Source of the DNA: Muribaculaceae bacterium
GTDB taxonomy: Bacteria; Bacteroidota; Bacteroidia; Bacteroidales; Muribaculaceae
Reading direction: 5' to 3'
Assembly: GCA_017399915.1 (NCBI GenBank)
Contig: JAFQAS010000061.1
Location: 51,434-115,433 of the forward strand
Length of the DNA stretch: 64,000 bases
In this document: piece after piece, positions 1-64,000 of the stretch
Layout: every line of letters starts with the position of its first letter
Numbering within the stretch: the first letter of the stretch is position 1
Notes under the pieces: model-generated
What the model was told of the DNA's origin: nothing
The model's database searches: none
Seen by the model: the letters and a program-made list of their open reading frames with translations, nothing else
Translations under genes and position numbers: made by a program

Positions 1-798
1 GTGCGTCGTAGCATCAGCAATATCCCTGCTGAGCTTAATGGTTATAGCGTAGTTACCGACATCGACCAACTCGAGAATGTAGATGTAGCAATACTTTGCA
101 CTCCTACTCGCGAAGTAGAGAAATATGCTACACAATATCTTGCCAAAGGCATCAATACCGTTGACAGTTTTGACATTCACACTGGTATTGCCGACCTTCG
201 TCGCAACCTCAACTCAGTGGCTCAAGCCAACGGCACGGTTGTTATAATTTCAGCCGGTTGGGATCCGGGTAGTGACTCGGTTGTTCGCACGCTGCTTCAA
301 GCGGCAGCCCCAAAGGGATTGACCTATACTAATTTTGGGCCTGGAATGAGTATGGGACACACCGTGTGTGTGAAATCAAAAGAAGGTGTTAAAAATGCAC
401 TCTCAATGACCATTCCATTAGGCACCGGCATTCACCGTCGCATGGTATATGTAGAACTTGAAGATGGTTATACTCTTGACCAAGTAGCAAAAGCGGTAAA
501 AGAAGACCCTTACTTTGCAAATGACGAAACCCATGTGATGCAAGTATCTTCGGTCGATGAGGTGAAAGATATGGGACATGGCGTAAACATGGTGCGCAAA
601 GGTGTATCAGGCAAAACTCAAAACCAACGTTTTGAATTCAACATGAGCATCAATAACCCTGCCCTCACAGCTCAAATGCTCGTAAGTGTGGCCCGTGCCT
701 CTATGAATCAAAAGCCCGGAGCTTACACCATGATAGAAATTCCGGTAATCGACTTACTCCCCGGCGACCGCGAAGAGCTCATCAGCCACCTCGTGTAA
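1..798 (+). CDS. ddh: meso-diaminopimelate D-dehydrogenase, 5'-truncated by window edge
   Basis: Makes meso-diaminopimelate in one NADPH-dependent step from tetrahydrodipicolinate, feeding lysine and peptidoglycan synthesis in the cytoplasm. The visible 265 residues contain the family landmarks SAGWDPG (about residue 84), GPGMSMGHT (about 113) and a C-terminal GAYTMIEIP stretch. The family is about 300-325 residues and begins with a GxGxxG dinucleotide-binding loop, which is absent here. The reading frame is open at base 1, so the GTG there is most likely an internal valine codon and not the start. It ends at TAA 796-798, followed by a strong terminator, so it is the last gene of its unit. 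Confidence 0.93.
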   Translation: MRRSISNIPAELNGYSVVTDIDQLENVDVAILCTPTREVEKYATQYLAKGINTVDSFDIHTGIADLRRNLNSVAQANGTVVIISAGWDPGSDSVVRTLLQAAAPKGLTYTNFGPGMSMGHTVCVKSKEGVKNALSMTIPLGTGIHRRMVYVELEDGYTLDQVAKAVKEDPYFANDETHVMQVSSVDEVKDMGHGVNMVRKGVSGKTQNQRFEFNMSINNPALTAQMLVSVARASMNQKPGAYTMIEIPVIDLLPGDREELISHLV

Positions 799-825
799 TC
801 TAGACTTAAATTACCTCTATTATAC

Positions 826-864
826 GACGATGTATCTATTAATTATGATACATCGTCTTTTTTT
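826..864 (+). terminator. Rho-independent terminator of ddh
   Basis: Perfect 11-bp stem (826-836 with 847-857), a 10-base loop and a run of seven T at 858-864. Confidence 0.92.
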
Positions 865-901
865 CTATCATAAATGCCGGTTGATTTTATTGATAATATA
901 T

Positions 902-932
902 TTTGAGATTCCACATAAACGTCCTATCTTTG
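902..932 (+). promoter_or_regulatory. Bacteroidetes-type promoter
   Basis: TTTG at 902-905, a 19-base spacer, and TATCTTTG at 925-932. It lies 32 bases upstream of the ATG at 965 and inside the longer open frame that starts at 830, which argues for the downstream start. Confidence 0.8.
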
Positions 933-964
933 TCAAAGAATTTAAGACAATATATCTATTGTTA

Positions 965-1351
965 ATGGCAAAAAATCTACGACGATTTATAATTCCATTA
1001 ATAGCGATAATAGCTATTGTGTGTGGCATAAACAGGTCGGAATCAGTTGTTATAGAGAAGTATCAAGCTGACGACTTAACGACCACAATAGACGCCTCAT
1101 ATACCGAAATTTCATCAATAGACATTGAACTATTTTTCCCTCGCCAAATTTCATCTACCAATGTTCTCCGATTACAAAATACCGGCAAACGAACAAATAG
1201 TACATTTAAAAACAATTTCTCAAGTTACATTTATAGCCAAAATGAGAATCGCAGAACAAAAAATCTCATTAAAGAAAACTCATTAACAATCCATCCCTTG
1301 TTTATCAAGCCATTCCATCGAATGATTTGCCTTGGTAAACTCATTATTTAG
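965..1351 (+). CDS. small secreted or membrane-anchored protein, unknown function
   Basis: 128 residues. I do not recognise a family. Residues 6-22 form one hydrophobic segment after the basic start MAKNLRR, consistent with a signal peptide or anchor. The rest is polar and rich in Ser, Thr and Asn, with no motif I can name. The open frame extends upstream to 830, but the promoter at 902-932 would begin transcription near 938, so the ATG at 965 is chosen. It follows the ddh terminator and is the first gene of its own transcript. It may be a leader partner of the phosphate transporter downstream, but nothing shows that directly. Confidence 0.5.
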   Translation: MAKNLRRFIIPLIAIIAIVCGINRSESVVIEKYQADDLTTTIDASYTEISSIDIELFFPRQISSTNVLRLQNTGKRTNSTFKNNFSSYIYSQNENRRTKNLIKENSLTIHPLFIKPFHRMICLGKLII

Positions 1352-1355
1352 CGTC

Positions 1356-1442
1356 TTACATAATTATTTTTATAGCGAAATTCTCTTATCGGGCGGATTT
1401 CGCTTGTCTTGTTATGTCTTAACAAGACAAATAATTACGTAA
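1356..1442 (+). other. Three-way-junction-like folded region ahead of the Na/Pi gene
   Basis: An outer stem (1356-1368 with 1430-1442, 12 of 13 paired) encloses two hairpins: a 7-bp stem at 1375-1381/1397-1403 and a perfect 10-bp stem at 1404-1413/1421-1430. There is no T-run after it, so it is not a simple terminator. It ends 30 bases before the next start codon. Function unknown. Confidence 0.4.
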
Positions 1443-1472
1443 ATATAATATTTCAACAAATTAGCTAAAACA

Positions 1473-3209
1473 ATGGATATTTTTCAGATTTTCACTCTTT
1501 TAGGAGCATTAGGTATGTTCCTATATGGTATAAACTTAATGAGTTCGGGACTACAAAAAGCAGCAGGAGACCGACTTAGAAGTTTTTTATCGGCGATGAC
1601 ATCAAATCCCTTTAAAGGGGTTATGACCGGACTCGGAATCACATCAATAATTCAATCATCATCAGCAACAACCGTAATGGTTGTGAGTTTCGTAAATGCC
1701 GGGCTTCTCACTCTTGGGCAAGCGATTGGCGTTATCATGGGCGCTAATATCGGCACTACTGTAACAGCATGGTTAGTCGCTTGGCTCGGCTTCAAAGCCG
1801 ACATATCAATCCTTGCAGTTCCTTTAATGGCATTTGGGTTCTTATTCTCAAATTCTAAGAAAAGTCAACGTCAAAACATCGGGGAACTCATTGTTGGTTT
1901 CTGTCTTTTGTTCCTTGGCCTTTCATTCATGAAAGAATCGGTTCCCGATTTAAATAGCACACCCGAAGTTTTGGAATTTGTCAAGACATGGTCAAGCTAT
2001 GGCTTTAGCTCAGTATTAATTTTCCTCGCCTTCGGTACTGTTCTCACCCTTGTACTTCAATCTTCATCAGCCACAATGGCCATTACTCTCATCATGCTCA
2101 GCATGGGCTGGATTCCTTTCAACATGGCTTGTGCAATGGTATTGGGTGAAAACATTGGAACAACTATTACTGCCAATATCGCAGCCGCAGTTGGTAACAC
2201 CCAAGCAAAGAGAGCTGCAATGTCGCATACTATTTTCAACGTATTCGGGGTTATTTGGGCTTTGATTTTATTCAAACCGTTCCTTGCTCTTGTCGGTAAA
2301 ATTACTGAAGTAGTATTTGGTCTACCCAACCCTGCCGACGATGGATTTGCTGTAACATCTCCAAACTCCGACTCCGGTGTAGCTGCACTATATGGTCTTT
2401 CAATGCTTCACACCCTATTTAATACCATTAATACTTTCATATTAGTATGGTTTATTAAGTATATTGAAAAACTTGTTGTTTTGATAATCAAAGCGCCCAA
2501 AAACAAAGAAAATGAAGCGTTCCGTCTAAAATATATCTCAGCCGGTCCGCTTGCCACTCCCGAACTTGCTACCAAACAAGCATTTGACGAAATTATACAT
2601 TTTGCTCAAATTTCAAAAAACGGTCTTGGATATGTAAAATCGGCAATTTCAGAAAGTGATAATGACAAATTTGAAGAGCTTCGCAATAAACTTGTGAAAT
2701 ATGAGGAAATTTCTGACCGTATTGAATATGAAATCGCTGCATTCTTAAACGCCGTATCAGCTGGAGATATCAGTGAAGAATCATCTATGAGAATAAAAGC
2801 GATGTATAAGATTATCGGTGAATTAGAATCTCTCGGCGATTCAGGTGAAGCAATCAGTCGCATTCTTTCTCGTCGCAATATTCACAAAAAGACATTCGAC
2901 GAAGACACACTCAACAAAATCAACAATATGGTCGCTGCCGTTGACAGCGCTTATGACGTAATGATTAAAAATCTTGTTGCCGCTCACAAAGGCAACCTCA
3001 CCGAAATCTCAAACGCATACAATGCCGAAGATCGCATCAACAACCTCAGAAATAATCTTCGCGATGCCGAAATTGAAGATATCGAACACAATGTTAAGAA
3101 TTACCAAACAAGTGTTTATTATCTCGACATTATTAACCAACTTGAACGAATGGGTGACTTCATCATCAACGTATCCCAAGACTTAGAAGGCGCATTCGCT
3201 CAACGATAA
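1473..3209 (+). CDS. Na/Pi cotransporter family protein with PhoU-like tail
   Basis: 578 residues. An inner-membrane, sodium-coupled phosphate carrier of the NptA/YjbB type by family knowledge. Two inverted-repeat halves each carry the diagnostic QSSSAT motif (about residues 62 and 196), embedded in eight or nine hydrophobic segments up to residue about 340. Residues about 360-565 are soluble and helical and resemble a PhoU domain, the usual partner that senses or gates phosphate flux. The start ATG at 1473 directly precedes the first hydrophobic segment. It is preceded by a folded leader (1356-1442) and followed by a terminator, so it is probably transcribed alone or with the small gene at 965. 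Confidence 0.9.
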   Translation: MDIFQIFTLLGALGMFLYGINLMSSGLQKAAGDRLRSFLSAMTSNPFKGVMTGLGITSIIQSSSATTVMVVSFVNAGLLTLGQAIGVIMGANIGTTVTAWLVAWLGFKADISILAVPLMAFGFLFSNSKKSQRQNIGELIVGFCLLFLGLSFMKESVPDLNSTPEVLEFVKTWSSYGFSSVLIFLAFGTVLTLVLQSSSATMAITLIMLSMGWIPFNMACAMVLGENIGTTITANIAAAVGNTQAKRAAMSHTIFNVFGVIWALILFKPFLALVGKITEVVFGLPNPADDGFAVTSPNSDSGVAALYGLSMLHTLFNTINTFILVWFIKYIEKLVVLIIKAPKNKENEAFRLKYISAGPLATPELATKQAFDEIIHFAQISKNGLGYVKSAISESDNDKFEELRNKLVKYEEISDRIEYEIAAFLNAVSAGDISEESSMRIKAMYKIIGELESLGDSGEAISRILSRRNIHKKTFDEDTLNKINNMVAAVDSAYDVMIKNLVAAHKGNLTEISNAYNAEDRINNLRNNLRDAEIEDIEHNVKNYQTSVYYLDIINQLERMGDFIINVSQDLEGAFAQR

Positions 3210-3228
3210 TAAATCACACCTTTATATA

Positions 3229-3267
3229 CATGGTTATCTTTCTCGGGAAGATAACCATGTTTTTTTT
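3229..3267 (+). terminator. Rho-independent terminator of the Na/Pi gene
   Basis: Perfect 12-bp stem (3229-3240 with 3248-3259), 7-base loop, then eight T at 3260-3267. Confidence 0.93.
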
Positions 3268-3299
3268 GGTGCTAAATAATCATAACTACATCGATATAA

Positions 3300-3331
3300 T
3301 TTGCAGGTTGACGGGATATGATGTAATTTTG
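3300..3331 (+). promoter_or_regulatory. Bacteroidetes-type promoter of the AGCS symporter
   Basis: TTTG at 3300-3303, 20-base spacer, TAATTTTG at 3324-3331; start codon at 3370. Confidence 0.8.
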
Positions 3332-3369
3332 TAGAATATTTATATTTAATAAACTACATTACACGTTTT

Positions 3370-4767
3370 ATGCTTGAATCATTTGGAGATTTAATAGTTA
3401 CAATAGCCGACTTTGTGTGTGGATATCCCATGTTTTTCACACTTATAGGTGGCGGATTGTTTTTATTCATATATTCAGGGGCGGTGTCGCTTCGTCGCCT
3501 CCCCTATGCAATAGCAGCCCTACGCACTAAAAGTGACGCCAAAAACGGGCAAATAAGCTCAGCCCAAGCACTTGCTTCGGTGGTTGCTGCCACTGTGGGA
3601 CTTGGCAACATTGCCGGAGTGTGTATAGCTTTGGTTATGGGCGGGCCCGGTGCTATATTTTGGTTATGGGTAAGCGCACTTGTTGGCATGTGTACAAAAT
3701 ACCACGAAGGAGTACTCGCTATTATGTATAAAGGAAAAGACAATGAAGGCAACCCTCAAGGCGGTCCAATGTATATCATTGAGCGAGGTCTTGGCATGAA
3801 ATGGAAACCTTTGGCCATATCATTTGCTATTGCAGGCATGTTTGGCACAATGTGTATTATGAATGCCAACCAACTTGCAGAAGGGGCAGTAGCAACTTTC
3901 ACCACTCCCGAATGGATTGCTGGAAACGATTTCCTTTCGACTGTATCATCGTTTACCTCTCTCGACAATCTCCAATCATTCAAACTTGTATTTGGCACAA
4001 TAGTAGCAGCGATTGTCGCTGTTGTTGTGCTTGGTGGCATCAAGCGTATTGCAAACGTTGCTACAATTCTTGTACCCTTCATGGTAGGAGCTTATTTCTT
4101 AATGGTGATATATATAATTATCACACACATAGGAGATGTACCCGAAGTATTTGCAAGCATATTCCGTGAAGCGTTCAGCCTCAAGGCCGGTTGGGGCGCT
4201 TTAATAGGAATTGCTTTAATAGGCGCACGCCGTGCCGCATTGGTAAACGACGCCGGAGTGGGTACAGCGTCAATAATGCATGGCGCATCAAGAAATGACC
4301 AACCGGTGCGCGAAGGTCTTGTAGCCATGTTAGGGCCAAGTATAGACTCCGGATTGGTTTGTACTCTTACTGCATTGGCGATATTATTATGTGGGAATAT
4401 CGATGTAGAAGGTGTTAAAGGTCTTCAAATTGCGATGGAAGCATTCAATAACGCTATTCCCGGCGGAAAATATTGGCTTATGATTATTGTAATATGTTTT
4501 GGAATGTCATCAATGTTCTCCTATTCGTTCTATGGCAACCGATGTGCAAGCTATCTATTTGGGGCAAAAAATGCAAAATATTACACTTACCTCTTTATCC
4601 TTTCACTCATAGTATTTGCTGTTGTCGATGCCGACAAGGCAGTTGGAGTATGCGACCTTTTCTATGGTTTAATGGCATTCCCCACTATGTTTGCTATTCT
4701 GCGACTTAGTCCAAAGGTAAAAAAAGTTACACAAGAATATTTTGCAAAAGAAAAACAAAAAAAATAA
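3370..4767 (+). CDS. AGCS-family amino acid:sodium symporter (paralogue 1)
   Basis: 465 residues, about 10-11 membrane segments. The family imports alanine, glycine or similar amino acids with Na+. The family signature is present around residues 70-100 (VGLGNIAGV then GGPGAIFWLW). The second conserved motif, normally NEAGxGSAP, reads here NDAGVGTAS (about residue 295), a visible difference from the paralogue at 41943, so its substrate could differ. It has its own promoter at 3300-3331. lgt follows after 20 bases with no terminator, so the two may be cotranscribed. Substrate cannot be read from sequence. Confidence 0.88.
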   Translation: MLESFGDLIVTIADFVCGYPMFFTLIGGGLFLFIYSGAVSLRRLPYAIAALRTKSDAKNGQISSAQALASVVAATVGLGNIAGVCIALVMGGPGAIFWLWVSALVGMCTKYHEGVLAIMYKGKDNEGNPQGGPMYIIERGLGMKWKPLAISFAIAGMFGTMCIMNANQLAEGAVATFTTPEWIAGNDFLSTVSSFTSLDNLQSFKLVFGTIVAAIVAVVVLGGIKRIANVATILVPFMVGAYFLMVIYIIITHIGDVPEVFASIFREAFSLKAGWGALIGIALIGARRAALVNDAGVGTASIMHGASRNDQPVREGLVAMLGPSIDSGLVCTLTALAILLCGNIDVEGVKGLQIAMEAFNNAIPGGKYWLMIIVICFGMSSMFSYSFYGNRCASYLFGAKNAKYYTYLFILSLIVFAVVDADKAVGVCDLFYGLMAFPTMFAILRLSPKVKKVTQEYFAKEKQKK

Positions 4768-4787
4768 TCTCACGATAATTCAGAACT

Positions 4788-5660
4788 ATGCTCAACTTCA
4801 TAACTTGGACTGCCGACCCTATTTTGCTCGACACATCGTTTGTCGACATTCGTTGGTATTCTTTAATGTTCCTTATTGGCTTCTTAGGAGGCTACAAAAT
4901 CGTTGAAAAAATATTCAAACACGAAGGCGCACCCGAAAGTTGGCTCGGATCGTTGCTTATATGGGTAATGGCCGGCACTATTATCGGTGCTCGTCTTGGT
5001 CATGTGTTTTTCTATGAGTGGGATCAATATTTTCAAAATCCAATGGAGATTTTCAAAGTGTGGGAAGGTGGATTGGCAAGCCATGGTGGCACAATTGGAG
5101 TTGCTCTTGCAGTTATACTATTTTCTCGATTCACAACTAAACGAAACTCACTATGGACGTTTGACCGCTTAGCTGTAGCGGTTGCTATGGTAGCAGGTTT
5201 AATTCGACTTGGCAACCTTTTCAATCATGAGATTTACGGACATGCTACTGATGTTCCTTGGGCATTTTGCTTTATCGACAACATTCGTGCTTGGCAAGCC
5301 GGAGCAGAACCCATTTTCACTGCACCATCTCACCCCACCCAACTATATGAAGCTCTATGTTACTTTGCATTGTTTGGGTTGTTAATGTGGCTATATTGGA
5401 AAAAGAACGCACAAGAACGCCAAGGGTTATTACTCGGAATATTCTTTGTGTGGGTATTTGGCTCTCGATTCCTCATCGAATTTGTCAAGAACAACCAAGT
5501 TGCATGGGAAGAATCAATGACTCTCAACATGGGACAATGGCTCAGCATTCCATTCGTACTGATAGGCATCGCACTCATTATCTACGCAATGAAACGCCCC
5601 CGCATCGTCCTTGAATACCCCAACAAATTCCCCGACGAAAGTAACGGCAAGAAGAAATAA
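4788..5660 (+). CDS. lgt: Prolipoprotein diacylglyceryl transferase
   Basis: 290 residues, about seven membrane helices. Transfers diacylglycerol from phosphatidylglycerol to the lipobox cysteine of prolipoproteins, the first step of lipoprotein maturation at the inner membrane. Landmarks: SHGGTIG (about residue 98-104, holding the family's essential His), the signature loop IRLGNLFNHEIYG (about 143-155, conserved Arg and Asn), HPTQLYEAL (about 184-192) and GSRFLIEFVK near the end. The usual Gly after the loop's second Asn is His here. It lies between the AGCS symporter (20 bases before) and a membrane protein (8 bases after) on one strand. Confidence 0.95.
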   Translation: MLNFITWTADPILLDTSFVDIRWYSLMFLIGFLGGYKIVEKIFKHEGAPESWLGSLLIWVMAGTIIGARLGHVFFYEWDQYFQNPMEIFKVWEGGLASHGGTIGVALAVILFSRFTTKRNSLWTFDRLAVAVAMVAGLIRLGNLFNHEIYGHATDVPWAFCFIDNIRAWQAGAEPIFTAPSHPTQLYEALCYFALFGLLMWLYWKKNAQERQGLLLGIFFVWVFGSRFLIEFVKNNQVAWEESMTLNMGQWLSIPFVLIGIALIIYAMKRPRIVLEYPNKFPDESNGKKK

Positions 5661-5668
5661 ATCATATT

Positions 5669-7483
5669 ATGTATATCTATCTTTCAATTCTTGCATTTGC
5701 TCTGCTATTTGCAACATCAGCAGAACCAATTAAAATTGGGATATTGATTATTCTATTCTTCTCATTATACATCTTTCGAGTTCACAACAAAAAAACTCAA
5801 TCTTGCGTCATTTCTAAAGGCACTAAAACACTTTCTTTTTGCACCCTTATTTTTTTATCGATTCTTTTCATCAACAAGTGGTCGCCATCTTCCAATGTTA
5901 TATATCTTGCCAATTTCATCGGCATAAGTAGATATATATTACTCAGCATCATTGCAATAATTCTATCTATATTATCCTATAAATGCCTATTACTTATAAC
6001 ACACACTGTATGTTCTGCAATTCCACAAGCGAAAACAAATTCAAACTATAAATACACATCTTTGTGGCTATTTATTTTCGCCACTATTTTAATAACAATA
6101 TTCTCTTATTGCTCTCCATTATACCCATTTCAGACATGGGTTGACCCAAATTGTTTTTTCACGGTAGGAAAATCCATTTTAGATGGCATAGTACCTTATC
6201 GTGACTTATACGAACAAAAAGATCCTTTACTATATTTTATGCACACTTTTGCCTCTCTAATATCATATCGCACTTTTATCGGGGTATATCTTCTTGAGAT
6301 TATTGCTGCATGGGCATTCTTATCTATCTCATATAAACTAATCAATCTATTCAATAAAAACAAGCACTCACTATTTATAACAATTATTTGTGGTATAGTA
6401 ATATATTCTTCTCCATGTTTTGTCTCGGGTGACAGTGCAGAGGAATTCTGCCTACCTTTAATTGCATATGCTTTATATATTGGTCTAAAAACTATAATAA
6501 ATAAAAGTGCAATTACTCCTTTACAAGCTTTTTGCATTGGGATTACTGCATCTTGTGTCCTATGGATAAAATTTTCAATAACCGGTTTTTACTTTGGCTG
6601 GATTATCTATTTGATATATTTTTATATCAAAAACAAATGGGCACATAAAATTCTCTCATCATTCCTATATGCATTTCTGGGATTAGCAATCTCAAGCATT
6701 CCAATTATTACATATTTCATATATAACAATGCATTATATGTAATGCTTGAGACCTATTTCTATAATAACTCAACCATGTATGGGTCTTCAGATTCAATAA
6801 TCATTAATTTATATAACAATCTATCAACCTCTTTTAATTTTAATGTTTTAATCTGGACATTTATTATATTAGGGCAAATTATTACTCTCCGTCAAAAATG
6901 CGCCTCTTATTTCTTAACAACCCTTTGCTCTACATTTGCTTTTTGTTGTTGCAATGTCATACATCCTTATTATAGTCTTATATTGGCGATTTTCGTTCCT
7001 TTAGGAACTACCTCGCTTAATTATTTAAAGATTAAATGGCCTAATATAATACCATATACACTTATTATTACATGCATATTTGCCAATACGTTATACTCTA
7101 TCAAGAACTCCTCGATATTTGAATCTGAAAAAGATTTACCTCAATATAAATTCGACAAGCACTTTAACACCGAAGAAAATCCCACGCTATTAAACTATGG
7201 ATTTCTTGATGGTGGTTTTTATACTTACAGCGGAATACTTCCTTCAAATAAATTTTTCTGCCAACTCAACATCAAACATCCCGATATGATGAAAGATCAA
7301 GATTCCATAGCAGATAATGGATTAACTAAATTCATCATAACTGGACGTTATAAAGGAGCAACAGAAAAAAAGGGCTTTAACAGATATGCTAAAATTGCAG
7401 AATGTCAAGACTATAACCACAAAGAAAAAGTCCATTTAATTTACACCCTATACAAAAGAAAAGAAAACGTCAATATTAAATAA
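5669..7483 (+). CDS. Polytopic membrane protein, GT-C glycosyltransferase-like
   Basis: 604 residues with roughly 11-13 hydrophobic segments and a short hydrophilic C-terminus. After the first four segments, a loop at residues about 158-185 carries DPNCFFTVGKSILDG and PYRDLYEQKDP. This is typical of ArnT/PMT-like (GT-39 or GT-83) lipid-linked sugar transferases, in which an acidic residue of the first large periplasmic loop is catalytic. It starts 8 bases after lgt, probably the end of the same transcript. Base composition is clearly more AT-rich than its neighbours, which may mean relaxed selection or transfer. The specific donor and acceptor are unknown. Confidence 0.6.
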   Translation: MYIYLSILAFALLFATSAEPIKIGILIILFFSLYIFRVHNKKTQSCVISKGTKTLSFCTLIFLSILFINKWSPSSNVIYLANFIGISRYILLSIIAIILSILSYKCLLLITHTVCSAIPQAKTNSNYKYTSLWLFIFATILITIFSYCSPLYPFQTWVDPNCFFTVGKSILDGIVPYRDLYEQKDPLLYFMHTFASLISYRTFIGVYLLEIIAAWAFLSISYKLINLFNKNKHSLFITIICGIVIYSSPCFVSGDSAEEFCLPLIAYALYIGLKTIINKSAITPLQAFCIGITASCVLWIKFSITGFYFGWIIYLIYFYIKNKWAHKILSSFLYAFLGLAISSIPIITYFIYNNALYVMLETYFYNNSTMYGSSDSIIINLYNNLSTSFNFNVLIWTFIILGQIITLRQKCASYFLTTLCSTFAFCCCNVIHPYYSLILAIFVPLGTTSLNYLKIKWPNIIPYTLIITCIFANTLYSIKNSSIFESEKDLPQYKFDKHFNTEENPTLLNYGFLDGGFYTYSGILPSNKFFCQLNIKHPDMMKDQDSIADNGLTKFIITGRYKGATEKKGFNRYAKIAECQDYNHKEKVHLIYTLYKRKENVNIK

Positions 7484-7488
7484 CAAAA

Positions 7489-7518
7489 TCCCCATTGACA
7501 ATCTAATATCAATGGGGA
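7489..7518. terminator. Bidirectional terminator between convergent genes
   Basis: Perfect 10-bp stem (7489-7498 with 7509-7518) with A/T-rich flanks on both sides, between the converging membrane protein and plsC. Confidence 0.75.
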
Positions 7519-7530
7519 ATTCTTATATGC

Positions 7531-8256
7531 TTATTTATCCTTTTCTGAGAGAGCTGAGTGGATTGTATTATATGATTCTTCCATCACATCTTTCACTCTA
7601 TATCCTCCTTCGGGAACTTCTATCGGTTTATGAATAGTTATTTTTATGTGCCCCCACATTGGAAGTTTCTTAAATCGAGGCATCACATCAAAAGATCCAT
7701 CTATTGTAATAGGCACAATAGGCAAATTAAACTGCACAGCCAATAGATATGCTCCTTTCTTAAAAGGGATCATCTTGCCATCCCATGAGCGAGAGCCTTC
7801 GGGAAAGACTACTATAGACATATCTTTTTGCAATTGCTGACGTGCAGTTGCCATAGTTTGTCTCACTGCGGCAGGAGATGAATTATCCACATAGATATGA
7901 CCTGCGCACTTGCAACCCCACCCTAAAAATGGAATCTTTTCAAGGCTTTTTTTCATCATCCATCGGAAGCTATGACCAAGATAACCATACACCGAAAGAA
8001 TATCGTATGCGCCTTGGTGATTGGCGACAAAGACATATGGCGTATTCGAATCAATATTCTCACGACCGGTTACAGTCACTTTTACAAATGAAATCCAACA
8101 AATCAACCTACCCCACATCACTGCAGGATAATATCCCCACCATTTGCCTCCGCCCAACATTGAGCCAATCCCCGTCGACAATCCTGCGAGAATTGTTAAA
8201 ATGACAATCATGGGCACCATAAATATACATTGATATATGCGATATAAAATCTTCAT
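7531..8256 (-). CDS. plsC: 1-acyl-sn-glycerol-3-phosphate acyltransferase
   Basis: 241 residues. Converts lysophosphatidate to phosphatidate in phospholipid synthesis at the inner membrane. It has an N-terminal hydrophobic segment (residues about 10-30), the catalytic block I NHQGAYDI (about 80-87, the NHxxxxD motif), block III FPEGSRSWDG (about 152-161) and a later PIVPITIDGS block. Length is normal for the family. It is a single-gene unit with its own promoter at 8280-8311. The glyA terminator lies immediately upstream. Confidence 0.92.
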   Translation of the reverse strand: MKILYRIYQCIFMVPMIVILTILAGLSTGIGSMLGGGKWWGYYPAVMWGRLICWISFVKVTVTGRENIDSNTPYVFVANHQGAYDILSVYGYLGHSFRWMMKKSLEKIPFLGWGCKCAGHIYVDNSSPAAVRQTMATARQQLQKDMSIVVFPEGSRSWDGKMIPFKKGAYLLAVQFNLPIVPITIDGSFDVMPRFKKLPMWGHIKITIHKPIEVPEGGYRVKDVMEESYNTIHSALSEKDK

Positions 8257-8279
8257 AGCTTCGTTTTTTTACTATAATG

Positions 8280-8311
8280 CAAAGTTACAAGTAAAATCGC
8301 AAACTCACAAA
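8280..8311 (-). promoter_or_regulatory. Promoter of plsC
   Basis: On the minus strand TTTG (8311-8308), 20-base spacer, TAACTTTG (8287-8280); start codon at 8256. Confidence 0.82.
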
Positions 8312-8330
8312 TTTGACTTTTATTTCTAAA

Positions 8331-8365
8331 AACAAAAGGTTGCACTCTCTAAAGAATGCAACCTT
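8331..8365 (-). terminator. Terminator of glyA
   Basis: 9-bp stem (8336-8344 with 8357-8365). On the minus strand it is followed by a T-rich run over 8337-8326. Confidence 0.85.
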
Positions 8366-8390
8366 ATAATATTAATAGTGGTTATCAATA

Positions 8391-9671
8391 TTAATATGCA
8401 AACATTGGGTAGTCGACCATGATTGAGTTGACTTTTTCGCGTACTGAAGCGATGATTTTTTCATCTTCAGGATTAGAGAGAACAGTGTCGATCATTTCCA
8501 CGATTTCACCCATGAGGTCTTCTTTAGCACCGCGAGTAGTGATAGCAGGAGTACCAAGACGTATACCTGAAGTTTGGAATGGTGAACGGCTGTCGAATGG
8601 CACCATGTTTTTGTTTGCAGTGATGTCGGCTTCAACGAGCACTTTTTCAGCAACTTTACCTGTCAATTCAGGGAATTTAGTGCGAAGGTCAACGAGCATA
8701 CAGTGGTTATCGGTACCACCTGAGATGATTTTATAACCTTTGTCAACAAGTGCTTGAGCCATAACAGCAGCATTCTTTTTCACTTGTACTTGATATTCTT
8801 TGTAAGAAGGTTGAAGCGCTTCGCCAAATGCTACAGCTTTAGCAGCAATAACATGTTCGAGCGGACCACCTTGCACACCTGGGAACACTGCAGAATCGAG
8901 CAATGATGACATCATACGAGTCACACCCTTTGGAGTTTTCTTGCCCCAAGGATTTTCAAAGTCTTCACCAAGAAGAATGATACCACCACGAGGGCCACGA
9001 AGTGTTTTGTGAGTTGTAGAAGTTACGATATGAGCATATTTCACTGGATTGTCAAGCAAACCGGCTGCAATAAGCCCTGCAGGGTGAGCCATGTCGACCA
9101 TGAAGATTGCACCGATTTCGTCGGCAAGACGACGCATGCGAGCATAATCCCATTCACGAGAATAAGCACTTGCACCACCGATAATCAATTTAGGACGTTC
9201 GCGACGTGCCACTTCTTCCATTTGTTCGTAGTCAACCAAGCCGGTATCTTCTTTCACGTTATATTCGAGAGCTTGGAACATAAGGCCAGAGAAGTTTACA
9301 GGGCTACCATGTGAAAGGTGGCCACCATGAGCAAGGTTCAAACCGAGGAATTTATCACCGGGTTGCATGCATGCCATAAATACAGCCATATTAGCTTGTG
9401 CTCCTGAGTGAGGTTGCACATTTGCATATGATGCACCGAAGATTTGTTTCAAACGTTCGATTGCAAGTGATTCAGCTTCGTCTACCACTTGGCAACCACC
9501 ATAGTAACGGTGTCCGGGATAACCTTCGGCATACTTGTTAGTGAGGCATGAACCCATTGCTTGCATCACTTGTTCGCTCACAAAGTTTTCCGATGCAATT
9601 AATTCGATACCTTTCTTTTGGCGTTGATGTTCACGCTCAATAATGTCAAAAATTTGGTTGTCTCTTTCCAT
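8391..9671 (-). CDS. glyA: Serine hydroxymethyltransferase
   Basis: 426 residues, full length. PLP enzyme interconverting serine and glycine with tetrahydrofolate; main source of one-carbon units. Landmarks: PHSGAQANM (about residue 91-99), DMAHPAGL (about 193-200), the PLP-lysine segment [13 protein letters not shown] (about 217-229) and a C-terminal NPEDE region. It sits 30 bases downstream of the flavin reductase-like gene with no terminator between, so it probably forms the end of the pyrB-pyrI-flavin reductase transcript. That would link pyrimidine and folate metabolism. Confidence 0.96.
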
Positions 9672-9701
9672 AAATTTTGATAATATATTTAATTGTTATT
9701 T

Positions 9702-10274
9702 TTATTTCTTTTTCTTTACAGTCCACCCAAATCCACCTATTTTTTCTCCCTGAGTGAAATATCCTCCATGGCTGTAACTAATAGGCGAGGCTTTTGATAA
9801 GTCAAAAGCTCCTGTTTCGGGGTCAAAATATTTTTCATCGGCAAGCACATTAAGCACTTCGGCGATAAACATATCATGGCTGCCAAGTTTTATTATCTCT
9901 TTCACACGACACTCTATCGATAATGGAGCCTCATCTATATATGGGCAACTCACCTTTTCTCCGGGCATAGGGGTAAGGCCGGTCTCTTTCCATTTGTCGT
10001 AGTCGCGTCCCGAACGCACCCCACACCAATCGGTAGCTCGTGCCATTTCTTCGGTTGTGACGTTTATTGTAAACTCCATCTCTTCCTTGATGATGCCATA
10101 GCTATGACGTTCAGGACGAATGGAGATATAACACATTGCAGGATTTGTGCAGATGGTGCCGGTCCAAGCCACGGTGATGAGGTTGCGACGCTCGGGTGTG
10201 TTACCACAGCTCACAAGCACTGCAGGCAGTGGATAAATCATTGTTCCGGGCTTCCAGCTCTGCTTCATCGGCAA
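9702..10274 (-). CDS. Flavin reductase-like (flavoredoxin) protein
   Basis: 190 residues. The split-barrel FMN-binding fold is recognisable from YPLPAVLVSCG (about residue 14-24), the TVAWTGTICTNPAM and ISIRPERHSYGII strands, and FTINVTTEEMARATDWCG. Family members bind FMN and pass electrons from NAD(P)H or other donors; the physiological partner is unknown. It follows pyrI by 4 bases, so it is translationally linked to the pyr genes. The start at 10274 is followed by a second Met two residues later. Nothing in its sequence ties it chemically to pyrimidine synthesis, so the linkage could be historical. Confidence 0.82.
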   Translation of the reverse strand: MPMKQSWKPGTMIYPLPAVLVSCGNTPERRNLITVAWTGTICTNPAMCYISIRPERHSYGIIKEEMEFTINVTTEEMARATDWCGVRSGRDYDKWKETGLTPMPGEKVSCPYIDEAPLSIECRVKEIIKLGSHDMFIAEVLNVLADEKYFDPETGAFDLSKASPISYSHGGYFTQGEKIGGFGWTVKKKK

Positions 10275-10278
10275 TCGT

Positions 10279-10737
10279 TTAATCTATTTGTGCATCTTTA
10301 TTGCTAACCGAATGACCGCAATAATGACAACTAATTGTTACGTTTTCACGATCTACCACCTCAAAACGAGTCTTCATTGGTTCGTTATTGGTGATACACT
10401 TAGGATTGCCACATTTCACAATCCCCACAATAGTATCGGGCAACTGCACAGGGTGCTTCTCTACCACCTCAAAATCGCGAATAATATTCACCACTGCAGT
10501 AGGCGCAATTAGAGCGATGCGATTAAGAGTCGCTTCGGGAAATTCCACGTCAGCAACTTTTATAATACCCTTTGTGCCGAGTTTTTTACTATTGAGATTA
10601 TTTCCTATAGTCACATGAGTATCAAGTTCTTCAATTCCCAAAATTTTCACAGCCTTAAACAATGCCGAAGAGGGAATGTGGTCGATAACTGTGCCATTTT
10701 GCAATGCAGCTACAGCGAGTTCTTTTTTACCTTTCAT
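10279..10737 (-). CDS. pyrI: Aspartate carbamoyltransferase regulatory subunit
   Basis: 152 residues. Non-catalytic subunit that binds nucleotides and holds catalytic trimers together in the ATCase dodecamer. The N-terminal allosteric domain has [10 protein letters not shown] (about residue 15-24). The C-terminal zinc domain has the four cysteines arranged CxxxxC (about 109-114) and CxxC (about 136-139), as in the E. coli protein. It overlaps the end of pyrB by 4 bases (ATGA), giving coupled translation and balanced subunits. Confidence 0.96.
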
Positions 10738-11666
10738 GATTTTTGCACCTCCTTAATATCTATGTTTAACGCTCTACAAATTATAGCCTGACGGGCATAT
10801 AATCCGTTTTGTGCTTGTTGGAAATAATATGCTTTGGGGTTATCGTCGACATCTTGGTCAATCTCGTTCACACGTGGTAGCGGATGTAAAATGCGGAGAT
10901 TATCTTTTGAATTATCGAGCATTGCGTTATGAAGATTGTAAAGGTTTTTCACCTTTTCATATTCCATAATGTCGGTAAAACGTTCGCGTTGCACGCGAGT
11001 CATATAAATAATATCTGACGAATTAATAACCTCTTCCGAGAAATCTTTATGTTCGGTATATTTTATACCTTTTTGGTCGCAGAATTCTTTATATTCAGCA
11101 GGCATTTTCAATTCATCACACGCCACAAAATTAAATGTGGGGTTGAAATATTGCATTGCCATTAACAACGAATGCACTGTGCGACCATATTTCAAGTCTC
11201 CTACCATTGTTATAGTGAGATTTTCGAGAGTGCCTTGTGTTTTATAAATTGAGTAGAGGTCGAGCATAGTTTGCGATGGGTGTTGATGAGCGCCATCACC
11301 GGCATTGATGATAGGAGTATCGGTCACCTCTGTAGCATAACGTGCCGCACCTTCGAGATGATGACGCATAACGATAAGATCTACATAGTTGCTCACCATC
11401 TTTATAGTATCTTTGAGCGTTTCCCCTTTTGATGAGCTCGTGGTACTTGCATCAGAAAATCCGATAACTCGCCCACCCAAACGGTTTACCGCTGTTTCAA
11501 AACTCAATCTCGTGCGGGTTGATGGCTCGAAAAACAATGTTGCCACCACTTTTCCGTCAAGAATTTTGTGATTAGGATTCTCCTCGAAATAACGTGCATT
11601 CTCAAGGAGTCGCAATATCTCCTCTTTCGATATGTCGGAGATTGATACGAGACTATTGCTATTCAT
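10734..11666 (-). CDS. pyrB: Aspartate carbamoyltransferase catalytic subunit
   Basis: 310 residues, full length. Joins carbamoyl phosphate and aspartate, the committed step of pyrimidine synthesis. Landmarks: the carbamoyl-phosphate loop [11 protein letters not shown] (about residue 49-59), the active-site loop [14 protein letters not shown] (about 74-87), the [12 protein letters not shown] segment (about 132-143) and [11 protein letters not shown] (about 263-273). It is the first gene of the run pyrB, pyrI, flavin reductase, glyA, with a good promoter 37 bases ahead. No attenuator or PyrR-like site fits into this short leader. Confidence 0.97.
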
Positions 11667-11702
11667 TGCACAATGTAGTTTTAGTTATAACTTATATAGC
11701 TA

Positions 11703-11734
11703 CAAAGTTAATGCAATATCCCGCCACTCGCAAA
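11703..11734 (-). promoter_or_regulatory. Promoter of the pyrBI operon
   Basis: Minus strand TTTG (11734-11731), 20-base spacer, TAACTTTG (11710-11703); pyrB starts at 11666. Confidence 0.83.
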
Positions 11735-11784
11735 TTATTACCTCATATTTTTCGCATAAGTTTTTAACATTTTTAGTCTAAAAC

Positions 11785-12366
11785 TTATTCTCCTTCATCT
11801 TCGCCCAATTCATCAGCAAGAGTTTGACGCATTTGACGAATAAGTTGGCGTGTGTTACGTTCATAGATACCTCCGCATATCGCACCAATAACCAATCCCA
11901 CCCATGCTCCATAGATAATTTCGTCGCGACCTACTTCATAGAATGCGTAAAAGAGAATCACCAACAATGGCATAGCCAATACCCAACCAAGTATTTTCAT
12001 TCTTCGACGAACAATATCTACATTTGTCGCTGCCGTCAAAGCCTCTTTTATTGTCATTGTCGACATATCAATTTTGCGGATAAGATAGTAAACATATCCG
12101 TTTGCTACGGCTGTTATCATAAAAAACAAGGCATAACACACATTTGCCACCCAACCTACATAAAACACATTATCCAATAGCAAAAGCCACACCGGGCTAA
12201 TGATACACACTATTATCATCATACAATAACGAGTCAACAATCTACTGCGCAAACCGGCTACGCGATTGCTACTTATACTCGACAACAAGCGATGATTCTC
12301 CTCTTCGAGTTTTTCGATGCGCAACTCCATTGATTGCCATTGTTTTTTCAATTCGTCGATATCCAT
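11785..12366 (-). CDS. Four-helix membrane protein paired with ECF sigma factor
   Basis: 193 residues. Residues about 1-30 (LKKQWQSMELRIEKLEEEN) form a short amphipathic coiled coil facing the cytoplasm. Two pairs of hydrophobic segments follow (about 45-95 and 125-165), then a charged tail. It starts 10 bases after the ECF sigma gene, and this arrangement suggests an inner-membrane regulator of that sigma factor. I see no canonical anti-sigma zinc motif, so the anti-sigma role is inference from position only. Confidence 0.5.
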   Translation of the reverse strand: MDIDELKKQWQSMELRIEKLEEENHRLLSSISSNRVAGLRSRLLTRYCMMIIVCIISPVWLLLLDNVFYVGWVANVCYALFFMITAVANGYVYYLIRKIDMSTMTIKEALTAATNVDIVRRRMKILGWVLAMPLLVILFYAFYEVGRDEIIYGAWVGLVIGAICGGIYERNTRQLIRQMRQTLADELGEDEGE

Positions 12367-12376
12367 AATGTGTACC

Positions 12377-12868
12377 CTATTCTTCGCTAAAGTGTTGTAA
12401 TTTAATTTTTATTCTACGCAATCGTGATGCCACGTTATTGCGACTCAATCCTGTTATCTCCGATATTTCATCGTAAGATTTCTCATCGAGCCACAAGAGG
12501 ATAATTGCCTTCTCCATGCGATCGAGGCGACTTATCAATCTATACATTTCTTTTATCTGCTGCAAGCGAGTGCCATCGTCATTATCCACTACCGACACCC
12601 CTTCGAGCGACAACGCCTCGTCGTGTTTATGGTTTCTTCGGTAGTAGGTGACACATGTATTGATGCTGGTGCGATAAATCCATGTTGATAATTGCGCATC
12701 GCCTCGAAAACGGTCGATTCCTCGCCATAGATTTATCAACACCTCTTGATATAAATCTTTGAAATGGTCATCATCGGCAGCATACATATAGCACACCTTA
12801 TATATCACCTGACGATTACTTTCGATAATCGCAATGAATTGCTGCTCTTTTTCCGATTTATGACTCAT
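12377..12868 (-). CDS. ECF-type RNA polymerase sigma factor
   Basis: 163 residues, the normal size for ECF sigma factors. Region 2 is visible as KDLYQEVLINLWRGIDRFRG then STWIYRTSINTCVTYYRR (about residues 37-76). Region 4 is the helix-turn-helix SYDEISEITGLSRNNVASRL (about 131-150). Such factors redirect RNA polymerase in response to envelope signals. It is the first gene of a two-gene unit with the membrane protein downstream and is divergent from the gene at 12988. I find no housekeeping-type promoter ahead of it, which fits self-regulation but does not prove it. Confidence 0.9.
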   Translation of the reverse strand: MSHKSEKEQQFIAIIESNRQVIYKVCYMYAADDDHFKDLYQEVLINLWRGIDRFRGDAQLSTWIYRTSINTCVTYYRRNHKHDEALSLEGVSVVDNDDGTRLQQIKEMYRLISRLDRMEKAIILLWLDEKSYDEISEITGLSRNNVASRLRRIKIKLQHFSEE

Positions 12869-12938
12869 TATTATCCTTTAATATGTCCGTTAGACGCATT
12901 AATTTCACTTTAGTTGCACCACTATCAAAGAAAAATTA

Positions 12939-12946
12939 TAATTTTG
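12939..12946 (+). promoter_or_regulatory. Probable -7 element for the gene at 12988
   Basis: TAATTTTG at 12939-12946 with only a weak TTG at 12914-12916 (22-base spacer). It lies inside the longer frame beginning at 12883 and supports the start at 12988. Confidence 0.5.
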
Positions 12947-12987
12947 CCTCAAATTTAATAGAATTTCCATTACAACAACTTTCTATT

Positions 12988-13635
12988 ATGGATAAAATAA
13001 AGAATCTACTTAAAAATTGCGCGACCATTGACGAAATGCTCGACCGTGGAGATGTGGAAGATGCCGTAAGGTATTCGGGTGAGCTACTTGCCGAAGCCGA
13101 TGCACTATGGACTGCGGCTCACAATGACAAAGCAACAACAATTGATGAAATTTCGGCACTTGCCATTCTTGCCGCATATCATTGTGATGCATTAGCGATG
13201 ATGAGCAACATAAATGATGCATATGCCACTGCCGTTACAGCCCTATTTCAAATGGCAATTGATGGCAACGAATCTCTATCGATCGACCAATCGGCCTTAC
13301 AATTATACAACACGGCAATCATGTCGATGATGCAGATTCTTCAACAACAAATGCTACAACCCGACGATGCTTCGCGCGAACACATCAACGAAATAATGCG
13401 CTATTTAGCATCAATGCTATACCACTATTACAACAAAGTAGGGAAAGCTCGTCCCAATTTCCCTCACTTGCAAGTATCATATCAAATACTGGCTCAACTA
13501 CAAGGCAGTGTCGACATTCAATCCCCGTCTATAAAGGTCCTCAACGAGGAAATCAATCCCTCCACCCCTCTTCCTCTTTTCAGCGACTTAGTTGGGCGCT
13601 CTCATGCAATGGGGCTGATAAACCACGACAGATAA
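12988..13635 (+). CDS. Helical cytoplasmic protein, unknown function
   Basis: 215 residues; not recognised. It has no signal peptide or membrane segment. The sequence is Ala-, Met- and Leu-rich, acidic and likely all-helical (for example AISALAILAAYHCDALAMM-like stretches around residue 55-75 and MMQILQQQM around 115), suggesting a TPR-like helical bundle. The frame is open back to 12883, but the -7 element at 12939-12946 lies inside that extension, so the ATG at 12988 is preferred. It is divergent from the ECF sigma gene, sharing a 119-base intergenic region. No functional link is visible. Confidence 0.55.
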   Translation: MDKIKNLLKNCATIDEMLDRGDVEDAVRYSGELLAEADALWTAAHNDKATTIDEISALAILAAYHCDALAMMSNINDAYATAVTALFQMAIDGNESLSIDQSALQLYNTAIMSMMQILQQQMLQPDDASREHINEIMRYLASMLYHYYNKVGKARPNFPHLQVSYQILAQLQGSVDIQSPSIKVLNEEINPSTPLPLFSDLVGRSHAMGLINHDR

Positions 13636-13658
13636 ATGGCATTGAACTAACACATAAA

Positions 13659-13690
13659 AAGCGACTGCCTCCACTCGGAAACAGTCGCTT
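13659..13690 (-). terminator. Terminator of the outer-membrane barrel gene
   Basis: 9-bp stem (13659-13667 with 13682-13690). The minus-strand side continues into TTTTT. It may also stop the plus-strand gene ending at 13635. Confidence 0.75.
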
Positions 13691-13717
13691 GTATTTTATA
13701 AAAATCTAATTCCTAAA

Positions 13718-14329
13718 TTAGAATAAGTAAGCAGCAGTGATAGTCCAACAGTTTGCTTTTCCTTCAATTTCGGTCAAACCGGAACCAATGCCAGAACCAA
13801 CATATTTATCAGCAACTTGGATTGTGTTAGTCAAACCCCAACCATAACTTGCGCCAATTTGAAGATGGCTAAACAATTCAACACCAATACCAAGATTCCA
13901 ATCAACATCAACTGTTTGATGTTCCCAAGCATCTACTATTGCATCTTTATTTGCCAAGAATGCGAAACTAGGACCTGTAAAGATATATGGTTTTACGATT
14001 TTTGCAACAACAGGAACATTGATTTTCCATTTTAAGTTAATGGGCACATCAATGAAACTCAAGTTTTTATCAGCAATATCTGATTTACGATTAGCATACA
14101 TCACAGATGCATCAACACCAAGTCCTAAAATAGGTAGAGAGAACTCAGCCATAACACCGGCAGTCCAACCAGTATGATTGTCATAAGCATCAGTAATAAT
14201 GTCTTTATTAAAGCTAACATCTTCAACATTAATACCTGCTTTAATACCAAATGCAAATTGAGCCGAAGCAGGAACTGCGATTGCAACACATGCAATGACA
14301 ACAGCAACGATTCTTTTAATTGATTTCAT
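13718..14329 (-). CDS. Outer-membrane beta-barrel protein (PorT/OmpX-like)
   Basis: 203 residues. A clear signal peptide (MKSIKRIVAVVIACVAIAVP, cleavage after ASA) is followed by FAFGIKAGINVEDVSF, the usual first strand of small Bacteroidetes barrels of the PRTRC/porin-like (OMP_b-brl) group. Alternating hydrophobic strands follow. The last residues TITAAYLF end in Phe, as expected for BAM-dependent insertion. Single-gene unit: a TAACTTTG at 14377-14370 on the minus strand is a likely -7 element, though no well-spaced TTTG is seen. The function of this barrel family is unknown. Confidence 0.8.
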   Translation of the reverse strand: MKSIKRIVAVVIACVAIAVPASAQFAFGIKAGINVEDVSFNKDIITDAYDNHTGWTAGVMAEFSLPILGLGVDASVMYANRKSDIADKNLSFIDVPINLKWKINVPVVAKIVKPYIFTGPSFAFLANKDAIVDAWEHQTVDVDWNLGIGVELFSHLQIGASYGWGLTNTIQVADKYVGSGIGSGLTEIEGKANCWTITAAYLF

Positions 14330-14459
14330 AAAACTATAAATTTAAAATTAATACTAGTATGTTATACTGCAAAGTTAATACTTTCGTCCACAAATTCACC
14401 ATTTAAGCAATAAAAAGTTTTATTTTATTGCATTTTTTCGTTAATTCTCGTTCATTTAT

Positions 14460-14467
14460 TACCTTTG
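14460..14467 (+). promoter_or_regulatory. Probable -7 element for the gene at 14489
   Basis: TACCTTTG at 14460-14467, 22 bases before the start codon; the -33 region is only a weak TTTCG. Confidence 0.45.
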
Positions 14468-14488
14468 TAAAAATTAAAATGCATCATA

Positions 14489-14842
14489 ATGTCAATTAAT
14501 ACTATCACAATTTCTTTTTCGGTCGAGAACACGGCTCGCGCCGATGTAATGCTCACTAATTCGCGAGTTTATTATCGTTTTGCAACAGTCGACACTTGTG
14601 AAGAGGGTGAAATGCCATGCGAAAATGCAACAGAAATCATCAACAAAATATCTGAAACATTAAACTCCCCCGACTCTGAATTAATGCCACAAGATGTGAA
14701 ATGCTCTGTTATAATCTCCAATGCCGACAACTCCAAAACTGAATATAACAACAACGACATATCCCTTGCATCATATAATTCAATAATCAATATTTTATCA
14801 AGAATTGGTGATGAATTTATGTTCATACGAGGATTTAAATAA
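14489..14842 (+). CDS. Small protein of unknown function
   Basis: 117 residues, no signal peptide and no membrane segment. Composition is acidic and Ser/Asn-rich. One stretch around residues 35-60 (CENATEIINKISETLNSPD) is likely helical, and the end (INILSRIGDEFMFIRGFK) is amphipathic. I recognise no family. It lies alone between the divergent barrel gene and tRNA-Met. The start ATG at 14489 is well placed behind a -7 element. Confidence 0.5.
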   Translation: MSINTITISFSVENTARADVMLTNSRVYYRFATVDTCEEGEMPCENATEIINKISETLNSPDSELMPQDVKCSVIISNADNSKTEYNNNDISLASYNSIINILSRIGDEFMFIRGFK

Positions 14843-14869
14843 TTTTTATCTCGCTTTTATCGAAAAATA

Positions 14870-14901
14870 TTTGGCAGAATAAAACAAAACCACTATCTTT
14901 G
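14870..14901 (+). promoter_or_regulatory. Promoter of tRNA-Met
   Basis: TTTG 14870-14873, 20-base spacer, TATCTTTG 14894-14901; the tRNA begins 21 bases later. Confidence 0.83.
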
Positions 14902-14922
14902 CACTCGCAAAACGGAAATCAT

Positions 14923-14996
14923 GGCGGGATAGCTCAGTTGGTTAGAGCGTCGGATTCATAACCCGGAGGTCACGAGTTCAATTCTCGTTCCCGCTA
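14923..14996 (+). tRNA. tRNA-Met (anticodon CAT), probably elongator
   Basis: Complete cloverleaf of 74 bases. The acceptor stem is GGCGGGA with TCCCGCT (the terminal pair is G-U), the D stem GCTC/GAGC, the anticodon loop TTCATAA, the T stem ACGAG/CTCGT, the discriminator base A, and CCA is not encoded. The first pair is a G-U wobble, not the mismatched C-A pair expected of bacterial initiator tRNA, so elongator Met is favoured. An Ile tRNA with modified C34 cannot be excluded from the anticodon alone. Confidence 0.93.
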
Positions 14997-15003
14997 CAAC
15001 AAA

Positions 15004-15035
15004 AACGACCAAGCAAATTGCTCGGTTGTTTTTTT
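15004..15035 (+). terminator. Terminator of tRNA-Met
   Basis: 12-position stem with one G-U pair and one mismatch (15004-15015 with 15019-15030), followed by T through 15035. Confidence 0.85.
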
Positions 15036-15096
15036 GTTTATATAGTCTCTAATTTTAATCAGCTCAAATCTACATCTCTAATTATAATTCTAAAAA

Positions 15097-15128
15097 TTTG
15101 CATATTAGACCATTATTTTTTTACTTTG
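15097..15128 (+). promoter_or_regulatory. Promoter of the 20-residue-repeat gene
   Basis: TTTG 15097-15100, 20-base spacer, TTACTTTG 15121-15128 (one deviation from TAnnTTTG); start codon at 15151. Confidence 0.65.
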
Positions 15129-15150
15129 TAGAAAACAAATCGACCAAATC

Positions 15151-15606
15151 ATGAAACGCTCCTATTTACTTTTATTTTTCATTGTTATATCATTCGTATC
15201 TATTGTTGCCCAAACAAAAATTTATCGTGGAAATAGCACCTATACAAGTGATATACAATACACATGGGACGGTCAACACCTTTATCGTGGTAACAGCACT
15301 TATTCAAGCGACATTCTTTTTTCATGGGACGGACGACATGTGTTTCGTGGCAACAGCAATTACTCGTCAGATATAATTGCCACATGGGATGGGCGATTCT
15401 TCTATCGTGGCAATAGCACCTATTCAAGTGATGTGCTTTACACTTTCGATGGCAAATATATCTATATGGGGCGAAGCAATTACACGTCCGACACCGTCGC
15501 TACTTGGAGCAACAATAGATTATATGCCGGATATAGTGTTTACACTTCCGATATTCTTTATCGCGTAAAAGGCACATTCCCCCCTATTTTATTTGTTTTA
15601 CTATAA
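15151..15606 (+). CDS. Secreted protein built of six 20-residue repeats
   Basis: 151 residues. A signal peptide (MKRSYLLLFFIVISFVSIVA, cleavage near AQ) is followed by six tandem units of 20 residues. The pattern is [YF]-RGNS-x-Y-[ST]-SD-x3-[TS]-WDG-x3, beginning near residue 26 and degenerating in units five and six. At DNA level this is a 60-base repeat over about 15224-15580. The alternating polar/aromatic pattern with Gly/Asp turns suggests a closed array of beta-hairpins, such as a small propeller- or flower-like fold. It ends in a hydrophobic tail PPILFVLL. I do not recognise a function. The next gene starts 27 bases later on the same strand. Confidence 0.65.
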   Translation: MKRSYLLLFFIVISFVSIVAQTKIYRGNSTYTSDIQYTWDGQHLYRGNSTYSSDILFSWDGRHVFRGNSNYSSDIIATWDGRFFYRGNSTYSSDVLYTFDGKYIYMGRSNYTSDTVATWSNNRLYAGYSVYTSDILYRVKGTFPPILFVLL

Positions 15607-15633
15607 TTCTCACTCATAACCCGCTCTATAATC

Positions 15634-16338
15634 ATGAAAGTAACAGCTCAACAACTCAATGCCGAGGTTTTAAAACGCAAATACCTTCAACTTCTTGAGA
15701 ATCCCGACATTTTCCCCTCGCAAAAAAACTGGGATTTTATTATAGAGAACAATATGTATGAGTTAGCACCCTTATTATATAAAAAATATCTCTCAGCAAT
15801 AGCAATTGAAGAAAGTTCGCGAGGCATCTACCACAATGACACCATTGAGATGTTTCCTCGATATCTCGAATATATACCTCGACGACATGCCATTAAAGCA
15901 TTATATAGCGACACTTCTACAAATGCAAAAGCATCTATTGACTTGGCTATTAAGCTAAATCTTTTTGATATTGATGGTATTCTCGACATGCTCGATCGTG
16001 ATGAAATTAGAGCTGCAGCTCGAATGTTGGTTGCATTAATGCCCTCATACGACACCAACGACCTTGAAGATTTAAAGGATTTGCTCGATGATTTTCTTGA
16101 ACTTCCCGAATTGGGTCATTACGAAGGTAGTAGCATAGGCATTTTATCGGGAGGTGAACGTTATATTTGCCCCAATGGACATGTAAACAAAGATGATGTT
16201 GAATTTTGCACCCACGAAGGTTGCAATCAAAACATTAAAGGACTCACTCCCACTGAAGTAGAGTGCATCAACACTTATGCTAATCGGCTTGAAATTCTTG
16301 AAGAAATGCTACTTTCGCCAAAACGTGCGAGTGAATAA
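15634..16338 (+). CDS. Protein with C-terminal zinc-ribbon-like motif, unknown function
   Basis: 234 residues, cytoplasmic by appearance. Residues about 1-160 are helical and charged. Residues about 170-192 (YICPNGHVNKDDVEFC then THEGC) hold Cys/His pairs typical of a small zinc ribbon, followed by a helical tail. It is probably cotranscribed with the repeat protein just upstream. Its last 30 bases overlap the 3' end of trkH on the other strand, a tail-to-tail overlap. Function not recognised. Confidence 0.6.
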   Translation: MKVTAQQLNAEVLKRKYLQLLENPDIFPSQKNWDFIIENNMYELAPLLYKKYLSAIAIEESSRGIYHNDTIEMFPRYLEYIPRRHAIKALYSDTSTNAKASIDLAIKLNLFDIDGILDMLDRDEIRAAARMLVALMPSYDTNDLEDLKDLLDDFLELPELGHYEGSSIGILSGGERYICPNGHVNKDDVEFCTHEGCNQNIKGLTPTEVECINTYANRLEILEEMLLSPKRASE

Positions 16339-17784
16339 CAATATCACGGTAAATAGCTCTAAACGTCCCATCAACATTAATAGCGATAGAACCCATTTTC
16401 CCATATCGGGAATAATATCATAAGACCCACCATATCCTGTCACTCCGGCACCTAAACCGGTATTTCCTATACATGAAAATGCCGAGAAGAATGCATCGAC
16501 CAAGGGGATTCCTATTGCAGTAAGAATAATTCCACCTACAACAATCAACAATACATAAATACACAAAAATGCAATAATTTTGCTCACCAACTCGGCCGAT
16601 AGGACTTTACCATTCACTCTCACTGAGCATATTGCATTAGGATTTAGGCTTCGATATATCTCATTTTTTATATTCTTGGCAAAGAACAACATTCGATCAA
16701 TCTTCGCTCCTCCACTTGTTGAACCGGCACTTGCTCCAAAAAACATTAACACAAAAGTCAATGCCACAACAAATGAGCCCCAATTTTCAAAATTACCCAC
16801 TGTGAGCCCGGTTGATGTGAGTGTAGAAACAATTTGGAACAATGGATCTATTGTTACCGCCTCCCAATCGTGAGCTTGATTATTTACCACAATTGCAATA
16901 ACAAAAAGGCCGAACATAAACAATACTATATACACATAGGTGCGAAAAACCTCGCTTTTCCATAACTCTTTTACATGCCCGGTAGCCACTTTAAATAATA
17001 GTGCAAAATTGACCCCTCCGAGAAACATAAATAAAGTTATCACCGATTTTACATATACCGAATCCCATGCACCGATACTTTCGTTTCGAGTAGAGAAACC
17101 TCCGGTCGACATGGTACTGAATGCATGACACACACTCTCAAAAAAGTTCATTGGGCCAAGCCATAACAACCCGCTTAGCACTATAGTAAGTACCACATAC
17201 ACAAGCCATAAACCCTTTGCCGTTTGACCTATACGAGGGCGCAATTTATCACGAGTGATACCGGTCACTTCGGCATTGAACATTTGCATTCCTCCCGAAT
17301 GGTTCAACATAGGGACGACAGCAAGAGTGAAAAGAATAATCCCCATGCCTCCAATCCATTGCATGAGGCTCCGCCATATTAAAATCCCATTCGACAAATG
17401 GTCGATAGATGTCATTACTGTTGCTCCGGTTGTAGTAAACCCCGACATCGTTTCAAAAAACGCATCACTCACACTCATTTGCGAATCACCAATCATGAAT
17501 GGAATCATTCCGAAACCGGAGAACACAACCCACGTAAGCGCAGTCAATAAAAATCCCTCTCGTTTTCCCATATCAGGACGGGAAGGCTTAACCGCAAATG
17601 CCAATATTGCTCCAACAACCAATGTTATTCCCATTGCAATCGCAAATGCATTCAAATCATTTTCGCCATAAACAACACATGTTATTAATGGGATTAGCAT
17701 AAAAATCGCCTCAATAATCAATAGTAGTCCGATTACTCGAGCTAATGCAAGGAAATTTATTTGCGATTTGCGTTGAAACATCAT
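16309..17784 (-). CDS. trkH: Trk-type potassium uptake channel subunit
   Basis: 491 residues with four repeated membrane-pore-membrane units. Ion-selectivity segments are visible, for example SGFTTTGATV (about residue 110-119), STMSTGGFSTRN (about 223-234), STLTSTGLTVGN (about 331-342) and SCIGNTGLGAGV (about 445-456), each with the conserved filter glycine. It conducts K+ through the inner membrane under control of TrkA. trkA ends 13 bases upstream, so the two are coexpressed. The stop codon lies inside the 3' end of the opposite-strand gene at 15634. Confidence 0.93.
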   Translation of the reverse strand: MMFQRKSQINFLALARVIGLLLIIEAIFMLIPLITCVVYGENDLNAFAIAMGITLVVGAILAFAVKPSRPDMGKREGFLLTALTWVVFSGFGMIPFMIGDSQMSVSDAFFETMSGFTTTGATVMTSIDHLSNGILIWRSLMQWIGGMGIILFTLAVVPMLNHSGGMQMFNAEVTGITRDKLRPRIGQTAKGLWLVYVVLTIVLSGLLWLGPMNFFESVCHAFSTMSTGGFSTRNESIGAWDSVYVKSVITLFMFLGGVNFALLFKVATGHVKELWKSEVFRTYVYIVLFMFGLFVIAIVVNNQAHDWEAVTIDPLFQIVSTLTSTGLTVGNFENWGSFVVALTFVLMFFGASAGSTSGGAKIDRMLFFAKNIKNEIYRSLNPNAICSVRVNGKVLSAELVSKIIAFLCIYVLLIVVGGIILTAIGIPLVDAFFSAFSCIGNTGLGAGVTGYGGSYDIIPDMGKWVLSLLMLMGRLELFTVILLFTRTFWRK

Positions 17785-17797
17785 TTATATTTAATAT

Positions 17798-19132
17798 CTA
17801 ATTGAATAAACGTTCTATTTTGTGCAATGCACCGGCCAAGCAGAATACCACTACATGGTCACCGGCTTGAATAACGGTATTACCTGTCACCAACATACCT
17901 TCTCCATCGCGCACCAATCCGGCAATAGTCATATCTCTTGAAAGATTCAAATCTTTAACCGGACCTCGTGTTATCTTTGAGCCAGGGCGTGCTTCTATTT
18001 CTGCCACCTCGGCATCGGTCAATGCGTGACATTTTGATGTAGAAGAGTCGCTATCGAGAAGCAATTGGAATATCGTGCTCGATGCCAATAGTTTTTTATT
18101 AATTGTGGTGCCTATATTAAGCCCTTCGGCCTCTGATATTAATTGGAGATTTTCTACCTCGGCAATAGTTTTGGCCACCCCAAATTCTTTTGCCATTATA
18201 CATGCGAGGATATTTGTCTCTGAGCTATCGGTTAATGCAATAAACGCATCTACATCACTAATACCCACGTCTCTAAGCACTTCTATATCACGAGCATCGC
18301 CATGAATAATATCGCAATCAGGGCATTGTTCCGACAACATTCTACAAGTTTCAATATTTTTTTCGATTATCTTGAAATGAAACTCATCTCCGGCTAATGC
18401 AATCGTACGCACAGCTATGCGGGAGCCTCCCATAATGAGAACTTTATTCACATCATAGTTGGTTTTACCACATATCTCAAGCAAATCATCTACATGATCA
18501 CGTGTTGTGGTAAAATAAAGAATATCATCAAGTTTTATATAATCATCGCCTCGAGGTATTATCGTATTATGACGACGTTTGATTGCCGATATGTGGAAAG
18601 AAGGTTGCAACGCTGGCAAATCCTTGAGCTGCATTCCTAAAATCTTTGCATTTTCACGCATTTTCACTCCGACGAGAATAATCTCACCATCGTGCAATTC
18701 AAACCAGTGACGTACCCATGGACGACGTAATGCCGTTAAGATTTCTTGTGCCGCAAGATATTCAGGATAAATCAATGAATCAACCCCCATTGCTCTAAAA
18801 TAGCCCTGATTACCACTATTCATAAACTCATAATTATCAATGCGAGCCACAGTTTTAACCGCACCTAATTGCTTGGCTATTGAACATGAAATTATATTTG
18901 TTGCCTCATAGGGACTCACTGCGATAAACAAATCACAATCCTCAACGCCCGCCTCGCGCAATGCTTGAATCGATGTTGGGCGGCCAACCATAGTCATCAA
19001 ATTATAATTTGAATCAAGGTTCGCCAACTTATCGGCATCTCTATCTACAAGTACGATGTCTTGATTTTCGTATGACAACAACTTTGCCAAATGTGAACCA
19101 ACTTCGCCTGCTCCGGCAATAACAATTCTCAT
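17798..19132 (-). CDS. trkA: Trk system regulatory subunit, double RCK domain
   Basis: 444 residues. Two Rossmann nucleotide-binding (RCK-N) domains, beginning GAGEVGSHLA (about residue 6-15) and MGGSRIAVRT (about 233-242), are each followed by an RCK-C domain. This is the tandem architecture of TrkA, which gates TrkH in response to NAD(H) and ATP at the membrane. It lies between dxs (5 bases upstream) and trkH (13 bases downstream) in one operon. Confidence 0.94.
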   Translation of the reverse strand: MRIVIAGAGEVGSHLAKLLSYENQDIVLVDRDADKLANLDSNYNLMTMVGRPTSIQALREAGVEDCDLFIAVSPYEATNIISCSIAKQLGAVKTVARIDNYEFMNSGNQGYFRAMGVDSLIYPEYLAAQEILTALRRPWVRHWFELHDGEIILVGVKMRENAKILGMQLKDLPALQPSFHISAIKRRHNTIIPRGDDYIKLDDILYFTTTRDHVDDLLEICGKTNYDVNKVLIMGGSRIAVRTIALAGDEFHFKIIEKNIETCRMLSEQCPDCDIIHGDARDIEVLRDVGISDVDAFIALTDSSETNILACIMAKEFGVAKTIAEVENLQLISEAEGLNIGTTINKKLLASSTIFQLLLDSDSSTSKCHALTDAEVAEIEARPGSKITRGPVKDLNLSRDMTIAGLVRDGEGMLVTGNTVIQAGDHVVVFCLAGALHKIERLFN

Positions 19133-19137
19133 CGCTA

Positions 19138-21033
19138 TTATTTTTTAGCATTTATAATCTGTTGATATATCGCGTCACTATCCATCGCACAATAATGATA
19201 TAACTCTGATAATGAGCCTTGTGACACAAATTCATCAGGCACCCCTATCGATGTCACTTGAGCTTTGTATCCATTTGCATTAAGCCATTCCATCACCGCC
19301 GATGACAATCCTCCTATTTTACTACCATCTTCGACAGTAATAATCGGACAATTCTTTTCGGCAACCTCTTGCATAATTTTTTCATCAAGAGGTTTCAAAA
19401 ACACCATATCATAATGTGCCACTGAGATATTTTCTTCTTTAGCTTTTGATATCGCAACTTGCACTTCATCGGCAATAGGGCCAAGTGAAAGAACTACTAC
19501 ATCACTTCCTTCTGAAAGTTTTTCACCTCTACCTATTTCAACCTTTTGCATTTCATTTTGCCATTGTGGATTTCGTCCGTTCCCTCGAGGATAACGTATT
19601 GCGAATGGCCCATAATTATCACATTGAGAGGTGTATAACAAATTTCTCAACCAATGTTCATTACGGGGTGCCGATACAATTACTCCCGGAATCGCTCTTA
19701 AATAGGCTAAATCATACACTCCATGATGCGTTGCTCCGTCCTCTCCGACTAATCCGGCTCGGTCAATACAAAATGTCACCGGGAGATGTTGTAATGCCAC
19801 ATCATGAATCACTTGGTCAAACGCTCGTTGCAAAAACGATGAATAAATTGCACAATAAGGACGCAATCCGTCCTTGGCAAGACCTCCGGCAAATGTAACT
19901 GCATGGCCCTCTGAGATTCCTACATCAAACACCCTGTCGGGCATAGCTTCTTGCACTATATTCATTGATGTGCCCGAAGGCATCGCTGCTGTTATTCCTA
20001 CTATTTTATCATTATTTTGAGCAAGCTCCAACAACGTTTTTCCAAATACATCTTGATATTTTAGAGGTTTTCCTGTTGGATCCGACACCTTCCGTTCACC
20101 TGTTTTAGGATCAAACTTACCGGGTGCATGCCATGATGCGGGATCTTTTTCGGCTGGTTCATAGCCTTTACCTTTCACGGTGCAGAGATGTAGAATGCGG
20201 GGGCCTTCCATATCTTTTATCTCTCTTAACACCTTAATTATGCGATTTAGGTCATGCCCATCAAATGGGCCAAAGTAGCGCACATTTAATCCCTCAAATA
20301 TATTTTGTTGACTGGATAACAAGGACTTAACACTGTTGTTAAAACGCAATAATTTGCCTCTTAATTTCTCGGAAATAAGGTTATGACGTTTTAATGAAGT
20401 ATATGCTCTATGACGTAATCTATTATAGCCCTTTGAAGTAGTAATTTTTCCCAAATAAGAGTTTAGCGAACCCACATTACGGTCAATCGACATGTTATTG
20501 TCATTGAGAATAATCAACAGATTGTTCTTACTGTTTGCGGCATTGTTTATACCTTCAAATGCCAATCCGCCTCCTATTGAAGCGTCACCAATTACCGCCA
20601 CTACATTTCGGCGAGGAGAATCTTGATTTAATTCCGATGCTATCGCCATTCCCAAAGCTGCAGAAATAGAATTTGAAGCATGACCTGCCGCAAATGTATC
20701 ATACTCACTTTCAGAAGGGTTAGGAAATCCGCTTAATCCACCGAATTTGCGATTTGTTGAGAATTTATCTCTTCGACCGGTAAGTAATTTGTGTCCATAT
20801 GCTTGATGCCCCACGTCCCACACAATCCGATCATAGGGAGTATTAAACACATAATGTAATGCGACTGTTATTTCAACTGCACCCATGCTCGAAGCGAAGT
20901 GTCCGGGATTTTCCGATAGTGACTGAATTAAAAAATCACGCACTTCGGAGCACACTTGCGGAAGTTGCTCTTGCGATAACTTTCGCAAATCTTCCGGTGA
21001 ATCTATTTTATCCAATAATGTGGTATTGGCCAT
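19138..21033 (-). CDS. dxs: 1-deoxy-D-xylulose-5-phosphate synthase
   Basis: 631 residues from the chosen start. Thiamine-diphosphate enzyme joining pyruvate and glyceraldehyde-3-phosphate, first step of the MEP isoprenoid pathway. Landmarks: HPGHFASSMGAVE-type start (about residue 40), VGHQAYGHKLLTGR (about 74), GDASIGGGLAFEGINN (about 147), the catalytic glutamate segment GISEGHAVTFAGG (about 366) and DRAGLVGEDGATHHG (about 418). The frame runs back to 21090 but would then overlap the small gene upstream; the ATG at 21033 gives the normal length. dxr for the next pathway step is in this window at 54454. Confidence 0.95.
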   Translation of the reverse strand: MANTTLLDKIDSPEDLRKLSQEQLPQVCSEVRDFLIQSLSENPGHFASSMGAVEITVALHYVFNTPYDRIVWDVGHQAYGHKLLTGRRDKFSTNRKFGGLSGFPNPSESEYDTFAAGHASNSISAALGMAIASELNQDSPRRNVVAVIGDASIGGGLAFEGINNAANSKNNLLIILNDNNMSIDRNVGSLNSYLGKITTSKGYNRLRHRAYTSLKRHNLISEKLRGKLLRFNNSVKSLLSSQQNIFEGLNVRYFGPFDGHDLNRIIKVLREIKDMEGPRILHLCTVKGKGYEPAEKDPASWHAPGKFDPKTGERKVSDPTGKPLKYQDVFGKTLLELAQNNDKIVGITAAMPSGTSMNIVQEAMPDRVFDVGISEGHAVTFAGGLAKDGLRPYCAIYSSFLQRAFDQVIHDVALQHLPVTFCIDRAGLVGEDGATHHGVYDLAYLRAIPGVIVSAPRNEHWLRNLLYTSQCDNYGPFAIRYPRGNGRNPQWQNEMQKVEIGRGEKLSEGSDVVVLSLGPIADEVQVAISKAKEENISVAHYDMVFLKPLDEKIMQEVAEKNCPIITVEDGSKIGGLSSAVMEWLNANGYKAQVTSIGVPDEFVSQGSLSELYHYCAMDSDAIYQQIINAKK

Positions 21034-21043
21034 AATATTTGCT

Positions 21044-21232
21044 TTATTTTTTACGATTGTTCCCAACATATTTTTTATACATAGGCGCAAAAATTATCAC
21101 AAATGATGCTAATAGCCAAAACCAATCAAGTAGAGTCATAGTCGTTTTAGCCGCCACATACATATAGCATAGCAACACCCATAATGCACCAAGTATTAAA
21201 AATCTCAATATTATTGAAAACTTCATAATCAA
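21044..21232 (-). CDS. Small two-helix membrane protein
   Basis: 62 residues with two hydrophobic segments (about residues 6-27 and 35-50) and a basic tail KKYVGNNRKK. Not recognised. The first gene of the unit with dxs, trkA and trkH; it ends 10 bases before dxs. An alternative start two codons in (MKFS) is equally plausible. Minus-strand TATCTTTG at 21289-21282 is a likely -7 element for the operon, without a good -33 match. Confidence 0.55.
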   Translation of the reverse strand: MIMKFSIILRFLILGALWVLLCYMYVAAKTTMTLLDWFWLLASFVIIFAPMYKKYVGNNRKK

Positions 21233-21331
21233 ATTCCTTTAATCGATTTGTGCCACACTCATTCCGCAAGCACATATTTATCAAAGATAATACAAATATA
21301 CTGAATTTGTTTTAATTTACACCAAATTAAA

Positions 21332-21373
21332 ACAAAAAAAAGAGTGGCAATGCCTAATGCTTGCCACTCTTTC
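21332..21373 (-). terminator. Terminator of the exbB-tonB operon
   Basis: 12-bp stem (21339-21350 with 21361-21372); on the minus strand it leads into about nine T. Confidence 0.9.
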
Positions 21374-21400
21374 ATATCAAGAGAATTTTATTAATTCAAA

Positions 21401-22297
21401 TTACTTTGAAAGTTTGAATGTTACAGGAAGGTTGAATTTGTAACGCACATTCTTACCATTTTGCTTAGCAGGTACGAATTTCTTAGGAATTTTCTTCACT
21501 ACGCGTACAGCTTCTTTATCCAATTCAGGGTGACGACCACGAGCGACCTTAACGTCGGTAATCGAACCGTCTTTTTCAACCACGAATGATACGATAACAC
21601 GACCTTGAGCATCTTCTTCAACTGCCATTGGTGGATAAACAATGTTTGAGTTAATCCATGCCAACAACGCAGCGTCACCGCCAGGGTAAGAAGCTTTTTG
21701 CTCTACAGTTGTGAACACCTTATTTTCATCAGGGTCTGGTTTAGGCTCTGGTTTAGGCTCTGGTTTAGGCTCTTCTTTTGGAGGAGCTGGTGGAGCCATC
21801 ACCTGATTAATAACATTTTCCTTAATATCTTTTTGATCAGATTCTACGTTCTTAGTACCAGCACTTGTGTCGTCAGTCAAGTCAACTTCCTTCACCTGAT
21901 TTTCTGTTTTAACGTTCTTGTCGTCCTCAATAACCAATTCGGTCATTTTCACTTGAGCAACTTCTTGAACTTCAGGTTCTGGTTCTGGCTCTGGCTCTGG
22001 TTCGATGAGTTCTTGAGGTTCTTCTTCCTCAGTTTCCTCTTCCTCAGTAGCAAGATTCACCAATGCTTGGTCTACACCAGCATTTGGATCTATTTCTTCT
22101 TCTCCGCCAATAACACCAGAGAAAATCAAAATTACGATAGTCAAAATCACTGCCAACGCAGCTGTTACAATAATCATTGCCTTATTGTGACGTTTGTCTG
22201 AGTCTTTACGCATTTGATATGCGCCATACTCTTTATTTTTGCCTTCAAAGACAAGTTCGCGCCACTTATGTGATGAAAGATCTACATCTTTTGCCAT
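21401..22297 (-). CDS. tonB: TonB energy transducer
   Basis: 298 residues. A cytoplasmic N-terminus is followed by one membrane helix (about 38-60). Then comes a long Glu/Pro spacer (EPEPEPEPE about 96-105, KPEPKPEPKPDP about 180-192) to cross the periplasm. The TonB C-terminal domain starts at YPGGDAALLAWINSNIVYPP (about residue 205) and contains GRVIVSFVVEKDGSITDVKV. Couples the proton gradient harvested by ExbB/ExbD to outer-membrane TonB-dependent receptors. Last gene of the exbB-exbD-exbD-tonB cluster, 45 bases after the second exbD, followed by a strong terminator. Confidence 0.94.
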   Translation of the reverse strand: MAKDVDLSSHKWRELVFEGKNKEYGAYQMRKDSDKRHNKAMIIVTAALAVILTIVILIFSGVIGGEEEIDPNAGVDQALVNLATEEEETEEEEPQELIEPEPEPEPEPEVQEVAQVKMTELVIEDDKNVKTENQVKEVDLTDDTSAGTKNVESDQKDIKENVINQVMAPPAPPKEEPKPEPKPEPKPDPDENKVFTTVEQKASYPGGDAALLAWINSNIVYPPMAVEEDAQGRVIVSFVVEKDGSITDVKVARGRHPELDKEAVRVVKKIPKKFVPAKQNGKNVRYKFNLPVTFKLSK

Positions 22298-22342
22298 TTT
22301 AATTCTTTTTTAATAGGTTAATAATATAGTTCATTCTCACAA

Positions 22343-23056
22343 TTAGTTAGCTGGAGCTGGAGCAGGAGCTTCGCCTTTAAACTTAGCAATTAACGCAGAG
22401 TCTGTAGCATTTGGCAACTCAATGTTGTAACGAGAGATTTGGTTAATCTGCATTTCGTCTACTGCATTGATAAGTGCTTCATAAGTAGCATTAGGACCTG
22501 GCTTGATAATTACTACCGGGCGTTTCAATGTAGAGTCACTTGCATTTTCACGTGACTTTTTATCGAATTCCTCTTTAGTAATCTTTCCATCACGCCATTC
22601 TTGTTTCAAAACAACGTATTTTTTAAGAACTTCTTTATTTCGGTCACTTAAAATTTTACGAATGCCTTGGAACTCTCCTTTTGCATTTCCTAAGAAAGAC
22701 TCTTGTTTCACTGTTGCACTATCGGGCTTACCTTCATAATAATAGATAACATGTTTTGTGCTACCGTTTTCATTAATCATTGGTTCGCCTGTTTTCGCAT
22801 CATATTCTGTATCAAGAATCATTGTAATCGCTTCAGATGCTTTTGTTTGGTTCTTGTTTTGATTTTCAACCTTTTCATTTGAAGGAAGAGCCAATTGCAA
22901 TGTTTGCGATTTAATCATTGTTGTACAGAGCATAAAGAATGTAATCAAAAGCATGTTCATGTCAACCATAGGGGTAAAATCGACATGAATAGCGATCTTC
23001 TTTTGGGCGCCTTTTTTCTTTTTGCCGCCGTTGTCTGATTGTTCTATTTGTGCCAT
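22343..23056 (-). CDS. exbD: ExbD-type biopolymer transport protein (second copy)
   Basis: 237 residues. The N-terminal cytoplasmic part carries a Lys-rich stretch, then the single membrane helix with the proton-carrying aspartate in FTPMVDMNMLLITFFMLCT (about residues 27-45). The periplasmic domain is longer than in proteobacterial ExbD (about 140 residues) and ends in PAPAPAN. It works with ExbB in the inner-membrane motor. 9 bases downstream of the other exbD, so the two are tightly linked and may form a heterodimer. Confidence 0.9.
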   Translation of the reverse strand: MAQIEQSDNGGKKKKGAQKKIAIHVDFTPMVDMNMLLITFFMLCTTMIKSQTLQLALPSNEKVENQNKNQTKASEAITMILDTEYDAKTGEPMINENGSTKHVIYYYEGKPDSATVKQESFLGNAKGEFQGIRKILSDRNKEVLKKYVVLKQEWRDGKITKEEFDKKSRENASDSTLKRPVVIIKPGPNATYEALINAVDEMQINQISRYNIELPNATDSALIAKFKGEAPAPAPAN

Positions 23057-23065
23057 AATTTTACC

Positions 23066-23890
23066 TTAATTAGCTGATTGTTCTTCTTCTGATTTAAGCG
23101 CAGTCATAAGAGTAAATTTGTTCAACTTCATTGTTTGAAGGTTGTCAAATACCTTTTGCACTGTTGAATATGGAGTATTCTTGTCGGCTTTGACAGCAAT
23201 TGCTTGACCGCTACGTTTAAGTGCGTTGTAAAGATTCTGCATTTGTTTTTCTTCTTCAGAACCTTTTTCCACGCCTAAGTTACCAACTTGTTCGTCGCGG
23301 AGATTCATTGATACAAAGTAAACTGCTTTCATCCATATTTGGAAGTCATTAAGACCTTTGTCATAATCTTTATTGTCGTTAATGGGAATTCCAACAGCAG
23401 GATCTGCCATGTTTCCTTGGAATTTATCACGTTTTTCTTGATCCAAAGCCAAATATTGTTTCAATCCGGCGAAAGGAACACCAAACATATTTAACGACGT
23501 AAAAGTCTTAATTTCTTGGTCAGTTAAAGTGATTTGATTTGACGGATGTTCTTTATTATACATGCCAACCGCCTCTTTGAGTACTAACTCGCGAACTTTT
23601 TCGCTTGAATATGTAGAGTCTTGATCTCCACAAAATGAGATAAATACTTTTCCTTCTGTAGCAGGATTTCCTTCTTTTCCGGGTTTATCCTTTCCCGATA
23701 CGAGAATAGTCACCAAGTTATACATTGGCACCTTTTCTTCTGATACCGAAGAAGGGGTATTTACCACAGTTGGTTCCTTAGCCAAGAAGGTAGAAGTCAA
23801 CATAAAAAAAGTAAGCAAAAGAACAGTCACGTCACTCATCGCGGTCATGTCGATGAGAGTACTCTTTCTTTTAATTTTTACTTTTCCCAT
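23066..23890 (-). CDS. exbD: ExbD-type biopolymer transport protein (first copy)
   Basis: 274 residues. The membrane helix with the key aspartate is visible as IDMTAMSDVTVLLLTFFML (about residues 13-31). The extended periplasmic domain contains an insertion around residues 100-190 that the second copy lacks. It closes with a VQKVFDNLQTMKLNKFTLMTAL element typical of ExbD dimer domains. Both copies carry the essential Asp, so both could be active. Follows exbB after 51 bases. Confidence 0.9.
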   Translation of the reverse strand: MGKVKIKRKSTLIDMTAMSDVTVLLLTFFMLTSTFLAKEPTVVNTPSSVSEEKVPMYNLVTILVSGKDKPGKEGNPATEGKVFISFCGDQDSTYSSEKVRELVLKEAVGMYNKEHPSNQITLTDQEIKTFTSLNMFGVPFAGLKQYLALDQEKRDKFQGNMADPAVGIPINDNKDYDKGLNDFQIWMKAVYFVSMNLRDEQVGNLGVEKGSEEEKQMQNLYNALKRSGQAIAVKADKNTPYSTVQKVFDNLQTMKLNKFTLMTALKSEEEQSAN

Positions 23891-23941
23891 ATTTACCTTT
23901 TTTTATTTGATTAAAAAATCTTGTTAATTGGTTTTATGGGA

Positions 23942-24832
23942 TTAGTGAGAAGCAGCAAATGTTTGCACGATTGAGAAACCAATCTCATCGATAGCGTAAG
24001 TGAGGTGGTCGATTTTGTTTGTATAGAAGTTATAACCAATAACAGCAAACGCACCAGTTGCGATACCGAATGCAGTGTTGATAAGCGCTTCAGAGATACC
24101 TGCAGAAAGTGCAGTTGAGTCAGGAGCACCAGAAGCAGAAAGAGCTTGGAATGATTTGATCATACCCACAACAGTACCGAGAAGACCAACAAGAGTACCG
24201 AGAGTAGTCATTGTTGCTACGATAGGAAGGTTTTGTTGAAGAGCTGGCATTTCAAGAGCAGTTGCTTCTTCAAGAGATTTTTGAATGTTAGCGATTTTTT
24301 GTTCTTTTGAAAGGACTGTATTTTTATCCATTTCTTCGTAGCTGTTGATAGCTTGAGCTACTACTGCAGCAACAGAACCACCTTGTTTTTGGCAAAGTTG
24401 TTTTGCAGCAGCGAAATCGTTTTTAACAAGAGCAGCTTTGATATTAGCAACAAACTTAGTGATGTCACCTTTACCTTTAGCAGCGTTAAGAGCAAACCAA
24501 CGTTCTACACAAAGAACGATAACAGTCAAGAAGAGACATTGAAGAACAGGCACGATTACACCACCCATGAAGATTGTACCCCAAATGTCGTGTGGATGAG
24601 CTTCGCCATCATAGAAGAACATTGATGCTGGTACATCTGCAGGGATTTCACCTTCTGCAAAGAAGTGGCTTGGAGCACCAAACCAGAAAAGGTAAAGAGT
24701 TGCAGTAATGATAAAGCACGCAAGGATTACCAAAGATGCATTCTTGATACCAGGTGCATTTGATTTTTGAGTTTTAGCCTTTGCTTTTGGAGCAGCAGCA
24801 GGCTTTGTTGCATTGGGCTTTTGAGCTTCCAT
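23942..24832 (-). CDS. exbB: ExbB/TolQ/MotA proton channel
   Basis: 296 residues. A basic, Ala/Pro/Lys-rich N-terminal tail (about 1-28), then a first membrane helix. A second helix lies at about residue 90-112 and a long cytoplasmic loop follows. The conserved TMTTLGTLVGLLGTVVGMIKSFQAL segment spans about 205-230, and ALINTAFGIATGAFAVIGYN about 247-266 forms the last helix. Forms the pentameric channel around ExbD in the energy-transducing complex. First gene of its operon with a good promoter (24956-24986) and a leader of about 115 bases. Confidence 0.94.
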   Translation of the reverse strand: MEAQKPNATKPAAAPKAKAKTQKSNAPGIKNASLVILACFIITATLYLFWFGAPSHFFAEGEIPADVPASMFFYDGEAHPHDIWGTIFMGGVIVPVLQCLFLTVIVLCVERWFALNAAKGKGDITKFVANIKAALVKNDFAAAKQLCQKQGGSVAAVVAQAINSYEEMDKNTVLSKEQKIANIQKSLEEATALEMPALQQNLPIVATMTTLGTLVGLLGTVVGMIKSFQALSASGAPDSTALSAGISEALINTAFGIATGAFAVIGYNFYTNKIDHLTYAIDEIGFSIVQTFAASH

Positions 24833-24955
24833 AATTTAAAAATTAGTAATTAGTTAAATAATAATTAGTTTATAAAATAATTAATTTATTAGTATTTCAA
24901 TGTCATAATTATAACACATACACAAATATGGCATTATAATAGAAAAACGAATATG

Positions 24956-24986
24956 CAAAAGTAATATTATATTTTCAACTTTCAAA
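24956..24986 (-). promoter_or_regulatory. Promoter of the exbB operon
   Basis: Minus strand TTTG (24986-24983), 19-base spacer, TACTTTTG (24963-24956). Confidence 0.8.
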
Positions 24987-25256
24987 TTTTTTTGAACCAA
25001 TTTTTCCCTTTTAACTACACTTATTTCATTTTTGCGAACATTTCTCAAAACCTTAATATATGATAATTTTTATTTACTCTCACTAAAACTTTTTTAGCCA
25101 CAAATCTTCTTTGGTCATTTTTTCGGCTTTATTAATCTATAACTCAACATTTTTCAAAAAATACTTCTATCCGCCATCCCAATAGCGATGGTTTAATTTT
25201 TTATAAAATCACATTATTTTTATGCATCCAAAAATGTTATGTTACAAAATAATTAA

Positions 25257-25264
25257 TAACTTTG
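25257..25264 (+). promoter_or_regulatory. -7 element of the nqr operon
   Basis: TAACTTTG at 25257-25264, 23 bases before the nqrA ATG; no good TTTG at the usual distance. It excludes the upstream start at 25222. Confidence 0.6.
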
Positions 25265-25287
25265 TTACAACAAAACCCTTAAATATA

Positions 25288-26631
25288 ATGACCAAAGACT
25301 TATCGATAAAGAAAGGTCTTGACATTAATATAATAGGAGGAATCGAATCTGAGAAACCTCCCTACCTCATTCCGGTCAAGACTTGTGCTGTGGTTCCCGA
25401 TGATTTCACCGGTCTTACCCCCAAAGCGATAGTTGCTGTTGGCGACCATGTAAAAAAAGGCACCCCCATTATTATTGACAAAAAAAATGCCAATATAGCC
25501 CTTGTTGCACCCATCTCAGGTTCAATTAAAGAGATTGCGCGAGGTGAACGTCGCAAGATTCTATACATTTCAATAGAAGCCGACAATAACGAGGAAGCTG
25601 AATCATTCGACACATCTAGTATAAATTCTCCCGACAATGCCCGACTGCTATTAATGCAAAGTGGATTATGGGCACAAATGCGCCAACGCCCTTATGACAT
25701 TATTCCCGACGCCACATCGGTGCCTCGCGATATTTTTATCTCGGCCTTCGACTCTGCCCCATTGGCTCCCAACTACGACTATATATTAAATGATGTAGAA
25801 AGAGAATTAACCGAAGGGGTTAAGCTATTAAAGCAGCTCACCTCGGGTAATGTTTACATATCCACCCGCAACGACTCCAATATTAAAAGCATCGAGGGGG
25901 CTGAAATGGTCATCGTAAAAGGGCCACACCCTGCCGGAAATGTCGGAGTGCAAATCGCAAACATCTCCCCTATCAACAAAGGTGAAGTTGTGTGGACTCT
26001 TGATGCGGTAACACTTCGTCGCATTGGGCATCTTGTTATAAATGGCACTATCGACACTTCAACCATTGTCGCCCTTACCGGGTCGGAGGTAGCCGAACCC
26101 AAATACCTTAAGACGGTTCAAGGCGCAAAAATCGAAGACTTAATAACGAATGAAATCAAAAATGATCAAAATGTACGCATCATTTCAGGAAATGTACTCA
26201 CCGGCAAAACAACACCTCGCGATTCATTCCTTAGATTTCCATACAACCACATCACTGTGATTCCCGAAGGAAATGACGTGGCAGAGTTTTTAGGTTGGGC
26301 ATCATTATCCCCAAGAAAAATGAGCGTAAGCAGGTCGTTCCCCGGGCATTTCCTTTTCAAAAAGAAGTTCTCTCCCGACGCGCGCATCCTTGGAGGCAAA
26401 AGAGCGATGATAATGTCGGGCGAATACGACCGAGTATTTCCATTTGATATATATGCCGAATACCTACTCAAAGCTATCATATCACGCAATATCGACCAAA
26501 TGGAAGCACTTGGCATATATGAGGTTGCACCCGAAGACTTCGCGCTATGCGAATATGTCGACACCTCTAAAATTGAGATACAGCAAATTGTGCGTGAAGG
26601 CCTCGATTTCCTTCGCAAAGAATTAGAATAA
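25288..26631 (+). CDS. nqrA: Na+-translocating NADH:quinone reductase subunit A
   Basis: 447 residues from the chosen start. Peripheral cytoplasmic subunit of Na+-NQR, the respiratory complex that oxidises NADH, reduces ubiquinone or menaquinone and pumps Na+; NqrA contributes to quinone binding. Seen: KKGLDINIIGG near the start, a barrel-like GDHVKKGTPII motif (about residue 52-62), and RSFPGHFLFKKKFSPDARILGG (about 350-370, quoted in part). The open frame extends to 25222, but this would place the start ahead of the likely -7 element. First gene of nqrABCDEF. Confidence 0.95.
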   Translation: MTKDLSIKKGLDINIIGGIESEKPPYLIPVKTCAVVPDDFTGLTPKAIVAVGDHVKKGTPIIIDKKNANIALVAPISGSIKEIARGERRKILYISIEADNNEEAESFDTSSINSPDNARLLLMQSGLWAQMRQRPYDIIPDATSVPRDIFISAFDSAPLAPNYDYILNDVERELTEGVKLLKQLTSGNVYISTRNDSNIKSIEGAEMVIVKGPHPAGNVGVQIANISPINKGEVVWTLDAVTLRRIGHLVINGTIDTSTIVALTGSEVAEPKYLKTVQGAKIEDLITNEIKNDQNVRIISGNVLTGKTTPRDSFLRFPYNHITVIPEGNDVAEFLGWASLSPRKMSVSRSFPGHFLFKKKFSPDARILGGKRAMIMSGEYDRVFPFDIYAEYLLKAIISRNIDQMEALGIYEVAPEDFALCEYVDTSKIEIQQIVREGLDFLRKELE

Positions 26632-26654
26632 CCCACCTTTAAATCAAGATTATT

Positions 26655-27857
26655 TTGAAAGCATTAAGAAAATATTTAGACCGCATAAAGCCAAACTTTG
26701 AACCTGGAGGAAAACTCCACGCTTTTAGGTCGGTTTTCGACGGATTTGAAACATTCTTATTTACCCCTCGCACAACTTCTCGTTCGGGAGTACACATTCA
26801 CGATAGCATCGATTCTAAACGCACAATGATTATTGTGGTATTGGCACTGGTGCCTTGCTTGCTCTTTGGCATGTACAATGCAGGTTACCAACATTGGCTT
26901 GCCATAGGAGCTACTGAATTCCCATTTTGGGAGCTCGTGGCATATGGCTGCCTTGCGATACTCCCCACACTTGTCACTGCCTATGCTGTAGGGTTAGGCA
27001 TCGAATTCATAGTTGCACAATGGCGAGGAGAGGAAATTCAAGAAGGTTTTTTGGTATCGGGAATGCTGATTCCCCTCATCTGCCCTATTGAAACTCCCGT
27101 GTGGATGATTGCCGTTGCCACAGCTTTTGCCGTAATCTTTGCCAAAGAGGTTTTTGGCGGCACAGGATACAATATATTTAATGTAGCTCTCATTACTCGT
27201 GCATTCCTATTCTTCGCCTACCCGGCTCAAATGTCGGGCGACAACGTGTTTATTTCCACCGAACCCATTTGCGGGCTTGGAGGCACAGTTGCCGATGGCT
27301 TCACCGGGGCTACTCCTCTTGGTCAAATCGCAAGTACAACAACCGGCAACCTATCAATAACCGGCATCAATGGCTCTGAAATTAGCACCTTAGATGCATT
27401 TATCGGTCTTATTCCCGGTTCTTTTGGTGAAACTTCAACATTATGTATTCTTATAGGTGCTGCCATCTTATTATTTAGCGGTATAGCCAGTTGGCGCATT
27501 ATACTTTCGGTATTTGCCGGTGGTGCATTGATGGCATGGATTGCAAACACATTTGCCACACCTACCTACCCTGCATCAATGCTTTCTCCTATCGACCAAC
27601 TACTATACGGAGGATTCGCTTTCGCTGCAGTTTTTATGGCCACCGACCCGGTCACCGGAGCGCGCACCAACATAGGGAAATACATATACGGTTTCTTAAT
27701 TGGGGTGTTTGCCATACTCATTCGCACCTACAACACAGGATATCCCGAAGGTGCGATGCTTGCCGTATTGTTAATGAATGCGTTTGCACCTCTTATTGAC
27801 TATTTTGTAGTACAAGCCAATATTCGCCGTCGCATGCGACGCTTAACCCATAAATAA
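26655..27857 (+). CDS. nqrB: Na+-NQR subunit B (covalent FMN), TTG start
   Basis: 400 residues, about ten membrane helices. Binds riboflavin and a covalent FMN on the Thr of the GFTGATPLG motif (about residue 214-222). The soluble N-terminus begins KALRKYLDRIKPNFEPGGKL, the invariant start of Bacteroidales NqrB, so the TTG at 26655 is the real start codon even though no ATG is present there. Preceded by nqrA (23 bases) and followed by nqrC (10 bases). Confidence 0.95.
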   Translation: MKALRKYLDRIKPNFEPGGKLHAFRSVFDGFETFLFTPRTTSRSGVHIHDSIDSKRTMIIVVLALVPCLLFGMYNAGYQHWLAIGATEFPFWELVAYGCLAILPTLVTAYAVGLGIEFIVAQWRGEEIQEGFLVSGMLIPLICPIETPVWMIAVATAFAVIFAKEVFGGTGYNIFNVALITRAFLFFAYPAQMSGDNVFISTEPICGLGGTVADGFTGATPLGQIASTTTGNLSITGINGSEISTLDAFIGLIPGSFGETSTLCILIGAAILLFSGIASWRIILSVFAGGALMAWIANTFATPTYPASMLSPIDQLLYGGFAFAAVFMATDPVTGARTNIGKYIYGFLIGVFAILIRTYNTGYPEGAMLAVLLMNAFAPLIDYFVVQANIRRRMRRLTHK

Positions 27858-27867
27858 TGATGACATT

Positions 27868-28575
27868 ATGAACAAACAAAGTAACACTTATACTATTATT
27901 TATACATGCGTGCTTGTTGTCGTAATGGGTGCAGCACTTGCATTTGCGGCCATGTCGCTCAAAGATAAGCAGCAAGATAATGTCGATGCCGACAAAATGC
28001 GTCAGATCCTTGCATCGGTACACATCACCGCCCCCGAAGGCGAAATAAAGTCCACATTCGACAAATACATCGTAAAACAAATGGAGATAAACTCTAAAGG
28101 CGAAGTGATTAGCAACGAAGCTTTCAGCATTGATGTAGCCAAAGAAAGTAAAGAAAAAGATTACACAAAACGTCGCCTTCCTATATATGTGTGTGAATTA
28201 TCTAAAGGCGAAACAAAATATATTCTACCGATATATGGTGCCGGATTATGGGGCCCCATCTGGGGATATGTTTCAATAAACAGCGATGGTTCTACAATAT
28301 ATGGCGCTTATTTTGCTCATCAAGGAGAGACACCCGGACTTGGTGCAGAAATTGACAAACCTAAATTTAGCGACCAATTCAAAGATAAATCCTTGATAAA
28401 AGACAACCAATTCCATGCCGTATCGGTTGTAAAGAAAGGTCAAAAACCTCTAAATGGCGAAGATTATGTTGATGGCATCTCAGGTGGCACTATCACAAGT
28501 AAAGGTGTAAGCGACATGCTCAATGATTGCCTCACTCCATATAAGTCTTTTTTAGAAATCCTTAAACACGAATAG
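27868..28575 (+). CDS. nqrC: Na+-NQR subunit C (covalent FMN)
   Basis: 235 residues. One N-terminal membrane helix (about 10-30) and a periplasmic FMN-binding domain. The flavinylation motif DGISGGTITSKGV (about residue 200-212) holds the Thr that carries FMN through a phosphodiester bond, attached by the ApbE transferase. No apbE is seen in this window. ADKMRQILASV, GAGLWGPIWGYVSI and GETPGLGAEI are the usual family segments. Third gene of the nqr operon, 2 bases before nqrD. Confidence 0.95.
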   Translation: MNKQSNTYTIIYTCVLVVVMGAALAFAAMSLKDKQQDNVDADKMRQILASVHITAPEGEIKSTFDKYIVKQMEINSKGEVISNEAFSIDVAKESKEKDYTKRRLPIYVCELSKGETKYILPIYGAGLWGPIWGYVSINSDGSTIYGAYFAHQGETPGLGAEIDKPKFSDQFKDKSLIKDNQFHAVSVVKKGQKPLNGEDYVDGISGGTITSKGVSDMLNDCLTPYKSFLEILKHE

Positions 28576-28577
28576 TT

Positions 28578-29204
28578 ATGGCTGAAAAGATTAATAATAA
28601 GAAAGTGTTTTTCAATCCTTTCTCCAAGGATAATCCTGTGATTGTGCAGGTATTGGGGATATGCTCTTGTCTTGCTGTAACTGCCAAACTTGAGCCGGCC
28701 ATAGTGATGGGAATTTCGGTTATTGCCGTTTTGGTCTTCTCCAACGTTATCATCTCGTTAATTCGCAATACAATCCCCACCAATATCCGCATCATTGTGC
28801 AGCTTGTTGTCGTCGCCGGCTTGGTTGTCATTGTTGATCAACTACTAAAGGCATACGCATACGATGTGAGCAAACAATTATCGGTGTTTATTGGGCTGAT
28901 AATCACAAACTGCATATTAATGGGACGCCTCGAAGCCTTTGCGATGAGCAATAAACCTTGGCCTTCTTTTCTCGACGGCATAGGAAACGGCATAGGCTAC
29001 ACTATCATACTTGTTATTGTGGCATTTTTCCGCGAGCTACTCGGTAGCGGCACTTTGTTGGGCTATCAAGTCATTCCTCAATCATTCTACGATGTCGGAT
29101 ATGTCAATAACGGATTGATGATACTACCTCCCATGGCACTTATTGTGGTAGCATGCATCATTTGGGTTCATCGCATATATAACAAAGATTTACAAGAAGA
29201 CTAA
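28578..29204 (+). CDS. nqrD: Na+-NQR subunit D
   Basis: 208 residues, six membrane helices, one half of the NqrD/NqrE pair related to RnfA/RnfE. NPVIVQVLGICSCLAVTAKLEP (partly quoted, about residues 20-40) holds the Cys that, with NqrE, coordinates the membrane-embedded iron centre. Starts 2 bases after nqrC. Confidence 0.95.
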   Translation: MAEKINNKKVFFNPFSKDNPVIVQVLGICSCLAVTAKLEPAIVMGISVIAVLVFSNVIISLIRNTIPTNIRIIVQLVVVAGLVVIVDQLLKAYAYDVSKQLSVFIGLIITNCILMGRLEAFAMSNKPWPSFLDGIGNGIGYTIILVIVAFFRELLGSGTLLGYQVIPQSFYDVGYVNNGLMILPPMALIVVACIIWVHRIYNKDLQED

Positions 29205-29225
29205 TTAAAGATATACTTCATTGAT

Positions 29226-29843
29226 ATGGAAGATTTTAATTTGTTTATACGTTCGATATTTATCGACAATATGATATTTGCCTACTTCCTTGGCATGTGT
29301 TCATTCTTGGCGGTGTCGAAGAATGTAAAAACCGCCATGGGCTTAGGTGTGGCCGTAACGTTTATGCTTGTCATTTCCTTACCGGTAAACTATCTACTTG
29401 AAACCTACGTATTAAAACAAGGAGCTTTAACTTGGCTCGGCGAAGAATACGCATCGGTCGATCTCAGTTTCTTATCTTTGATTATGTTTATTGCAGTAAT
29501 TGCATCTATGACTCAATTAGTAGAAATGACAGTTGAAAAATATGCTCCGACTCTATACTCTCAATTAGGGATATTCCTACCTCTAATAGCCGTAAACTGC
29601 GCGATATTAGGCGGTTCCTTATTTATGCAGCAACGCAGTTTCGACAGCGTATTAACAGCAACTTGCGCCGGCGCCGGTTGGGGTATCGGTTGGCTACTCG
29701 CCATCGTTGCCATTGCGGCGATACGCGAACGCCTGACATCATATTCTAACATACCCAAACCATTGCGAGGCATTGGCATCACATTTATCATTACCGCCCT
29801 CATGGGTATCGCATTCATGAGTTTCCTTGGCATTAAAATCTAA
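29226..29843 (+). CDS. nqrE: Na+-NQR subunit E
   Basis: 205 residues, six membrane helices in inverted topology relative to NqrD. DNMIFAYFLGMCSFLAVSKN (about residues 15-34) has the iron-binding Cys and the second, VNCAILGGSLFM, lies at about residue 119-130. Both cysteines expected for the shared NqrD/E iron site are present. Followed by nqrF after 6 bases. Confidence 0.95.
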   Translation: MEDFNLFIRSIFIDNMIFAYFLGMCSFLAVSKNVKTAMGLGVAVTFMLVISLPVNYLLETYVLKQGALTWLGEEYASVDLSFLSLIMFIAVIASMTQLVEMTVEKYAPTLYSQLGIFLPLIAVNCAILGGSLFMQQRSFDSVLTATCAGAGWGIGWLLAIVAIAAIRERLTSYSNIPKPLRGIGITFIITALMGIAFMSFLGIKI

Positions 29844-29849
29844 AATATC

Positions 29850-31151
29850 ATGACAGTTTCCTATATATTACTCCAAAACACGGCAAACCTCACTATTTTG
29901 ACTGCTGTAGGGATATTTTTAATCATTACCCTATTATTGGTGATTGTGTTATTGATTGCAAAAAAACACCTCGTCCAGAGCGGCAAAGTTAGCATTACGA
30001 TAAACGATGACTCTGTTGTGGAAGCCAATTCCGGCAAATCGCTACTTTCCACTCTTGCCGACGAAAATGTATATTTACCATCGGCTTGTGGTGGCAAAGG
30101 GAGCTGTGCTCAATGCAAAGTACAAGTTACCGAAGGCGGTGGCGACATTCTACCTACCGAACAGGTACACTTCTCGCGTCGCGAGCAAAAAGAACATTGG
30201 CGACTCGGCTGCCAAGTAAAGGTAAAAGACAATATTAAGATTTCTGTTCCTGCTTCAGTTCTTAGCGTAAAAGAGTGGGAATGCGAAGTTATTTCAAATA
30301 AAAACGTGGCTACATTCATCAAAGAATTCATTGTAGCATTGCCTCCGGGCGAACATATGGACTTCATACCCGGATCTTATGCTCAAATCAAGATTCCATC
30401 CTATGAAATGGACTACGATAAAGACATTGACAAATCTCTTATCGGTGAAGAATATCTACCTGCATGGGAAAAATTCGGTTTATTCGGTTTGAAATGCCGC
30501 AACACCGAAGAAACAATACGCGCATACTCTATGGCAAACTATCCCGCCGAAGGCGACCGCATAATGCTCACCGTGCGTATTGCAACTCCTCCATTTAAAC
30601 CCAAACCCGAAGTAGGATTTATGGACGTGATGCCCGGCATCGCTTCTTCTTATATATTCACTCTCAAACCCGGCGACAAGGTTATTATGAGTGGTCCTTA
30701 TGGTGACTTCCACCCTATTTTCGATTCTAAAGCCGAGATGATGTGGATAGGTGGTGGAGCCGGTATGGCCCCCCTACGCGCTCAAATAATGCACATGACC
30801 AAAACTCTCCACACTACCGACCGTGAAATGCACTATTTCTATGGAGCTCGCGCATTAAACGAAGTATTCTATCTCGAAGATTTCTTAGAATTAGAAAAAG
30901 AGTTCCCTAACTTTCATTTCCACCTTGCACTCGACCGCCCCGACCCCGCTGCCGATGCTGCAGGAGTGAAATACACCCCCGGATTTGTGCATCAAGTGAT
31001 ATACGACACTTATCTAAAAGAGCATGATGCTCCCGAAGACATCGAATACTATATGTGTGGTCCCGGGCCAATGAGTAAAGCAGTAGAAGGCATGCTCGAC
31101 AACCTTGGCGTTGACCCATCATCGATTCACTACGACAATTTCGGAAGTTAA
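29850..31151 (+). CDS. nqrF: Na+-NQR subunit F (NADH dehydrogenase, 2Fe-2S and FAD)
   Basis: 433 residues. An N-terminal membrane helix (about 12-36) precedes a plant-type [2Fe-2S] domain with CGGKGSCAQC (about 78-87) and a further Cys in WRLGCQVKV (about 118). The FAD domain has RAYSMANYP (about 228-236) and the NADH domain GGGAGMAPLRAQ (about 302-313) and MCGPGPMSKAV (about 400-410). Electron entry point of the complex. Last gene of the operon. Confidence 0.96.
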   Translation: MTVSYILLQNTANLTILTAVGIFLIITLLLVIVLLIAKKHLVQSGKVSITINDDSVVEANSGKSLLSTLADENVYLPSACGGKGSCAQCKVQVTEGGGDILPTEQVHFSRREQKEHWRLGCQVKVKDNIKISVPASVLSVKEWECEVISNKNVATFIKEFIVALPPGEHMDFIPGSYAQIKIPSYEMDYDKDIDKSLIGEEYLPAWEKFGLFGLKCRNTEETIRAYSMANYPAEGDRIMLTVRIATPPFKPKPEVGFMDVMPGIASSYIFTLKPGDKVIMSGPYGDFHPIFDSKAEMMWIGGGAGMAPLRAQIMHMTKTLHTTDREMHYFYGARALNEVFYLEDFLELEKEFPNFHFHLALDRPDPAADAAGVKYTPGFVHQVIYDTYLKEHDAPEDIEYYMCGPGPMSKAVEGMLDNLGVDPSSIHYDNFGS

Positions 31152-31174
31152 TAATACTGTTTTTTAACATTTTT

Positions 31175-31206
31175 TTTGCTTTTGTTCAATAAAATTTCTA
31201 TATTTG
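31175..31206 (+). promoter_or_regulatory. Promoter of the gene at 31303
   Basis: TTTG 31175-31178, 20-base spacer, TATATTTG 31199-31206; gives a leader of about 90 bases. Confidence 0.78.
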
Positions 31207-31302
31207 TTGTCAACTAACACGACAGGACATTTTATTGCCGATCTCTCTGTCTCATACTAACCAATTAATGTATTTAAGAGATCAAATACATACTATTTAG
31301 TT

Positions 31303-31758
31303 ATGGAAAAACCCGAATTAAAAAATGCTATTGTCGAAGCACTTGTCCATGTATTATACTCAATTGTATACCAATTGTTTATTGTACCATTTGATTTATG
31401 GAGAAAAGCGACATTCCGTCTAGCCGAACAACATGAAAACGGCTCGTTTAAAGTCATCAACATTGGTGGATTATGGCCATTTTTGTCATTTATCAGAATG
31501 TTATTATTGGAATTTAGTTTTGATGCTACAACATTCCTTGCCTATATCATTGGCCCAATCATTGCGATAATTGCAGGATTTGCAGGTGGTGAATTTACTG
31601 GTTTTATTTCTATCCTAGTATTTTCATATTATTTCCCAATCTTTTCTTCTTTATTCAGAGATTTGACTCAAATTTCCATACTCCCAATTCGCAAATTTAT
31701 CAGTTGGGCTAAAAAACCTGCACAACAACTTGATATAGATTTAACAAAAAAGTACTAA
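31303..31758 (+). CDS. Integral membrane protein, unknown function
   Basis: 151 residues. The N-terminal amphipathic region has LVHVLYSIVYQLFIVPFDLW (about residues 14-33). Two further hydrophobic segments follow at about 82-100 and 103-122, then a basic tail ending in LDIDLTKKY. Not recognised. Own promoter and strong terminator, so expressed alone. Confidence 0.6.
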   Translation: MEKPELKNAIVEALVHVLYSIVYQLFIVPFDLWRKATFRLAEQHENGSFKVINIGGLWPFLSFIRMLLLEFSFDATTFLAYIIGPIIAIIAGFAGGEFTGFISILVFSYYFPIFSSLFRDLTQISILPIRKFISWAKKPAQQLDIDLTKKY

Positions 31759-31778
31759 ATCTTATATATTCGAATCAT

Positions 31779-31813
31779 AAGAAAGGTTTCCTTGAGGAAA
31801 CCTTTCTTTTTTT
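31779..31813 (+). terminator. Rho-independent terminator
   Basis: Perfect 13-bp stem (31779-31791 with 31796-31808), 4-base loop, T-run to 31813. Confidence 0.94.
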
Positions 31814-31828
31814 AATAAAACTTTACTA

Positions 31829-31861
31829 TTTGGGTTATATTTGCACTTTTTTATATCTTTG
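31829..31861 (+). promoter_or_regulatory. Promoter of the TerB/J-domain gene
   Basis: TTTG 31829-31832, 21-base spacer, TATCTTTG 31854-31861. It overlaps the longer open frame and places the start at 31881. Confidence 0.78.
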
Positions 31862-31880
31862 CATAGTAAAAAGCAATGAT

Positions 31881-32651
31881 ATGGCAATTGGAAAATGGAT
31901 TGGTGGCGTTATAGGCTGGATGGCAGGTGGCCCTCTTGGGGCGTTAGCCGGATTTGTGATAGGTTCGTTATTTGATAGTACTGTAATCACTACAAATATT
32001 CAAACTCAAAACAACGACGACCCCACTATTGGGCATCGCAATAGTTTTTTATTCTCTATGCTTGTGATGGCTTCATATATCATCAAGGCCGATGGCAAGA
32101 TAATGCATAGCGAAATGGAGTTTGTGCGTCGCTTCCTTCGAGATAATTTCGGCGAGCAAGCAATGAACGAAGGAAACCAAATTCTCCTCAACCTATTTGA
32201 ACAGCGCAAGCGCATGGACGCAGTTAATCCAAATTCGTTTAAACAAACGATATATGATTGTGGGCAACAAATTGCAGCCAACTTAAACTATGGAGAACGC
32301 CTGCAACTGCTCCGTTTCCTTGCGATGATAGCAATGAGTGATGGCAATGTGTGCGTTCAAGAAATCGAAGCGTTAAGGGAGGTTGCTACAGCTATGAACC
32401 TATCAGCAAATGATGTTGATTCAATGCTCAACCTTGGTTCAAGCAATCTTGATGCAGCATACAAAGTTCTCGAAATTGACCCATCAGCTACCGACGATGA
32501 AGTAAAAGCCGCTTATCGCGCTCTTGCAAAAAAGCACCACCCCGATCGTGTCGCTACTCTTGGTGATGACATTCACAAAGCTGCCGAAGAAAAATTCCGT
32601 CAAATAAACGAAGCAAAAGAACAAATTTTTAAAGCACGAAACATCTCCTAA
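31881..32651 (+). CDS. Membrane-anchored TerB and J-domain co-chaperone (DjlA-like)
   Basis: 256 residues. An N-terminal glycine-rich membrane segment (WIGGVIGWMAGGPLGALAGF, about 6-25) is followed by a TerB-like helical domain (about 50-165) with FLFSMLVMASYIIKADGKI. A C-terminal J domain (about 192-250) carries the HPD tripeptide in KKHHPDRV. The order matches E. coli DjlA, a DnaK co-chaperone linked to envelope stress. The frame is open to 31830, but the promoter lies inside that part. The transcript would carry a leader of only about a dozen bases. Confidence 0.85.
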   Translation: MAIGKWIGGVIGWMAGGPLGALAGFVIGSLFDSTVITTNIQTQNNDDPTIGHRNSFLFSMLVMASYIIKADGKIMHSEMEFVRRFLRDNFGEQAMNEGNQILLNLFEQRKRMDAVNPNSFKQTIYDCGQQIAANLNYGERLQLLRFLAMIAMSDGNVCVQEIEALREVATAMNLSANDVDSMLNLGSSNLDAAYKVLEIDPSATDDEVKAAYRALAKKHHPDRVATLGDDIHKAAEEKFRQINEAKEQIFKARNIS

Positions 32652-32680
32652 TTACAATTAAGAAATACATATTTACAATA

Positions 32681-32717
32681 AAAAATCCACCTTGAAATTT
32701 AGTCAAAGTGGATTTTT
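32681..32717. terminator. Bidirectional terminator
   Basis: 10-bp outer stem (32681-32690 with 32708-32717) rich in A on one side and T on the other, between convergent genes. Confidence 0.83.
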
Positions 32718-32739
32718 CATTAGCGATATTTCTGTACTC

Positions 32740-34236
32740 TTATTTCACATCAATAGTAAATGGTTTCTTCGAGAAATTTTCAAGGATTTCAATTTGCAAA
32801 CCTCCTTTTTCATTAAATTTAAAGTCTAACTTTAACGATGTAATCCAGTTGGTGTAGTGAATTTTGGCTGATAATGTATTATCATTGTTCCACGCATAGC
32901 ACGCACCGGTGTAAAATGGGCCTGTTACACCGGTAAATCGCCCTACCGCACCAATCGAATAATGTGGATACCCGGCTAATTGTGATTCAATCCATTTGCC
33001 ATATCCCATTTCTATCGCTGATTTTTTACCTTCGGCATCTACTACATCAAGAATGAATTTATTATTTTCGAAATTCAATTTTATCGACTTCCACCCAAGC
33101 TTGTTTTTAGGCAATTTATACTCTTTTCCATTGTATTTTTTAGCCAAAGAATTGTCAGCCGCTCCTTTGAGCAATGGCAACGATGCATTAGCCACATAAT
33201 CCTTAAGAGAATCGAGTTCATCGGGATCAGCTTCAATCACACAGCCTTTAGAATTCTTTACTACAGTATTCCAAATATTGCCTCGTTCAGGCCAACCTTT
33301 ACTCCTTGAGCATTGGTTCAACACTACTACCATATCTTTCTGTGGCACAATGATTATATATTGGCCAAATGCGCCATCGGCACGCCATGCTCCGGGATAT
33401 TCACATAGCCATATTTGATAGCCATAGTCATTGGCCTTACGCACCACTCTCACTGTCATCATTTCATCAACCCATTGCGCAGGAACTAATTGTTTACCAT
33501 CCCATTCGCCTCGTTGCAACAACAACTGACCAAACATAGCTTGAGCTTCGGCTGTCATATATATACCCCAGCCCCCTGTAACGACACCTTTAGGACATAA
33601 CTCCCATTCCACATCATCAATCCCCATTGGGTGGAATACTCTTTCATTAAGCAATGTGAGAATATCTTTTCCTGTCACTTTTTGCACTACTGCTGAGAGC
33701 AAATAAGTCTCAATCGAATCATATGAATATTTTACTCCGGGCTTTGATGTCAATGGTCGTGAAAGATAATATTTCACCCAATCTGATTGAGAGTTTCGCA
33801 TACCTCCCTCGGTTTTAAATCCCGAACGCATAGTAAGCATATCTTTTATCTTCACGCCTTTTATTGTTTTGCCATACTCAGGGAAGAATTTAGCAAGTTC
33901 ATCATCTACACTCAACAACCCGTCTTCAATAGCAAGCCCCACGGCTACCGCTGCAAACGTTTTTGAAACAGAATATAGAGTATGACGATGTTCGGCCTTA
34001 AATGGCGCAGGATGAATTTCTCCGGCTACCTTTCCGTCTACAACCACAACCAAGTGATGTAATTCCGTAAGATCACTTGTCAACAAAGAATCATATAGCA
34101 ATGTTAATTGACGTGGTTCAATACCTACATCAGTAGGTTCTACTCGAGGCAATTTATATGCCGCACTTGCACACACACTCACCATCAACACGATGGCACT
34201 CAACACATTTCTTAATCGCAATTGATTTTTTATCAT
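32740..34236 (-). CDS. Secreted serine hydrolase (beta-lactamase/class C PBP family)
   Basis: 498 residues. A signal peptide (residues about 1-25, ending CASA). The catalytic SxxK motif is SVSK (about 93-96), followed by a Tyr motif YSYDS (about 167-171) and a later HTG-like region that is not well conserved. The N-terminal 340 residues are the transpeptidase-like domain. About 150 C-terminal residues form an extra beta-rich domain (ending KKPFTIDVK). Acts in the periplasm or on the surface, probably on peptides, esters or peptidoglycan; the substrate cannot be inferred. Single gene with its own promoter. Confidence 0.85.
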   Translation of the reverse strand: MIKNQLRLRNVLSAIVLMVSVCASAAYKLPRVEPTDVGIEPRQLTLLYDSLLTSDLTELHHLVVVVDGKVAGEIHPAPFKAEHRHTLYSVSKTFAAVAVGLAIEDGLLSVDDELAKFFPEYGKTIKGVKIKDMLTMRSGFKTEGGMRNSQSDWVKYYLSRPLTSKPGVKYSYDSIETYLLSAVVQKVTGKDILTLLNERVFHPMGIDDVEWELCPKGVVTGGWGIYMTAEAQAMFGQLLLQRGEWDGKQLVPAQWVDEMMTVRVVRKANDYGYQIWLCEYPGAWRADGAFGQYIIIVPQKDMVVVLNQCSRSKGWPERGNIWNTVVKNSKGCVIEADPDELDSLKDYVANASLPLLKGAADNSLAKKYNGKEYKLPKNKLGWKSIKLNFENNKFILDVVDAEGKKSAIEMGYGKWIESQLAGYPHYSIGAVGRFTGVTGPFYTGACYAWNNDNTLSAKIHYTNWITSLKLDFKFNEKGGLQIEILENFSKKPFTIDVK

Positions 34237-34262
34237 GGTAATTATTATTTAGTTTTATCTCA

Positions 34263-34294
34263 CAAAGATAATGTAAAATGAGAGCAATTACAAA
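34263..34294 (-). promoter_or_regulatory. Promoter of the serine hydrolase gene
   Basis: Minus strand TTTG (34294-34291), 20-base spacer, TATCTTTG (34270-34263). Confidence 0.83.
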
Positions 34295-34310
34295 TTTAAA
34301 CTTTATCTTC

Positions 34311-35399
34311 TTATCTCCTCAGTGTTATCACTGCCATATCGCTATTTGTGCCGATGCGGAATGGCGGTCCCCATAGCGACAAACCACTTGACACATACAC
34401 ATGTGAATGAGGCCATTTGCGATAACCATGACTTTGTTCATACATATTATCAACCAACACGCTCAATGGCCACACTTGACCTCGGTGCGTATGACCGCTT
34501 ATCTGAACATCAACTCCCAACGAGTCCTTCTTTGCAACCTCATAAGGCTGATGATCAAGCATCACTATAGGCTTTGAGCGATCGACTTGCTCCATTATAT
34601 GAGCTACCGGTTTACGTCGTTTATTCATTCGATCATCACGTCCCACGATTTGCACTCCACATGGCAGTTCTACCACAGAGTCCTTCAAAAACTTTATTTG
34701 TGTTTTTTTCAAAAATTGGTCACACTCCTCTATCCCGCTAATATATTCATGATTTCCGGGCACAAGATACACTCCCATTGGAGCCTTGATTGCATTCAGT
34801 TCTTCCTCAAGGTGATTTGCGACAACCGGAGCTACATTATTATCGATAAGATCTCCGGCGATAACTACCACATCGGGGCGTTCTGCATTGATCATCTCGA
34901 CATAGCGTCGTGCAGCATCTTTTCCGGTTCCTAACCCTAAGTGAATATCGCTCACTGCAACAATCTTAACCGAATCACATTTCATAGGCTTATCCAACTT
35001 GATATCAAATCTTTCAATCGAAGGATTTAAATAATTAATATAACCATAAACCAACAAAACAATCGTTGCACACAATGCACACACAAAGCCATGATTAAAT
35101 GATGGAATAAACAATTTTACGATATCGGCAACAACAAGAAACATCACCATATAAAACACCGCTACCATCCATGTAGAGCCAACAGCAAACAATGTGCGAC
35201 CAAGCCATTGAGGGAATGCTACATCGCGTAGCAAAATCATCGCTACAAGCATAAATGCAACCAACCAAAATGCTATTGAGCAGGTAACCTTGCCCCATGC
35301 CGGCAATCCCGACAACAAAGGCAACAATCGCCAAAACACATATCCATTGCCGGCTAAATACACCAAAGGCAACAATATCATCATATAATGCATATTCAT
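34311..35399 (-). CDS. Membrane-bound metallophosphoesterase (YaeI-like)
   Basis: 362 residues. Four N-terminal hydrophobic segments (about residues 5-130) anchor a calcineurin-like phosphoesterase domain. All the metal-binding motifs are visible: SDIHLG (about 150-155), GDLIDNN (about 181-187), GNHEY (about 214-218) and SGHTHRGQ (about 299-306). Related enzymes act on phospholipid-linked or nucleotide substrates at the inner membrane; the substrate here is unknown. Minus-strand TAATTTTG at 35426-35419 is a possible -7 element. Confidence 0.87.
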   Translation of the reverse strand: MNMHYMMILLPLVYLAGNGYVFWRLLPLLSGLPAWGKVTCSIAFWLVAFMLVAMILLRDVAFPQWLGRTLFAVGSTWMVAVFYMVMFLVVADIVKLFIPSFNHGFVCALCATIVLLVYGYINYLNPSIERFDIKLDKPMKCDSVKIVAVSDIHLGLGTGKDAARRYVEMINAERPDVVVIAGDLIDNNVAPVVANHLEEELNAIKAPMGVYLVPGNHEYISGIEECDQFLKKTQIKFLKDSVVELPCGVQIVGRDDRMNKRRKPVAHIMEQVDRSKPIVMLDHQPYEVAKKDSLGVDVQISGHTHRGQVWPLSVLVDNMYEQSHGYRKWPHSHVYVSSGLSLWGPPFRIGTNSDMAVITLRR

Positions 35400-35493
35400 C
35401 TCTTTTTGAATTATGGCACAAAATTACATTATAAATTTATTTTTCACACGTTATACCCTCTTGTATAACTATTTTTATAGATTTATAGGATAT

Positions 35494-35529
35494 AAAAAAA
35501 CAATCCCTCACCACATTGGCAAGGGATTG
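35494..35529 (-). terminator. Terminator of the TPL-like gene
   Basis: 8-bp stem (35501-35508 with 35522-35529) followed on the minus strand by seven T (35500-35494). Confidence 0.85.
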
Positions 35530-35550
35530 ATATTATGATTACTATAAATA

Positions 35551-37002
35551 TTACAAGCTATCACCAAAGTCTTCACGGAACTTGGCTGCAAGGCAATCTT
35601 GCCAATCTCCGATTGCCTCTAATCGACCTGAGAAGAAGCGCAACACTTCAGGCTCATCTTTCCATTTCAAACCACCAATAAGGTGACGATTGTCATATAA
35701 CCACTTCACACGGTCGGCACAATACTTAATTTGAGAAAGTGTGAACACACGACGAGGACATGCCAAACGTAGCAATTCGAGTTCGGCATAATTTTCAGTA
35801 CCATCTTCATTGCGTTGTTCTGAAATAGAACCACGTTCCATACCACGAATACCTCCGGCTATATATAATGCAGCAGCAAGAGCACCGGCAGGATATTGAT
35901 CATGAGGAATATCAGGCAAGAATGCCGAAGCATTGATATGCGCGCCAAGACCTCCGGCAGGTTTCACCATAGGCACTCCATATTCATCAAGTTCTTTCAC
36001 AAGATATTCAATAAATTGAGGCCCTTGGTTGATAATTTCTTCATCCATTGTTTCAAGAAGACCTACTGCCATAGCTTCCATAGCGCGAACTTCCATACCT
36101 CCATATGTCAAGAAACCTTCAAACAATGGAATCAATTCTTTCATCTTCAAGATAAGGTCATTGTTATTAGAAACAATACCACCCCCGCGAGAGAAACCGA
36201 GCTTGCGACTTGAGAAATAGATAAGATCCATCGCATCGGCAATCTTGTGAGTGATTTCTTTGATCGACATATTCTTTGCCGCTTCTTCACGAGTCTTAAT
36301 GAAATACAAGTTATCTTGAAGAAGAGATGCGTCAAGCACTGACATGATTCCATTTTCACGACACACCTTAGCAACCTCAAGCATATTTTCCATCGAGAGT
36401 GGTTGACCTCCAATAAGGTTGGTTCCGGCCTCGATACGCACAAATGGAATGTGTTCGGCTCCCACTTCGGCAATAAGAGCCTTCAAGCGTTCGATATCAA
36501 AATTACCTTTAAATGGGTGTATATAGTCAGGATCAAGACCCTCTTTTGTCACTAATTCCTCAACACGACCACCCATGCGAGTGATATGCGCCTTTGTAGT
36601 GGTAAAGTGGAAGTTCATTGGCACCACATCACCTGGTTTTACAAATGATTCGGCAAGAATATTTTCGCAAGCACGGCCTTGGTGAGCGGGCAAAAAGTAT
36701 TCAGTTTTGAATACTATCTTAAGTGCTGATACAAGTCGATTATATGTCTCTGAACCGGCATAAGAGTCATCAGCCTGCATTGAAGCAGCCACTTGATTAT
36801 CACTCATCGCATTCACACCTGAGTCGGTGAGCATATCCATAAACACGTCTTTGTTTTGGAGCAAGAATGTATTATTTCCGGCTTCACGAATATTTGCTAC
36901 ACGCTCATCTACATTTGGCAAGAATAATTTTTGCACCACGCGCACCTTATGCATTTCCAAAGGCACTTGTTGGTCTTTTTTGTAAAATTTTACGACTGAC
37001 AT
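35551..37002 (-). CDS. Beta-eliminating lyase, tyrosine phenol-lyase/tryptophanase family
   Basis: 483 residues. PLP enzyme family that splits Tyr to phenol, or Trp to indole, plus pyruvate and ammonia. Seen: YAGS (Y81), HQGR (R110), FTTT (T134), N195, D224 for the PLP nitrogen and the PLP-lysine K267 in SSRKLGF. Substrate-pocket residues follow the tyrosine phenol-lyase pattern: MERG (M388, R390) and FF at 456-457, where tryptophanase has Ile and His. One key change is that the Arg normally three residues after D224 is Leu227. It would be annotated automatically as tryptophanase; I think a phenol-lyase-like or altered specificity is more likely. Single gene with its own promoter and terminator. 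Confidence 0.8.
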   Translation of the reverse strand: MSVVKFYKKDQQVPLEMHKVRVVQKLFLPNVDERVANIREAGNNTFLLQNKDVFMDMLTDSGVNAMSDNQVAASMQADDSYAGSETYNRLVSALKIVFKTEYFLPAHQGRACENILAESFVKPGDVVPMNFHFTTTKAHITRMGGRVEELVTKEGLDPDYIHPFKGNFDIERLKALIAEVGAEHIPFVRIEAGTNLIGGQPLSMENMLEVAKVCRENGIMSVLDASLLQDNLYFIKTREEAAKNMSIKEITHKIADAMDLIYFSSRKLGFSRGGGIVSNNNDLILKMKELIPLFEGFLTYGGMEVRAMEAMAVGLLETMDEEIINQGPQFIEYLVKELDEYGVPMVKPAGGLGAHINASAFLPDIPHDQYPAGALAAALYIAGGIRGMERGSISEQRNEDGTENYAELELLRLACPRRVFTLSQIKYCADRVKWLYDNRHLIGGLKWKDEPEVLRFFSGRLEAIGDWQDCLAAKFREDFGDSL

Positions 37003-37059
37003 AGTTTTGATTGATTTATGTTTATTTTCTAATTATTTGCTTAATCTTAAATGCGACCG

Positions 37060-37092
37060 CAAATATAGTGATTAATTTCTATTTTACACAAA
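37060..37092 (-). promoter_or_regulatory. Promoter of the TPL-like gene
   Basis: Minus strand TTTG (37092-37089), 21-base spacer, TATATTTG (37067-37060). Confidence 0.7.
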
Positions 37093-37322
37093 AAACTCAA
37101 TAAAACTTTCATTTTTCCATCTAAATACACATTAAGACTTTCAATTTGACAAAATAATCATTGCTAAAAATCTTATATTTTATTTTTTAACACAACTGCT
37201 ACATTTCACTAAATACCACAATTACATCTTCTTATCCCCAATATGACATTACTTCAACATTTCTTTGTGCATTTTTACACATCTTTTATCCGTATTATAC
37301 GACAAAAACGGCAAAAAATAAG

Positions 37323-37330
37323 TATCTTTG
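37323..37330 (+). promoter_or_regulatory. -7 element of tamB
   Basis: TATCTTTG at 37323-37330, only 15 bases before the ATG at 37346. The TTG that would extend the frame (37328) lies inside it, so it cannot be the start. Confidence 0.6.
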
Positions 37331-37345
37331 CAGTTTGTTATATAT

Positions 37346-40300
37346 ATGAAATTATTATATAAAATAATACGCGCAATTCTTGTCACGCTTTTGGTGCTAA
37401 TCCTTGTTACTCCAATGGCGTTATATGTCATCATTTCACTACCTTGCATGCAAGAGAAGATATGCACAATAACTGAGCGCGAATTATCCAAATTACTTGG
37501 CACGGTCGTAGACATTGGTGGAATGGATATTACACCTTTCACCCATGTGGCATTAAATGATGTAACAATAAAAGACGCATATAGTTCCGAAGCCGTAAAA
37601 CTCGAAACTATTGGTGCGGGCATTGACATTTGGGAGTTATACAAAAATCGCAAAATTATCATCACCCATGCCGAACTCATTGGTCTTGATGCTAAATTAT
37701 ACAAAAAATCACCTTCTTCTCCACTAAACATTTACAACATCATAAAACATCTACAACCTAAAGACAAGACCAAACCTCCTACTAAATTTGATCTTAAGGT
37801 TAACACAGTTGTAATTCGTGACGGGAAAGCGTCATTTGACATTCAATCGGCGCCGACATTAAGCAATCAATTCGATAAAAACCACATTAAAATCACAAAT
37901 CTCAATGCCGATATAATTTTACCACAATTAAAAAACGATGATTTTATCGTTAACATCAAGCGTCTAAATGTCAAAGAAAAATCGGGCATTGATTTAAAAA
38001 AGCTTCAAGGCAATTTTCATATTGCATCTACCGGCATCAACGTTGAAGATTTTGAAATATTTGTTGGAGATTCTAAATTCTTCTTCGCCGATTTAAATCT
38101 CGACTTTAATGATTGGAATGGGTTAAGTAATAAAATAAAAACCGTACCATTAGACATCACTTTAAAGAAGGGTAGCTACATCACCTTAAGTGACTTGGGT
38201 CCATTCTTAAGCGGATTTAAGAATATGCACGAACGTTTTAATCTCGATGTTAGTCTTAATGGAAACATTGAAGATTTGTCGATAAATCGTTTCTATATTA
38301 CCCACAATTCAAAACCTTTAAAAATATCGGCGACCGGGGCTCTTATCGGAATCAAAAAGCCTCAATCAGCCCAAATAAGGCTAAATGATTTAATTCTCAC
38401 AGCCAATGCCGATGATATAAACACAATTCTTGCTGCCGCAAATATTGGCAATCCAAATTTACGCTCCGAAATCGCCCAATTAGGAAATTTCTCCATCAAT
38501 GGGAACTTTAATGGACAACCCCTTGATGCTATTTTCGAAGGTGATATAAACACCGCTTTAGGGAATGCAAATATGCATCTTGATTATACTATCCCTTATG
38601 GGAATAATGCTATCGCACTTAAAGGCAATGTTAATACTTCAAATATAGAATTAGGTAAAATCACTGCTAACAATAAACTTGGTTCTGTCGCAGGAGAAGT
38701 TGCTTTTGATGTAAATATTAACAAAAATAATTATAATGGTTTTGTCGATGGCAACATCAACCATTTCGACTTTAACAATTATCGATACAATAATATCACT
38801 GCCAAAGTTAATGTTGATAACAACTTTATTGAAGGAATTGCCAATATTGATGACCCCAATATCAATATATCAATTGAAGGCGAAGCTAATCTTGATAAAA
38901 ACAATCCGTATATTAATGCCCATGCTCTTGCTAATACTATTAACTTCAACAATATCAATCTAACCAACAAATATCATCATCTGTCAGCCGAAATCGAAGC
39001 GGATCTAAAAGGTCTTGACATTGATAATGCCACTGGACATATAAACGTCAACAATCTTCGTTACAGCAACAATCCCGCAAAAGAGTTGTTTATCGACCAT
39101 ATTGCCATCAATGCTCATAACGAAGGCGTAGACAAACAATCTTTATCAATTTCATCTAATTTCCTTAATGCCTCGATCAATGGGTCTTACTCTTATAAAT
39201 CACTCGTCCCGGCAGTAAAAGATATTCTGTCACACTCTTTCCCTGTCTTTTTTGGGGAGAATGCGCATCAATCGGCAGCGACTCTTACCGCTAATAACAA
39301 AAATAAATTCACATTCGATATTTCTCTTGAAAAAGATGAAAATATTTTCAAATTCTTCAACATTAACACCGACTTGTTTGTTCCTGTTACATTCACTGGG
39401 GAAGTCAATCACCCGGAGCACAAATTAAACATGATTGGAAATATTCCATATATAGCTACAGGGAATAAACTGATAGAAAAAACATATATTGAAGTTGATG
39501 TTGACCAAAGCATTGACCGATGCTTCATGAAACTTTTTACAGAGTTTCCATTTAAAAACGATAATGTGCCGGTAGAGATTTTATGCGATGGGAGCAACAA
39601 CCAATTAGATGCACATCTTAGTTGGGTATTAAATCGCAAAACAGCGTTTAGAGGCGATATTAGCCTATCAACACTCTTCAGCAAAGACGATAACGGCAAA
39701 TTGGTTACTGATTTAAATATCAACCCAAGTAATCTCGTGTTTAACGATAGTGTGTGGACTATTCAACAAGCAAAAATTCACTATGCCGACAAAAACATTG
39801 AAGTACAAAACTTTGATGTCCGACATGGCGACCAATTCATCAACATATCGGGGAAAGCGTCACCTTCGCCCGATGATGTGCTTTGTCTTGACCTCAAAAA
39901 TGTAAATCTCGACTACATTTTCCACACTCTCGAAATCAATAATGCTCTTCTTGGAGGAGATGCCACCGGAACTTTCTTCGCATCACAAGTGTTTAGTGGT
40001 GCTCCAGTTGCATATACTCCAAAATTATTTGTCAAAAACATCAGCTATAATGGCACTGTTCTTGGTGATGCTACGATAAAAGCTCATTGGGACAATAATC
40101 AAAAGGCTGTATCACTCGATGCCGATGTAGCTCAAGAAGATGGCAACCATTCGCGCATTTATGGCGAAATTTTCCCCTTGAGAGAGGCTCTCGACATCAA
40201 ATTTGAGGCAAACAAAATCAAAGTTGGGTTTATGCAACCCTACATGGTGGCATTCGCTTCTGACGTACAAGGTTTTGCTTCGGGCAAAGCGCGCCTTTTT

Positions 40301-41932
40301 GGAACATTTAAGTTGATCGACATGACCGGTGATATTTATGCTCAAGATTTAAAACTTAAAATCAATTTCACCAACACATATTATTCAGCGACCGACTCCA
40401 TCAAACTTCGTCCCGGTCTTATCGACATAAAAGACGTCACCCTCCGTGACCCAAATGGAAATACTGCACTCTTGAATGGTACTGTTCGACACGATTTCTT
40501 TAAAAGACCGGTATTTAATTTCGACATCACTCAAGCAAAGAACTTCTTATGCTATGACGTGAAAGAAAAAATTGGAGAAAGATGGCACGGACATATCAAT
40601 GGTAATGGCTTTGCACATATCGATGGCAAACCGGGGGTTGTAAACATTGGAGTGGAAATGGAAACGGCTCCTCAATCTTCGTTTACATTCATCATCTCCG
40701 ATATGCAAAACGCATATGACTACAAGTTCTTGACGTTCCGCGACAAAAATGCGCTCAAAGAGGTTGGGATTGTAGTCCCTGAAGTTGACAACGAACCGCC
40801 GGCGGTAAAGAAATTCAGAAAACAACAAAAGAAGAAAGAAGAAGACAAGCCTTCGGCCTACAATATGCACATTAACGTTACAGTAACTCCACAAGCACAA
40901 ATGATTCTTGTGATGGACCCAATTGGTGGCGACAAGATAAAGGCTCGCGGCTCCGGTCTGCTCAAAATGGATTACGGATCGGGTAGCGAAGAATTGAAAA
41001 TGTATGGCAACTACGAAATCGATGAGGGCAGCTATAACTTCACTCTTCAAGACATCATTTTGAAAGACTTCAAGATTAAAGACAATAGCTCTATTACTTT
41101 TAATGGCGACCCATTTGCGGCAAAACTCGATATTACCGCTGCATATAATGTGAAAGCAAATCTTAGCGATCTCGATGAATCGTTCTTGGAAGACAAAGAC
41201 CTTAACCGCACAAACGTGCCGGTAGAAGCGTTGTTGTATATCAAAGACGAGATGACTCAGCCCAACATCTCTTTCGGGCTTGACTTCCCCACCCTCAAAG
41301 AGGAATCAAAAAGCAAAGTAAAGAGCATTATCAGCACCGATGAAATGATGAAACGCCAAATCCTTTATTTGTTGGCATTAAACCGTTTCTACACTCCCGA
41401 ATATATGTCGACAACAAAAGGTAACGAGATATTCTCAGTGGCATCTTCAACCCTATCGTCACAACTTAGCAGCATGCTCGGACAGCTAAGTGATAATTGG
41501 AGCATCTCTCCTTATCTCCGAAGCGACCTTGGTGACTTCTCCGATGTGGAAGTTGATGTGGCTCTATCAAGCACCTTATTAAATAATCGCTTGAGATTTA
41601 ACGGGAACTTTGGTTACCGCGACAAATCGCTCAACACCAACCAGTTTATTGGCGACTTCGATATTGAATACTTGCTCAACCCTCGAGGTTCTTGGCGTTT
41701 GAAAGCATATAATAGATACAACGACCAAAACTATTATTTAAAAACCGCTACTACAACACAAGGAGTGGGTATCATGTATCGCCAAGAGTTTAATAACTTC
41801 TTAAACTTTATAAACATCTTTAATTGGGGCAAAAAAGATGATAACAAAGAAGAAGAAACTTCCCCAACCGATTCTACACAAATCGAAGAACCTCAACCTA
41901 TAAAATCCGATAGCCTTATCGTATTTGAATAA
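37346..41932 (+). CDS. tamB: Translocation and assembly module protein TamB
   Basis: 1528 residues, longer than E. coli TamB (about 1260). An N-terminal membrane helix (residues about 5-28) is followed by a very long repetitive beta-rich region that forms the periplasm-spanning lipid groove. The conserved C-terminal DUF490/TamB domain occupies the last 400 residues: NMHINVTVTPQAQMILVMDP, GSYNFTLQDIILKDF, DEMMKRQILYLLALNRFY, SSTLSSQLSSML. A charged C-terminal tail (EEETSPTDSTQIEEP) follows. It assists phospholipid transport to, and protein assembly in, the outer membrane. The ATG at 37346 is preferred over the TTG at 37328 because of the promoter. AGCS paralogue 2 starts 10 bases after its stop. 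Confidence 0.93.
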   Translation: MKLLYKIIRAILVTLLVLILVTPMALYVIISLPCMQEKICTITERELSKLLGTVVDIGGMDITPFTHVALNDVTIKDAYSSEAVKLETIGAGIDIWELYKNRKIIITHAELIGLDAKLYKKSPSSPLNIYNIIKHLQPKDKTKPPTKFDLKVNTVVIRDGKASFDIQSAPTLSNQFDKNHIKITNLNADIILPQLKNDDFIVNIKRLNVKEKSGIDLKKLQGNFHIASTGINVEDFEIFVGDSKFFFADLNLDFNDWNGLSNKIKTVPLDITLKKGSYITLSDLGPFLSGFKNMHERFNLDVSLNGNIEDLSINRFYITHNSKPLKISATGALIGIKKPQSAQIRLNDLILTANADDINTILAAANIGNPNLRSEIAQLGNFSINGNFNGQPLDAIFEGDINTALGNANMHLDYTIPYGNNAIALKGNVNTSNIELGKITANNKLGSVAGEVAFDVNINKNNYNGFVDGNINHFDFNNYRYNNITAKVNVDNNFIEGIANIDDPNINISIEGEANLDKNNPYINAHALANTINFNNINLTNKYHHLSAEIEADLKGLDIDNATGHINVNNLRYSNNPAKELFIDHIAINAHNEGVDKQSLSISSNFLNASINGSYSYKSLVPAVKDILSHSFPVFFGENAHQSAATLTANNKNKFTFDISLEKDENIFKFFNINTDLFVPVTFTGEVNHPEHKLNMIGNIPYIATGNKLIEKTYIEVDVDQSIDRCFMKLFTEFPFKNDNVPVEILCDGSNNQLDAHLSWVLNRKTAFRGDISLSTLFSKDDNGKLVTDLNINPSNLVFNDSVWTIQQAKIHYADKNIEVQNFDVRHGDQFINISGKASPSPDDVLCLDLKNVNLDYIFHTLEINNALLGGDATGTFFASQVFSGAPVAYTPKLFVKNISYNGTVLGDATIKAHWDNNQKAVSLDADVAQEDGNHSRIYGEIFPLREALDIKFEANKIKVGFMQPYMVAFASDVQGFASGKARLFGTFKLIDMTGDIYAQDLKLKINFTNTYYSATDSIKLRPGLIDIKDVTLRDPNGNTALLNGTVRHDFFKRPVFNFDITQAKNFLCYDVKEKIGERWHGHINGNGFAHIDGKPGVVNIGVEMETAPQSSFTFIISDMQNAYDYKFLTFRDKNALKEVGIVVPEVDNEPPAVKKFRKQQKKKEEDKPSAYNMHINVTVTPQAQMILVMDPIGGDKIKARGSGLLKMDYGSGSEELKMYGNYEIDEGSYNFTLQDIILKDFKIKDNSSITFNGDPFAAKLDITAAYNVKANLSDLDESFLEDKDLNRTNVPVEALLYIKDEMTQPNISFGLDFPTLKEESKSKVKSIISTDEMMKRQILYLLALNRFYTPEYMSTTKGNEIFSVASSTLSSQLSSMLGQLSDNWSISPYLRSDLGDFSDVEVDVALSSTLLNNRLRFNGNFGYRDKSLNTNQFIGDFDIEYLLNPRGSWRLKAYNRYNDQNYYLKTATTTQGVGIMYRQEFNNFLNFINIFNWGKKDDNKEEETSPTDSTQIEEPQPIKSDSLIVFE

Positions 41933-41942
41933 CCTCTCAATA

Positions 41943-43346
41943 ATGGAAATTCTTGATATTATTAATGAATATTGGAGTTATGTATTAATCGTTATGCTCC
42001 TTTTCTCGGCATTGTATTTCACAATAAAGACTCGTGGAATGCAATTCACCATGATTGGTGAAATGATTAAAGAGCTCATCAATTCAGGCAAAAAGAACAA
42101 TACCAAAGAGAATAATTCCGATAAAGAAAAGAAAACAGTCAGCTCGTTTCAAGCGTTTGCCGTATCGATTGCAAGCCGTGTAGGCACGGGCAATCTCGCC
42201 GGTGTAGCCACTGCCATTGCCGTTGGTGGACCCGGTGCAGTATTCTGGATGTGGGTTATCGCCCTCCTCGGTGCAACCAATGCGTTTATTGAATCTACAT
42301 TGGCTCAGTTATATAAGGTGAAAGGTAAAGACTCTTTTATGGGAGGACCTGCCTACTATATTAAATATGGTATCGGCAATAAACTTTGGGCAAATACTTT
42401 TGCGGTTCTCATCACCATCACTTTTGGCCTTGCCTACAACTCCGTGCAATCCAACACTATCGCCTCTGCCGTTAATGAATCGATTGGGCTATCACCTACT
42501 ATCGTAGGTATCATTCTCACCATTATGTCGCTTGCCATCATTTGTGGCAGCATTCAGCGCATTTCTCGTTTTAGCGAAATAGTAGTGCCCATAATGGCTC
42601 TTTCATATATTGCACTTGCCATTGTGATTATTGCATTAAATATCGCTCAGATACCGGCAATTATCAAACTAATCGTAACCGAGGCATTTTCTATTGAATC
42701 AACAATAGGCGGAGGGTTGGGAATGGCTATGCTCATGGGCATCAAGCGTGGACTTTTCAGTAACGAGGCCGGAGAGGGTTCTGCCCCCAATGTAGCGGCA
42801 ACAGCATCTGTAACCCACCCTGTTAAACAAGGATTGATACAAACTCTTGCCGTGTATACCGACACATTAATTATATGCACATGCACTGCACTCATAATTC
42901 TATGTAGCGGGGCATTCAATAGCGGAGCTGATGGAATTGTACTCACTCAAGTAGCAATAACACACGAAATAGGTCCAATAGGCACTCATTTCGTCACAAT
43001 TGCTATATTCCTTTTCGCATTTACAAGTATCATTGGCAATTACTACTATGGAGAAACTAATATCCAATTCATGACTGCCAACAAATGGGCTTTGTGGATA
43101 TATCGTGCTGCAGTTGGTGCTATGGTAATGATTGGTGCTATTGCAAGCCTTGACCTCGTGTGGGCTCTCGCCGACATCACTATGGGCATGATGACAATAT
43201 GCAACCTTGCGGCAATTCTTGTACTTGGAAAATATGCGATAATACTTCTCAACGATTATCGCTCTCAAAGGCTCAAAGGATATGATCCCACATATCATTC
43301 ATCTACTATTCCCAAAATCGCATCAAAAACTCGCTGTTGGGAATAA
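41943..43346 (+). CDS. AGCS-family amino acid:sodium symporter (paralogue 2)
   Basis: 467 residues. The family signature is intact: ASRVGTGNLAGVATAIAVGG (about residues 78-97) then PGAVFWMW, and the canonical FSNEAGEGSAPN (about 270-281). The frame is open to a TTG at 41925 that overlaps tamB; the ATG at 41943 gives a normal N-terminus MEILDIINEYW. It lies 10 bases after tamB with no terminator, so it is cotranscribed, although no functional link to TamB is evident. It differs from the paralogue at 3370 in the second motif. Confidence 0.9.
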   Translation: MEILDIINEYWSYVLIVMLLFSALYFTIKTRGMQFTMIGEMIKELINSGKKNNTKENNSDKEKKTVSSFQAFAVSIASRVGTGNLAGVATAIAVGGPGAVFWMWVIALLGATNAFIESTLAQLYKVKGKDSFMGGPAYYIKYGIGNKLWANTFAVLITITFGLAYNSVQSNTIASAVNESIGLSPTIVGIILTIMSLAIICGSIQRISRFSEIVVPIMALSYIALAIVIIALNIAQIPAIIKLIVTEAFSIESTIGGGLGMAMLMGIKRGLFSNEAGEGSAPNVAATASVTHPVKQGLIQTLAVYTDTLIICTCTALIILCSGAFNSGADGIVLTQVAITHEIGPIGTHFVTIAIFLFAFTSIIGNYYYGETNIQFMTANKWALWIYRAAVGAMVMIGAIASLDLVWALADITMGMMTICNLAAILVLGKYAIILLNDYRSQRLKGYDPTYHSSTIPKIASKTRCWE

Positions 43347-43415
43347 AAACCTTAATTCATAATGGGACTGTATCAATATTTTCATATTGACACTTACGCT
43401 TTTTCATCTTTACTA

Positions 43416-44438
43416 CTACAACTCGTTCAACACATTGATTGCAAAGTCAATCATTGTGTCACGTCCTTGCAATGCTGCTTGAGGATCTAAATCCACGGCG
43501 CAATCCTCTGATGGTTCTACACCAAACTCGGTCACCTTACCTTGGGGATCTAATATTGAGCATGCCGAGAATCGCACTCCCCAACCATTAGGCAATTCCG
43601 ATGAATAAGGCATACCGCTCCCCCCACCTGTTGTGGCTCCCACAATCTTCACATTGGGGAGATATTTCATTATCGACACGAAGTTGTTGGCTGCACTGAA
43701 AGTGGAACGATTGGTCAACACCACCACTGCTTTGCCCCACATCACTCGTCCTTGCTCGGCAGGATAATAGTAAAATGGTTCGGGCTTGGAGAAATCATTA
43801 TGTCCGGGACCGGTTTTGTGTGAGATATATCCGGCAAGGGTGCGGTCGGTGATAAAGCGCGACACAAGAGTTTCCACATTTGTGAGGTTTCCACCGCCAT
43901 TGTTGCGCACATCAATAATCAATCCGTTGCAACTAATCAAGTGAAACAACACCTCATCGAGATTGCCCTCACCTATTGCATTTGAGAAACTTGAATAATT
44001 GATATAACCTATATTTTGCGGCAAAATGCCGTAGGTGATTCCACTTGCTTTGCGATAGTTGAAATTCAGATAATATTCTTGCCACAATCGTGCATCATAG
44101 TTTTGTGGATAGTCGCTCCACCAGTTATGATAATACGATATATCAAACGGAGTGATGAGATTGGTGTGGCCGTCGCGTAATTCGTCAAGCATTTCGGAGC
44201 ATACCTGAAATAATTCATAGCGAGTCATTTTATCTTCAAGTCGGGCAGAATATCTGGTATAAATCGAGTCCCAATCAACCCCTTTTTCCTCAAAGAAGCA
44301 ATAATGTTCATCGAGAATAGTCCACAATGCCTCGAAATTGCCTCGCGGGTCGTTTTCCCACTCCTCAACCTCATGGCAAGCACTCGTTGTGAACAACAGC
44401 ATCAATAAGTATATTAGATTTATCTTTTTCATCATCAA
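43416..44438 (-). CDS. S41-family peptidase, lipoprotein
   Basis: 340 residues. A lipoprotein signal peptide with lipobox TSAC (Cys about residue 21), so it is anchored in the envelope. A short N-terminal helical domain (about 30-100) precedes the tail-specific protease core: GLIIDVRNNGGGNLTN (about 173-188), the nucleophile region LTNRSTFSAANNF (about 236-248) and GATTGGGSGMP (about 262-272). No PDZ domain is obvious. S41 enzymes cut C-terminal ends of substrate proteins. It starts 9 bases after the DUF3316-like gene, forming a two-gene unit with it. An alternative start is two codons downstream (MKKINL). Confidence 0.85.
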   Translation of the reverse strand: MMMKKINLIYLLMLLFTTSACHEVEEWENDPRGNFEALWTILDEHYCFFEEKGVDWDSIYTRYSARLEDKMTRYELFQVCSEMLDELRDGHTNLITPFDISYYHNWWSDYPQNYDARLWQEYYLNFNYRKASGITYGILPQNIGYINYSSFSNAIGEGNLDEVLFHLISCNGLIIDVRNNGGGNLTNVETLVSRFITDRTLAGYISHKTGPGHNDFSKPEPFYYYPAEQGRVMWGKAVVVLTNRSTFSAANNFVSIMKYLPNVKIVGATTGGGSGMPYSSELPNGWGVRFSACSILDPQGKVTEFGVEPSEDCAVDLDPQAALQGRDTMIDFAINVLNEL

Positions 44439-44447
44439 CTCCTCCTC

Positions 44448-45293
44448 TTAATATATCGCTGAGATGATGCGTGAATCGCGGTGTGGCACCTTGCCTGGAG
44501 CGATGCTCATAAACTCGCCCGACACCCCAAGCACCACACTGTGCGACACCATCTTTGTGGTCACATCATTCACTTTGGTTGACAAGATATTTCCTTGATA
44601 GCCAAGTCGCAACGCAGTGTTGCTACCGAGATACCAATCGGCCGTCACACGATTTTCCATTTTGAAATAGTTGCCCCACCATGCTGCATGACACAATCCG
44701 TCGTCATTGCCGAGGTATATCTCATAATATAGTTCGCCATAGTCGGGAGCGAAAAACACCCCGGTCAAAGGTATTGTTGGTTGATATCGCAACAATAGTT
44801 TGCGACCAGCCAATCGTGTTGACCACGACAGTTCTCCGGTGAGATTGACCGTCCAAGCAGCCTTGGCCGATGCCGGATTATTGCCATTGCGTGTGCTATA
44901 TATACACCCCACATCGAGCGAAGTGCTACCCCCTGCCGATACGATGAGATTATGAGGCAAACGCCATCGATGAGTCATGCCCCACGACAAATCAAACCCT
45001 GCATACCACATCGACGCATTTCGCACCGGATTGTCGGTTTTATCCACCGTCACAGCCCCAGCCAAACGCATAGACCATCGCTCAGGGTCAAACTTCATTG
45101 CCTGACGGCGTTCATATCGCAAACTAAATTCCAATCCGTCATATTCCAATGGCGACAGATAAGTGTCGGTGATATTGGAACACCCAACACCAACCTCATA
45201 AGCCGATGCCACCGGGCGCACTACAGCCGAATCCTCCTGCGCCATCGCCACCCACGGCAACACCACCATCATCATCAATAAAATCCGTTTCAT
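44448..45293 (-). CDS. DUF3316-like outer-membrane protein
   Basis: 281 residues. Signal peptide (MKRILLMMMVVLPWVAMA, cleavage before QEDS), then a beta-rich body with the pattern ITDTYLSPLEYDGLEFSLRYE (first part about residues 43-56), characteristic of the Bacteroidetes DUF3316 family; probably a barrel. Function unknown. The frame extends five codons upstream (45308), but the MKR start gives the cleaner signal peptide. First gene of a unit with the S41 lipoprotein, which might be its processing partner; that is inference from position. Confidence 0.72.
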   Translation of the reverse strand: MKRILLMMMVVLPWVAMAQEDSAVVRPVASAYEVGVGCSNITDTYLSPLEYDGLEFSLRYERRQAMKFDPERWSMRLAGAVTVDKTDNPVRNASMWYAGFDLSWGMTHRWRLPHNLIVSAGGSTSLDVGCIYSTRNGNNPASAKAAWTVNLTGELSWSTRLAGRKLLLRYQPTIPLTGVFFAPDYGELYYEIYLGNDDGLCHAAWWGNYFKMENRVTADWYLGSNTALRLGYQGNILSTKVNDVTTKMVSHSVVLGVSGEFMSIAPGKVPHRDSRIISAIY

Positions 45294-45444
45294 TATCATA
45301 ATCGACAAATTTACAAATTAAAGAGGAGAACGAAAAAAGGAAACAGAAAAAATTTCCACGATAATCTATTCTATCATTTTTGATGGGAGAAATAAGAGAG
45401 ATAGGAGGAATAGGTCTGCTAAGGCAACTAAGCGCTTCTAAATG

Positions 45445-46701
45445 TTAGCCGGGCGCTGATGATAAAGTGGAGTTGGGTGTGTCGGTTATTGTGGTGTGGA
45501 GTTTTGTAATTATGCGATTGTTGGCGCGGTCAATGAGTGTGTTGTTGATTGTGGAGAGGTAGATTTGCGTTGTCAGTTCGGAGTCATGCCCCATGCCTTG
45601 GCTTATGACAGATATAGGGATACGCTGGTCGCGTGCCACACTTGCCCATGAGTGCCGAGCCACATACATGGTGAGTGGCACATCAATCGAGGCGAGTTGT
45701 GCGATGCGTTTAAGTGCTTTGTTCACTCGTGCCATCACTATTCGGTAACGTGTGGGCGGTTCATCGCGTGAACGACTTATTGGCAGTAGTAATGACTCCG
45801 TGGTGAGATGACGATATTTGTCAACAATCTCTTGCATGCATTGTTCCCACCTGATTTGGAGCGTCTGCCCTGTTTTGCGTCGGCGATAAGTGAGATATTG
45901 ATGTTTTATGTCGTTAGTGGTGAGACGAGCCATATCGACAAACGACATTCCCCGGGTATAGAACGAGAACATAAACATATCGCGTGCAAAATCGAGCGAG
46001 GGTGTGGTTTCAAGGTTGAGCGACTTTATTCGTTGCAAGGCTTTGATGGGCAAGGCTCGTTTGATTGTTTTGGCGATACCGGTATATACATGTCGGAAAG
46101 GGTTGGCTTGCTGCACCAAATCTTTCTCTACTGCACGATTATAAGCGGCTCGGAGGTTACGCATATAGAACGAGATGGAATTGGGCGACACGCCACGATT
46201 GGCGAGATAGGCTTCATAGCGTTGCATGAGGTCGGAATCGATGTCGGCAAGTTCGATATCTACGTTCTCTCGGAAGTTCATAAAACTGCGTAGAGCCGAG
46301 GCATAACCTTGAGCGGTGCCATGACGGTTAATGGCAGTGAGGTGGTCGATAGTGTCGGCGACGAAATCGAAAAATGAGCGTGAACGTCGTTGGCTGAGAT
46401 ATGAATTCACCACATTTACCATGCGGAACCGTTCGCCCGACTCCTTGTAGTCATCGTAGATGTCACGAATAAGCATCAAGTCACATTTTATTTGTGTCTC
46501 AATCTCTTTTAGTTGCACTTTGCGAGCAGAGGCCTTACGTGGCATACGGATAGTGTTGCGATAATGGTTCCACTCTTCAAAATAAACCTTGTAAGTTGTG
46601 CGAATACTCGCAGTGTCACCATTGCTGTTGATTAGTTGGTAGTTGAGCATACCAGGTAGTTGTGGATTGTTTGAAGGTAAAAATCTAATTTGTATTTTCA
46701 T
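45445..46701 (-). CDS. Tyrosine recombinase (DNA invertase/integrase type)
   Basis: 418 residues from the chosen ATG; the open frame extends 20 codons further without a sensible N-terminus. Three parts: an Arm-like N-terminal domain (about 1-95), a SAM-like core-binding domain (about 100-200, FFDFVADTIDHLTAINRHGT) and the catalytic domain. Catalytic residues: Arg in FYTRGMSFVDMARL (about 257), Lys in YRRRKTG (about 285), Arg-His in YVARHSW (about 350), His in GMGHDSELTTQIYLS (about 375) and the nucleophile Tyr in that motif. The group covers Bacteroidetes integrases and the recombinases that flip promoters. The inverted-repeat promoter at 49934-50123 makes it a candidate invertase. Confidence 0.9.
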   Translation of the reverse strand: MKIQIRFLPSNNPQLPGMLNYQLINSNGDTASIRTTYKVYFEEWNHYRNTIRMPRKASARKVQLKEIETQIKCDLMLIRDIYDDYKESGERFRMVNVVNSYLSQRRSRSFFDFVADTIDHLTAINRHGTAQGYASALRSFMNFRENVDIELADIDSDLMQRYEAYLANRGVSPNSISFYMRNLRAAYNRAVEKDLVQQANPFRHVYTGIAKTIKRALPIKALQRIKSLNLETTPSLDFARDMFMFSFYTRGMSFVDMARLTTNDIKHQYLTYRRRKTGQTLQIRWEQCMQEIVDKYRHLTTESLLLPISRSRDEPPTRYRIVMARVNKALKRIAQLASIDVPLTMYVARHSWASVARDQRIPISVISQGMGHDSELTTQIYLSTINNTLIDRANNRIITKLHTTITDTPNSTLSSAPG

Positions 46702-46742
46702 AATAAATAAGTTGAAAGTTGGTAATAACAAATTGTGTGTGT

Positions 46743-46760
46743 ATTTTAGACAAAAGAACA
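46743..46760. repeat. 18-base inverted repeat, left arm
   Basis: ATTTTAGACAAAAGAACA, an exact reverse complement of 50308-50325. The pair brackets the BspA/DUF4365/invertible-promoter segment. Confidence 0.75.
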
Positions 46761-46790
46761 TAAGAACAAAAGTTTTTTATGGAGGTGTTA

Positions 46791-46829
46791 ATTATGCATT
46801 ATGAATTATGAATTATGAATTGTGAATTA
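46791..46829. repeat. AT-rich tandem repeat (ATTATGAATT/ATTATGCATT type)
   Basis: Head-to-tail 10-base units of ATTATGMATT type. Same units recur at 52923-52957. Confidence 0.75.
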
Positions 46830-46835
46830 AATTTA

Positions 46836-46962
46836 ACCACCTCCCCCCTTCGGGGTACTCCTCCTAAAAATTGCTAAGCAATTTTCAAGAGGAGAGTTGC
46901 TGCTCTCATTGGCTCTATTGTTCTTACTAAAATTCTTGCAGAATCTCAAGAGGAGAGTTTTC
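46836..46962 (+). repeat. Palindromic repeat element, copy 1
   Basis: Constant blocks ACCACCTC, ACTCCTCCT, CAAGAGGAGAGTTGCTGCTC.. and a second AAGAGGAGAG, separated by three hairpins whose stems differ from copy 2 but stay self-complementary. 46886-46923 matches 50218-50255 at 36 of 38 bases. Confidence 0.75.
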
Positions 46963-47236
46963 GTTATTCACAATGCAAAGATACGATGCAAAAAATGTTA
47001 AAAACGGCGATAATGAAAAAAAGGAGTATTTTTTTGCTACCGGGATTTATGAGGCAACTAAATCTAATGGCTGATGTTGTATTTTTTGACAGAAGGACAG
47101 AAGTTTTCATAATGACAAAAAATATTTTGTGTCCATTCTGCACATTATGTTCAATCTTTCATTGAATCACAATAGTGTGAATTTACTACCTTAGAAAGAG
47201 TTGGTTCATGGAGTGAAGGTACATGAGATATAAAAC

Positions 47237-47262
47237 AATGGCTACCGGTGTCGGTAGCCATT
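47237..47262 (-). terminator. Terminator of the BspA-like gene
   Basis: Perfect 10-bp stem (47237-47246 with 47253-47262); minus-strand side continues GTTTTAT. Confidence 0.78.
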
Positions 47263-47323
47263 ATTGGTGTGAACCTAGGAAATTATTAGCAGTTAGTGCT
47301 AATGTGGTGTTATGTTTTTGATC

Positions 47324-47377
47324 GCTAAGGTGGATAGGGTTATTAAGGGCTTTAAGGTCGATAAGGTCACTAACGAT
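47324..47377. repeat. 9-base periodic repeat tract
   Basis: Six successive 9-mers of type NNTAAGGTC (GCTAAGGTG, GATAGGGTT, ATTAAGGGC, TTTAAGGTC, GATAAGGTC, ACTAACGAT). Same style as the tracts around the four-helix-bundle gene at 60363. Confidence 0.65.
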
Positions 47378-47447
47378 TATTGCCAAACATGACTTTATCT
47401 CCTTTTTGTTTCGACCTGACTGCGTTCCCTTTCCCTTTCCCTTAGTG

Positions 47448-49412
47448 TTACATTGCGAATTTGAAGGTGCGACCTTCGACTGTGAGGATATATATGCCAT
47501 TGGAGTCGATGGTGATTGATTTGTCAATGCCGGTGTAGATTGTTGTGCCGGCAGTGTTGTAGATTTCAACATCAGAGAATTCATCGGCACCTGTTATGGT
47601 CACCACATTTCCTCTCACGCACACTTTAATATCGTTATCTACAAGCGCATTTGCAACACTGCCATCGTTTTTAACAAACACGATGCTCAATTGTGAGTTG
47701 GCTGTGATTGATGGAGTATTATAATTGCCGTTGGCATCAAGTTGATTTATCACATCAATGCCGTTAAATGTCACCGAGTTGCATTTCCAACCATTGGCAG
47801 GAACAATTTGCAACATGAGTATCTCACCATTATCCACAGTTTGTTTTATTACCCCACCTTCGGGATAAGCAATAGTGAGTATAGGTTTTACCACATCATC
47901 TACTTCAAATTCCAATATTTGCTCTGCATCTTTCCATCCTTCGGCAGTAGCATATGCCACCAAACTTCCTTTAGGAACTAATAAGCGGTCAGACGTGCGA
48001 CCACCACCCGATGGAGGTGTGGGGTTATAACAATAACATACATCGGCACAGCGATTACCTTCTCCAACATAGGTTACCGATTTAGGAAGGTGTAAAACAG
48101 GGATATTGCAACCATTGAACGCACACCAGCCAATCGTGGTCACCGAATTGGGGATCGTTATCGAGGTCAAGCCACCGCAATAAGCGAACGCATAGTTGCC
48201 AATCAAACGAGTGCCTTCTTTTATTGATAGCGTTCCTGTTGGTTCATTACCTTTATACCCTAAACAACAATTATCTAAATATAATATTCCATCGGGTTGA
48301 TTATTATACCAACCGGTACAAAGGAACGCATCGGAGCCAATCGTGGTAACGGAATTGGGGATGGTTACCGAGGTCAAGCCAGTGCAACCAGAGAACGCAT
48401 AGTTCTTTATTTCGGTAATATCATTAGGTATTACTAAATTTTTTATTTCTGTGCCATTAAGTTTGAGTTTCTTTGCATAATATAGTGGATTTGAATTATA
48501 ATAATCAAAGTCAATCTTGCACCATGCAGATAAATCAGTGATATTAACCTCTGTCAAGCCGCTGCAATTATAGAACGCATCGTCGCCAATCGAGGTTACG
48601 GAATTGGGGATGGTCACGGAGGTCAAGCCAGTGCAACCAGAGAACGCATAGTTCTTTATTTCGGTAATATCATTAGGTATTACTAAATTTTTTATTTCTG
48701 TGCCATTAAGTATGAGTTTCTTTGCATAATATAGTGGATTTGCCTCAGAACTAACAAATTTAATCTTGCACCATGCTGATAAATCAGTGATATTAAGCTC
48801 AGTCAAGCCGGTGCAACCAGAGAACGCATCGGAGCCAATCGTGGTTACGGAATTACCAATAGTCACTGAGGTCAAACCTGTGCAATTATAGAACGCCCTG
48901 TAGTCAATCGTGGTCACAGAATTGGGGATGGTCACAGAGGTCAAGCCGGTGCAATTATAGAACGCCTCGGAGCCAATCGAGGTAACGGAATTGGGGATGG
49001 TCACTGAGGTCAAACCTGTGCAATTATAGAACGCACTGTAGCCAATCGTGGTCACAGAATTGGGGATGGTCACAGAGGTCAAGCCGGTGCAATTATAGAA
49101 CGCATCGGAGCCAATCGTGGTAACGGAATTGGGGATGGTTACGGAGGTCAAGCCGGTGCAACCAGAGAACGCATAGTCGCCAATCGAGGTAACTGAATAG
49201 GTGGTACTGTTGTATGTAACTGATGAGGAGATAGAAAGAGAACCAGTTATCGATGAGGAGCAATCATCCACTTCTACTGTTTTATTAGTTTCATCAATGA
49301 TGGTGTAATAAAAATCACCACTTTTGAAATCATAAGCAAATGTGGGAAGAGCCACGCAGAGCATCATCGCTATCGCGAGGATTGCTCGGAAAAGTTTTGT
49401 TAAATGTTTCAT
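47448..49412 (-). CDS. BspA-like leucine-rich-repeat surface protein
   Basis: 654 residues. Signal peptide (residues 1-26, ALPTFA). Next come tandem LRR_5 units of 23 residues with core GCTGLTSVTIPNSVTTIGSDAF (quoted in two halves: CTGLTSVTIPN, SVTTIGSDAF), about residues 62-215. Two copies of an 83-residue module (LTELNITDLSAWCKI..., starting about 208 and 291) follow, then more LRRs. A C-terminal domain of about 120 residues ends DSNGIYILTVEGRTFKFAM, resembling type-IX-secretion sorting tails. Related proteins mediate adhesion to host or other bacteria. The DNA repeats are near identical and prone to unequal recombination. It follows the DUF4365 gene by 20 bases and probably shares its promoter, the invertible one. 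Confidence 0.85.
   Translation of the reverse strand: MKHLTKLFRAILAIAMMLCVALPTFAYDFKSGDFYYTIIDETNKTVEVDDCSSSITGSLSISSSVTYNSTTYSVTSIGDYAFSGCTGLTSVTIPNSVTTIGSDAFYNCTGLTSVTIPNSVTTIGYSAFYNCTGLTSVTIPNSVTSIGSEAFYNCTGLTSVTIPNSVTTIDYRAFYNCTGLTSVTIGNSVTTIGSDAFSGCTGLTELNITDLSAWCKIKFVSSEANPLYYAKKLILNGTEIKNLVIPNDITEIKNYAFSGCTGLTSVTIPNSVTSIGDDAFYNCSGLTEVNITDLSAWCKIDFDYYNSNPLYYAKKLKLNGTEIKNLVIPNDITEIKNYAFSGCTGLTSVTIPNSVTTIGSDAFLCTGWYNNQPDGILYLDNCCLGYKGNEPTGTLSIKEGTRLIGNYAFAYCGGLTSITIPNSVTTIGWCAFNGCNIPVLHLPKSVTYVGEGNRCADVCYCYNPTPPSGGGRTSDRLLVPKGSLVAYATAEGWKDAEQILEFEVDDVVKPILTIAYPEGGVIKQTVDNGEILMLQIVPANGWKCNSVTFNGIDVINQLDANGNYNTPSITANSQLSIVFVKNDGSVANALVDNDIKVCVRGNVVTITGADEFSDVEIYNTAGTTIYTGIDKSITIDSNGIYILTVEGRTFKFAM
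48403..48900 (-). repeat. Two 249-base direct repeats inside the BspA-like gene
   Basis: Two copies of an 83-codon module, 249 bases apart, with more than 100 bases almost identical (for example TAGTTCTTTATTTCGGTAAT near 48400 and 48649). In-frame, so loss or gain would change protein length only. Confidence 0.7.
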
Positions 49413-49432
49413 AATTGGAGGTTATTTTATAA

Positions 49433-49852
49433 TTATGGTAATTGATTGAAATTTGTAATTATATATTTTGACCAATTCTTTGCTGGACCCTTTTTATTCG
49501 CTAAAGACAAAGAATATTTTCCAACATTTTTTCCTTTAACGTTTTTGGAGGCTATATTAGTAAAATCTACTGAGTTTATTAACCATAAAGTATTTATATC
49601 TTTTACATAAAACACAAACCAATAATTGGGAGAAGGTTTAGGGCAAGAAATTGCAGCAAACAATCCTCCAGTTGAAATTGATTTAACTTGAATTTCTTGA
49701 TAAGTATGACTGCTATTAGTCTGAATTGTTCTAACAAGCAAATCTACTCCATGATCATCTACTGCAGGTACATATATTTCCCTACCTTCGCTAAGCAACT
49801 TTGAAATAATCAAATGTTCGCTTGCTTTTCCTAAATACATTGACTGATTCAT
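49433..49852 (-). CDS. DUF4365-type protein with PD-(D/E)xK nuclease-like core
   Basis: 139 residues, no signal peptide. GKASEHLIISKLLSEGREIY (about residues 8-27) has the glutamate of the first helix. DDHGVDLLVRT (about 32-42) carries the acidic residue, and QEIQVKSIS (about 52-60) the Q-V-K of a PD-(D/E)xK core. This layout is that of DUF4365/restriction-endonuclease-like folds, so nuclease activity is plausible but unproven. First gene of a two-gene unit with the BspA-like gene. No promoter motif (no CAAA on the plus strand) lies between its start and the left inverted repeat at 49934. Confidence 0.72.
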   Translation of the reverse strand: MNQSMYLGKASEHLIISKLLSEGREIYVPAVDDHGVDLLVRTIQTNSSHTYQEIQVKSISTGGLFAAISCPKPSPNYWFVFYVKDINTLWLINSVDFTNIASKNVKGKNVGKYSLSLANKKGPAKNWSKYIITNFNQLP

Positions 49853-49933
49853 ACTAATTTATTTTTATAAATTCAACATCATTTAAAACACAATATTCTC
49901 TTATACATCAATCTATTAAAAAATTAATCATTC

Positions 49934-50123
49934 ATTTTTTCTTGATAAGAGAGTGTTGCTCGTTTTACTAAAATCCAAATTATCAATCTTTTATAAAGAT
50001 ATTAGCAATATTTTCGCTGCAACAAATAATTATTTCGTTGCATTTAATTAACTAAACGCCTTTGATATTCAACTGATTTTCACTACTTTTGCATAAAGTA
50101 ACACTCTCTTATCAAGAGAAAAT
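49934..50123. promoter_or_regulatory. Invertible promoter segment (inverton), currently pointing right
   Basis: Inverted repeats at 49934-49957 and 50100-50123 match at 23 of 24 positions with an uninterrupted 18-base core (TCTTGATAAGAGAGTGTT). They enclose 142 bases holding a perfect Bacteroidetes promoter (TTTG 50061-50064, 19 bases, TACTTTTG 50084-50091). An imperfect palindrome (50018-50042) sits almost at the centre of the segment (50028). Flipping would place the -7 element at 49966-49973 facing the DUF4365 gene, about 107 bases from its start. Confidence 0.82.
50061..50091 (+). promoter_or_regulatory. Promoter inside the invertible segment
   Basis: TTTG 50061-50064, 19-base spacer, TACTTTTG 50084-50091, ending 8 bases before the right inverted repeat. 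Confidence 0.82.
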
Positions 50124-50171
50124 TTTTACAAATTTTAGATATTGAAAATGGGGCTGACGCATGGATTTCTG

Positions 50172-50288
50172 ACCACCTCGGCTCGTTGAGCCACTCCTCC
50201 TATTTTTCTGCGAAAAACAAGAGGAGAGTTGCTGCTCTCATTAGCTCCATTGTTCCTCCTATCCACTGCGTGGCAGGAGGAGAGTTGG
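50172..50288 (+). repeat. Palindromic repeat element, copy 2
   Basis: Same block order as copy 1: ACCACCTC, hairpin GGCTC-GTT-GAGCC, ACTCCTCCT, hairpin TTTTT/AAAAA, CAAGAGGAGAGTTGCTGCTC.., then hairpin CCTCCTATCCAC/GTGGCAGGAGG. Stem sequences differ from copy 1 but remain paired. Confidence 0.75.
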
Positions 50289-50307
50289 GGCTGGCGCGAG
50301 ATTTTTT

Positions 50308-50325
50308 TGTTCTTTTGTCTAAAAT
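50308..50325. repeat. 18-base inverted repeat, right arm
   Basis: Exact reverse complement of 46743-46760. Confidence 0.75.
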
Positions 50326-50355
50326 TCTCAATTTTCAATTCTCAATTCTTTATAT

Positions 50356-50363
50356 TATCTTTG
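50356..50363 (+). promoter_or_regulatory. -7 element of the glycerate operon
   Basis: TATCTTTG 50356-50363, 53 bases before the start; no good TTTG 19-21 bases upstream. Confidence 0.5.
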
Positions 50364-50416
50364 TGGTCTATTTCTAACATATCACATTTTTAACGTTAAA
50401 TCAATCATAAAAAACA

Positions 50417-51670
50417 ATGGATAGTGCTCTTGCTGCTCTTATAGGGCTTGTGTTATCAATCGTATTAATTATTAAGAAAGTTTCTCCTGTTTATAGTCTT
50501 ATCGTTGGTGCGGTGACCGGTGGGTTGCTTGCCGGCTGGGGGCTTGTTGAGACTGTAGCAAAAATGATTGAGGGGGTGTCGAGTATGTCGCCTGCAATCT
50601 TGCGTATTGTCGCTGCCGGTGTGCTTACCGGTATGCTTGTAAAGACGGGTGCCGCTTCAAGAATTGCTCATAGCATCATTAATGCATTGGGACAACGATT
50701 TATTTATCTCGCTCTTGCACTATCGGCCATGATACTCACTGCCATTGGCGTGTTTATCGATGTGGCAGTTATCACTATCGCTCCTATCGCTATCATAAGC
50801 GGTTGCAAACTCAATCTCTCTCGCACAAAATTGCTTATCGCCTTGATTGGTGGCGGTAAGTGTGGTAATATCATCTCCCCCAACCCTAACACTATCGCTG
50901 CGGCTGAGAATTTCAACAATGCACCTCTTCCCGATGTGATGATGGCAAATATCGTTCCTGCTATCATAGGGTTGCTTATCACCGTGTTTGTGATTGTGCC
51001 TATGATTCCCAAAAGTGATTTGATGACAAGCGAACCGGGCCAAAAAGAGAATGATGAGAATTTGCCTCCATTATGGGCAAGCCTTGCCGGACCTATCGTG
51101 ACAATCGCACTTATGGCACTTCGCCCCATTTGTGGCATAGTAATCGACCCTATGATCGCACTTCCTATGGGTGGTATCGTGGGAATCATCACTACCGGAT
51201 ATTACAAACAAGCGATGACCTGTATAAACTACGGACTTGAAAAGATGTCGGGCATTGCGATGTTGCTAATCGGCACAGGTACAATCGCCGGCATTATCAA
51301 AGCATCAGCAATTAAAGATGTGTTGGTTGACGCATTATCAGGTCTTGCCAATGGAGGAACTTTTATGGCTCCCATTTCAGGGGCATTGATGTCGGCAGCC
51401 ACAGCCTCATCTACAGCGGGTGCCACTATCGCCTCGGCATCGTTTGGCGATGCTATCATGGCAGCTGGCGTTACTGCGGTGTGGGGTGCCGCAATGGTCA
51501 ACTCAGGTGCTACTGTTCTCGACCACCTACCCCATGGCTCATTCTTCCACGCTACCGGTGGCACAATGGGCATGACTGTGAACCAACGATTAAAACTCAT
51601 TCCTTACGAAACTCTCGTAGGGTTCATCCTCGCTATGGGCACAATGCTCACTTATATGTTTATAGGCTAA
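50417..51670 (+). CDS. GntP-family transporter, probably for glycerate
   Basis: 417 residues, about twelve hydrophobic segments. GntP-type features: SPNPNTIAAAENF (about residue 155-167), MSAATASSTAGATIAS (about 321-336) and VWGAAMVNSGATVLDHLPHGSFFHATGG (about 355-382, partly quoted). The family imports gluconate or related sugar acids with protons. The glycerate kinase 27 bases downstream points to glycerate as the likely substrate. That assignment is inference from context. Confidence 0.85.
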   Translation: MDSALAALIGLVLSIVLIIKKVSPVYSLIVGAVTGGLLAGWGLVETVAKMIEGVSSMSPAILRIVAAGVLTGMLVKTGAASRIAHSIINALGQRFIYLALALSAMILTAIGVFIDVAVITIAPIAIISGCKLNLSRTKLLIALIGGGKCGNIISPNPNTIAAAENFNNAPLPDVMMANIVPAIIGLLITVFVIVPMIPKSDLMTSEPGQKENDENLPPLWASLAGPIVTIALMALRPICGIVIDPMIALPMGGIVGIITTGYYKQAMTCINYGLEKMSGIAMLLIGTGTIAGIIKASAIKDVLVDALSGLANGGTFMAPISGALMSAATASSTAGATIASASFGDAIMAAGVTAVWGAAMVNSGATVLDHLPHGSFFHATGGTMGMTVNQRLKLIPYETLVGFILAMGTMLTYMFIG

Positions 51671-51697
51671 TATATCACGAAAAACAAGATACATAAT

Positions 51698-52834
51698 ATG
51701 AAAAAAATTGTAGTTGCATCTGATTCATTCAAGGGCTCACTTTCATCAAAAGATGTTGCCGAAAGTGCTGCTCGCGGTGTACACCAAATATATCCCGACT
51801 GTGAAGTGATTGAAATAAATGTGGCCGATGGTGGCGAAGGCACTGTCGATGCTGTAGTAGAGGCTCTCGGAGGCTCGCTAATCACTATCGATGTGAAAGG
51901 TCCTCTCGACGCTCCGGTTGCCGCCACATATGGCATTGCCGGCACAACAGCCATTATTGAAATGGCATCGGCAAGTGGATTGCCTCTAATCGCAGTTGAA
52001 GAGCGTGACCCGGCAAAAACATCAACCTACGGCACAGGCGAAATGATTCTCGACGCTATCAAGCGTGGTTGTCGCAATTTCCTTGTGGGGATTGGCGGCA
52101 GTGCCACAAACGATGCCGGAACAGGCATGTTGCAAGCCCTCGGATTTAAATTCATTGATGCACAAGGCAACGAGATAGAGCGTTGTTGCGGTGGTATACT
52201 TGGAGATATCGCTAAGATTGACGACTCGCAAGTGCCTACCGAAGTGCGCGAATCAATATTTACTATTGCGTGTGATGTTGACACGCCATTCTGCGGTCCT
52301 ATCGGTGCGGCATACGTGTTTGCCCCTCAAAAAGGAGCATCGCCCCAAATGGTTGAAGCACTCGACAATGGCATGGCATCATTTGCCAAAGTGATTGAAC
52401 AAAAATACTCTCTCGATATCGTTCCCGTGGCCGGTGCAGGTGCTGCAGGTGGCATGGGGGGCGCATTCCGCGCGTTCCTCAACGGCACATTGCGCAGTGG
52501 CGTAGAAATGGTGCTTGATGCTATCGACTTCAATAGTCGCATAGCCGATGCCGACCTCGTCATCACAGGCGAAGGCAAGGTGGACTTCCAAACTCCCAAA
52601 GGCAAAACTGCTGCCGGTGTGCTTGCACGCACTAAAAAGGCAGGAATCCCCACTGTGGCAATAGGTGGTTGCGTAGAGCCTTGCGACGAACTCAATGCAA
52701 TGGGATTTGCAGGCATCTACCCTATCCTCGAAGAAAAAGTGCCCCTTGAAGTGGCAATGCAACGCGATTTCGCATCAGCCAATGTAACAAAAACCGTGGC
52801 AAGAATTATTGGGGAGTTGAGAGTTAAGAATTGA
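51698..52834 (+). CDS. Glycerate kinase (GarK/GlxK family)
   Basis: 378 residues, full length. Phosphorylates D-glycerate with ATP to 2- or 3-phosphoglycerate, feeding glycolysis. Landmarks: the start KKIVVASDSFKGSLSS (about 2-17), NVADGGEGTVDAV (about 46-58), GIGGSATNDAGTGMLQALG (about 131-149, partly quoted), GAGAAGGMGGAFRAF (about 246-260) and the GEGKVDFQTPKGK loop (about 290-302). Partner of the GntP-type permease upstream. The last codons (GELRVKN) run through a short intergenic-type repeat (GTTGAGAGTTAAGAATTGA), so the original C-terminus may have been altered. Confidence 0.93.
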   Translation: MKKIVVASDSFKGSLSSKDVAESAARGVHQIYPDCEVIEINVADGGEGTVDAVVEALGGSLITIDVKGPLDAPVAATYGIAGTTAIIEMASASGLPLIAVEERDPAKTSTYGTGEMILDAIKRGCRNFLVGIGGSATNDAGTGMLQALGFKFIDAQGNEIERCCGGILGDIAKIDDSQVPTEVRESIFTIACDVDTPFCGPIGAAYVFAPQKGASPQMVEALDNGMASFAKVIEQKYSLDIVPVAGAGAAGGMGGAFRAFLNGTLRSGVEMVLDAIDFNSRIADADLVITGEGKVDFQTPKGKTAAGVLARTKKAGIPTVAIGGCVEPCDELNAMGFAGIYPILEEKVPLEVAMQRDFASANVTKTVARIIGELRVKN

Positions 52835-52875
52835 GGCTCGACCGAGGCAAAACTCCGATTCTTCACTAAATTAAT

Positions 52876-52913
52876 ACCGGGTATATTCCCATTGGGGAGC
52901 ATACCCGGCTTTT
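52876..52913 (+). terminator. Terminator of the glycerate operon
   Basis: 8-bp GC-rich stem (52876-52883 with 52900-52907) then CTTTTT. Confidence 0.85.
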
Positions 52914-52922
52914 TAATCAATC

Positions 52923-52957
52923 ATTATGAATTATGCATTATGAATTATGCATTAATT
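52923..52957. repeat. AT-rich tandem repeat (ATTATGAATT/ATTATGCATT type)
   Basis: Units as at 46791-46829, wedged between the glycerate terminator and the end of the ompA-type gene. Confidence 0.75.
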
Positions 52958-52958
52958 A

Positions 52959-54191
52959 TCACTTTGCAGGAGCGAAGATTACGATGCGGTTCCAGTCGTT
53001 GGTTTCATACACTTGAGAGTCGCTACCTTCAGCTTGAATTGATAAACGGTTAGGATTAATACCATATTCATCAACCAATACATCGTAGACATTTTGAGCT
53101 CGTTGGCGAGATAATGCCATATTGTAATCACTTGTGCCGGTTTGCTCATCGGCATAACCCTTAATCACAATATTTTGTTTAGGATTTTCCTTCAACCACT
53201 CAGCCACGTTATATACATTCACCATTTCGGCATCGGCAATATCGGCAGAGTTGCGAGCGAAGCGCACTGTCGACAATAAGATAATATCGGGAGCCGGAGC
53301 TGGCGCAGTGGCAGGTTTATGCACTACTGTTGGTTTCACATCGGGACAAGGCAGTTGAGCTTCAGCCTCAGCAAGAGCCGCACTTGTCACGTCGAGAGCT
53401 GCACGCAATTCATTCACTTTATGATTCAATCCCATCACATATTCCAAATCTCCACATGGGTTGTATGCCTTGAAATTACGTCCACCAAAATTAATTGTAA
53501 AACCTCCTATCGCTGTGATATTCACATCTACCGGCTCGCCATAGGCATAGTTATTGAAATTATCGCCATAGAATTGAGCGCGACCTTCGATAAAGAAATC
53601 GGCATTACGGCACAAACGGAAGCGCATTTGCAAACCTGCTGACACCGGTAATGTCCATTGATTGGGCTTGTCGCCATAAGAGGTGCGAATTGCGGGTGAA
53701 CGATCATTGAAATCCCAAGTGTAAGTACCTCCAAGACCTACAAACGGAACAATGCTAAACACCCTATTTGTGTTAACGCCTCCCACAGAGTTAAACATGT
53801 CCCACATCAAATCGAAATTAGCATTTGCATATTTTGCTTTGCTATACACATTATTGTCCCAATGAATAGCGCCATACAAACCACTGATACGCCAACCGAG
53901 ATAAGGGGTCATCCACTTCCCGAAACCAAGGTTATAAGCTGCGGTGATATGGCGTTTTTCTGTTCCGTCGGGCAGATAATTTTCCAACATAGGCAGATTC
54001 ATACCTGCACCCATCTGCATAAACCAATTGTCTTTCCATGAAGAATGATAGATGTCGCCACATTGTGACAAATCCACAACAGTAACATCTTCTTCTACTA
54101 CAACATAACCATCATCTTGCGCCGTAGCTCCCATGGGCAACATCATCGCCACTCCCGCTACAGCCATCACTAACAATAAATTCCTCTTCAT
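52959..54191 (-). CDS. OmpA-family outer-membrane protein
   Basis: 410 residues from the chosen start. Signal peptide MKRNLLLVMAVAGVAMMLPM with cleavage after ATA. An N-terminal beta-barrel of about 230 residues follows. A linker with APAPAPD comes next (about 285), and the C-terminal OmpA domain (about 300-410) binds peptidoglycan: VVIKGYADEQTGTSDYNMAL (about 340-359) and SRQRAQNVYDVL. Links outer membrane to cell wall. The frame is open a further 16 codons upstream, but this would spoil the signal peptide. Monocistronic; no clear promoter found upstream. Confidence 0.9.
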   Translation of the reverse strand: MKRNLLLVMAVAGVAMMLPMGATAQDDGYVVVEEDVTVVDLSQCGDIYHSSWKDNWFMQMGAGMNLPMLENYLPDGTEKRHITAAYNLGFGKWMTPYLGWRISGLYGAIHWDNNVYSKAKYANANFDLMWDMFNSVGGVNTNRVFSIVPFVGLGGTYTWDFNDRSPAIRTSYGDKPNQWTLPVSAGLQMRFRLCRNADFFIEGRAQFYGDNFNNYAYGEPVDVNITAIGGFTINFGGRNFKAYNPCGDLEYVMGLNHKVNELRAALDVTSAALAEAEAQLPCPDVKPTVVHKPATAPAPAPDIILLSTVRFARNSADIADAEMVNVYNVAEWLKENPKQNIVIKGYADEQTGTSDYNMALSRQRAQNVYDVLVDEYGINPNRLSIQAEGSDSQVYETNDWNRIVIFAPAK

Positions 54192-54379
54192 AGTTTTGTA
54201 GATTTTAATTAAACTAAAATTTTTATCTAAACATTTCATTCCGTTAAATCATCTTGTTTCCCTCATAACGAATTCTGCCGCACGATTGTTCACTCGCTCC
54301 AATCTCATCTCTCTATTTTTTACTCTTTTATTTTTTCCTCATTCCTATTCATTTTTAGGTTAATTAAGTTATTGGAGGT

Positions 54380-54410
54380 TGAATGATTGAAGATTATTAG
54401 CTAAATTTGC
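54380..54410 (+). promoter_or_regulatory. Promoter of the dxr operon
   Basis: TTG 54380-54382, 20-base spacer, TAAATTTG 54403-54410; start codon 44 bases downstream. Confidence 0.65.
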
Positions 54411-54453
54411 AAATTGGTTTGTTATGCCACATTTTTAACGAATTATTTATATT

Positions 54454-55623
54454 GTGAAACAACATAAAAACATAGCAATATTAGGTTCTACCGGCTCAAT
54501 CGGACGCCAAACACTCGACATCATCGCCGAGTATCCCGAGCGTTTTTGTGCCACGGTGCTTGTTGCCGGCTCAAAGGTGGAGCAGCTTATTGAGCAAGCC
54601 ATAAAATTCCGCCCTCAATATGCACTAATTGCCGATGAAAGCAAATATGCCCAACTGCAAGAGGCTTTGGCTCCTCACGGTATACACACTGCTGCCGGAG
54701 CGCAAGCCATTGCCGACGCAATGACTCTCGACTGCATCGACACTGTGGTAACTGCCACCGTGGGATATAGCGGACTGGCTCCTACTATCAGCGCAATAAA
54801 AGCCAACAAAGACATTGCCCTTGCCAACAAAGAGACTCTTGTTGTGGCTGGTGAACTTGTTGCCGAATTGCTCAAAAAGTCGACTTCAAAAGTTGTCCCT
54901 GTCGATTCGGAACATTCAGCCATATATCAATGCTTGGTAGGCGAAGAACCTCAATCGGTAAAACGATTAATAATAACCGCATCGGGCGGACCATTCCGCA
55001 CTTTCGATGCCGAAAGATTAAAGACTGTAACAGTTAAAGATGCCCTACGCCACCCTAATTGGGACATGGGGGCTAAAATTACGATCGACTCGGCAACGAT
55101 GCTCAATAAAGCATTCGAGATAATCGAAGCTCATTGGTTGTTTGGAATTGATGCCAATCGCATAGATGCTGTGGTTCACCCTCAATCAATCATTCACTCA
55201 ATGGTGGAATTTGTCGATGGAGCAGTGAAAGCACAACTCGGGTTACCCGATATGCACCTTCCTATCCGTTATGCCCTTGGCGACGCATCACGATTGGCTA
55301 CCAACGAGCCTTCGCTCACCTTGGCCGACTATGCCAACCTCACTTTTGAGGCTCCCGACGCAAATCGGTTCCCCGGCATAAACCTCAGTTATTATGCACT
55401 CGAAAAAGGGGGCAACGCAGCTTGCGTGATTAATGCAGCCAACGAAATTGCCGTTGCGGCATTCCTTCGTGAACAAATCGGATTCCTCGACATTTATAAG
55501 ATAATTCTACAATCATTAGAGAAGATGCCGTTTGTGGCATCACCCTCTTACGAAGATTATGTTAATACTAATTCTGCGACTCGCGAATATGCCGAGTTGC
55601 TCGTTAAACAAATAAAAATTTAA
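54454..55623 (+). CDS. dxr: 1-deoxy-D-xylulose 5-phosphate reductoisomerase, GTG start
   Basis: 389 residues. Second step of the MEP isoprenoid pathway, after Dxs (found at 19138). The NADPH loop GSTGSIGRQT (about residues 10-19), substrate/metal site VPVDSEHSAIYQ (about 148-159), ITASGGPFR (about 174-182), and HPNWDMGAKITIDSATMLNK (about 205-224). Start codon is GTG at 54454. The rseP start codon overlaps the dxr stop by one base (TAATG), so translation is coupled. Confidence 0.96.
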   Translation: MKQHKNIAILGSTGSIGRQTLDIIAEYPERFCATVLVAGSKVEQLIEQAIKFRPQYALIADESKYAQLQEALAPHGIHTAAGAQAIADAMTLDCIDTVVTATVGYSGLAPTISAIKANKDIALANKETLVVAGELVAELLKKSTSKVVPVDSEHSAIYQCLVGEEPQSVKRLIITASGGPFRTFDAERLKTVTVKDALRHPNWDMGAKITIDSATMLNKAFEIIEAHWLFGIDANRIDAVVHPQSIIHSMVEFVDGAVKAQLGLPDMHLPIRYALGDASRLATNEPSLTLADYANLTFEAPDANRFPGINLSYYALEKGGNAACVINAANEIAVAAFLREQIGFLDIYKIILQSLEKMPFVASPSYEDYVNTNSATREYAELLVKQIKI

Positions 55624-57026
55624 TGGAAGCATTTCTTCTCAAAGCCGGCCAATTAGTTGCCGCACTTTCTCTCCTTGTTATCATTCATGAATTTGGGCAC
55701 TATATGTTTGCCCGCATATTTGGCATCAGAGTTGACAAATTCTTTTTGTTTTTCAACCCATGGTTTTATCTTGTAAAATACAACCCCAAAACAAAAAAGT
55801 GGTCGTTCTTCAAAGATAAACCCGAAGACAAAGCTGCTGCCGAAGCATCAAAGACTTCTGACAAAGCTACTTGGCGCGACACCGAATATGGTGTGGGTTG
55901 GTTGCCTCTTGGTGGATATGTGCAAATTGCAGGTATGATTGACGAAACGCAAGATGCATCAACACTATCGGCCGAACCTCAACCTTGGGAATTCCGCACC
56001 AAACCGGCATGGCAACGCTTGTTGGTTATGGTAGGCGGTGTGTTGTTCAACTTCCTCCTTGCTATTGTGATTTATGCCGGAATAGCATTCACTTGGGGAG
56101 AACAATATATCGAATTCGACAAAGCCACTGCAGGTTTTGAATATGTTGAAACAGCAAAGAAAATAGGCTTCCAAAATGGCGATATACCTTTACTTGCCGA
56201 TGGTCAAAAAATTGATGCTGCCGACCACGATCACTTGATGAAGATGGTTGAAGCTAAAACTGTAACAGTGCTTCGAAATGGCAAAGATTCAGTCAACATC
56301 GCAATTCCCGAAAACTTCATTTTACAACTCAACGACGAAAAAGGCTTCTTTGCCTATCGTCTGCCAGTGCATGTCGCAAACGTAGTTAATGGTGAGGCCG
56401 CAGAAAAAGCCGGACTACAAGCCAATGACCAATTAGTATCGGTTGCCGGAGTCGAAACCCCTGCGTTTACTGAATTTACTGCCGAATTATTGAAGAATAA
56501 AGGTAAAGAAGTGGAAATGGATGTAATTCGCAATGGTCAACCAATGACCGTAAAAATCACACCTAATGAAAATGGCAAAGTGGGTATTCAACTCAAACAG
56601 CTCACCGATGTATATCCTACTAAAACAATCGAATACTCATTCTTTGCGGCAATACCTAAAGGAATTGAAATGGGCTGCAACCAAATGGCAACATACGTTG
56701 GCTCTCTTAAATACCTTTTCACCTCTGAGGGAGCTCAAAGCCTTGGCGGATTTGGTGCTATCGGTGATTTATTCCCCGAAACTTGGAGTTGGTATAAATT
56801 CTGGAACATCACTGCATTCCTTTCTGTAATTTTGGCATTTATGAACATTCTTCCTATCCCCGCTCTCGATGGTGGACACGTTTTGTTTACATTATACGAA
56901 ATCATCACTCGTCGCAAACCAAGCGAAAAATTCCTTGAACGCGCGCAAATGATTGGTATGTTCCTCCTCTTTGCATTACTCATTTATGCAAATGCCAACG
57001 ATATTTATCGCTTCTTCATTAAATAA
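55623..57026 (+). CDS. rseP: RseP-type site-2 intramembrane metalloprotease
   Basis: 467 residues. The zinc-binding HEFGH (about residue 22-26) is in the first membrane helix. The periplasmic PDZ region includes AEKAGLQANDQLVSVAGVETP (about 260-280, partly quoted) and the second zinc motif is NILPIPALDGGH (about 408-419). Cuts membrane-anchored regulators such as anti-sigma factors and clears signal peptides. A Bacteroidetes-type insertion of about 70 Lys-rich residues follows HEFGH. Coupled with dxr, as is common. Confidence 0.95.
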   Translation: MEAFLLKAGQLVAALSLLVIIHEFGHYMFARIFGIRVDKFFLFFNPWFYLVKYNPKTKKWSFFKDKPEDKAAAEASKTSDKATWRDTEYGVGWLPLGGYVQIAGMIDETQDASTLSAEPQPWEFRTKPAWQRLLVMVGGVLFNFLLAIVIYAGIAFTWGEQYIEFDKATAGFEYVETAKKIGFQNGDIPLLADGQKIDAADHDHLMKMVEAKTVTVLRNGKDSVNIAIPENFILQLNDEKGFFAYRLPVHVANVVNGEAAEKAGLQANDQLVSVAGVETPAFTEFTAELLKNKGKEVEMDVIRNGQPMTVKITPNENGKVGIQLKQLTDVYPTKTIEYSFFAAIPKGIEMGCNQMATYVGSLKYLFTSEGAQSLGGFGAIGDLFPETWSWYKFWNITAFLSVILAFMNILPIPALDGGHVLFTLYEIITRRKPSEKFLERAQMIGMFLLFALLIYANANDIYRFFIK

Positions 57027-57032
57027 TCGCAT

Positions 57033-58217
57033 ATGAGCAACCCTATTATAACCCTCAAACGAGGCAAAGAAGACTCTCTCAATCGATTTCACCCATGGGT
57101 ATTTTCGGGTGCGATAGCTTCTATGCCTAATAATCTTGAAGAAGGTGACATTGTTGATGTGGTAACCCACGATGGGCGTCACATTGGTGTGGGACACTAT
57201 CAGATAGGTAGCATCATGGTGCGAATTCTCGAATTTGGCACAGCTACTATCAATCGCGAATTCTTTGCAACTCGTCTTGCCGAAGCATTGCGACTTCGCC
57301 AAGCATTGCGGCTCAATCGCGATGACAACAATGCCTACCGCCTTGTGCATGGTGAAGGCGATTTCTTGCCGGGACTTATTGTCGACATCTACGGCAACAC
57401 TGCCGTAATACAAGCCCATTCCCCCGGCATGCACTTTGCCCGCACAGATATTGCCAATGCACTCACCTCGCTCGAAGGTATCGATATAAAAAACGTATAT
57501 TATAAGTCGGAAACGACTCTACCTTATAAGGCTCACCTCGATCCTCAAAATGATTATCTCATCGGTGGATTCGAAACAAATGTGGCGATTGAAAACGGGT
57601 TGAAATTCCATGTCGACTGGCTCAAAGGACAAAAAACAGGGTTCTTTGTTGACCAACGTGACAATCGTAGCCTTCTCGAACATTTTGCTCGTGGACGCCG
57701 TGTGTTGAATATGTTCTGCTACACCGGTGGATTCTCTTTCTATGCCATGCGTGGAGGTGCTGAATTAGTGCACTCGGTTGACAGCTCGGCAAAAGCCATT
57801 ACACTCACCGATGCAAACGTTGAGCTCAACTTCCCCGGCGACGCCCGCCACAAATCATTTGCCGAAGACGCTTTCAAATTCCTCGATTCAATGGAGAAAG
57901 ATTCTTACGACCTCATCGTACTCGACCCTCCGGCATTTGCAAAACATCGCAGCGCATTGAAAAACGCTCTCCGCGGTTATCAACGACTCAATGCAAAAGC
58001 CTTTGAAAAAATCAGTTCGGGTGGTATATTGTTTACCTTCTCTTGCTCGCAAGCGGTGAATAAAGATCAGTTCCGATTGGCAGTTTTCTCAGCAGCGGCA
58101 CAATCGCGTCGCAAAGTGAGAATCCTTCATCAGCTCACCCAACCTGCCGACCATCCTATCAACATCTATCACCCCGAAGGCGAATACCTCAAAGGGTTGA
58201 TTCTTTATGTAGAATAA
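57033..58217 (+). CDS. SAM-dependent rRNA cytosine methyltransferase (RlmI-like)
   Basis: 394 residues, the same size as E. coli RlmI. An N-terminal PUA-like domain (about 1-75, RFHPWVFSGAI) precedes a Rossmann methyltransferase: SAM motif VLNMFCYTGGFSFYAM (about 223-238), catalytic-region VLDPPAFAK (about 296-304) and FTFSCSQAV (about 334-342) with the nucleophile Cys. Probably methylates a cytosine of 23S rRNA. Starts 6 bases after rseP; third gene of the operon. Confidence 0.87.
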   Translation: MSNPIITLKRGKEDSLNRFHPWVFSGAIASMPNNLEEGDIVDVVTHDGRHIGVGHYQIGSIMVRILEFGTATINREFFATRLAEALRLRQALRLNRDDNNAYRLVHGEGDFLPGLIVDIYGNTAVIQAHSPGMHFARTDIANALTSLEGIDIKNVYYKSETTLPYKAHLDPQNDYLIGGFETNVAIENGLKFHVDWLKGQKTGFFVDQRDNRSLLEHFARGRRVLNMFCYTGGFSFYAMRGGAELVHSVDSSAKAITLTDANVELNFPGDARHKSFAEDAFKFLDSMEKDSYDLIVLDPPAFAKHRSALKNALRGYQRLNAKAFEKISSGGILFTFSCSQAVNKDQFRLAVFSAAAQSRRKVRILHQLTQPADHPINIYHPEGEYLKGLILYVE

Positions 58218-58235
58218 TATTAATAATACATACTT

Positions 58236-60245
58236 ATGTCTATAATCAAAAAATTCATTCCGGGAGCATTAGTCGCTCTCACATTATCTTCAAGCGCTAT
58301 GGCTCAAGACAACAATTTCAACTATATCGTTGATCGCTTTGCCGACATTGAGGTGCTTCGATATAAAGTACCTGAGTTTGAAAAACTTTCGCTTCAACAA
58401 AAGAAGCTCATTTACTTCCTCACCGAAGCGGCAATCATGGGTCGTGACATTCTCACCGACCAAAATTGCAAATATAACCTCGAAATTCGCACTTTGCTCG
58501 AAAATATCTATCTCAACTATACCGGCGACCGCGAAACTGCCGATTTCAAAGCTTTTGAGAAGTATTTGAAACAAGTGTGGTTTGCTAATGGTGTTCACCA
58601 CCACTATTCTTGCGATAAATTCATTCCTGAATTTTCTCAAGCATTCTTGAGCGACCAAGTGACGCTCCTTCCTGCCGATAAGCAACCCGAAAATATCGAT
58701 GTGCTTGCAAAAGTAATCTTCGACCCAACTTACATGGCTAAACGTGTGAACCAAGCCGAAGGCATGGATCTTATCACAACATCGGCTTGTAACTATTACG
58801 ACAATATCACTCAAGCCGAAGTTGACTCTTTCTATGTTTCCATAAAAGATCCTAACGACAAAACTCCAATCTCATATGGATTGAACTCTCGTTTGGTTAA
58901 AGTAAATGATTCAACTATCGTTGAACAAGTTTACAAAGTGGGAGGAATGTATTCCGAAGCTATCACCCCTATTGTTGACCGCCTCACCGAAGCTGCTAAA
59001 TATGCCGAAAACGATGCTCAACGCAAAGTTATCGAATCACTCATCAGCTATTACAAAACCGGTGATCTTCGCATCTTCGACGAATATTCAATCCTTTGGG
59101 TTAACGACACCAATTCTCAAGTTGACTTCATCAACGGATTTATCGAAAGCTATGGCGACCCTCTCGGCATGAAAGGCGCATGGGAATCAATCGTAAACTT
59201 CAAAAACATCGAGGCTTCACGCCGCACCGAGATAATCAGTGACAATGCTCAATGGTTTGAAGACAACTCTCCTATCGACCCACGTTTCCGCAAAGAAGAG
59301 GTAAAAGGTGTATCGGCTAAAGTTATCACTGCTGCAATTCTTGCCGGTGATGCTTATCCCGCCACTCCTATCGGCATTAACCTCCCTAACGCCAACTGGA
59401 TTCGTGCCGCTCATGGTTCAAAATCAGTAACAATCGAGAATATCACTCAAGCCTATGATGAGGCTTCACATGGCAATGGTTTCAACGAAGAATTCGTTAT
59501 CGACGAACCTACTCGCCAGTTGATGAACAAATATCTTTTCATCACCGACAACCTCCACACCGACCTTCACGAATGTCTTGGTCATGGTAGCGGCAAACTC
59601 CTTCCCGGCGTTGACCCCGATGCCCTCAAAGCTCACGGCTCTACCCTCGAAGAAACTCGTGCCGACCTTTTCGCGCTATATTATCTTGCCGACAAAAAAT
59701 TAGTCGAACTCGGTTTGCTCGATAGCCCCGAAGCATATAAAGCGGAATACTACAAATACATTCTCAATGGTATGATGACTCAACTCATGCGCATCGAGCC
59801 CGGTAAAGATGTAGAAGAAGCTCACATGCGTAACCGCAAACTCATTGCTGAATGGGCCTACGAAATGGGCAAAAAAGATAATGTGATAGAACTCGTGAAA
59901 AAAGATGGCGAAACATTCATCAAAATCAACGACTACGACAAATTGCGTGAAATATTCGGAAAACAACTCTTCGAAATTCAACGCATCAAGAGTGAAGGCG
60001 ACTATGAGGCAGGTCGTGCTTTAGTTGAAAAATATGCCGTTAAGGTTGACCCTCAACTCCACAAAGAAGTACTCGACCGTTACAGCACTCTCAACATCGC
60101 TCCTTATCGTGGATTCGTCAACCCCATCTACTCTCTTGTGAAAGATGACAAAGGTGAAATCATCGACGTGAAAATCACCTACGGAGAAGGCTACATCGAC
60201 CAAATGCTCCGCTACTCACGCGACCACTCTCCTTTGACAAAGTAA
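58236..60245 (+). CDS. Dipeptidyl-peptidase III (M49)
   Basis: 669 residues. A signal peptide or lipid-type leader (residues about 1-23, SSSAMA) suggests export. The zinc-binding HEXXGH motif HECLGH (about 446-451) is followed by EETRAD (about 474-479), the second-zinc-ligand glutamate, as in M49 enzymes. It releases dipeptides from the N-terminus of peptides and would support peptide nutrition, as in other gut Bacteroidales. Follows the methyltransferase by 18 bases, possibly the last gene of the dxr operon. Confidence 0.9.
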   Translation: MSIIKKFIPGALVALTLSSSAMAQDNNFNYIVDRFADIEVLRYKVPEFEKLSLQQKKLIYFLTEAAIMGRDILTDQNCKYNLEIRTLLENIYLNYTGDRETADFKAFEKYLKQVWFANGVHHHYSCDKFIPEFSQAFLSDQVTLLPADKQPENIDVLAKVIFDPTYMAKRVNQAEGMDLITTSACNYYDNITQAEVDSFYVSIKDPNDKTPISYGLNSRLVKVNDSTIVEQVYKVGGMYSEAITPIVDRLTEAAKYAENDAQRKVIESLISYYKTGDLRIFDEYSILWVNDTNSQVDFINGFIESYGDPLGMKGAWESIVNFKNIEASRRTEIISDNAQWFEDNSPIDPRFRKEEVKGVSAKVITAAILAGDAYPATPIGINLPNANWIRAAHGSKSVTIENITQAYDEASHGNGFNEEFVIDEPTRQLMNKYLFITDNLHTDLHECLGHGSGKLLPGVDPDALKAHGSTLEETRADLFALYYLADKKLVELGLLDSPEAYKAEYYKYILNGMMTQLMRIEPGKDVEEAHMRNRKLIAEWAYEMGKKDNVIELVKKDGETFIKINDYDKLREIFGKQLFEIQRIKSEGDYEAGRALVEKYAVKVDPQLHKEVLDRYSTLNIAPYRGFVNPIYSLVKDDKGEIIDVKITYGEGYIDQMLRYSRDHSPLTK

Positions 60246-60266
60246 GTAAATTAACGATATTGTTAT

Positions 60267-60337
60267 AGGTCAAATAGGTCCACTATGTCAACTAAAAGCC
60301 TAGTGGACCTAAGAAACTTATAAGACCTATTTGACTT
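60267..60337. repeat. 9-base periodic repeat, upstream tract
   Basis: Units of type AGGTCAAAT, AGGTCCACT, ATGTCAACT, AGTGGACCT, ATAAGACCT, ATTTGACTT. The tract folds as an 11-base inverted repeat (60275-60285 with 60301-60311) nested in a second one (60266-60278 with 60326-60338). Confidence 0.7.
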
Positions 60338-60362
60338 AAAACCACTATTTTTCCTCAATACC

Positions 60363-60923
60363 ATGCCACATAGTTTTCTCCCTAACAAGGGCAATTTTCG
60401 TGATTTGATTGCATTTCAAAAATCGGAATGTATTTACGATATTACCTTTTATTTCACTAAAAAATATCTTTCAAAGGGAGACAGAACTATTGACCAAATG
60501 ATTCAAGCGGCACGCTCGTGCAAGCAAAATATAGCGGAGGGGAATGGAGCCGGCGTAACATCTGCCGAAACCGAAATAAAACTTATTAATGTAGCCAAAG
60601 CAAGCCTTCAAGAATTATTGCTTGACTACGAAGATTATCTAAGAGTAAGAGGATTGCAACAATGGGATCTGGATAGCGAAAAAGCTCAACAAACACGCCG
60701 AGTGTGTGCAAAACACAACGATTCGGCATTCTATCGCGAAGCAATTAAAGATCGAAACGATGAAACGATTGCCAACATCGCAATAACATTAATTCATCAA
60801 ACCGATTTATTATTACGAAAAATCATCGACCGTCTTCAAGAAGACTTTGTCAAAAACGGTGGAATTAGAGAATCAATGCACAAAGCCCGCACCACCTATC
60901 GCAACTCACAAGATAAGAAATAG
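60363..60923 (+). CDS. Four-helix-bundle protein (S23/IVP-like)
   Basis: 186 residues. Long amphipathic helices: LIAFQKSECIYDITFYFTKK (about 15-34), TIDQMIQAARSCKQNIAEGN (about 41-60), SAETEIKLINVAKASLQELLLDYEDYL (about 66-92, partly quoted) and IANIAITLIHQTDLLLRKII (about 138-157). The EGNGAG turn after the second helix is the signature of the family first known from proteins encoded in 23S rRNA intervening sequences. Here it stands alone between 9-base repeat tracts, not in rRNA. Role unknown. Confidence 0.8.
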   Translation: MPHSFLPNKGNFRDLIAFQKSECIYDITFYFTKKYLSKGDRTIDQMIQAARSCKQNIAEGNGAGVTSAETEIKLINVAKASLQELLLDYEDYLRVRGLQQWDLDSEKAQQTRRVCAKHNDSAFYREAIKDRNDETIANIAITLIHQTDLLLRKIIDRLQEDFVKNGGIRESMHKARTTYRNSQDKK

Positions 60924-60942
60924 CAATTATGACATCAACTAC

Positions 60943-60996
60943 CATAGTGGACTTAGTCGACTTAGTAGACCCATTCGACATAGCTGACCTATTCCC
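60943..60996. repeat. 9-base periodic repeat, downstream tract
   Basis: Six consecutive 9-mers: CATAGTGGA, CTTAGTCGA, CTTAGTAGA, CCCATTCGA, CATAGCTGA, CCTATTCCC. Confidence 0.7.
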
Positions 60997-61067
60997 TATT
61001 ACCCGTTCCTCTCATTTTATCAAAAAGTAAAAAAATTAGGGTGTTTGATATTTTTTTGCCACATTTA

Positions 61068-61098
61068 TTTGCCAATTAAAAACTAATTATTACTTTTG
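61068..61098 (+). promoter_or_regulatory. Promoter of the Phe/Tyr operon
   Basis: TTTG 61068-61071, 19-base spacer, TACTTTTG 61091-61098; leader-peptide ATG 26 bases downstream. Confidence 0.85.
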
Positions 61099-61123
61099 CA
61101 TCGTAATTGTAACAAAATACAAC

Positions 61124-61201
61124 ATGACTCGATTTTATGCATATTATTATTTCTTTTATTTTTATTTTGCAAAGAATAAAAACGGGGTTTTATGTGCATA
61201 A
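61124..61201 (+). CDS. Phe/Tyr leader peptide (attenuator peptide)
   Basis: 25 residues: start MTR, then FYAYYYFFYFYF, then AKNKNGVLCA and stop TAA at 61199-61201. Eleven of the twelve residues 4-15 are aromatic (five Phe, six Tyr), far from any chance composition and the hallmark of a ribosome-stalling leader. The start is 26 bases after the promoter -7 element. The coding region overlaps base-pairing element 2 (61182-61193). The operon encodes prephenate dehydratase, an aminotransferase and DAHP synthase, so stalling at scarce Phe or Tyr charging would raise their expression. Not listed among long open frames because of its length. Confidence 0.88.
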   Translation: MTRFYAYYYFFYFYFAKNKNGVLCA

Positions 61202-61264
61202 CCTATATGATTAAAGATTAACAATAATATAAAATCCCGTAAATTAAGTTTGCGGGATTTTTTT
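61182..61264 (+). promoter_or_regulatory. Attenuator: antiterminator and terminator hairpins
   Basis: Element 2 (61182-61193, ACGGGGTTTTAT) pairs over all 12 positions (one G-U) with element 3 (61229-61240). Element 3 alternatively pairs with element 4 (61231-61239 with 61253-61261) to make a terminator followed by T to 61264. The two folds exclude each other. A ribosome held on the aromatic codons frees element 2; one reaching the stop codon covers it. Confidence 0.85.
61231..61264 (+). terminator. Leader terminator of the Phe/Tyr operon
   Basis: 9-bp stem (61231-61239 with 61253-61261), 13-base loop, T-run 61258-61264; 25 bases before pheA. Confidence 0.87.
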
Positions 61265-61289
61265 ATGAGAATATATAATACTTAAAACA

Positions 61290-62138
61290 ATGGAAAAAAG
61301 AGTAACAATTCAAGGTGTAGCCGGATGCTATCACGATGCTGCCGCAAGAGCTTATTTCAAAGATGAAGAAATCAAAACGATCCCTTGCGACTCTTTTCCC
61401 GAACTTTTTCAACGTCTATCGTGCGATGCTTCGCTGATGGGTATAGTTGCTATCGAAAATACTATTGCCGGTAGCATTCTTCCAAATCACGAACTTTTGC
61501 GTCAAAGCAATATGCAAATCATAGGTGAATACAAGATGCACATATCTCATGTGCTTGCTGCTCTTCCCGGGCAATCCATCAAGGATTTAACCGAAGTAAA
61601 CTCTCACCCAATGGCATTGATGCAATGCGAGCAATATCTTCGCCGTCATCCTAATCTCAAAATGATTGAAAAATTTGACACGGCTGGTAGCGCTCAAGAA
61701 ATTGCCGAACAAAAACTGTTAGGTCACGCTGCCGTGTGTGGCGAATATGCAGCCCAACTTTATGGCCTAAATATTCTCGAGCGTGGCATTGAAACCAACA
61801 AACGCAATTTTACTCGTTTCCTTGTAATCGCTGACCCTCTATTGGCAAGCGAAATGCGTCCACGTGATGAGAAAATCAACAAATCGTCAATCATGTTCAC
61901 TCTGCCCCACACTCATGGTGCATTATCTAAAGTGTTGACAATTTTCTCTTTCTACGACATCAACCTATCTAAGATACAATCTCTCCCAATTATCGGTCGC
62001 GAGTGGGAATATCGCTTCTATATCGACTTGACGTTCGATAGCTATGTGCGCTATCATCAATCAATCGATGCGGTGCGTCCACTACTTAATGACTTGAAAA
62101 TTCTTGGTGAATATATTGAATGTGAAAATGAAATATAA
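61290..62138 (+). CDS. pheA: Prephenate dehydratase
   Basis: 282 residues, monofunctional. Converts prephenate to phenylpyruvate. The catalytic core shows GIVAIENTIAGSILPNHELL (about residues 50-69) and the active-site motif NFTRFLVI (about 172-179). A C-terminal ACT domain (about 197-275) with HGALSKVLTIFSFYDINLSKI and the SLPIIGREWEYRFYID segment is the usual phenylalanine-sensing unit for feedback inhibition. Regulation is thus likely double: feedback through ACT and attenuation through the leader peptide. The aminotransferase begins 1 base after the stop. Confidence 0.95.
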   Translation: MEKRVTIQGVAGCYHDAAARAYFKDEEIKTIPCDSFPELFQRLSCDASLMGIVAIENTIAGSILPNHELLRQSNMQIIGEYKMHISHVLAALPGQSIKDLTEVNSHPMALMQCEQYLRRHPNLKMIEKFDTAGSAQEIAEQKLLGHAAVCGEYAAQLYGLNILERGIETNKRNFTRFLVIADPLLASEMRPRDEKINKSSIMFTLPHTHGALSKVLTIFSFYDINLSKIQSLPIIGREWEYRFYIDLTFDSYVRYHQSIDAVRPLLNDLKILGEYIECENEI

Positions 62139-62139
62139 T

Positions 62140-63309
62140 ATGAATATCGTTCCTGCTCAACGCGTTTCAGAAGTACAAGAATACTACTTCTCTAAGAAAC
62201 TAAAAGAAGTGGCACAACTCAATGCACAAGGTGCCGACATTATATCTCTTGGCATTGGTGGCCCCGACCGCCCACCTCATAAAGATGTCATCGACACTCT
62301 ATGCAACGAGGCTAACGTAGATTCAAACCATAGCTACCAACCATATGTAGGCATTCCACAACTTCGTCAAGCATTTGCTCGTTGGTACAATCGTTGGTAT
62401 GGTGTTGAGCTAAATCCCGACACCGAAATACAACCTCTTATCGGGTCGAAAGAAGGTATTCTTCATGTTTCTCTCGCATTCCTTAATCCTGGTGACGGAG
62501 TTTTGGTGCCCAATCCCGGATACCCCACTTATTCATCTGTAAGCCGATTGGCTCAAGCCGAGATATTCAACTATGACCTCACCGAAGAAAATGGCTGGTA
62601 CCCCGACTTTGACGCTCTCGAAAAATTACCACTCGACCGCATCAAACTCATGTGGATAAACTACCCACACATGCCAACAGGCACTCCTGCCACACTCGAT
62701 TTATTCAAGAAAATCGTCGACTTCGGTCGTCGTCACAACATTGTGATTGCTCACGACAATCCATATAGCTTCATTCTCAATGACAACCCCATGAGCCTTC
62801 TTCAAGTGGAAGGAGCCAAAGATATTGCTATCGAAATGAACTCTATGAGTAAATCTCACAACATGGCTGGTTGGCGTGTAGGTATGTTGGCATCAAACCC
62901 TACATTTATAAATTGGATTTTGAAAGTGAAATCAAATATCGACTCAGGTCAATTCAAACCGGTAATGCTTGCAACGGTAAAGGCTCTTGATGCCGACAAA
63001 GAATGGTACACCACTCTTAACGATGTATATCGCTCTCGTCGCAATGTAGCCGAAGAGATTATGACCACTCTCGGTTGCACATTCGACCCGGCTCAACGAG
63101 GCTTATTCCTTTGGGGACGTATCCCCGACAATATCGCATCAAGCGAAGCTCTTGCCGACAAAGTGCTTTATGACGCACGAGTATTTATTACCCCCGGATT
63201 TATTTTCGGAAGCAATGGCGATCGTTATATACGCATCTCGCTATGCGCTACCGAAGAAAATATGCGTCGAGCTCTCGACCGTATTCGCGAAATGATTAAC
63301 AATGAATAA
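62140..63309 (+). CDS. PLP aminotransferase, class I, of the Phe/Tyr operon
   Basis: 389 residues from the chosen ATG; the frame extends 12 codons into pheA. SLGIGGPDRPPHKDV (about 36-50), NPGYPTYSSV (about 123-132), NYPHMPTG (about 174-181), and PLP lysine in NSMSKSHNMAGWRVG (about 230-244) are class I landmarks, close to the LL-diaminopimelate/aspartate aminotransferase subgroup. Its place between pheA and the DAHP synthase suggests that it transaminates phenylpyruvate or hydroxyphenylpyruvate (or prephenate). Substrate is inference. Confidence 0.85.
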   Translation: MNIVPAQRVSEVQEYYFSKKLKEVAQLNAQGADIISLGIGGPDRPPHKDVIDTLCNEANVDSNHSYQPYVGIPQLRQAFARWYNRWYGVELNPDTEIQPLIGSKEGILHVSLAFLNPGDGVLVPNPGYPTYSSVSRLAQAEIFNYDLTEENGWYPDFDALEKLPLDRIKLMWINYPHMPTGTPATLDLFKKIVDFGRRHNIVIAHDNPYSFILNDNPMSLLQVEGAKDIAIEMNSMSKSHNMAGWRVGMLASNPTFINWILKVKSNIDSGQFKPVMLATVKALDADKEWYTTLNDVYRSRRNVAEEIMTTLGCTFDPAQRGLFLWGRIPDNIASSEALADKVLYDARVFITPGFIFGSNGDRYIRISLCATEENMRRALDRIREMINNE

Positions 63310-63332
63310 TAACAATAAAAACATATAGAAAA

Positions 63333-64000
63333 ATGGAAGATTTACAACCTATCACTCTCGAAGGCATTGACCCTCAAAAACCACTTCTTATCGCCGGCCC
63401 TTGCAGTGCCGAAACTGAAGAACAAGTTATCCAAACAGCGACTGAACTCGCAGCGAATGGAGTAAAAATATTCCGCGCCGGGATATGGAAACCTCGCACC
63501 AAACCGGGAGGTTTTGAAGGTGTAGGTATCGAAGGGTTGCAATGGCTCAAAAAAGTGAAGGAACTCACAGGCATGTACACTTCAACCGAAGTTGCAACAA
63601 AGCAACACGTTGAAGCTGCCCTCGAAGCCGGTGTGGATTTACTTTGGATTGGTGCTCGCACCTCGGCTAACCCATTTGCTATGCAAGAAATTGCCGATGC
63701 GCTACAAGAAGCCGGTGCCGATGTGCCTGTTCTTATCAAAAACCCGGTTAACCCCGACCTTGAATTGTGGATTGGTGCTATGCAACGTATCTACAATGCC
63801 GGCATCAAACGCATTGGCGCTATTCACCGCGGATTCTCGGCTTATGGCAAACATCTATATCGCAACCTCCCTCAATGGCACATTCCCATTGAATTGCGTC
63901 GTCGCATGCCTAATCTACCTATTATTTGTGACCCAAGCCACATCGGAGGCAAACGCGAATTAGTAGCCCCTATTTCACAACAAGCTCTCGATATGGGATT
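63333..64000 (+). CDS. DAHP synthase (KDO8P-synthase-like class), cut by window end
   Basis: 222 codons visible, frame still open at base 64000. First step of aromatic biosynthesis: condenses phosphoenolpyruvate and erythrose-4-phosphate. Landmarks: LLIAGPCSAET (about 18-28), FRAGIWKPRTKPGGFEG (about 46-62), LWIGARTSANPFAMQE (about 104-119), VLIKNPVNPDLELWIGA (about 131-147), IHRGFS (about 160-165) and ICDPSHIGGKR (about 192-202). In Bacteroidales this type is usually fused at its C-terminus to a chorismate mutase, which would lie beyond the window. Starts 23 bases after the aminotransferase. Confidence 0.92.
   Translation, partial: MEDLQPITLEGIDPQKPLLIAGPCSAETEEQVIQTATELAANGVKIFRAGIWKPRTKPGGFEGVGIEGLQWLKKVKELTGMYTSTEVATKQHVEAALEAGVDLLWIGARTSANPFAMQEIADALQEAGADVPVLIKNPVNPDLELWIGAMQRIYNAGIKRIGAIHRGFSAYGKHLYRNLPQWHIPIELRRRMPNLPIICDPSHIGGKRELVAPISQQALDMG

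Follow-up and report, generated by a model that had tools for sequence, protein, structure and literature searches.

A Predicted Invertible Promoter Beside a BspA-Like Gene Unit in a Muribaculaceae Bacterium and the Tyrosine Recombinase That Probably Flips It

Introduction

Within a stretch of 64,000 nucleotides from a Muribaculaceae bacterium (hereafter the window, at its full length), a pair of inverted repeats encloses a promoter motif directed away from a BspA-like gene unit. Does this small segment act as a switch for the genes behind it, and if so, which enzyme turns it? A first-pass annotation of the DNA had read the segment as an invertible promoter with the BspA-like unit on its left as the target and with the present orientation as OFF. 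Comparison with related genomes, which yielded 15 homologous elements with matched spacers, supports this reading, and the recombinase, the regulon, and the insertion unit described below are additions to it. Judging from sequence comparison, we consider that the segment at 49942–50115 is likely an invertible promoter switch and that it is probably flipped toward the DUF4365-like/BspA-like genes by the recombinase encoded at 45445–46761, with a probability of roughly 0.85 for this reading as a whole.

Architecture of the Predicted Switch Segment

The predicted invertible segment (49942–50115, with no strand assigned), delimited by sequence and repeat search, measures 174 bp from spacer to spacer. 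Its left arm (49934–49960, plus strand) contains the site TTTCTTGATAAGAGA at 49938–49952 with the spacer TTGATAA at 49942–49948, and its right arm (50097–50123, minus strand) contains the site TCTCTTATCAAGAGA at 50105–50119 with the spacer TTATCAA at 50109–50115. The arms read TTGATAAGAGAG in the window; they are 27 nt long and 93% complementary, and they form the top-ranked inverted repeat of the region from 46 to 54 kb. The perfect core of 18 bases noticed earlier was confirmed: perfect 16-mers begin at 49940, 49941, and 49942, and in the 64-kb window the arms of this segment are the sole perfect inverted pair of at least 16 bases with its members no more than 300 bp apart. At shorter lengths, the window holds 37, 11, and 5 perfect inverted pairs at k = 10, 12, and 14, compared to means of 21.2, 1.05, and 0.1 in 20 first-order Markov shuffles; the repeats of the segment exceed chance. 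A dispersed repeat with CTCCTCC/GGAGGAG pairs is found at 50163–50301 and also at 46836–46929, and it makes up most of the 50 matches of the region in genome G000, to which the window belongs, and of the 45 in G004.

Promoters of Bacteroidota have the consensus boxes TTTG and TAnnTTTG. On the plus strand of the segment, TTTG (50061–50064), 19 bases, and TACTTTTG (50084–50091) form the motif TTTG-N19-TACTTTTG (50061–50091), so that the enclosed, rightward-pointing promoter of the annotation stands. The motif is directed toward genes for a GntP permease and a glycerate kinase and away from the 139-aa and BspA-type genes, which lie on the minus strand. From the start codon at 49852 to the left arm, a minus-strand search found neither TTTG nor TAnnTTTG, which agrees with the earlier statement that the left genes have no promoter boxes of their own before the repeat. 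The segment shows two hallmarks of a Bacteroidales invertible promoter, namely short inverted repeats around a small intergenic segment and a Bacteroidota promoter motif inside it. A pattern search of the genome itself, with one assembly per species, matched the assembled arrangement of the segment alone.

In the proposed mechanism, a tyrosine recombinase would pair the two inverted sites, and strand exchange in the 7-base spacers would invert the segment. Transcription in the present state would run rightward and leave the BspA unit silent; inversion would put the end of the −7 box 113 bases (24 + 89) upstream of the ATG of the 139-aa gene. The annotation had placed the promoter about 107 bases upstream after a flip, a figure that suits the box less well than it does the predicted transcript leader.

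Genes on the Presumed Target Side

The first gene after the switch (49433–49852, minus strand) encodes 139 aa with DUF4365-like/PD-(D/E)XK-like similarity. The DUF4365 label given to it at first is weak, as PF14280 scored 16.1 bits, below the curated cut-off of 24.3, and PDDEXK_5 scored equally. The second gene (47448–49412, minus strand) encodes a predicted surface protein of 654 aa: PF13306 (LRR_5) matched with 344 bits against a cut-off of 27.7 (E 3.1e-104), which makes it a BspA-type leucine-rich-repeat protein. It would presumably serve as a surface adhesin. A type A sorting domain marking T9SS cargo was sought in it, and TIGR04183 reached 13.9 bits against a cut-off of 23. The gene carries 69-base tandem repeats (23-residue units) at 48802–49270, a possible source of length change. 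At E 1e-8, LRR_5 matches (several per gene) number 37 in G000, 98 in G001, 46 in G005, and 67 in G011, and they far outnumber the switches in these genomes.

Homologous Elements and Their Presumed Targets

Homologues were sought by a DNA search with the window region and by a second search with the promoter half of one G001 element. Fifteen homologous elements were collected, one in the window, 11 in G001, two in G005, and one in G011, and thus in four of 12 genomes of the genus; the other eight gave no element match at E 0.01 in the search with the promoter half. From spacer to spacer, the elements measure 170 to 174 bp (n = 15). The left and right 7-base spacers are identical in 15/15 elements and are of the types TTGATAA, TTAATAA, and TTGGTAA. 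Strand exchange by tyrosine recombinases requires matching spacers, and since the spacers are matched within the elements, their upkeep argues for use. A spacer shuffle gave 2/100,000, a figure that is not a probability because the elements are related. Across 397 genomes of the family, a two-arm pattern matched in G000 and G001 only. The loose 15-base site pattern was discarded as a stand-alone signal: it gave 418 matches in 12 genomes versus 353 for the reversed pattern, exceeding the latter in seven genomes, falling far below it in two (G008 and G009), and differing from it little if at all in the others.

The promoter faces away from the surface-protein gene in all 15 elements, or in 14/14 by a cautious count without the G001 element C2b, for which the side was assigned by a spacing of 72 bp alone; the presumed target of C2b is a small protein, and the gene that its promoter faces is a different one, with a secretion tail that scores below threshold. 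Ten of the 15 elements have an LRR_5 (BspA-type) unit on the side that the promoter faces away from, and the LRR_5 gene is the second gene from the switch in the window, in G011, and at one G005 element. Among the five elements without an LRR_5 unit, two targets share a BspA-like N-terminus by eye; two other non-LRR_5 targets resemble each other by eye, one of them with a secretion-tail domain that scores above cut-off. The target start codon lies 69 to 73 bp from the arm in seven of the 15, and a −7 box on the target side was seen in none, a weak result given that fewer than one is expected by chance. The neighbors that the promoters face vary among elements, and some are convergent. Because the elements adjoin surface-protein genes while the genes on the other side vary, the BspA-like unit on the left is taken as the target in the window. 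The GntP–glycerate kinase pair is unlikely to be the target, as G004 has both genes without an element.

These elements also bear on whether the repeats are RNA structures, such as a terminator or an attenuator, rather than recombination sites. In several elements a short hairpin could arise from the promoter-facing arm and its outer half; however, the folding energies vary between −1.6 and −20.7 kcal/mol, folding is frequent on the opposite side too, and the pairing of the repeats, the constant segment length, and the linkage to a recombinase would be left unexplained. We regard this explanation as hardly credible. A terminator hairpin on the OFF side as a consistent feature of the elements was likewise not supported by folding.

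A related promoter occurs in contig C40 of G000, where a stretch (L069, 701–960) is 75% identical over 72 bases to the window promoter. It precedes and faces a BspA gene and adjoins a decayed repeat arm, and it is perhaps a switch fixed ON.

The Candidate Recombinase and Its Presumed Sites

Downstream of the BspA gene lies a tyrosine recombinase gene (45445–46761, minus strand), whose product is the likely invertase; judged against its G001 homologue, the gene may start at 46701 instead. The protein has the domains PF13102 and PF00589 and the catalytic-type residues R270, K296, R369, H370, H392, and Y401, which are 98–100% conserved in 65 aligned sequences, and these features together place it among the tyrosine recombinases. 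Its best matches in the 12 genomes of the genus are 71% identical in G001 and 60% in G011 and G005, and at most 54% in the other eight. The genomes with elements are those whose recombinase reaches an identity of about 60% or higher (4/12), and the gene order switch, gene, BspA gene, recombinase is common to the window, G005, and G011. The G001 homologue adjoins none of the elements of its genome; with the nearest about 20 kb away, it would need to work in trans.

The recombinase belongs to a 4.9-kb unit (45371–50311) with the BspA gene, the small gene, and the switch. This unit is absent from G004, where the flanks matching the window lie 101 bp apart, and it is therefore an insertion relative to G004; clean target-site duplications were not noticed at its ends. 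In G005 and G011 (loci L115 and L114), the unit of switch, gene, BspA gene, and recombinase is oppositely oriented between the same two neighbors, sigma-factor-like and ZupT-like genes named by eye.

At E 1e-60, 72 of 119 family genomes have a homologue of the recombinase. The 60 best further homologues and ten earlier loci gave a set of 70, from which three loci without enough sequence were removed. Among the remaining 67, a repeat pair with palindromic arms lies just 3′ of the recombinase gene in 31, compared to one in an upstream stretch of equal size; 36 have no such pair downstream. The arms of 26 of the 31 pairs are of the CTC...GAG type, as in the window, and typically read TCTCTTnnnAAGAGA. 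A perfect −7 box stands at a fixed place near one segment end in 20/31 segments (chance level, 170 of 3000 random 200-mers). Relative to the next gene, the motif points away in 16 segments, toward it in three, and both ways in one, and 11 segments are without it; the 16 facing away and the three facing toward show that this kind of segment occurs in either orientation across the family.

Three other recombinases of the genus (46–55% identical; L116, L117, and L118) each have a repeat pair of their own, set between the recombinase gene and the one that follows; TTTTGC(T/C)(A)AAACA-like motifs occur within and beside the segment. More distant recombinases (36–37%; L096 and L119, on contigs C60 and C32 of G000) have downstream pairs with GTTC...GAAC arms, not CTC...GAG. 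It looks as if the site type followed the recombinase group.

Would another recombinase of the genome invert the segment instead of the one at 45445–46761? There are candidates, as G000 has eight matches to this recombinase in all, and any action of the G001 homologue on its elements would be a distant one. However, this alternative is unlikely in view of the co-occurrence of elements and recombinase in four of the 12 genomes, the shared gene order in G005 and G011, and the match between the site type and that of the family loci. The recombinase at 45445–46761 thus remains the probable invertase.

Orientation and the Central Dyad

Alternatively, inversion might have ceased, leaving a fixed outward promoter for the GntP–glycerate kinase genes or for none, with the repeats as remnants. 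A permanent orientation would also produce the 15/15 elements facing away, and one orientation is seen across three species-level genomes. We nevertheless judge it very unlikely, since the spacers match within each element yet differ between elements, G004 has the GntP side without an element, some elements face convergent genes, and the family segments run in both directions. With an invertible promoter, the away-facing state would be OFF for the BspA-like gene, and the excess of this state (15/15 close elements and 16/20 motif-bearing family segments) hints, in a way open to testing, that the cells are usually OFF.

A central dyad, TGCAAC-N13-GTTGCA (50018–50042, with no strand assigned), has its center 1.5 bp from the midpoint of the segment. 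Perfect inverted pairs of at least five bases are centered within 1.5 bp of the midpoint in 11 of the 15 segments, and other 3-bp bins contain at most four. The sequence differs by group, with GCAAC...GTTGC in G000 and G001 and GTGAAA...TTTCAC in G005 and G011. By a looser score, the best dyad falls within 3 bp of the midpoint in 7/15 close elements, so the case for the dyad comes from the count of exact pairs. Its extension to the recombinase group in general was rejected: in 29 family segments, taken from a 61-locus count with seven recombinase loci left out, there were four at k = 5 versus a shuffle mean of 3.4, and none at k = 6 versus 1.2. Two roles are conceivable for the dyad: that of an accessory site whose position inversion does not change, or that of a regulator site about 60–70 bp upstream of the predicted start.

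A bolder and doubtful proposal is that a silent regulon has arisen from a portable adhesin-switch cassette. In it, one tyrosine invertase would serve up to 11 dispersed surface-protein promoters of a single genome, all facing away in the bulk population, and the midpoint dyad, unmoved by inversion, would bridge the sites and bias them to OFF.

Comparison with Known Systems

If the main reading is true, a single invertase governs a whole family of BspA-like surface proteins in the genus, and single cells could display different sets of them. Furthermore, the site type, with palindromic TCTCTTnnnAAGAGA arms and matched spacers just 3′ of the recombinase gene, offers a sequence-based route to switches and their enzymes in the family. 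In the literature searched, with subscription papers outside its scope, no paper was found that joins BspA with promoter inversion, and none on Muribaculaceae with the terms invertible and recombinase.

Bacteroides is well known for promoters inverted by serine or tyrosine invertases (PMC5903667, PMC8375218, PMC4747536, and PMC11892184). First, Tsr19 (BF2766) of B. fragilis is a single tyrosine recombinase that inverts a local and a distant promoter, both of cell-surface loci, and the promoter IVp-I was OFF for the most part in culture and in the majority of the feces tested (PMC4747536). The away-facing excess found here fits such an OFF bias. By description, the two systems are alike in their tyrosine recombinase, surface loci, and mostly-OFF local promoter. 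However, the Tsr19 targets in that account are exopolysaccharide and outer-membrane protein operons, whereas the targets here are BspA-like units, with 11 elements in one genome and another site sequence.

Second, in the Mpi system of B. fragilis and B. intestinalis capsules (PMC5903667 and PMC8375218), one enzyme likewise serves numerous invertible promoters, each about 180 bp long and scattered over the genome. Compared to that system, which has a serine recombinase and ARACGTTCGTN repeats, the window has a tyrosine recombinase and TTGATAAGAGAG arms, and it is thus not of the Mpi type.

Third, the groups of invertons and invertases from a defined gut community (PMC11892184) resemble the present case in having Bacteroidota motifs inside the segments and surface genes and tyrosine recombinases nearby, and invertase groups were linked there to repeat groups; the words "bspa" and "leucine-rich" are absent from the main text of that report. 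Collectively, the kind of system is already known from Bacteroides, and what is new here is the adhesin regulon, the site type, and the midpoint dyad.
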